Shown here: positions 1 through 21,818 of the stretch, in pieces
How positions within the stretch are numbered: position 1 is the first letter of the stretch
Layout of the letters: each line of letters starts with the position of its first letter
Origin: a virus
Direction: 5' to 3' (one strand)
DNA length: 21,818 nucleotides
IMG/VR virus record: IMGVR_UViG_3300044817_000009
Location: 1-21,818 of that record
Position numbers and translations under genes: made by a program
The notes under the pieces: generated by a model
The model's database searches: none
What the model was told of the DNA's origin: nothing
The model's input: the letters and a program-made list of their open reading frames with translations, nothing else

Positions 1-33
1 CTGCAAAAAACCCCCGGCGGCATTTTTTGTGCA
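1..33. terminator. Possible transcription terminator at the window edge
   Basis: A run of six A, a C/G-rich core and a run of six T (5-10, 11-21 and 23-28) can fold into an imperfect hairpin, with outer TGCA/TGCA pairing and a bulged G. This layout is common in bidirectional phage terminators and would separate an unseen upstream operon from the structural genes. The GC stem is weak and the left context is missing, so the call is tentative. Confidence 0.3.
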
Positions 34-73
34 AACAATCCCCGCTGGACTAGCCTGGAAGGGAGTTGGAACT

Positions 74-427
74 ATGGCTGAGCGCCGCGTAAGTAAGATT
101 CAAGACGCGACAAGTCGCCGGCGACCGGCAACAACTCCTGAGGCTAGAGAGAATCAATTGATTTCTCAAGCCTATGACCTGGCTGAAGAACAGATTCGAG
201 CCGGTACAGCTTCCGCGCAGGTCATCTCACATTTCTTGAAGCGTGGTTCTACTCGAGAGAAGCTCGAAGAGGAACGACTCATCATGGAAAACGAGCTGAC
301 CGAGCAAAAGATCGAAGCCATCAAGGCCCAGCAGCGAATCGAAGAGCTTTACTCCTCCGCACTCGCGGCAATGAGCTCCTATCAAGGCACACCGGTCGAA
401 GAGTCCGACGTCGATTACGATGATTAG
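74..427 (+). CDS. Small terminase subunit-like protein
   Basis: The likely product is 117 residues and resembles a family found just upstream of HNH and large terminase genes in Gram-positive phages, often annotated as small terminase subunit or hypothetical. Visible features are a basic, Arg-rich N-terminus, a conserved ATTPEAREN-type segment followed by a helical stretch (QLISQAYDLAEEQ), a GTASAQVISHFLK-type helix, then a long charged coiled coil (about residues 60-95) and an acidic tail. Small terminases bind packaging-site DNA as rings and regulate the large subunit; that role is inferred from family and position. The ATG at 74 is preferred over the GTG at 29 because GGAAGGGAG lies at a proper distance upstream. 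The stop overlaps the next gene by 8 bases. The family assignment is from memory of the sequence pattern. Confidence 0.6.
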   Translation: MAERRVSKIQDATSRRRPATTPEARENQLISQAYDLAEEQIRAGTASAQVISHFLKRGSTREKLEEERLIMENELTEQKIEAIKAQQRIEELYSSALAAMSSYQGTPVEESDVDYDD

Positions 428-827
428 GACTTATTCGGAGCTTGTTAAGCTGGAGACCTTCGAGGAACGTTTTCGATACCTAGCTCTCAAAGGTATCGTC
501 GGAGATTCGACTTTCGGGCATGATAGATACGTCAACCAACTGTTTTATCGCTCTCGCGAGTGGCGACAGATGCGTCATCAAATCATCGCTCGAGATTTGG
601 GTTGCGATCTAGGCATCGAGGGTTACGAAATTCATGATGCGGTTTACATTCATCACATGAACCCGATGACTGTCGAATCTATCGCGCATGGAGATTCTAG
701 TATTCTCGATCCCGAGTTTTTGATCAGCGCAACTCATCGAACTCACAACGCCATCCACTATGGCGACGAGACATTGCTACTGAAAGCATTTGTTCCTCGT
801 CGTCCCGGAGATACAAAACTGTGGTAA
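420..827 (+). CDS. HNH endonuclease, packaging-associated
   Basis: This 135-residue protein carries an HNH (beta-beta-alpha metal) nuclease signature. A SREWRQMRHQIIARD helix (about 45-59) leads into the IHHMNP strand pair (His78, His79, Asn81), and the core ends with HRTHNAIH (His106, Asn110, His113). It has only one cysteine near the motif (Cys62), so the structural zinc-binding CxxC pairs of many HNH proteins are absent. HNH proteins encoded near terminases are known partners in cleavage at cos sites during DNA packaging. Here the gene follows the small terminase-like gene with an 8-base overlap but is about 2.4 kb from the large terminase. It could also be a free-standing homing-type nuclease, although the context argues for a packaging role. 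Confidence 0.8.
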   Translation: MIRTYSELVKLETFEERFRYLALKGIVGDSTFGHDRYVNQLFYRSREWRQMRHQIIARDLGCDLGIEGYEIHDAVYIHHMNPMTVESIAHGDSSILDPEFLISATHRTHNAIHYGDETLLLKAFVPRRPGDTKLW

Positions 828-844
828 AGAAGAGAGGAAGAATC

Positions 845-1051
845 ATGGACGAGAACAAGGTACCGAACCCGCCCGCCGAGCCGGCCTACAGTGCGCCGAC
901 TCCAGAAGCGCCGAAGACGGACGAGATCGTGCTGCCGGCCGAGCCGGAAGAGCACGACGACGAGCCCTTCGACGACGAGGTCGGCACGGCCGAGGACATC
1001 CAGGCCGACTTCGACACCGAGGAGACCAACGCCAAGGAGGTCAGTCCGTGA
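845..1051 (+). CDS. Small, highly acidic proline-rich protein of unknown function
   Basis: The product is 68 residues with about 22 Asp/Glu and only three Lys. The N-terminal half is rich in Pro and Ala (residues 6-28), and the C-terminal half is acidic, with clusters such as EPEEHDDEP and FDDEVG. There is no signal peptide or membrane segment, so it is not an obvious holin. The ATG at 845 is chosen over the GTG at 821 because AGAGGAAG sits just upstream of it. The stop overlaps the lysin GTG start (GTGA at 1048-1051), so the two are probably translationally coupled. Codon use is GC-rich at third positions, like the lysin and unlike the two genes before. I do not recognise a family. Disordered acidic proteins of this size can be linkers, scaffold helpers or DNA mimics, but nothing here decides between these. 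Confidence 0.75.
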   Translation: MDENKVPNPPAEPAYSAPTPEAPKTDEIVLPAEPEEHDDEPFDDEVGTAEDIQADFDTEETNAKEVSP

Positions 1052-1785
1052 CCAACAGCTGGGAGTACGTCAGCAAGGACATCGGGCACGTCCATCCCGA
1101 GACGTTGTCCAAGGCCAAGGAGATCTGGAACGCGGCCAAGGCCGCCGGCCACGAGATCTGGTACATCTGGGGTATGGGCTCCAGTGCCGAGCACAAGACC
1201 GGCCGCGCCCTGGACCTGATGGTCCGCAATGAGGCGGCCGGCGACTGGGTCTACGCCTACGTCTGGAAGAACCGAGCACGACTTCGGCTACAGCACGTCA
1301 TCTGGGAGCAGCACATCACCTCTACGGTGACGAAGCCCGGTCAGCGGCGCCTCATGGAGGACCGCGGCAACAGCACGAAGAACCACTACGACCACAACCA
1401 CGTCCTGTTCCTGGTCGGCGCCTACGTCGCCCCGGGACACACCCCGTCGAAGCCTCCGGTGGTCAAGCCTCCGGCTCCGAAGCCGCCGACCAAGCCCAAT
1501 GTTCCGGGCCAGCCGACGGCTCGGGTTGTGGACGAGGTCATCGCTGGCAAGTGGGGCAATGGTGACGCTCGGAAGGCCGCGCTCAAGAAGGCGGGCTGGA
1601 ATCCGGCCGTCATCCAGATCCTCGTCAACAAGAAGCTCAAGCAGGGCGACAAGAAGAGCATGAACGTGCTCGTCGCCGAGGTCATCGCTGGCGAGTGGGG
1701 CAACGGAGACGCTCGGGTCCAGCGGCTGAAGGCCGCCGGCTACAACGCCGCAGCGGTCCAGGCCGAGGTCAACAAGCGTCTCTGA
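1048..1785 (+). CDS. Endolysin: M15-like peptidase domain plus two CW_7 repeats
   Basis: This 245-residue lytic protein has three parts. Residues 1-128 look like a zinc D-Ala-D-Ala peptidase / ARB_07466-like domain: an SAEHKTGRALDLM motif (His49, Asp56) and a NHYDHNHV motif (His113, His116, His118) supply the expected zinc ligands. Residues 130-156 form a Pro/Lys-rich linker. Residues about 159-197 and 206-245 are two copies of a CW_7 (Cpl-7-type) cell-wall binding repeat, each with an EVIAG(K/E)WGNGDAR core. Known family members cut peptidoglycan peptide bonds at the end of infection. The GTG at 1048 is chosen because AAGGAGG ends 7 bases upstream. No signal peptide is seen, so a holin would be needed, and none is next to it. 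Its position inside the packaging module and its GC-rich codons suggest it was acquired separately. A virion-associated lysin is an alternative. Confidence 0.85.
   Translation: MTNSWEYVSKDIGHVHPETLSKAKEIWNAAKAAGHEIWYIWGMGSSAEHKTGRALDLMVRNEAAGDWVYAYVWKNRARLRLQHVIWEQHITSTVTKPGQRRLMEDRGNSTKNHYDHNHVLFLVGAYVAPGHTPSKPPVVKPPAPKPPTKPNVPGQPTARVVDEVIAGKWGNGDARKAALKKAGWNPAVIQILVNKKLKQGDKKSMNVLVAEVIAGEWGNGDARVQRLKAAGYNAAAVQAEVNKRL
1534..1716 (+). repeat. Direct repeat encoding the two CW_7 cores
   Basis: The segments 1534-1572 and 1678-1716 are nearly identical in DNA (a few mismatches over 39 bases), offset by 144 bases (48 codons). Both encode EVIAGxWGNGDAR, the core of a CW_7 wall-binding repeat. The near-identity indicates a domain duplication inside the lysin gene. 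Confidence 0.85.
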
Positions 1786-1823
1786 TCAACTGTCAAAATG
1801 GTAGGCACCGAGGGAGGTGACCA

Positions 1824-2207
1824 ATGACCGACAGCATTCTCAACAGCATCAAGAAGAACGTCGGGCTAACCGAAGACTACACGGCCTTCGATTCCGACAT
1901 CATCATGTACATCAACTCAGTCTTCTCAACTCTGAAGCAACTGGGAGTGGGTCCCGATGCGGGATTCAGCATTGATGATGCTTCAACGGAATGGGTCGAC
2001 TACCTCGGTGCCGACCTGCTTGACTTCAACGAGGTCCGAACTTACATCACGCTCCGAGTTCGGATGCTCTTCGATCCTCCGCAGACATCGTTCCATGTGA
2101 CTGCGATGAAGGAGCAGATCCAGGAGCATGAGTGGCGGCTGAACGTCACTCGAGAGAACACCGAATGGATCGACCCAAACCCGATCGTCATTCCAGAGGA
2201 GATCTGA
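1824..2207 (+). CDS. Head-tail connector protein, gp6-like
   Basis: This 127-residue protein matches the pattern of small all-helical head-tail connector (gp6/Ad1-like) proteins of Gram-positive siphophages. It shows an N-terminal SILNSIKKNVGL helix, a DSDIIMYINSVFSTLKQLGVGP segment, a DASTEWVDY segment, an RTYITLRVRMLFDPP helix and a C-terminal EHEWRLN element. Connectors of this type form a 12-fold ring below the portal that gates DNA and docks the closure protein. The start has a near-perfect GGAGGTGA ribosome site (1813-1820). Usually this gene follows the capsid gene; here it precedes the large terminase, separated from portal and capsid by three genes. The assignment rests on remembered family pattern rather than a search. 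Confidence 0.75.
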   Translation: MTDSILNSIKKNVGLTEDYTAFDSDIIMYINSVFSTLKQLGVGPDAGFSIDDASTEWVDYLGADLLDFNEVRTYITLRVRMLFDPPQTSFHVTAMKEQIQEHEWRLNVTRENTEWIDPNPIVIPEEI

Positions 2208-2208
2208 G

Positions 2209-3174
2209 ATGGCGAAGACGACTCAACTCGTGATCGTCGCAATCCCCTCTGACGACGATCCTGTCTGGAAGTTCTCCAGCGAGAAAGTTCCACACATCAC
2301 GCTCCTTTACCTTGGGAGTCCGGACTTCTCGCCGGAGGAATTCCAGCACGTCACTGAGTATGTCCAACATGCTTCTTCGCAACTCACCCGTTTCGGTCTC
2401 GACGTCGATCGGCGTGGTGTTCTCGGAGACAAGAGTGCGGATGTACTCTTCTTTTCCAAGGGTTGGAGTCTCAAGGATCTAGCTCAGTTTCGCAGCAACC
2501 TGCTGCAAGACGATCTCATCTCAACGGCGTACCACTCGGTCGATCAGTTCCCTGAGTGGACGCCGCACTTGACGATGGGGTTTCCGGACACCCCGGCGAA
2601 GAAAGACAACGCGGATTACAACCGCTTCTCTTGGGTCCGTTTCGACAAGATCGCTTTGTGGGACGACGACTCAACAGGTCCGACCTTCGAACTCAAATCC
2701 GACGAACGCGGCTTGGAGGTCGCCATGTCCCAACTCGACATCGGCCGTAAAGCCGTTGAAGAGATTTTCCACTCCGGCGTCAAAGGCATGAAGTGGGGCG
2801 TCAGGAAGGATCGTCCTTCCGCTTCTTCCGGTGGTTCTCCGCAGAAAGTTCATGTGGAGCAGAAGGGCACAAAGCTCAAAACCACTGGAGGCGCCGGACA
2901 CAAGCCTCATGTCCAAGCTGTGGAGAAAGTAGTTGCGCAGCAAATCGCTCGGAAGAGCGGGGTACATGCTCTCTCGAACAAAGAGCTGCAGGACGTCGTC
3001 ACGCGCATGAATCTCGAACAGCAATTCGTTCGTCTCTCCCCACAATCCAAGAAGCAAAAGGCAAGCAAGTTCGTTGCCGAGACACTCCTTGGCGTGGGTA
3101 AGCAGCAAGTTTCTAGAGTGGCGAACGATGTCGCAGCTCAGCAAGTCGCGAAAGCGATGAACAGGACCAAATGA
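2209..3174 (+). CDS. 2H phosphoesterase fused to an HxGVKGMKWG head-module domain
   Basis: The 321-residue product has two halves. Residues 1-170 look like a LigT/2H phosphoesterase: a first HIT motif (His29-Thr31, in VPHITLLYLG) and a second HLT motif (His120-Thr122, in TPHLTMGF), the paired HxT/S signature of enzymes acting on 2',3'-cyclic phosphates, 2'-5' links or cyclic oligonucleotides. Residues 188-200 carry HSGVKGMKWGVRK, a motif recurring in phage head-cluster proteins. A basic, disordered linker and a C-terminal helical segment (about 254-318, LSNKELQDVVTRMNLEQQF then a KFVAE..GVGKQ stretch) follow. The 2H half predicts an active soluble enzyme; its substrate is unknown. The second half is probably structural or a packaging tag, by inference. 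A GAGGAG site precedes the ATG, and the stop overlaps the alternative terminase start. RNA-end repair, tRNA protection and cyclic-nucleotide counter-defence are all possible. Confidence 0.75.
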   Translation: MAKTTQLVIVAIPSDDDPVWKFSSEKVPHITLLYLGSPDFSPEEFQHVTEYVQHASSQLTRFGLDVDRRGVLGDKSADVLFFSKGWSLKDLAQFRSNLLQDDLISTAYHSVDQFPEWTPHLTMGFPDTPAKKDNADYNRFSWVRFDKIALWDDDSTGPTFELKSDERGLEVAMSQLDIGRKAVEEIFHSGVKGMKWGVRKDRPSASSGGSPQKVHVEQKGTKLKTTGGAGHKPHVQAVEKVVAQQIARKSGVHALSNKELQDVVTRMNLEQQFVRLSPQSKKQKASKFVAETLLGVGKQQVSRVANDVAAQQVAKAMNRTK

Positions 3175-3188
3175 AGGGAGGGTTTTTG

Positions 3189-4937
3189 ATGGGTCTATCC
3201 AATACGGCAACTCCGATCTATTACGGTCGGTTTCGCGATGCGGTTATGGACGGGAAGATTCCAGTCTGTCGGGAAATCTCACAGGAGATGAACCGCATCG
3301 ATAGGCTCATCAAAAACCCGAACATTTACTACGATGATCAAGCAATTGAAGGTTTCATTCGCTACTGTGAGAACGAGTTAACCCTCACTGACGGAAGCGA
3401 TCTTCATTTGCTTGATCCGTTCAAGGTCTGGGCTGAGCAAATTTTCGGTTGGTACTTCTTCGTCGAACGAAGTGTTTACGTTCCGAACGAAGACGGTCAT
3501 GGCGGGCAGTACGAGAAGCGCAGGATCAAGAAACGCCTGACTTCTAAGCAGTATCTGATTGTCGCTCGAGGCGCCGCTAAGTCTATGTATGCGGAATGTA
3601 TTCAGGCATACTTCTTGAACGTCGACACCTCGACCACGCATCAGATCACTACTGCGCCTACGATGAAGCAGGCCGACGAAGTAATGTCGCCCTTCCGAAC
3701 TGCTATCACGCGCTCGCGCGGACCTCTGTTCAAATTCTTGACAGCTGGTTCGTTACAGAACACGACCGGTGCTCGAGCCCTTCGCCAGAAATTGGTTTCC
3801 ACCAAGAAGGGTATTGAGAATTTTCTCACCGGATCTTTGCTCGAAGTTCGTCCCATGGCTATCAACAAGCTGCAGGGACTCCGCACCAAGGTAAACACGG
3901 TAGACGAATGGCTCTCTGGAGATCTTCGCGAAGACGTTATCGGTGCTATCGAGCAGGGAGCCTCCAAGCTTGACGATTATTTGATCGTCGCCATCAGCTC
4001 AGAAGGAACAGTTCGAAACGGATCTGGCGACACGATCAAGATGGAGCTGGCAAAAATCCTCAAGGGGGATTACACCGCTCCGCATGTTTCGATCTGGCAT
4101 TACAAGCTCGATGACGTAGAAGAAGTCGCTGATCCGGCCATGTGGCCGAAAGCAAATCCGAACATCGGTAAGACAGTAAGTTACGAGACCTACCAGCTCG
4201 ATGTTGAGCGAGCCGAGAAGGCTCCCGCTACCAGGAACGACATCCTGGCCAAGCGGTTTGGTATTCCGATGGAAGGTCACAGTTACTTCTTCACGTATGA
4301 GGAGACGGAACTCCATGTTCCGCAGAATTTCTGGGGCAATGTCTGCTCTATGGGCGCCGACCTCTCGCAGGGAGACGACTTCTGTGCCTTCACGTTCATT
4401 TTTCCGTTCCGAGATGGAAGCTTCGGTGTAAAGACTCGAAGTTACATCACCAGCCTGACCCTCAAGAAGCTTCCTGGAGCTCTTCGGCACAAGTACGAGG
4501 AGTTCATCAAGGAGGGTAGCCTTTTGGTGATGGACGGCACGGTCTTGGATGTAGGCGGAGAGGTTTATGACGACCTAGAAGCTCATATCGAAGCCTGCGA
4601 ATACGACGTTCGTTCTTTCGGGTACGACCCTTATGGTGCTAAAGAATTCGTTACTCGTTGGGAACAAGAGAACGGACCCTATGGTATCGAGAAGGTTCTT
4701 CAGGGCGCTCGAACCGAATCCGTGCCACTAGGCGAATTAAAGATTCTCAGTGAAGAGCGAATGCTCATCTTTGACGAGAGTCTGATGTCGTTCACCATGG
4801 GTAACGCCATCACTCTAGAGGACACCAACGGCAACCGGAAACTCTGGAAGATGCGTCGAGAAGAAAAGATCGACAACGTGGCCGCCATGATGGATGCCTA
4901 CGTCGCCTACAAAGCCCATAAGGAGGCTTTCGAGTGA
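3189..4937 (+). CDS. terL: Terminase large subunit
   Basis: This 582-residue packaging motor ATPase and nuclease belongs to the Terminase_1 (HK97-like) family. The ATPase half has a deviant Walker A, ARGAAKS (126-132), and a Walker B ending in Asp239-Glu240 (VNTVDEW). The RNase H-like nuclease half supplies the expected acidic residues: Asp391 in GADLS, Asp480 in GYDPYG, and Asp562/Asp569 in IDNVAAMMDA. It binds the portal, translocates DNA into the prohead and cuts genome ends. The ATG at 3189 is preferred because AGGGAGG precedes it at good spacing; the ATG at 3171 overlaps the previous stop but has no clear ribosome site. Length is normal for the family and the gene looks intact. The next gene starts by GTGA overlap. 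Confidence 0.95.
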   Translation: MGLSNTATPIYYGRFRDAVMDGKIPVCREISQEMNRIDRLIKNPNIYYDDQAIEGFIRYCENELTLTDGSDLHLLDPFKVWAEQIFGWYFFVERSVYVPNEDGHGGQYEKRRIKKRLTSKQYLIVARGAAKSMYAECIQAYFLNVDTSTTHQITTAPTMKQADEVMSPFRTAITRSRGPLFKFLTAGSLQNTTGARALRQKLVSTKKGIENFLTGSLLEVRPMAINKLQGLRTKVNTVDEWLSGDLREDVIGAIEQGASKLDDYLIVAISSEGTVRNGSGDTIKMELAKILKGDYTAPHVSIWHYKLDDVEEVADPAMWPKANPNIGKTVSYETYQLDVERAEKAPATRNDILAKRFGIPMEGHSYFFTYEETELHVPQNFWGNVCSMGADLSQGDDFCAFTFIFPFRDGSFGVKTRSYITSLTLKKLPGALRHKYEEFIKEGSLLVMDGTVLDVGGEVYDDLEAHIEACEYDVRSFGYDPYGAKEFVTRWEQENGPYGIEKVLQGARTESVPLGELKILSEERMLIFDESLMSFTMGNAITLEDTNGNRKLWKMRREEKIDNVAAMMDAYVAYKAHKEAFE

Positions 4938-5320
4938 AAATCTATGCCGATGAGAAACCCAGTCTCGAGGACTTGGCTCACCACGGCGTCAAGGGCATGA
5001 AGTGGGGGCAACGTAAAGCGCGGCCTTCTACTTCAGACATCCACGATGCTCGAGCTCGTCAAGCTTCTCGGCAGAACGAGATCAATCAGAACATCGGCCG
5101 GCTGAACCTCGCCAAAAGCGGTTCAAAGCAGCAAGACGCTTTGGCGAAGAAGGTGGCAACCGGCATGGACAAGTTCGACACCAACAAAGATGCAGCTGTC
5201 GCCGCCCGAATGACGAAGGGCGAGAAAGCGGCCGCGGTCATGCTAACCGGTCCCATCGGTCTCCTCGTCATCGGAGCGAACAAGGCCCACGTCAAGAAGC
5301 TCGAGAAGATCCAGAAGTAG
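4934..5320 (+). CDS. Small HxGVKGMKWG-motif protein with a hydrophobic segment
   Basis: This 128-residue protein carries HHGVKGMKWGQRK near its N-terminus (motif 17-25), the same motif as the 2H phosphoesterase protein encoded just before the terminase. After it come a basic, Gln/Asn-rich probably helical region (30-95) and a hydrophobic stretch (about 99-115, AAAVMLTGPIGLLVIGA) long enough for one membrane-spanning helix, then a Lys-rich tail. The GTG start has AGGAGG 7 bases upstream and overlaps the terminase stop. Function is unknown. The shared motif suggests that both proteins contact the same partner, perhaps the prohead or portal. The hydrophobic segment could insert in a membrane at DNA injection or lysis, but a holin role is unsupported. 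Confidence 0.75.
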   Translation: MKIYADEKPSLEDLAHHGVKGMKWGQRKARPSTSDIHDARARQASRQNEINQNIGRLNLAKSGSKQQDALAKKVATGMDKFDTNKDAAVAARMTKGEKAAAVMLTGPIGLLVIGANKAHVKKLEKIQK

Positions 5321-5353
5321 TCTCCTACTCACGGAACAGGAAGGAGGTGACTC

Positions 5354-6601
5354 ATGGGTAGATTCAGGGACGCATTGTCCCATGCTTGGAACGCTTTCAA
5401 CAATCTGGACAAGCATCCCGAGGATGCGTATCGGAACTACGGTCCTGCTACTTATTCCATGCGACCGGATCGCGTTCGTTCGATAACCTCGAATGAAAGA
5501 ACGATTCTCGCCTCGATTCTTAACCGTCTGAGTATGGATGTCGCGGCGGTCGAGATCAAGCATGTCCGGCTCGACGACGAAGATCGCTTTCTCGAAGTGA
5601 TACCGAGCGGGATTAACAACTGTTTGACGGTGGAAGCCAACATCGATCAGGGAGCAACTCACTTTCGGCAGGACATCGCGATGACGATGTTTGACCAGGG
5701 CGTACTTGGCGTGGTCCCCGTCGACACAACGATAGACCCGAAGGTTTCTGCCGGATTCGACGTTCAGACAATGCGGGTTGGCACTATCGTCAACTGGTTT
5801 CCCGACTTTCTTCGGCTGGAGGTCTATAACGAAAACACCGGTCGCCGCGAGCAGGTCACCCTGCCGAAACGATCGATTGCTGTCGTTGAGAACCCGCTGT
5901 ACGAAGTGATGAATAACCAGAACTCGACTCTACAACGGCTCATCCGAACTCTGAACCTCTTGGATGTAGTCGGCGAACAGACCAGTTCCGGAAAGCTTGA
6001 CCTGATCATCCAGCTCCCCTACGTGGTCAAGTCGGAATCCAGACGAGCCCAAGCCGAACAGCGTCGGAAAGAAGTCGAGTTCCAGCTGAAGGGCAGCAAG
6101 TACGGCATCGCCTATACCGACGGCACTGAGAAGATCACGCAGCTGAACCGGCCGGCCGAGAACAACCTCCTCGAACAAGTCAAGTTTCTTACGGCAATGC
6201 TGTACAGCCAGCTTGGCCTTACCGAAGAAGTTATGAACGGAACCGCGGACGAGAAGACCATGCTGAACTACAATAACCGGACGATCAAACCGGTTGTGAC
6301 GGCAATTGTTGAAGCCATGAGGCGCACCTTCCTTTCGAAGACTGCGCGTTCTCAGAAGCAGTCAATTCTTGCATTCAAGGACGTGTTCAGTCTCGTACCT
6401 ATGGAGGTAATCGCCGAGATTGCCGACAAGTTCTCTCGGAACGAGATTCTGAGCGCCAACGAGATCCGACAAGCCATCGGATACCGACCTTCCAAGGATC
6501 CGAAGGCCGATCAGCTCGTCAACAGCAACATGCCGGCACCGTCGGTGCCAGTGAATTCAATTCAGGAAGGAGCAGCTCAAAATGACAGTAGCCAAGCCTG
6601 A
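5354..6601 (+). CDS. Portal protein
   Basis: This 415-residue protein has the features of an HK97-type portal (Phage_portal family). It shows an N-terminal SxNERTILASILNRLSMDVA helix, a central beta-rich region with WFPDF and TLPKRSIAVVENPLY segments, a QLKGSKYGIAYTDGTEKITQLNRP stem/crown region, a LGLTEEVMNGTADEKTMLNYNNRTIKPV segment, and a C-terminal NEIRQAIGYRPSKDPKAD motif typical of portals. It forms the 12-mer ring at one capsid vertex through which DNA passes and to which the terminase docks. The start has a perfect AAGGAGGTGA site (5341-5350). The 3' end overlaps the capsid fusion gene by 20 bases. Length is at the short end of normal for the family. Confidence 0.9.
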   Translation: MGRFRDALSHAWNAFNNLDKHPEDAYRNYGPATYSMRPDRVRSITSNERTILASILNRLSMDVAAVEIKHVRLDDEDRFLEVIPSGINNCLTVEANIDQGATHFRQDIAMTMFDQGVLGVVPVDTTIDPKVSAGFDVQTMRVGTIVNWFPDFLRLEVYNENTGRREQVTLPKRSIAVVENPLYEVMNNQNSTLQRLIRTLNLLDVVGEQTSSGKLDLIIQLPYVVKSESRRAQAEQRRKEVEFQLKGSKYGIAYTDGTEKITQLNRPAENNLLEQVKFLTAMLYSQLGLTEEVMNGTADEKTMLNYNNRTIKPVVTAIVEAMRRTFLSKTARSQKQSILAFKDVFSLVPMEVIAEIADKFSRNEILSANEIRQAIGYRPSKDPKADQLVNSNMPAPSVPVNSIQEGAAQNDSSQA

Positions 6602-8549
6602 CTTCAGCGGCTACGCCACGCGGGCCAACCGCAAGTGCACCGACGGACGGACCATCAAGCCGGAAGCCTTCAAGGAGATGGACAAGGTCACCGTCCCTCT
6701 GGTCTGGCAGCACGGTCACAACAGCGCCGACAACGTCCTCGGCCATGCAATTCTCGAATCCCGTGACGACGGCGTCTACGCCTACGGGTACTTCAACGAG
6801 ACGACCTCCGGAAAGAACTCCAAGCTGCTCGTGCAGCACGGGGACATCACGGCTCTGTCGATCTACGCGAACAAGCTCGTCGAGAAGTCCAAGCAGGTCT
6901 TTCACGGTGTGATCTGCGAGGTCAGCCTCGTACTCAAGGGCGCGAACCCGGGTGCGTACATCGACAACGTGAGCATCCAGCACGCCGATGGATCCATCGA
7001 GGACTCGGACGACGAAGCAGTCATCTCCGCTGGCGAGGCGCTCGAGCACTTCGACGCCCAGGACGACGTGGACGACGAACTTCTGCACGCAACTGTGCAG
7101 GAAATCTACGACACGATGACCGACGACCAGAAGGCCGTTCTGCACTTCATGGTGGGCACCGCTGTCGAAAACGCCGGCACCGCCGAACACTCCGACAAGG
7201 ACGACAACGAGTCCGGCGACGACGCCGACGACAAGGAAGGAATTCAACACATGAACGTCTTCGACCAGGACAAGGCCGGCGGCAAGGAGGGCGAGAAGGG
7301 CCACGTGCTCACGCACTCGGACGTGCAGACCATCAACGAGCGGGCTGAGAAGCTCGGATCGATGAAGGCCGCGGCCGAGGAGTTCGCTCTCTCGCACGGC
7401 ATCACCAACCTCGAGATCCTCTTCCCGGACGCGAAGAACATCACCAACACGCCGGAGTGGATCAAGCGCCAGACCGACTGGGTCGTCGGCGTTCTGAGCT
7501 CCACCCGGAAGTCCCCTTTCTCCCGGATCAAGTCGACGTTCGCCGACCTGACCCAGGACGCGGCCCGCGCCAAGGGTTACATCACGGGCAGCCTGAAGAA
7601 GGAAGAGTGGTTCTCGGTCACGCACCGGACCACCGGCCCGACCACGGTCTACAAGAAGCAGAAGCTCGACCGTGACGACATCATCGACATCACCGACTTC
7701 GACGTCGTGTCGTGGATGAAGACCGAGATGCGCCTCATGCTCGAGGAGGAGGTCGCGCGCGCGATCCTCATCGGCGACGGTCGTGAGGTGGACGACGAGG
7801 ACAAGATCAAGGACCCGATGGCCGCCACCGACGGCAACGGCATCCGGTCGATCCTGCACGAGCACGAGCTGTTCGTGGTGGAGTCCTTCGTCAATCTCGA
7901 CGACGCCAACTCGTCCATGATGGAGGTCGTGGACCAGATCATCATGGACCGCCAGTACTGGAAGGGTACCGGCAGCCCGACGTTCTACACCACCGAGAAC
8001 GTCATCGCGAAGCTGCTCACCCAGCGCGACGCGTTCGACAAGCGCATGTGGCCGACCATCGACGCGCTGGCCGCCGAGATGCGCGTCTCCAGCATCGTCG
8101 CCGTCGAGGTCATGGAGGACGAGACCGACCTGGTCGGCATCATCGTCAACCTGGCGGACTACAACGTCGGCGCCGACAAGGGCGGCGAAGTCAACCTGTT
8201 CGACGACTTCGACATCGACTACAACCAGTACAAGTACCTGATCGAGACCCGCATCTCCGGTGCGCTGGTCAAGATCAAGTCCGCGATGCTGGTCAAGAAG
8301 ACCGCTCAGGCCAACGCCAAGGTCACGCCTTCCTCGCCGACCTTCGTCAAGGCGACCGGCGTCATCACCATCCCGACGCAGACCGGCGTGGTCTACAAGG
8401 ACGGCAGCCCGACCGGTTCCACCCTCTCCGCCGGCGCTCAGACCGCTCTGGCTGTCGGGGCCTCGAAGGACGTCTACGCCGTTCCGGCGTCCGGCTACTT
8501 CTTCGAGAACAACGAGCACCGGAAGTGGACCTTCACGCGCGACGCGTGA
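6582..8549 (+). CDS. Fused prohead protease / scaffold / HK97-fold major capsid protein with extra C-terminal domain
   Basis: The 655-residue protein joins activities usually split over two or three genes. Residues 1-130 are a prohead maturation protease: WQHGH (His44) and GDITALSIY (Ser93) fit the catalytic His and Ser of the S78/U35 family, and EVSLVLKGANPGA is its usual end. Residues 131-223 are acidic with a conserved-looking helix (ATVQEIYDTMTDDQKAVLHFM) and resemble a scaffold or delta region. Residues about 224-579 are an HK97-fold capsid protein (for example FSRIKSTFADL, ITGSLKKEEWF, LIGDGR). Residues 580-655 form an appended beta domain shared with the tail protein at 9207. Codons are strongly GC3-rich, as expected for the most abundant virion protein. 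GGAAGGAG precedes the ATG. Processing presumably separates the parts; an internal start at 7251 may also make capsid protein alone. Confidence 0.92.
   Translation: MTVAKPDFSGYATRANRKCTDGRTIKPEAFKEMDKVTVPLVWQHGHNSADNVLGHAILESRDDGVYAYGYFNETTSGKNSKLLVQHGDITALSIYANKLVEKSKQVFHGVICEVSLVLKGANPGAYIDNVSIQHADGSIEDSDDEAVISAGEALEHFDAQDDVDDELLHATVQEIYDTMTDDQKAVLHFMVGTAVENAGTAEHSDKDDNESGDDADDKEGIQHMNVFDQDKAGGKEGEKGHVLTHSDVQTINERAEKLGSMKAAAEEFALSHGITNLEILFPDAKNITNTPEWIKRQTDWVVGVLSSTRKSPFSRIKSTFADLTQDAARAKGYITGSLKKEEWFSVTHRTTGPTTVYKKQKLDRDDIIDITDFDVVSWMKTEMRLMLEEEVARAILIGDGREVDDEDKIKDPMAATDGNGIRSILHEHELFVVESFVNLDDANSSMMEVVDQIIMDRQYWKGTGSPTFYTTENVIAKLLTQRDAFDKRMWPTIDALAAEMRVSSIVAVEVMEDETDLVGIIVNLADYNVGADKGGEVNLFDDFDIDYNQYKYLIETRISGALVKIKSAMLVKKTAQANAKVTPSSPTFVKATGVITIPTQTGVVYKDGSPTGSTLSAGAQTALAVGASKDVYAVPASGYFFENNEHRKWTFTRDA
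7233..7253 (+). promoter_or_regulatory. Possible internal ribosome site and start for the capsid part
   Basis: Inside the protease-capsid fusion, AAGGAAGG (7233-7240) lies 10 bases before an in-frame ATG at 7251 (residue Met224), right at the boundary between the acidic scaffold-like region and the capsid domain. Translation from here would give a 432-residue capsid protein without protease, comparable in idea to the internal start that makes scaffold Nu3 in phage lambda. The spacing is slightly long, so this is plausible but unproven. Confidence 0.4.
8331..8546 (+). other. C-terminal beta domain of the capsid protein, copy 1 of a shared domain
   Basis: Residues about 584-655 of the capsid protein contain GVITIPTQTGVVYK, a Gly/Ser/Ala-rich middle, then DVYAVPASGYFF and a terminal W.F. 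The same pattern ends the major tail protein at 9885-10085 with roughly 25 matching positions by eye. HK97-fold capsids normally end without it, so it is an added, probably surface-exposed domain. Confidence 0.75.
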
Positions 8550-8568
8550 TCTCCTAACCGATAGGAGA
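8550..8568 (+). promoter_or_regulatory. Hairpin covering the ribosome site of the head closure gene
   Basis: TCTCCTA (8550-8556) and TAGGAGA (8562-8568) form a perfect 7-bp stem with a 5-base loop, starting at the base after the capsid stop codon. The right arm contains the AGGAG ribosome site of the next gene (ATG at 8576). The fold should limit free initiation, and ribosomes terminating at the capsid stop would open it. There is no T tract, so it is not a typical terminator. Confidence 0.55.
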
Positions 8569-8575
8569 AAGCCCG

Positions 8576-8917
8576 ATGGCGCGGTTCTTCGGCAAGGTCG
8601 GATACGGCCATGCAACGTTGATATCGCCGGGCGTGTGGGACGACGTCATCGCTGAACAGAAGTACATTGGTGACGTCGTCCGTAACACTCGCCGGCTTCA
8701 GGAGGGTCAGAGTGTAAACGACGACCTTTCAGTCAACAATTCCATCAGCATCGTCGCAGATGAGTATGCCAACGAACATTTTCACGCCATTCGGTATGTG
8801 GAATGGGCTGGGGCGTTGTGGAAAGTCACAGAAGTTGATGCCACCACGCCACCCCGTCTCATTCTTCGTCTAGGGGGTGTTTACAGTGGACCAACCCCAG
8901 ATCCAATCACTCCTTGA
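8576..8917 (+). CDS. Head closure / head-tail joining protein
   Basis: This 113-residue protein resembles a family of small beta-rich neck proteins that follow capsid genes in Gram-positive siphophages. Visible marks are MARFFGKVGYGHA at the start, GVWDDVIAEQKYIGDV, the NTRRLQEG segment, NNSISIVADEYANEHFHAIRYVEW and a C-terminal PRLILRLGGVYSGP. Its likely role is a stopper ring that binds the connector and seals the filled head before tail attachment. The AGGAG ribosome site lies in a hairpin (8550-8568). The 3' end overlaps the next gene by 32 bases. Codon use returns to the less biased level seen outside the capsid gene, fitting a low-copy protein. The exact neck role (closure or adaptor) is inferred. 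Confidence 0.7.
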   Translation: MARFFGKVGYGHATLISPGVWDDVIAEQKYIGDVVRNTRRLQEGQSVNDDLSVNNSISIVADEYANEHFHAIRYVEWAGALWKVTEVDATTPPRLILRLGGVYSGPTPDPITP

Positions 8918-9191
8918 GGAGTTGGCTGGAGATGGTTGGACCGTGTATTTCCAGCCTCCAGCAACCATATCGATGTCATACCCTTGCATCGTCTACAAAC
9001 GAGACTTCGCAAGCACTCAGTTCGCTGACAATGCTCCATATCGACGCCACAAGCGCTATGCGGTGACGGTCATTGACAGAAATCCGAATAGCGCGGTCCC
9101 TGACAAGGTCGCTCTCCTGCCCATGAGTCTGTTCGAACGGGCTTTCGTTGCAGGAAACCTCAACCACGACGTCTTCAACGTCTATTTCTGA
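8886..9191 (+). CDS. Tail terminator / neck protein
   Basis: This protein of about 101 residues has the pattern of a neck or tail terminator family: an N-terminal helix (IQSLLEELAG), WTVYFQPPATISMSYPCIVYKRD, ADNAPYRRHKRYAVTVIDRNPNSAVPDKVALLP and a C-terminal NLNHDVFNVYF. Such proteins cap the head-proximal end of the tail tube and bind the closure ring. The GTG at 8886 is preferred to the GTG at 8877, because the AGGGGG stretch (8872-8877) then acts as ribosome site with normal spacing. It overlaps the closure gene by 32 bases and directly precedes the major tail gene, the usual place for a terminator. Family name is from pattern memory. Confidence 0.7.
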   Translation: MDQPQIQSLLEELAGDGWTVYFQPPATISMSYPCIVYKRDFASTQFADNAPYRRHKRYAVTVIDRNPNSAVPDKVALLPMSLFERAFVAGNLNHDVFNVYF

Positions 9192-9206
9192 ACGGAGAAA
9201 CTTCGC

Positions 9207-10088
9207 ATGACAGTACTCGAATGGGACAAGACCGGCGAGCGCAAGTACGAGACCGGTGTCGATCACGGCGTCCTGTACATCCCCGACGCCGGCGGCAACT
9301 ACCTGAACGGCTACGCCTGGAACGGTCTCACCACCGTCACCGAGTCGCCGTCGGGCGCCGAGTCCACCAAGCAGTACGCCGACAACATCCCGTACCTGAA
9401 CCTGATCTCCTACGAGGAGTTCGGCGGGACCATCGAGGCGTTCTACAGCCCGCCGGAGTTCGACCAGTGCGACGGAACCGGCGTGCCGGAGCCGGGCATC
9501 AAGGTCGGACAGCAGACCCGGAAGTCCTTCGGCCTCTGCTACCGGACCAAGGTCGGAACGGACCTGAACCCGGACCAGGGCTTCAAGCTGCACCTGGTGT
9601 ACGGGGCCACGGCATCTCCGTCGGAGAAGGCCTACGCCACCGTGAACGACTCCCCCGAGGCCCTCGGCTTCAGCTGGGCGTTCAGCACGATCCCGACCAA
9701 CGTCGGAACCGTGGACGGCGTGGACTACAAGCCGACCTCGATCCTGGTCATCGATTCCACCCTGGTCGACCCGACCGCGCTGGAGACGCTGATGGAGATG
9801 CTGTACGGCACCGTGGGCACCGACCCGACGCTGCCGGCACCGGCCGACGTGATGTCGCTCTTCACGGGCACGGTCACCGAGGTCGCTCCGACTCAGCCGG
9901 CGTACGTCTCCGGCACCCACACCATCACCATCCCCACGGTGACCGGCGTCATCTACAAGCGGAACGGTGTCACTGTCCCCGCGGGCGCGCTCGTCATCGC
10001 CGTGGACACGGTCATCAACGCTGTGCCGGCCCCGGGCTACAAGTTCCCGGCCGTCAGCGTCCGCTCCTGGTTCTACGACTACGTCTGA
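9207..10088 (+). CDS. Major tail protein 1 with extra C-terminal domain
   Basis: This 293-residue tail tube protein is of the type that starts with EWDKTGERKYETGV(D/K).GVLY and contains WNGLTTVTESPSGAE, YLNLISYEEFGGTIEAF, SPPEFDQCDG, FGLCYRT, KLHLVYGATASPSEKAY and a VDPTALETLMEMLYG helix. About residues 1-222 form the tube domain; residues 227-293 are an added beta domain (HTITIPTVTGVIYK, AVPAPGY) matching the capsid protein C-terminus. Many copies stack as hexamer rings to build the tail tube. Codons are strongly GC3-rich, like the capsid gene, consistent with high expression. GGAGAAA precedes the ATG. A second, less biased paralogue lies at 11004-11792. Confidence 0.9.
   Translation: MTVLEWDKTGERKYETGVDHGVLYIPDAGGNYLNGYAWNGLTTVTESPSGAESTKQYADNIPYLNLISYEEFGGTIEAFYSPPEFDQCDGTGVPEPGIKVGQQTRKSFGLCYRTKVGTDLNPDQGFKLHLVYGATASPSEKAYATVNDSPEALGFSWAFSTIPTNVGTVDGVDYKPTSILVIDSTLVDPTALETLMEMLYGTVGTDPTLPAPADVMSLFTGTVTEVAPTQPAYVSGTHTITIPTVTGVIYKRNGVTVPAGALVIAVDTVINAVPAPGYKFPAVSVRSWFYDYV
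9885..10085 (+). other. C-terminal beta domain of major tail protein 1, copy 2 of a shared domain
   Basis: Residues about 227-293 repeat the capsid C-terminal pattern: P..P.(F/Y)V, ITIPT.TGV.YK, AGA, AVPA.GY.F and a late Trp. The DNA is also similar around 9921-9957 and 8361-8397. The paralogous tail protein at 11004 lacks this domain, so it was added after, or lost from, one copy. Confidence 0.75.
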
Positions 10089-10129
10089 GCCGTCGGCTAG
10101 GCGACTAACAGCAACAGAGAAAGGTAATC

Positions 10130-10414
10130 ATGGTCGACGTACAGCAGCTTCTGGCCACGCAGGCCGCGGCCAACGATCTCAAGACCAAGGGCACCGTCAC
10201 CGGTCCGGCCCTCGGGGCCTCCACCGTGGCAGTCCCCAACCTGACGGGGAAGACCCTTCTGGGTCGCATCTCCGGCGGAACCGTGACCGTCTTCAAGGTG
10301 GACGGCGTCACCGTCGGCGGCATGACCACCGGCGAGTGGTTCTGGCTCCGCCCCGGCAGCAGCTTCGAGGTCACCTACACCGTCGCTCCGACGCTGCAGT
10401 GGTTCGAGGCGTAG
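10130..10414 (+). CDS. Small beta-rich protein, possible virion decoration
   Basis: This 94-residue protein has a short N-terminal helix (VQQLLATQAAANDL) and then alternating Val/Thr/Gly-rich strands (STVAVPNLTGKTLLGRI, GGTVTVFKVDGV, GEWFWLRPGSSFEVTY). No family is recognised. The W.(W)L.PG..(F)..(T) pattern is seen in small beta domains that end tail proteins and is loosely like the end of the distal tail protein here. Codon use is as GC3-rich as in the capsid and major tail protein 1 genes, which it follows, and a strand-rich fold fits a surface or tube-associated protein made in quantity. AAAGG precedes the ATG. A decoration role is inference only. Confidence 0.7.
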   Translation: MVDVQQLLATQAAANDLKTKGTVTGPALGASTVAVPNLTGKTLLGRISGGTVTVFKVDGVTVGGMTTGEWFWLRPGSSFEVTYTVAPTLQWFEA

Positions 10415-10446
10415 TCAACAACCCCCTCTAGAAAGGAGACCAGAGA

Positions 10447-11001
10447 GTGCTTACCCTCACAGTCCCAATTGGCGAGGAAAGCTACGACGAAGAGAAGCAA
10501 GAGTTCGTACGAGACGGATTCGTCTTGGAACTGGAGCATTCTCTGGTCTCACTTTCAAAATGGGAGTCAGAATTCAAGAAACCCTTCTTGAGCGAAGATG
10601 AGAAAACCACAGAAGAGACTTTGTGGTACATCTCCGCAATGATTCAGACCGAAAATCCCCCCGGGGGAATTCTCCAGAAGCTTTCGGCAGCCAATCTTGC
10701 CGAGATCCAGGAGTACATTCGAGAAGATCTGACTGCCACTAAGTTTTTCAACCTCGAGCAAGGCACCAGCAAAGAGACAATCACCTCGGAGCTCATCTAC
10801 TACTGGATGGTTGCTTTGAGCATCCCGTTTGAATGCCAGTATTGGCATTTGAGCCGTTTGTTCACACTGATCAAGGTGTGTAACGTCAAGAACGCACCCG
10901 AGAAGAAGATGAGCAAGGGCGAGGCTTTACGTCGCCATAGAGAATTGAACGAAAAGCGACGCGCAGAAGCAGCGGCGAGGAGACAAGCTGAGAGGAGGTA
11001 G
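10447..11001 (+). CDS. Tail assembly chaperone
   Basis: This 184-residue protein matches tail assembly chaperones of Gram-positive siphophages. An N-terminal beta region ends in [24 protein letters not shown], followed by a helical core with [11 protein letters not shown] and [29 protein letters not shown], and a very basic tail from [22 protein letters not shown] on. Chaperones of this type coat the tape measure protein before the tube forms. The GTG start has AAGGAGA upstream at good spacing. No typical slippery heptamer is seen near the 3' end and no downstream chaperone extension is present; the next gene is a tail tube paralogue, so the usual frameshifted G-T product seems absent. It lies about 2.7 kb before the tape measure gene instead of next to it. 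Confidence 0.75.
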
Positions 11002-11003
11002 TT

Positions 11004-11792
11004 GTGGCAAAACTCGTCTGGGACAACGTTGGCGAAAGGTTCTACGAAACTGGAATTGACCGAGGAGTTCTGTATGTTGACGATACAGGAACTTCTTGGA
11101 GTGGTTTGGTATCCGTTGACGAAGCTCCCTCCGGAGGAGAAGGTAAACCGTTCTATCTGGACGGTATGAAGTACCTGAATCTCTCGGCTAGAGAAGAGTT
11201 CGAAGCAACGATCAGCGCTTTCTTCAGCCCTGTGGAATTCGATGAGTGCGATGGCGTCGGAGCTCTAGCTATAGGGCTAAATGCATCGCAACAGCGTCGG
11301 AAACCGTTCGGTTTGAGTTACCGAACAAGGCTTGGTAACGATCTGGCCGGCGTCGATCACGGATACAAGATCCACGTGGTCTACAACGCTCGAGTAGCTC
11401 CATCGACTCGGAACTATTCGAGCATCAGCGACAGCACCGAACCTCAAACCCTAGCATGGCCCATCACCACGAAGCCGGTGGCTATTCCCGGCATGCTTCC
11501 TAGCTCCAGTATCACCATCGATTCTACCAAAGTGTCACGTGCAGCTTTGGAAGAGATCGAAAAGGCTTTGTATGGAACTGATTCCACCGCACCGACACTA
11601 CCGACGCCGGTTGAGTTGGTCGCCATGCTCACTACTGCTGACATCTTCACGGTTGTGGACATGACTGGCGGCGTGTTCCATATTTCTGGTCGAAGCGAAA
11701 ACATCCTCACGGCCAGCCCCGGAGTTTACGAAGTCACTCACCCCACCGCCGTCGTTCTTGTCACTGACGGCGCCGATATCAGTTCCGCATAG
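11004..11792 (+). CDS. Second major tail protein paralogue
   Basis: This 262-residue protein is homologous along about 220 residues to major tail protein 1, roughly 40% identical by eye. Shared blocks are WD..GER.YETG.D.GVLY, E(A/S)PSG.E, YLNL...EEF..TI.AF.SP.EFD.CDG, QQ.RK.FGL.YRT, and ALYGT..T.PTLP.P. It lacks the first copy's extra ITIPT domain and instead ends in a short, different tail (about 215-262). Codon use is far less GC3-biased than in copy 1, which hints at lower expression. The GTG start has AGGAGG. It may form a minor part of the tube (end ring or tip adaptor), be used with copy 1 in mixed tubes, or be a duplicate with a new role; sequence alone does not decide. Confidence 0.85.
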   Translation: MAKLVWDNVGERFYETGIDRGVLYVDDTGTSWSGLVSVDEAPSGGEGKPFYLDGMKYLNLSAREEFEATISAFFSPVEFDECDGVGALAIGLNASQQRRKPFGLSYRTRLGNDLAGVDHGYKIHVVYNARVAPSTRNYSSISDSTEPQTLAWPITTKPVAIPGMLPSSSITIDSTKVSRAALEEIEKALYGTDSTAPTLPTPVELVAMLTTADIFTVVDMTGGVFHISGRSENILTASPGVYEVTHPTAVVLVTDGADISSA

Positions 11793-11806
11793 GAAGGGAG
11801 GCTCAA

Positions 11807-13306
11807 ATGGCCGACGTAATTGTGTACAACAAAGACAAAGTCGACGCACTGACTGGTCAAGCCGTCATCGGGGCAACGATCAACCCCCAAGGCGAACTGA
11901 TTCTGTCTCGTCTGAGTCTCCCCGACATCAACATCGGGCGCGCGACCCCGGAGATCACGATCGATGATCTTCTGTCTACTACGCCGTTCTACATCGCGCA
12001 CCGAGGCTCCGGCGATGAAATTCCGGAGCACACGATCGAGGCATATCGCTATGCGGTAGCAGCCGGCGCCAAAGCTATCGAGGTTTCGGTGCAGTCGACC
12101 GCTGATGGAGTGTTGGTGTGTTTCCACGACACTACGCTTGCGCGGATGACCGGCGGTACGGCCGGTGCGGTGAGCGATTACACCTATGCTCAACTGAAGA
12201 ACATGATCAAGGTCAAGGGGCAGGGTCTGCTCGGTCCGAACTGGCCCGATCTGGAGATCCCGCTCTTCCGCAAGGTCATCGAAGAGTTCTACAAGAACGT
12301 CGTCATCTTCGTGGAGCCGAAGGACACTGCGTCGACAGTTCCACTCCAGACGATTCTGAACAGCCTGGAGAACTCCACTGCATCAATTGTGTACAAGTCG
12401 CACATCAATGCGACATCCGGTCTGACCTGGGCGAAAGCCAACGGGTACAAGACCTGGGGATACACGGACCCGACGACCACGTCGGCGCAGATGGACGCGG
12501 TTGACAGTATCGTCGACTACTGGGGGGTTCCGTTTACCGCAACGGACGCGCAGATCTCGATGGCGGTGGCGCACAGCCCCGTCAAGCCGGTCATCGTGTG
12601 GGAAGTCCACCGTCGCGATCAGCGGAATGCCTACAGCGCCCTTGGCGTGAAGGGCATGATGACCTCGGGATACTCCTACGTGACTCGTACAACTGCGATG
12701 AAGACGAAGACCAACTTCGATCTCAAAATCGCAGCCCCGGGAAACATCACGGTCGGAAACAACAGCGACGCGGAAGCTCTGAAGTTCTTCGGCACTAACG
12801 AGGTCGGGTTCATCCAGCAACCGAACCGATCAGTTCTTCTGGGATCCCTTTGCCCGATTACCAACCGGGCAGCCACGTACACCATCGCGTGGGAGATGAT
12901 GTTCCCGATCCTTCCGGCCGTCGCCGAACACGCGGGTATCGCATTCGGAAAGGTTTCGGATGACGTCTACACCTTCGGTTCCGCGAACAAGACGGGTGGG
13001 TATCACGTCCTTCTCCGTGGCGACGGAGATCTTCAGCTCTACACGCACACGGCCGGAGTTGGATCTGGAACTCAGATCGGCTCCTCGAATGTCAGCGTTC
13101 CGGACCCAGCGAACCCCGTCGCAGGTGTTTGGATGTCTTTCAATGTTGTCGTCACGCCGACCAACATCACAGTCAACCGAACCGACGTAGCCAAGACGTT
13201 CACGGTGGCGGACACCACCTACCGCGGCGGCTATATTCACCTGCTGGCCGGCAACGTTGCCGACGCAACGAAGACTGCTCGCTTCCGGAACGTCGTCATC
13301 ACTTAG
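11807..13306 (+). CDS. Glycerophosphodiesterase-like tail protein with C-terminal jelly-roll-like region
   Basis: The 499-residue protein has a short N-terminal region (1-58), a GDPD TIM-barrel domain (about 60-295) and a C-terminal beta-rich region (about 305-499) resembling a LamG/concanavalin-like fold. GDPD marks are IAHRGSGDEIPEHTIEAY (His65, Arg66, Glu74), AIEVSV (Glu92), CFHDTTLARMTGG (His107, Asp108), VIFVEPKD (Glu170) and LGVKGMMTSG near the barrel end. The usual IExDV metal-binding Asp is Ser94, and the TD.P-type Asp is replaced by Ser. GDPD domains in phage tails are thought to cut teichoic acids or related phosphodiester polymers at the cell surface. GAAGGGAGG-type site precedes the ATG. 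Its place between a tail tube paralogue and the gp10-like gene suggests a virion protein; loss of the Asp could mean a binding-only role. Confidence 0.8.
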   Translation: MADVIVYNKDKVDALTGQAVIGATINPQGELILSRLSLPDINIGRATPEITIDDLLSTTPFYIAHRGSGDEIPEHTIEAYRYAVAAGAKAIEVSVQSTADGVLVCFHDTTLARMTGGTAGAVSDYTYAQLKNMIKVKGQGLLGPNWPDLEIPLFRKVIEEFYKNVVIFVEPKDTASTVPLQTILNSLENSTASIVYKSHINATSGLTWAKANGYKTWGYTDPTTTSAQMDAVDSIVDYWGVPFTATDAQISMAVAHSPVKPVIVWEVHRRDQRNAYSALGVKGMMTSGYSYVTRTTAMKTKTNFDLKIAAPGNITVGNNSDAEALKFFGTNEVGFIQQPNRSVLLGSLCPITNRAATYTIAWEMMFPILPAVAEHAGIAFGKVSDDVYTFGSANKTGGYHVLLRGDGDLQLYTHTAGVGSGTQIGSSNVSVPDPANPVAGVWMSFNVVVTPTNITVNRTDVAKTFTVADTTYRGGYIHLLAGNVADATKTARFRNVVIT

Positions 13307-13323
13307 TAATCGAAGGAGCCACG

Positions 13324-13701
13324 ATGATATCTGTAGAATCAAAGGGCTCCTTCGACCAAACGGAGGCGTTCCTTCGAAGGGCGTCCAAGCTGAACATCTC
13401 GTCGATATTGGAGGCCGCGGGTCAGCAGGGTGTAAAAGCCCTCGCCGCGGCAACTCCAATCGAGTCGGGTTTGGCAAAAGACTCGTGGGACTACACCATA
13501 TCTGCCTCTCGAGGCGGCGCTCGGATCACCTGGACCAACTCGGACGTCGAGAACGGTTTCCCAGTAGCCATCATGCTCCAGTATGGCTACGGCACAGGCA
13601 CCGGCGGTTATGTGCAAGGTCGGGACTACATCAACCCCGCTATGAAGCCGATATTTGACCAGATTGCCGACAAGGTATGGAAGGCGGTGACCTCCGCATG
13701 A
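13324..13701 (+). CDS. HK97 gp10-like tail completion protein
   Basis: This protein of 125 residues resembles HK97 gp10/tail completion (neck) proteins. It has MISVESKGSFDQTEAFLRRASKL at the start, ILEAAGQQGVKALAAATPIESGLAKDSWDYTI, an ITWTNSDVENG segment, ILQYGYGTGTGGYVQGRDYINPA and a C-terminal IFDQIADKVWKAV helix. These proteins commonly sit at the head-tail joint or tail terminus. The start is the ATG at 13324, with GAAGGAG just upstream; the open frame extends farther 5' but overlaps the GDPD gene without a better start. It ends in an ATGA overlap with the tape measure gene. In many phages this gene lies with the closure and terminator genes; here it is 4 kb downstream. Confidence 0.75.
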   Translation: MISVESKGSFDQTEAFLRRASKLNISSILEAAGQQGVKALAAATPIESGLAKDSWDYTISASRGGARITWTNSDVENGFPVAIMLQYGYGTGTGGYVQGRDYINPAMKPIFDQIADKVWKAVTSA

Positions 13702-16700
13702 GCAATAGCATCGACACCAAAGTTGTCGAGATGAAATTCGACAACGCGGCGTTTGAGCGGGGTGTCGCGACCACGCTGAAGTCCCTGGCAAATCTGAAGC
13801 AGGGGTTGAAGTTCGAAGGTGCTGGGAAGGGCCTCGACGAGGTATCCAAATCGGCAAGCAAGCTGTCGTTGGATGGTATTTCCAAGAATGTGCAATCGAT
13901 CGCCGGTCGATTCAGCAGTATGGGGATCGTCGGCGTTACTGCATTAGCTGGAATCGCTCAGCAGGCCATCGCTACTGGCGCGGCGATGCTCAAGGGATTG
14001 ACGACCGATCCGCTCAAGGCCGGTTTGGCCGAGTACGAAACGAACCTGAACTCGATCCAGACGATTCTGGCGAACACGGGTCTCGAGGGCAAGTCGGGCC
14101 TTTCGCAGGTCACCGCGGCCCTCGACGAGTTGAACCACTACTCGGACCAGACGATTTATAACTTCTCCGAGATGGCGAAGAACATCGGCACCTTCACGGC
14201 TGCCGGTATCAAACTTGAACCGGCTACCGCCGCGATCAAGGGTATCGCCAACCTGGCGGCTATTTCTGGATCGACTTCTGAGCAGGCCTCGACGGCTATG
14301 TATCAGCTTTCCCAGGCCATGGCGGCGGGTAAGGCTACGCTGGTCGACTGGAACTCGGTTGTCAACGCCGGCATGGGCGGTAAGGTCTTCCAGGAAGCTC
14401 TGAAGGAGACCGCTCGCGTCCAAGGCGTCAACATCGACGCCATCATCAAGAAGAACGGCAGTTTCCGGGACAGCCTGCAAGAAGGCTGGTTGACGACAAA
14501 GGTCTTGACCGAGACCCTGTCCAAGTTCACCGGAGACATGACTGCGGACCAGCTCAAGTCGCTGGGTTATAACAAGCAGCAAATCGCCGCCATCATGAAG
14601 ATGGGGAAGACTGCCCAGGATGCGGCAACGAAGGTCAAGACGGTCTCGCAGCTCATCGGTACTCTCCAAGAGGCTGTCGGCTCGGGTTGGTCCAAGACCT
14701 TCCAGACCCTGTTTGGCGACTTCGATGAGGCTAAGACCCTCTTCACGAACGTCAGCAACGTTCTCGGCGGGTTCATCCAGAAGTCTTCGGACGCTCGTAA
14801 CAAGGTTCTAGGCGATTGGAAGGCTCTTGGTGGGCGTACTCTTCTAATCAAGGCCATATCCGATGCTTTCAACGGCGTCTTGTCGGTGCTCAAGCCGATC
14901 AAGGATGCGTTCAAGCAGATCTTCCCGCCAGCTACTGGGAAACAGCTTTTCGCCATCACCAAGGCGCTAGCTGATTTCACGTCGCATCTGAAGGTTGGAT
15001 CGACCACTGCGGCTAACATCAAGCGCACTTTCGCCGGCTTCTTTGCCATATTCAGCATTGGTATCTCGGTCCTCAAGGGCCTCGGAACCATCGTTGCGAC
15101 ATTCTTCAAGCAGTTCTCTGGTTCGTCCGGTGGGATTCTCGAGTTCACCGGAAACATCGGAGATTGGATTGTCAAGCTCGATCAGGCAATCAAGTCGGGT
15201 ACTGGTTTCCACGATTTCTTTGTGAAGATCGGCACTGCCATTGCGAAGCCGATCAAGATTCTGCAGCAATTCATCAATTATTTGAAGCAGATCAAGCTCG
15301 ACTTCAGCGGATTTACCTCCGCGGGTGGCGCAGCAGCTGACACAGTATCCCGGCGGTTCAAGCCGCTGGGTAAGCTCGGCGGGATCATTTCCAAGGCCTG
15401 GTCTGGCGTAGTCAAGTTATTCGAAGGCGCTTGGAAGTCTTTCTCGACACTCGGCGACAAATTCTCGACGTTCTTCTCAGGCCTCGGTGACGGGATTGCC
15501 AACAGTCTCGGAAACATCGATTACAGCGCACTTCTCGATGGGGTGAACACCGGTCTTCTGGCCGGCCTGGTTCTCCTATTCAAGAAGTTCCTGTCGGGCG
15601 GCATCAACGTAGATCTTGGCGGAGGTTTCCTCGACTCCATCAAGAACTCGTTCGAAGGCCTCACCAAGGTCATGGGCGCTATGCAAGCCCAGCTCAAGGC
15701 CAGCGCACTGCTGAAGATCGCTGGCGCTATCGCGCTCCTGACAGTTTCGGTTGTGGCTCTGTCGTTGATCGACTCGAAGAAGCTTGCGTCGGCTCTCACC
15801 GGTCTGACGGTCATGTTCGTCCAACTCCTGGGCGCCATGGCCATATTCGAGAAGATCACAGCCTCCGGCGGATTCTTGAAGATGCCGTTCATGACTGCCA
15901 GTCTTATCCTCTTGGCTATCGCCATCGACGTACTTGTCGTTGCGGTTTCCAAGCTTGCCGCTCTCAGCTGGGAGCAGCTCGCTAAGGGTCTGACCGGCGT
16001 GGCAGTACTTCTCACGTCACTGGCTCTCTACACCAAGTTCGCAGCTGTAGACAAAGGCGGAGTTTCATCCGCTGCGGGTCTTATCCTGCTGGCTCTAGCC
16101 ATCAAGCTCCTAGTTACCTCGGTGAAAGATCTGTCGGGGATGGACTGGGGATCGATGGCCAAGGGTCTCGTTGGAGTGGCAACGCTCCTCGGAGCTCTGG
16201 CTCTCTTCACCAAATTCTCAGCGGCAAACAAGGGCGGAGTAGCCCAGGGCGCCGGCATTATCCTTCTCGCACTGGGGATCAAGATCCTCGCAAGTGCGTT
16301 GAAGGACCTTGGACAGATGTCTTGGGGTGAGATCGGTAAGGGTCTCGCGGCAATGGCTGGCGGTTTGGTGCTCATGGCTGCGGCCTTGGCATTCATTCCT
16401 CCGTCGTCCATTCTTTCCGCTGCAGCCATATTCATCGTAGCCCAGTCGCTCAGTACCATCGGCGACGCAATGGCTCAGATGGGTAGTCTGAAGTGGAGTG
16501 TGATTGGCAAGGGCCTTGTCGCTATGGGCGGCGCTCTGACGATCATCGCATTGGCCATTGGTCTTCTACCTCCGTCGTCGTTGCTCTCAGCGGCCGCCGT
16601 ATTTGTCACAGCAGCTGCGCTCAAGATGATCGCGGATGCACTGGGCAACATGGGTGGTATGTCTTGGGTGGAGATCGCCAAGGGTCTCATCGTATTGGCC

Positions 16701-18980
16701 GGTTCGCTGGGCATCATCGCTGCGGCTCTGTATCTGATGACGGCAGCGCTTCCGGGCGCTGCGGCGTTGATCGTTGCTGCTGCGGCTCTTCGCATTCTCA
16801 CTCCGGTTCTGACCACTCTCGGTGCGATGTCCTGGGGCGATATCCTTAAGGGATTGGCAGCCCTAGCTGCGGTGTTCTTGGTCATCGGTGCTGCGGGATT
16901 GGTGCTTGCGCCGGTAGTTCCCGCAATCATCGGGTTGGGTATCGGTATCGCCGCGCTCGGTGTCGGCATGCTCGCCGCCGGTGCTGGTTTGCTGTTGTTC
17001 TCGACCGCATTGACTGCTCTGGCAGTATCGGGTGCTGCGGGAACAGCGGCGTTGGTGAATCTGGTGAAGCAGATTGCTTTGCTGCTACCTTTCGTGATGA
17101 CCCAACTGGGCCTAGCAGTTATTGCCTTCGCCAAATCCCTCACGACGGCAGGACCAGCATTCACCAACGCTATGGTAGTAGTCCTTACTGCCTTACTGAA
17201 CGCCATCGTCAAGTTGGCGCCGAAGATCGCATCCACCATGCAGGGTTTGCTTACCCTCTTGTTGGGCGTATTGGTTCGCTCCATCCCCAGGATGGTCGTC
17301 GCCGGTATGCAGATCATTACGGGTGTCCTGAACGGCATCTCGCAGAACATCGGCAAGATGGTTACCGCAGCTACAAACGTCATCGTGAATTTCCTGAACG
17401 GCGTATCCAAGAATCTGCCGCGGGTTATTCAGGCTGGCGTAAACCTCATTCTGTCCTTCATCAACGGCATTGCTAACGCAATTAGAAACAACAGTGCTGC
17501 TATGGGTGAAGCAGGAGCGAACCTGGCTTCGGCGATTGTCGAAGGTATGGCTAGAGGTCTAGCCGCCGGTGCCGGAAAGATTGCGGAGAAGGCGAGAAAC
17601 ATCGCCCAAAGCGCAATCGACGCCGCCAAGAAGGTTCTGGACATCAACTCCCCGTCCAAGGAGTTCATGAAGATTGGCGCCTCGGTCAACGAGGGCTTCG
17701 TGAAGGGTATGGACGGTAACAAGGCATCAATCAACAATGCGTTCTACACGCTGCGTGCCAACCTGGCGTCCTTCAGGAATGAAGCTGCCGTCAGTATCGG
17801 TGAGCTGACCAAGAAACTTGGGGAGCTGCAGAAGGCTCGCAAGAAGGACATCAAGGCAATCAATGCAACAAAGGCTGCCTTGGCTCAGGCAAAGAACGAG
17901 TACATTCGCTCTAACTCTGCGTACATCACTCTCCAGAAGAACCTGGGTAACACCGTTGCTCTGGGTAAGCTGGCAGACAAGTACGACGTACTCACGAACA
18001 AGATCAACAACGCCAAGACCGCTTTGGTTGACTTGGTCAAGACTCGTGATGATTATGCCAAGCAGATCGCTGACAAGTACGGAGATCTCGCCACTCCTGA
18101 AGATGGACAGTCCCTCGCGGACTTCCTCGCTCAGGAGAAGAAGAAAGTCGCAGACACTAAGGTGCTTGCGGCGCTCTTGCAGAAACTTCGTGGTCTTGGG
18201 CTCAATGACGAGGCGTACAAGGATTTCCTCGACAAGGGTCCCGCTGCCATTCCGTTCCTGCAAGAGTTGCTGGCCAGTGGAAAGTCTGGGGTCAACCAGA
18301 TCAACGCGGTCAACAAGGAGCTCGACTCCCTCGGAGCGAGTCTCGGCAAGACAGCTGCCGGCAACCTATACAACGCCGGTATTGCTGCGGCGCAAGGTCT
18401 CGTCAAGGGACTCCAGTCGCAGCAGAACAAGCTCGAGAAGCAAATGGATCTCATCGCCGCGGCGATGCTCCGCGCCATCAAGAAGGCTCTGGGTATCAAA
18501 TCGCCGTCACGTGAGTTCATGACCGTCGCCGAGTACTCGGTTGAAGGTCTTTCTAACGGCTTGAAGAAGTACAGCCACGTAGCTGCTAAATCCGCTGAGA
18601 ATGTGGGCGACACGGCTCTCGAGGCTCTACGTAGGTCGATGTCGGGCATATCTGACGTGGTCACCACCGACGCGAATTTCAACCCGATCATTCGTCCTGT
18701 GTTGGATCTGACAAACGTGAGAAGTGACGCTTCCAAGATCGCTGGCTTACTGTCTGCACAACCGCTAAAGGTAGACGCGGCCCTCGAAAAGGCCAAGGAT
18801 ATTTCACGCAGTTACCAGGACAGCCGAGGCGCGGATACCGTACACGAGGTTCCTCCGCCGGCGCCAATCACGTTCAACCAGACCAACAACTCGCCGAAGG
18901 CCATATCTGCGGCCGAGACGTACCGCAACACGAAAAACCAATTGTCCGTAGCGAGGGGAGTCTTAACTCGTGTTAAGTGA
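13698..18980 (+). CDS. Tape measure protein
   Basis: This 1760-residue protein sets tail length. The N-terminal part (about 100-240) matches the tape measure N-terminal domain type (DPLKAGLAEYETNLNSIQTI, MAKNIGTFTAAG, YQLSQAMAAGKATLVDWNSVVNAG). The middle (about 690-1100) is a long hydrophobic block of tandem 56-59 residue units, then more hydrophobic helices to about 1300. The C-terminal part has two related SPS(K/R)EFM segments (Ser1318 and Ser1602 starts) separated by a charged coiled coil (about 1350-1450). No peptidase or lysozyme domain is seen. The start at 13698 (ATGA overlap, AAGGCGGTG upstream) is preferred over the ATG at 13677. At the usual 0.15 nm per residue, the tail would be about 260 nm, unless the protein is trimmed. 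Confidence 0.95.
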   Translation: MSNSIDTKVVEMKFDNAAFERGVATTLKSLANLKQGLKFEGAGKGLDEVSKSASKLSLDGISKNVQSIAGRFSSMGIVGVTALAGIAQQAIATGAAMLKGLTTDPLKAGLAEYETNLNSIQTILANTGLEGKSGLSQVTAALDELNHYSDQTIYNFSEMAKNIGTFTAAGIKLEPATAAIKGIANLAAISGSTSEQASTAMYQLSQAMAAGKATLVDWNSVVNAGMGGKVFQEALKETARVQGVNIDAIIKKNGSFRDSLQEGWLTTKVLTETLSKFTGDMTADQLKSLGYNKQQIAAIMKMGKTAQDAATKVKTVSQLIGTLQEAVGSGWSKTFQTLFGDFDEAKTLFTNVSNVLGGFIQKSSDARNKVLGDWKALGGRTLLIKAISDAFNGVLSVLKPIKDAFKQIFPPATGKQLFAITKALADFTSHLKVGSTTAANIKRTFAGFFAIFSIGISVLKGLGTIVATFFKQFSGSSGGILEFTGNIGDWIVKLDQAIKSGTGFHDFFVKIGTAIAKPIKILQQFINYLKQIKLDFSGFTSAGGAAADTVSRRFKPLGKLGGIISKAWSGVVKLFEGAWKSFSTLGDKFSTFFSGLGDGIANSLGNIDYSALLDGVNTGLLAGLVLLFKKFLSGGINVDLGGGFLDSIKNSFEGLTKVMGAMQAQLKASALLKIAGAIALLTVSVVALSLIDSKKLASALTGLTVMFVQLLGAMAIFEKITASGGFLKMPFMTASLILLAIAIDVLVVAVSKLAALSWEQLAKGLTGVAVLLTSLALYTKFAAVDKGGVSSAAGLILLALAIKLLVTSVKDLSGMDWGSMAKGLVGVATLLGALALFTKFSAANKGGVAQGAGIILLALGIKILASALKDLGQMSWGEIGKGLAAMAGGLVLMAAALAFIPPSSILSAAAIFIVAQSLSTIGDAMAQMGSLKWSVIGKGLVAMGGALTIIALAIGLLPPSSLLSAAAVFVTAAALKMIADALGNMGGMSWVEIAKGLIVLAGSLGIIAAALYLMTAALPGAAALIVAAAALRILTPVLTTLGAMSWGDILKGLAALAAVFLVIGAAGLVLAPVVPAIIGLGIGIAALGVGMLAAGAGLLLFSTALTALAVSGAAGTAALVNLVKQIALLLPFVMTQLGLAVIAFAKSLTTAGPAFTNAMVVVLTALLNAIVKLAPKIASTMQGLLTLLLGVLVRSIPRMVVAGMQIITGVLNGISQNIGKMVTAATNVIVNFLNGVSKNLPRVIQAGVNLILSFINGIANAIRNNSAAMGEAGANLASAIVEGMARGLAAGAGKIAEKARNIAQSAIDAAKKVLDINSPSKEFMKIGASVNEGFVKGMDGNKASINNAFYTLRANLASFRNEAAVSIGELTKKLGELQKARKKDIKAINATKAALAQAKNEYIRSNSAYITLQKNLGNTVALGKLADKYDVLTNKINNAKTALVDLVKTRDDYAKQIADKYGDLATPEDGQSLADFLAQEKKKVADTKVLAALLQKLRGLGLNDEAYKDFLDKGPAAIPFLQELLASGKSGVNQINAVNKELDSLGASLGKTAAGNLYNAGIAAAQGLVKGLQSQQNKLEKQMDLIAAAMLRAIKKALGIKSPSREFMTVAEYSVEGLSNGLKKYSHVAAKSAENVGDTALEALRRSMSGISDVVTTDANFNPIIRPVLDLTNVRSDASKIAGLLSAQPLKVDAALEKAKDISRSYQDSRGADTVHEVPPPAPITFNQTNNSPKAISAAETYRNTKNQLSVARGVLTRVK
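15769..17000 (+). repeat. Tandem hydrophobic repeats within the tape measure gene
   Basis: Units begin with a (S/D/K)W..(I/L/M).KGL motif at 15966, 16143, 16320, 16491, 16662 and 16830, spaced 59, 59, 57, 57 and 56 codons. A degenerate unit without the Trp (SKKLASALTGL) begins near 15769. Each unit contains two hydrophobic helices separated by a Gly/Pro/Ser-rich turn. The pattern indicates repeated internal duplication of a helical hairpin. Confidence 0.8.
17560..18590 (+). repeat. Duplicated SPS-EFM segment in the tape measure C-terminus
   Basis: INSPSKEFMKIGASVNEGFVKGM (coded from about 17643) and IKSPSREFMTVAEYSVEGLSNGL (from about 18498) are diverged copies, each preceded by an Ala/Lys-rich helix. 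They are 284 codons apart and flank a charged coiled coil. Such SPS segments are common near the end of tape measure proteins; two in one protein points to a duplication. Confidence 0.7.
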
Positions 18981-19794
18981 AATCGATATTCGCACGCCGC
19001 AAGGCTCCCTTCTCACCCTGGCGCTTGAGGAAATCACTGACGGAATCAGTGTCCAGAATATTGAAGGTCTAGACCCTGTCGAAGCGACGATCATCACCTC
19101 GAACCTTGCTGGCTTGAATGGTACCCAGTATCACTCGAGCAGTCGTGGGGATCGAGAGATCAAGCTGACACTTGGAATGGAGGAGGAGCCGGGCACATTT
19201 ACTGTGGAACAGATTCGAAAGCGTCTGTACAAGTTCATGATGCCCGGCCGCCCGGTGACCCTCACCTTCCGCAACTCGGAAGGCCTCCAAGTCGATATCT
19301 CAGGCCATGTCAAGTCATTCCCGGCGCCGCTGTTCACCGCGGATCCGGTTGCCGACATCACGGTTCTCTGCAATGAGAGCGATTTCGTGAACATGACTCC
19401 CGTGGTAGTTCCCGGCGCAACTGTGTCGTCCACTACCACATTCGACATCGACTACGACGGCGACGTTGAGGCCGGCATCACGTTCGACCTCAACGTCAAC
19501 CGATCGCTCACTGAGTTCACCATCTACAGCCAGTCTGCGGATGGTGTGCTTCAGCAACTGGACTTCGCAGCTCCTTTGGTTAGTGGCCAGTTGCTGCGAA
19601 TCACTACCACCCCCGGTGCGAAATCAGCAATGGTCTCCACCGGGGGTGGTAGTCCGGTGTCGATTCTCTACGGTGTAGCTCCGACCTCCACCTGGGTTGA
19701 GCTGCAACCGGGAGTTAACACCATCCGTGTGTACGCGGAGGGCGCACCGATCCCGTTCAACATCACGTATCTCACAAGGTACGGGGGTCTCTAA
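18970..19794 (+). CDS. Distal tail protein (Dit-like)
   Basis: This 274-residue protein has the Siphovirus tail component (Dit) pattern. An N-terminal half with LEEITDGISVQNIEGLDP, GTQYHSSSRGDREIKLTL and RKRLYKFMMPGRPVTLTFRN ends in DITVLCNESDFV. A C-terminal beta half has DGDVEAGITFDLNV, a GQLLRITTTPGAKSAMV segment, TWVELQPGVNTIRVYAEG and ITYLTRYGG. Dit hexamers join the tube to the tip proteins. The GTG start overlaps the tape measure stop by 11 bases and has AGGGGAG 9 bases upstream. The coding sequence holds a perfect 16-bp inverted repeat (19603-19653). Confidence 0.88.
   Translation: MLSEIDIRTPQGSLLTLALEEITDGISVQNIEGLDPVEATIITSNLAGLNGTQYHSSSRGDREIKLTLGMEEEPGTFTVEQIRKRLYKFMMPGRPVTLTFRNSEGLQVDISGHVKSFPAPLFTADPVADITVLCNESDFVNMTPVVVPGATVSSTTTFDIDYDGDVEAGITFDLNVNRSLTEFTIYSQSADGVLQQLDFAAPLVSGQLLRITTTPGAKSAMVSTGGGSPVSILYGVAPTSTWVELQPGVNTIRVYAEGAPIPFNITYLTRYGGL
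19603..19653. repeat. Perfect 16-bp inverted repeat inside the distal tail gene
   Basis: ACTACCACCCCCGGTG (19603-19618) is followed after a 19-base loop by its exact reverse complement CACCGGGGGTGGTAGT (19638-19653). The stem is GC-rich and would be very stable in RNA. There is no T tract after it. Within the protein it covers the TTTPGAKSAMVSTGGGS segment. Confidence 0.8.
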
Positions 19795-20975
19795 TGGCGT
19801 TCGAGTTGTACACGCTGGACAATCTGCTCCGTCGCGAAGCTGTCATCGACAAGTTCGAATCTCTTATTTGGTCCGAGAGGTTCCAAGCTGAAGGAGACTT
19901 CGAACTGTCGTTGCAGTCGACCATCGCGAGTAGGAGCACTTTCACGGCCGGACGGTGGCTTGCTTTCAACAAGTCAGTGCGTGTCATGCAGGTGGACACT
20001 GTTGAAGATGGCACCGACTCCGAAGGACGAAACATCCTGAAGGTCAAGGGTCCATCCATCGAGAGAGTCCTTGACGATCGGGTAGCTCGCGGAGCCATGA
20101 CCAGTACCACGGTAGAAGCCAAATGGGTTCTTACAGGACTCCCGGCAGCTATCGCACGCAAGGTCTTTCACGATATCTGCGAGCTCGGAACCCTGAGTTC
20201 GAATGACATCATTCCGTTCATGACTACCGTCGATATTCTCCCAGACGACACGCTCCCTGAGCCTCCCGACTCGGTCACGATCGAGTTGGAGATTCAGAGC
20301 GTCTACTCTGCGGTGAAGGGTATTTGTGATCTGTATGATCTCGGCTTCCGATTGATCAGAAACTATGACAACTCGCAGCTGGCATTTCAGATCTATGCCG
20401 GCAGCGATCGCACGACTGGTCAGGATGTTCTACCATCGGTGCTCTTCAGCCCAGATCTGAATAACCTCACCAACACCACGGAACTCACTTCTGTCTCAGG
20501 GGCGAAGAACGTCGCGTACGTATTTTCCCCGGTGGGCTACAGGATCGTAACTCCGCAAGACGTCGACCCCGCGACGCCGGGATTCGATCGACACGTCTTG
20601 GTGGTAGTGGCAGACGATATTACCGACCCGACTCCGTCAATTGCCAACGCATTGATGGACCAGAGAGGTAAAGAAGAACTGTCCAAAAACCGAGCCTTTG
20701 CCGGCTTCGACGGCGAGATCAGTCAGTCCAGTCAGTACATCTATGGCGTGGACTATCAACTGGGCGACTTGGTGGAGCAGCGGAATGTGGATGGTGTAGC
20801 AAACGTCATGCGCGTGTCAGAGCAGATCTTTGTTTCCGACAACGAGGGCGAGCGCTCATATCCCACGCTGACCATCTACAAGTTCATCACGCCTGGATCT
20901 TGGCTTTCCTGGAACTACAACCAAACCTGGCTCGACCTCAATAGCGATCCTCTCGTATGGCAGGACGCTCCGTAA
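19794..20975 (+). CDS. Siphovirus ReqiPepy6 Gp37-like tail hub protein
   Basis: This 393-residue protein matches the Siphovirus ReqiPepy6 Gp37-like family, a tail-tip (Tal/gp27-like hub) protein group of phages of Gram-positive hosts. The N-terminus shows LRREAVIDKFESLIWSERFQAEGDFEL, then GRWLAF, RVMQVDTVEDGTDSEG, and LKVKGPSIERVLDDRVA. The middle contains a SVYSAVKGICDLYDLGFRLI helix and FSPDLNNLTNTTELTSVSGAKNVAYV; the C-terminus has DYQLGDLVEQRN and MRVSEQI. It probably sits below the distal tail protein and contacts the host or supports fibres. The ATG overlaps the previous stop by one base (TAATG). The protein has normal length and no lytic domain. Confidence 0.88.
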   Translation: MAFELYTLDNLLRREAVIDKFESLIWSERFQAEGDFELSLQSTIASRSTFTAGRWLAFNKSVRVMQVDTVEDGTDSEGRNILKVKGPSIERVLDDRVARGAMTSTTVEAKWVLTGLPAAIARKVFHDICELGTLSSNDIIPFMTTVDILPDDTLPEPPDSVTIELEIQSVYSAVKGICDLYDLGFRLIRNYDNSQLAFQIYAGSDRTTGQDVLPSVLFSPDLNNLTNTTELTSVSGAKNVAYVFSPVGYRIVTPQDVDPATPGFDRHVLVVVADDITDPTPSIANALMDQRGKEELSKNRAFAGFDGEISQSSQYIYGVDYQLGDLVEQRNVDGVANVMRVSEQIFVSDNEGERSYPTLTIYKFITPGSWLSWNYNQTWLDLNSDPLVWQDAP

Positions 20976-20985
20976 GGAGGATGGA

Positions 20986-21228
20986 ATGGCAGTTGGAGAT
21001 GACGCCACAGGCGCAGGCTTACCGCTTGTTCCGGACTCGGGTGAGGAAGGCCGGGTCCGCTGGGGTGCTCGAGAGATCAATCGAACTCGCGACATGATTG
21101 CCATCGTCAAAGCGATGATTCCCATCGGGAAAGTCAAGTGGCGCGAGGCCGGCGGTATCACCTCGGGCACCTCAGTACCGGCCAACAGCTTCGGTAATGA
21201 CGGCGATATCTACTTCAAGATCCTGTAG
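20986..21228 (+). CDS. Small tail-tip-linked protein of unknown function
   Basis: This 80-residue protein has a flexible, acidic N-terminus (1-22), a basic helical segment RVRWGAREINRTRDMIAIVKAMIP (about 23-47) and a C-terminal part ending in NDGDIYFKIL. The end resembles short terminal strands of phage tail fibre-type proteins, but no family is recognised. AAGGAGG lies just before the ATG, and the next gene starts 8 bases after its stop. Its position between the hub protein and a fibronectin-type protein suggests a small tip component or linker. Codon use is like its neighbours. Confidence 0.7.
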   Translation: MAVGDDATGAGLPLVPDSGEEGRVRWGAREINRTRDMIAIVKAMIPIGKVKWREAGGITSGTSVPANSFGNDGDIYFKIL

Positions 21229-21236
21229 GGAGGACC

Positions 21237-21818
21237 ATGGCCACCGTACCTAGTCAACCCGGCGTATTTCGGATCTTGTCGTACACCAACGTTCGAGTTG
21301 ACGGAGATGTCAACGGTGGCGATGGCGACGGTGGTTCTCCGATCCTCGAGCACAAGATCGCTTGGGGTACTAGCCCGAACGTCCCGGGTAATGGGGGCGG
21401 TTTCGGGAACCTGAACGTTAGTACCGGATCTGGATTCATCACCGGCCTTACTCCAGGCGTCACGTACTATTTCTGGAGCGCTTGGCGGAACGCCGTTGGT
21501 TGGGGACCTTGGTCTCCTCGCAATGACGTTCGAATGAAGGATCGTCCAGATCCCACCGATTACCCGAAGATGAGTGCGAAGACCCAAGTTTCTGGGATTC
21601 TCACCATATCTCCGAATTACAACGGTGGCTCACCGATCACGCAATACAAGTTGAGCTGGGGATTGAGTCCGAATGTTCCCCAGTTTACGCGAACACAAAC
21701 CGGCCCGATATTCACACTGACGGGTTTGACCCCCGGAGCTATGTACTACTTCTGGGGCCAGGCGATCAACGTCTATGGGTTGAGCGATTTTTCGCCTCGC
21801 TCAAACGCTCAGATGGTC
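21237..21818 (+). CDS. Fibronectin type III tail protein, 3' end outside the window
   Basis: The frame is open through the last base (194 codons seen). The visible part contains two fibronectin type III-like repeats of about 95 residues, each with a GGSPI...(K/Y)..WG.SPNVP strand set and a GLTPG..YYFW.(A/Q)...(N/A)..G...(W/F)SPR end. Fn3 domains are common in tail tip and fibre proteins of Gram-positive phages and are thought to bind wall sugars or act as spacers. GGAGG precedes the ATG at 21237 (AGGGAGGACC). More repeats or a receptor-binding domain may follow beyond the window. The function is inferred from fold and context. Confidence 0.82.
   Translation, partial: MATVPSQPGVFRILSYTNVRVDGDVNGGDGDGGSPILEHKIAWGTSPNVPGNGGGFGNLNVSTGSGFITGLTPGVTYYFWSAWRNAVGWGPWSPRNDVRMKDRPDPTDYPKMSAKTQVSGILTISPNYNGGSPITQYKLSWGLSPNVPQFTRTQTGPIFTLTGLTPGAMYYFWGQAINVYGLSDFSPRSNAQMV

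Follow-up and report, generated by a model that had tools for sequence, protein, structure and literature searches.

The gene lying between the head–tail connector and the terminase large subunit (TerL) of a 21.8 kb virus fragment from IMG/VR encodes a 2H phosphoesterase domain joined to a ten-residue tag and a helical tail. We consider it probable (roughly 0.6) that the product is a virion-associated, predicted-active 2H enzyme that enters the cell together with the phage DNA. This reading draws on the fold of the domain and its intact catalytic residues, purifying selection, the gene slot, fusions of one 2H lineage to three kinds of head protein and the variety of enzymes found behind one tag. 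The analysed stretch of 21,818 nucleotides is called the window below.

The 2H-tag gene and the fold of its N-terminal domain

The open reading frame (ORF) was confirmed as real, with an intact 2H domain followed by the tag and the helical tail (Table 1). The stop codon of the connector gene preceded its start by one base, and the terminase start was overlapped (ATGA at 3171). On a TerL tree, the terminase of the contig was nearest to ReqiPepy6 and Gordonia phages. Scans for promoters and terminators yielded nothing above chance. The protease–capsid gene of the window had a third-position GC of 0.91, compared with 0.61–0.71 in its neighbours, and an ORF in the tail region (11807–13306) resembled, by eye, a glycerophosphodiester phosphodiesterase (HRGSGDEIPEHT).

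Table 1. Features of the 2H-tag gene and of neighbouring genes, in window coordinates.
Feature	Position	Strand	Evidence or remark
2H-tag protein, 321 aa	2209–3174	+	ATG start; ORF and translation; Pfam and PHROG matches
2H phosphoesterase domain, residues 5–165	2221–2703	+	AF2 pLDDT mostly >90; LigT, CPDase, Usb1 and YjcG matched in Foldseek and VIA
First catalytic motif HIT, residues 29–31	2293–2301	+	H29 and T31 invariant in relatives
Second catalytic motif HLT, residues 120–122, inside WTPHLTMGF	2566–2574	+	P119, H120 and T122 invariant
Hydrophobic-x-His element I-F-H, residues 186–188, at tag start	2764–2772	+	Candidate maturation-protease site
HSGVKGMKWG tag (DUF7211), residues 188–197	2770–2799	+	Pfam PF23847; pLDDT <50, predicted disordered
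Tail domain, LSNxELQ...RxNLEQQ helices	2917–3102	+	HMM built in this study
Head–tail connector, upstream neighbour	1824–2207	+	Phage_connect_2, E 3.6e-38
Terminase large subunit (TerL), downstream neighbour	3171–4937	+	TerL_nuclease, E 9e-35
Second tagged protein, 128 aa, in the TerL–portal gap; tag at 4979–5008	4934–5320	+	DUF7211, E 2.7e-11
Portal protein	5354–6601	+	Phage_portal, E 1.3e-13
Prohead protease–capsid fusion	6582–8549	+	Peptidase_S78; phrog_3270, E 5e-228

A preliminary description of this DNA had taken paired HIT and HLT motifs as the mark of a 2H phosphoesterase, and database matches, conservation and the predicted fold all agreed with this. The protein matched the Pfam families 2_5_RNA_ligase2 (E 1.7e-7) and LigT_PEase (E 1.7e-5), both over their curated cut-offs, and residues 1–166 matched PHROG 24711, a family of unknown function (E 3.7e-70). 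The fusion to a phage head motif was also borne out, since the tag matched DUF7211 with 33 bits (E 3.9e-8) against a Pfam gathering score of 27. Both HxT motifs were kept in all 21 relatives compared, at identities down to 28–29%, and H29 and T31 were also invariant in a set of 19 that included MuF-fused relatives. The MuF-fused relatives retained both motifs; a portal-fused relative had HxT/HxS. The 2H domain is under purifying selection (dN/dS of 0.02–0.19, where computable).

An AlphaFold model built with the 21 relatives as input confidently predicted a two-lobed 2H core. Residues 186–222, including the tag, were predicted to be disordered, and the C-terminal helices were less certain. Over residues 1–169, the model aligned with solved 2H enzymes at Z 12–13, with plant CPDase, Usb1, YjcG and LigT at about 13; other solved folds scored 11.6 (rotavirus VP3 PDE), 8.6 (poxvirus cGAMP PDE) and 8.5 (Acb1, 7t26). 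The two HxT motifs are placed as is usual for the 2H superfamily (two HxT/S some 80–100 residues apart) and fall on the two expected predicted strands (30–36 and 120–125), and solved 2H enzymes can be superposed on the domain over its full length. A search of solved structures with the single sequence gave no match. With the family profile, a phage scaffold protein matched at E 0.09 but was discarded because the bias equalled the score, and the other matches to structures were weak too. From the model, the 2H fold of the N-terminal domain is clear.

Candidate substrates

The link to Acb1 and to counter-defence that had been proposed at the outset found no specific support. The suggested comparison with Acb1 and LigT distinguished the two by fold, LigT-type folds being closer, and not by profile: in hhalign, E. 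coli LigT (E 2.9e-5) and T4 Acb1 (E 5.8e-5) were about equally distant from the domain. The fold is close to several 2H enzymes and these profile distances are about equal, so the fold can be assigned and the substrates below are candidates. The odds that the substrate is a nucleotide signal (cyclic or 2'-5'-linked, and defence-related) are, in our estimate, slightly short of even. Among 2H enzymes, T4 Acb1 and those of avian poxviruses cleave cGAMP (PMC11410667).

Alternatively, the substrate may be cleaved RNA, of host or phage, whose 2',3'-cyclic phosphates the enzyme would open in tRNA repair or RNA processing; the enzyme could still be virion-borne. We hold such RNA ends to be a rather doubtful substrate, while RNA ends and a signalling nucleotide, weighed against each other, come out near even. 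LigT, CPDase and Usb1, as the nearest folds, argue for RNA ends. So does the best NCBIfam match, RNA 2',3'-cyclic phosphodiesterase (TIGR02258, E 7e-5), although its 22.7 bits missed by far the 65.7-bit cut-off of this LigT/ThpR equivalog. The near-equal profile distances of LigT and Acb1 argue against it, as do Iyer et al. (2017, PMC5512222), who report no association between such 2H domains and RNA ligases.

It is unlikely that the domain is specifically an anti-CBASS nuclease of the Acb1 type. There is local likeness at the second motif, where T4 gp57B has YTPHITLSY for the WTPHLTMGF found here, and Acb1 does align with the model. Yet LigT, YjcG, CPDase and Usb1 all scored well above it, a comparison in which Acb1 is the shorter protein, and PHROG 755, the T4 gp57B family, matched the domain only at 0.03.

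Head-module context, tag and putative cargo

The position of the gene in a head module, as first described, was upheld by its slot between connector and TerL, by the occurrence of the same 2H lineage on MuF and portal proteins and by the presence of the tag on many proteins of head operons. In the fetched loci, HxGVKGMKWG or a close variant occurred in up to seven genes per phage, around the terminase and portal genes and mostly 5–25 residues from the N-terminus; the 251 copies counted in phage loci were without exception on the operon strand. The exact tag codon pattern was found in 21 stretches of an 84,980-genome collection, so the tag is rare outside virus contigs. The contig that encodes one tag protein (L110) had been assigned to a Thermoplasmata archaeon by binning; either the host range may extend that far or the binning may be wrong. 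The second tagged protein of the window had a relative in the same slot of phage Miek; it carries a hydrophobic C-terminal segment that is common to related tagged proteins.

Exactly one tag-plus-tail protein was present per locus (99 loci), a tail frequency biased upward by the recruitment of most of the 80 viral loci with patterns that included tag and tail; when loci were recruited by tag codons alone, 15 of 21 had the tail. Where both connector and TerL were seen, the tag-plus-tail protein lay between them in 80 of 81 loci. The same slot in Lactococcus phage 1706 is occupied by ORF7, which has two tags and a tail of the same family and is labelled as a structural protein in its record.

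A single-copy protein fixed in one slot is what an assembly factor would look like, and the 2H-tag protein could serve in head assembly or as a minor structural component. Its 2H domain would then work in the producing cell only, during assembly or on RNA there, and would not be delivered. We judge this reading improbable on two grounds, namely the patchy presence of the 2H domain on the conserved tag-tail protein and the enzyme types known as effectors that are carried by other tagged proteins. Mapped on the TerL tree, the distribution of the 2H domain needed 9 changes, at least 4 of them forced by well-supported branches. Between two loci (L008 and L009), the 2H domains were near-identical (dS 0.14) and the tag-tail parts had diverged (dS 0.85), a pattern expected from recombination close to their boundary. 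The 2H domain appears to be an accessory element on a tag-tail protein that is itself conserved.

The cargo behind the tag varied. Post-tag segments (300 in total) fell into 78 clusters with no detectable similarity to each other, and the domains recognized on tagged proteins included, besides the tail, 2H, GNAT acetyltransferase, papain-fold (Gln_amidase) and a zincin-like domain with HESAH. Single proteins scanned for the papain-fold scored at or just under the Pfam cut-off (23.5 vs 24.1), and the best match in the set was 1e-11. The model of one tagged family resembled the ART-fold (top Z of 8.4, with nearly all of the best 25 matches listed being of that fold), an assignment made by fold comparison, with no Foldseek match below 0.1. 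One protein (L053: 8784–10424) carried a tag, GNAT, a second tag and the papain-fold in series.

With the 2H domain alone as the query, 127 phage records were retrieved (phages of Gordonia, Microbacterium, Arthrobacter, Streptomyces, Rhodococcus and Curtobacterium); a plasmid search with the domain gave no match. All seven of the MuF-type and portal-type examples opened were located inside head-module genes. The 2H domain followed a MuF domain within one protein in Beagle, Ranunculus, Tank and OneinaGillian, which are the opened Microbacterium and Arthrobacter cases except Hendrix. The Microbacterium phage Hendrix has it at the C-terminus of the portal protein, and the Curtobacterium phages Kithara and Sunfish have it at the start of a protein encoded between portal and capsid. 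In actinophages, one 2H lineage has been joined to three kinds of head module that are unrelated to one another: the tag, MuF and portal. The tag-tail slot and the MuF and portal fusions accord with a virion effector, in that the domain is encoded among head proteins or fused to them. In locus L020 (4992–7613), a 2H protein of 874 aa bears three tags and additionally contains two scaffold-type helices (TVQDVVNSMSTDQRDLLNLIVGAAVE type), which in these loci were otherwise found only in the scaffold part of protease–capsid proteins. That the 2H-tag protein is a late cytosolic enzyme outside the virion, with tag and operon position incidental, is very improbable: the MuF and portal fusions, the structural annotation of ORF7 and the scaffold-type helix of the L020 protein all weigh against it.

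Proposed delivery with the DNA and comparison with known systems

We infer that the 2H enzyme is packaged in the virion, released from its tag and injected. Produced late, the protein would be placed in the head during assembly by the tag and helical tail, its conserved part. The maturation protease would cut at I-F-H, releasing the N-terminal 2H domain, a predicted active, metal-independent phosphoesterase. As accessory cargo of some phages, the domain would enter the cell with the DNA and, ahead of phage gene expression, probably cleave a defence-related nucleotide or 2',3'-cyclic RNA ends.

The proposed cleavage site came from an element shared by tags and capsid precursors. One of L, I, V or M stood at position −2 of the tag histidine in 267 of 267 tags, against a background of 20% there. 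A hydrophobic-x-His element also lay just before the mature capsid core, at variable distance, in 25 of 25 protease–capsid precursors, compared with 8.6 expected from shuffles; these counts are descriptive and not a clean probability, as the boundary test was devised after the sequences had been inspected and the precursors are homologous. The protease–capsid protein of the window has such sites at LTHSD (about 7308) and at LSH before GITN (about 7389), among others. A broader pattern, hydrophobic-x-H-[SAG]-[DE], was strongly enriched in protease–capsid proteins and about twofold in tagged proteins; it was not relied on because it is partly a conserved protease segment. The shared element suggests, at the level of sequence, that the maturation protease may cut both kinds of protein and so free the 2H domain after I-F-H. 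More tentatively, we hypothesize that the tag is a signal that sends varied enzymes (2H, ART-fold, papain-fold, GNAT and zincin-like) into the head, where the protease would free them at the hydrophobic-x-His element for injection.

Should packaging be confirmed, ten residues would be enough to flag virion-carried phage proteins from sequence alone, in phages linked to several bacterial phyla, and this would explain why genes for enzymes that might act against host defence lie within head modules. If the reading is true, the 2H-tag protein would provide a test case of an enzyme that is present at DNA entry, before phage genes are expressed.

The fusion of 2H domains to head proteins was already predicted in 2017, when Iyer et al. 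described MuF and portal fusions carrying 2H domains and suggested that these domains act as RNases or on signalling nucleotides (PMC5512222). The version with the tag and the set of cargo defined by it appear to be undescribed, and none of the papers searched mentioned the tag. Our MuF and portal fusions match those of Iyer et al. (PMC5512222) in kind. The 2H-tag protein resembles their polyvalent, MuF and portal 2H proteins, for which those authors predicted a place in the virion, in having a 2H domain attached to a head protein. Unlike in those proteins, the head module of the 2H-tag protein is the DUF7211 tag with a helical tail. The MuF-fused, VIP2-like ADP-ribosyltransferase of Microbacterium phages (PMC7302621) is similarly an effector-like enzyme on a minor head protein for which a virion location is predicted, but both the enzyme and the head module differ. 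ORF7 of phage 1706 shares the gene slot, tags and tail family and lacks the 2H domain. Acb1 (T4 gp57B) is likewise a phage-encoded 2H fold with two HxT motifs, whereas it is short and without a head-module fusion, and the domain described here is nearer to LigT, YjcG and CPDase. LigT/ThpR, plant CPDase, Usb1 and YjcG, the nearest solved folds, are cellular enzymes of RNA or cyclic phosphates with 8–16% identity to the domain, and not phage head proteins.
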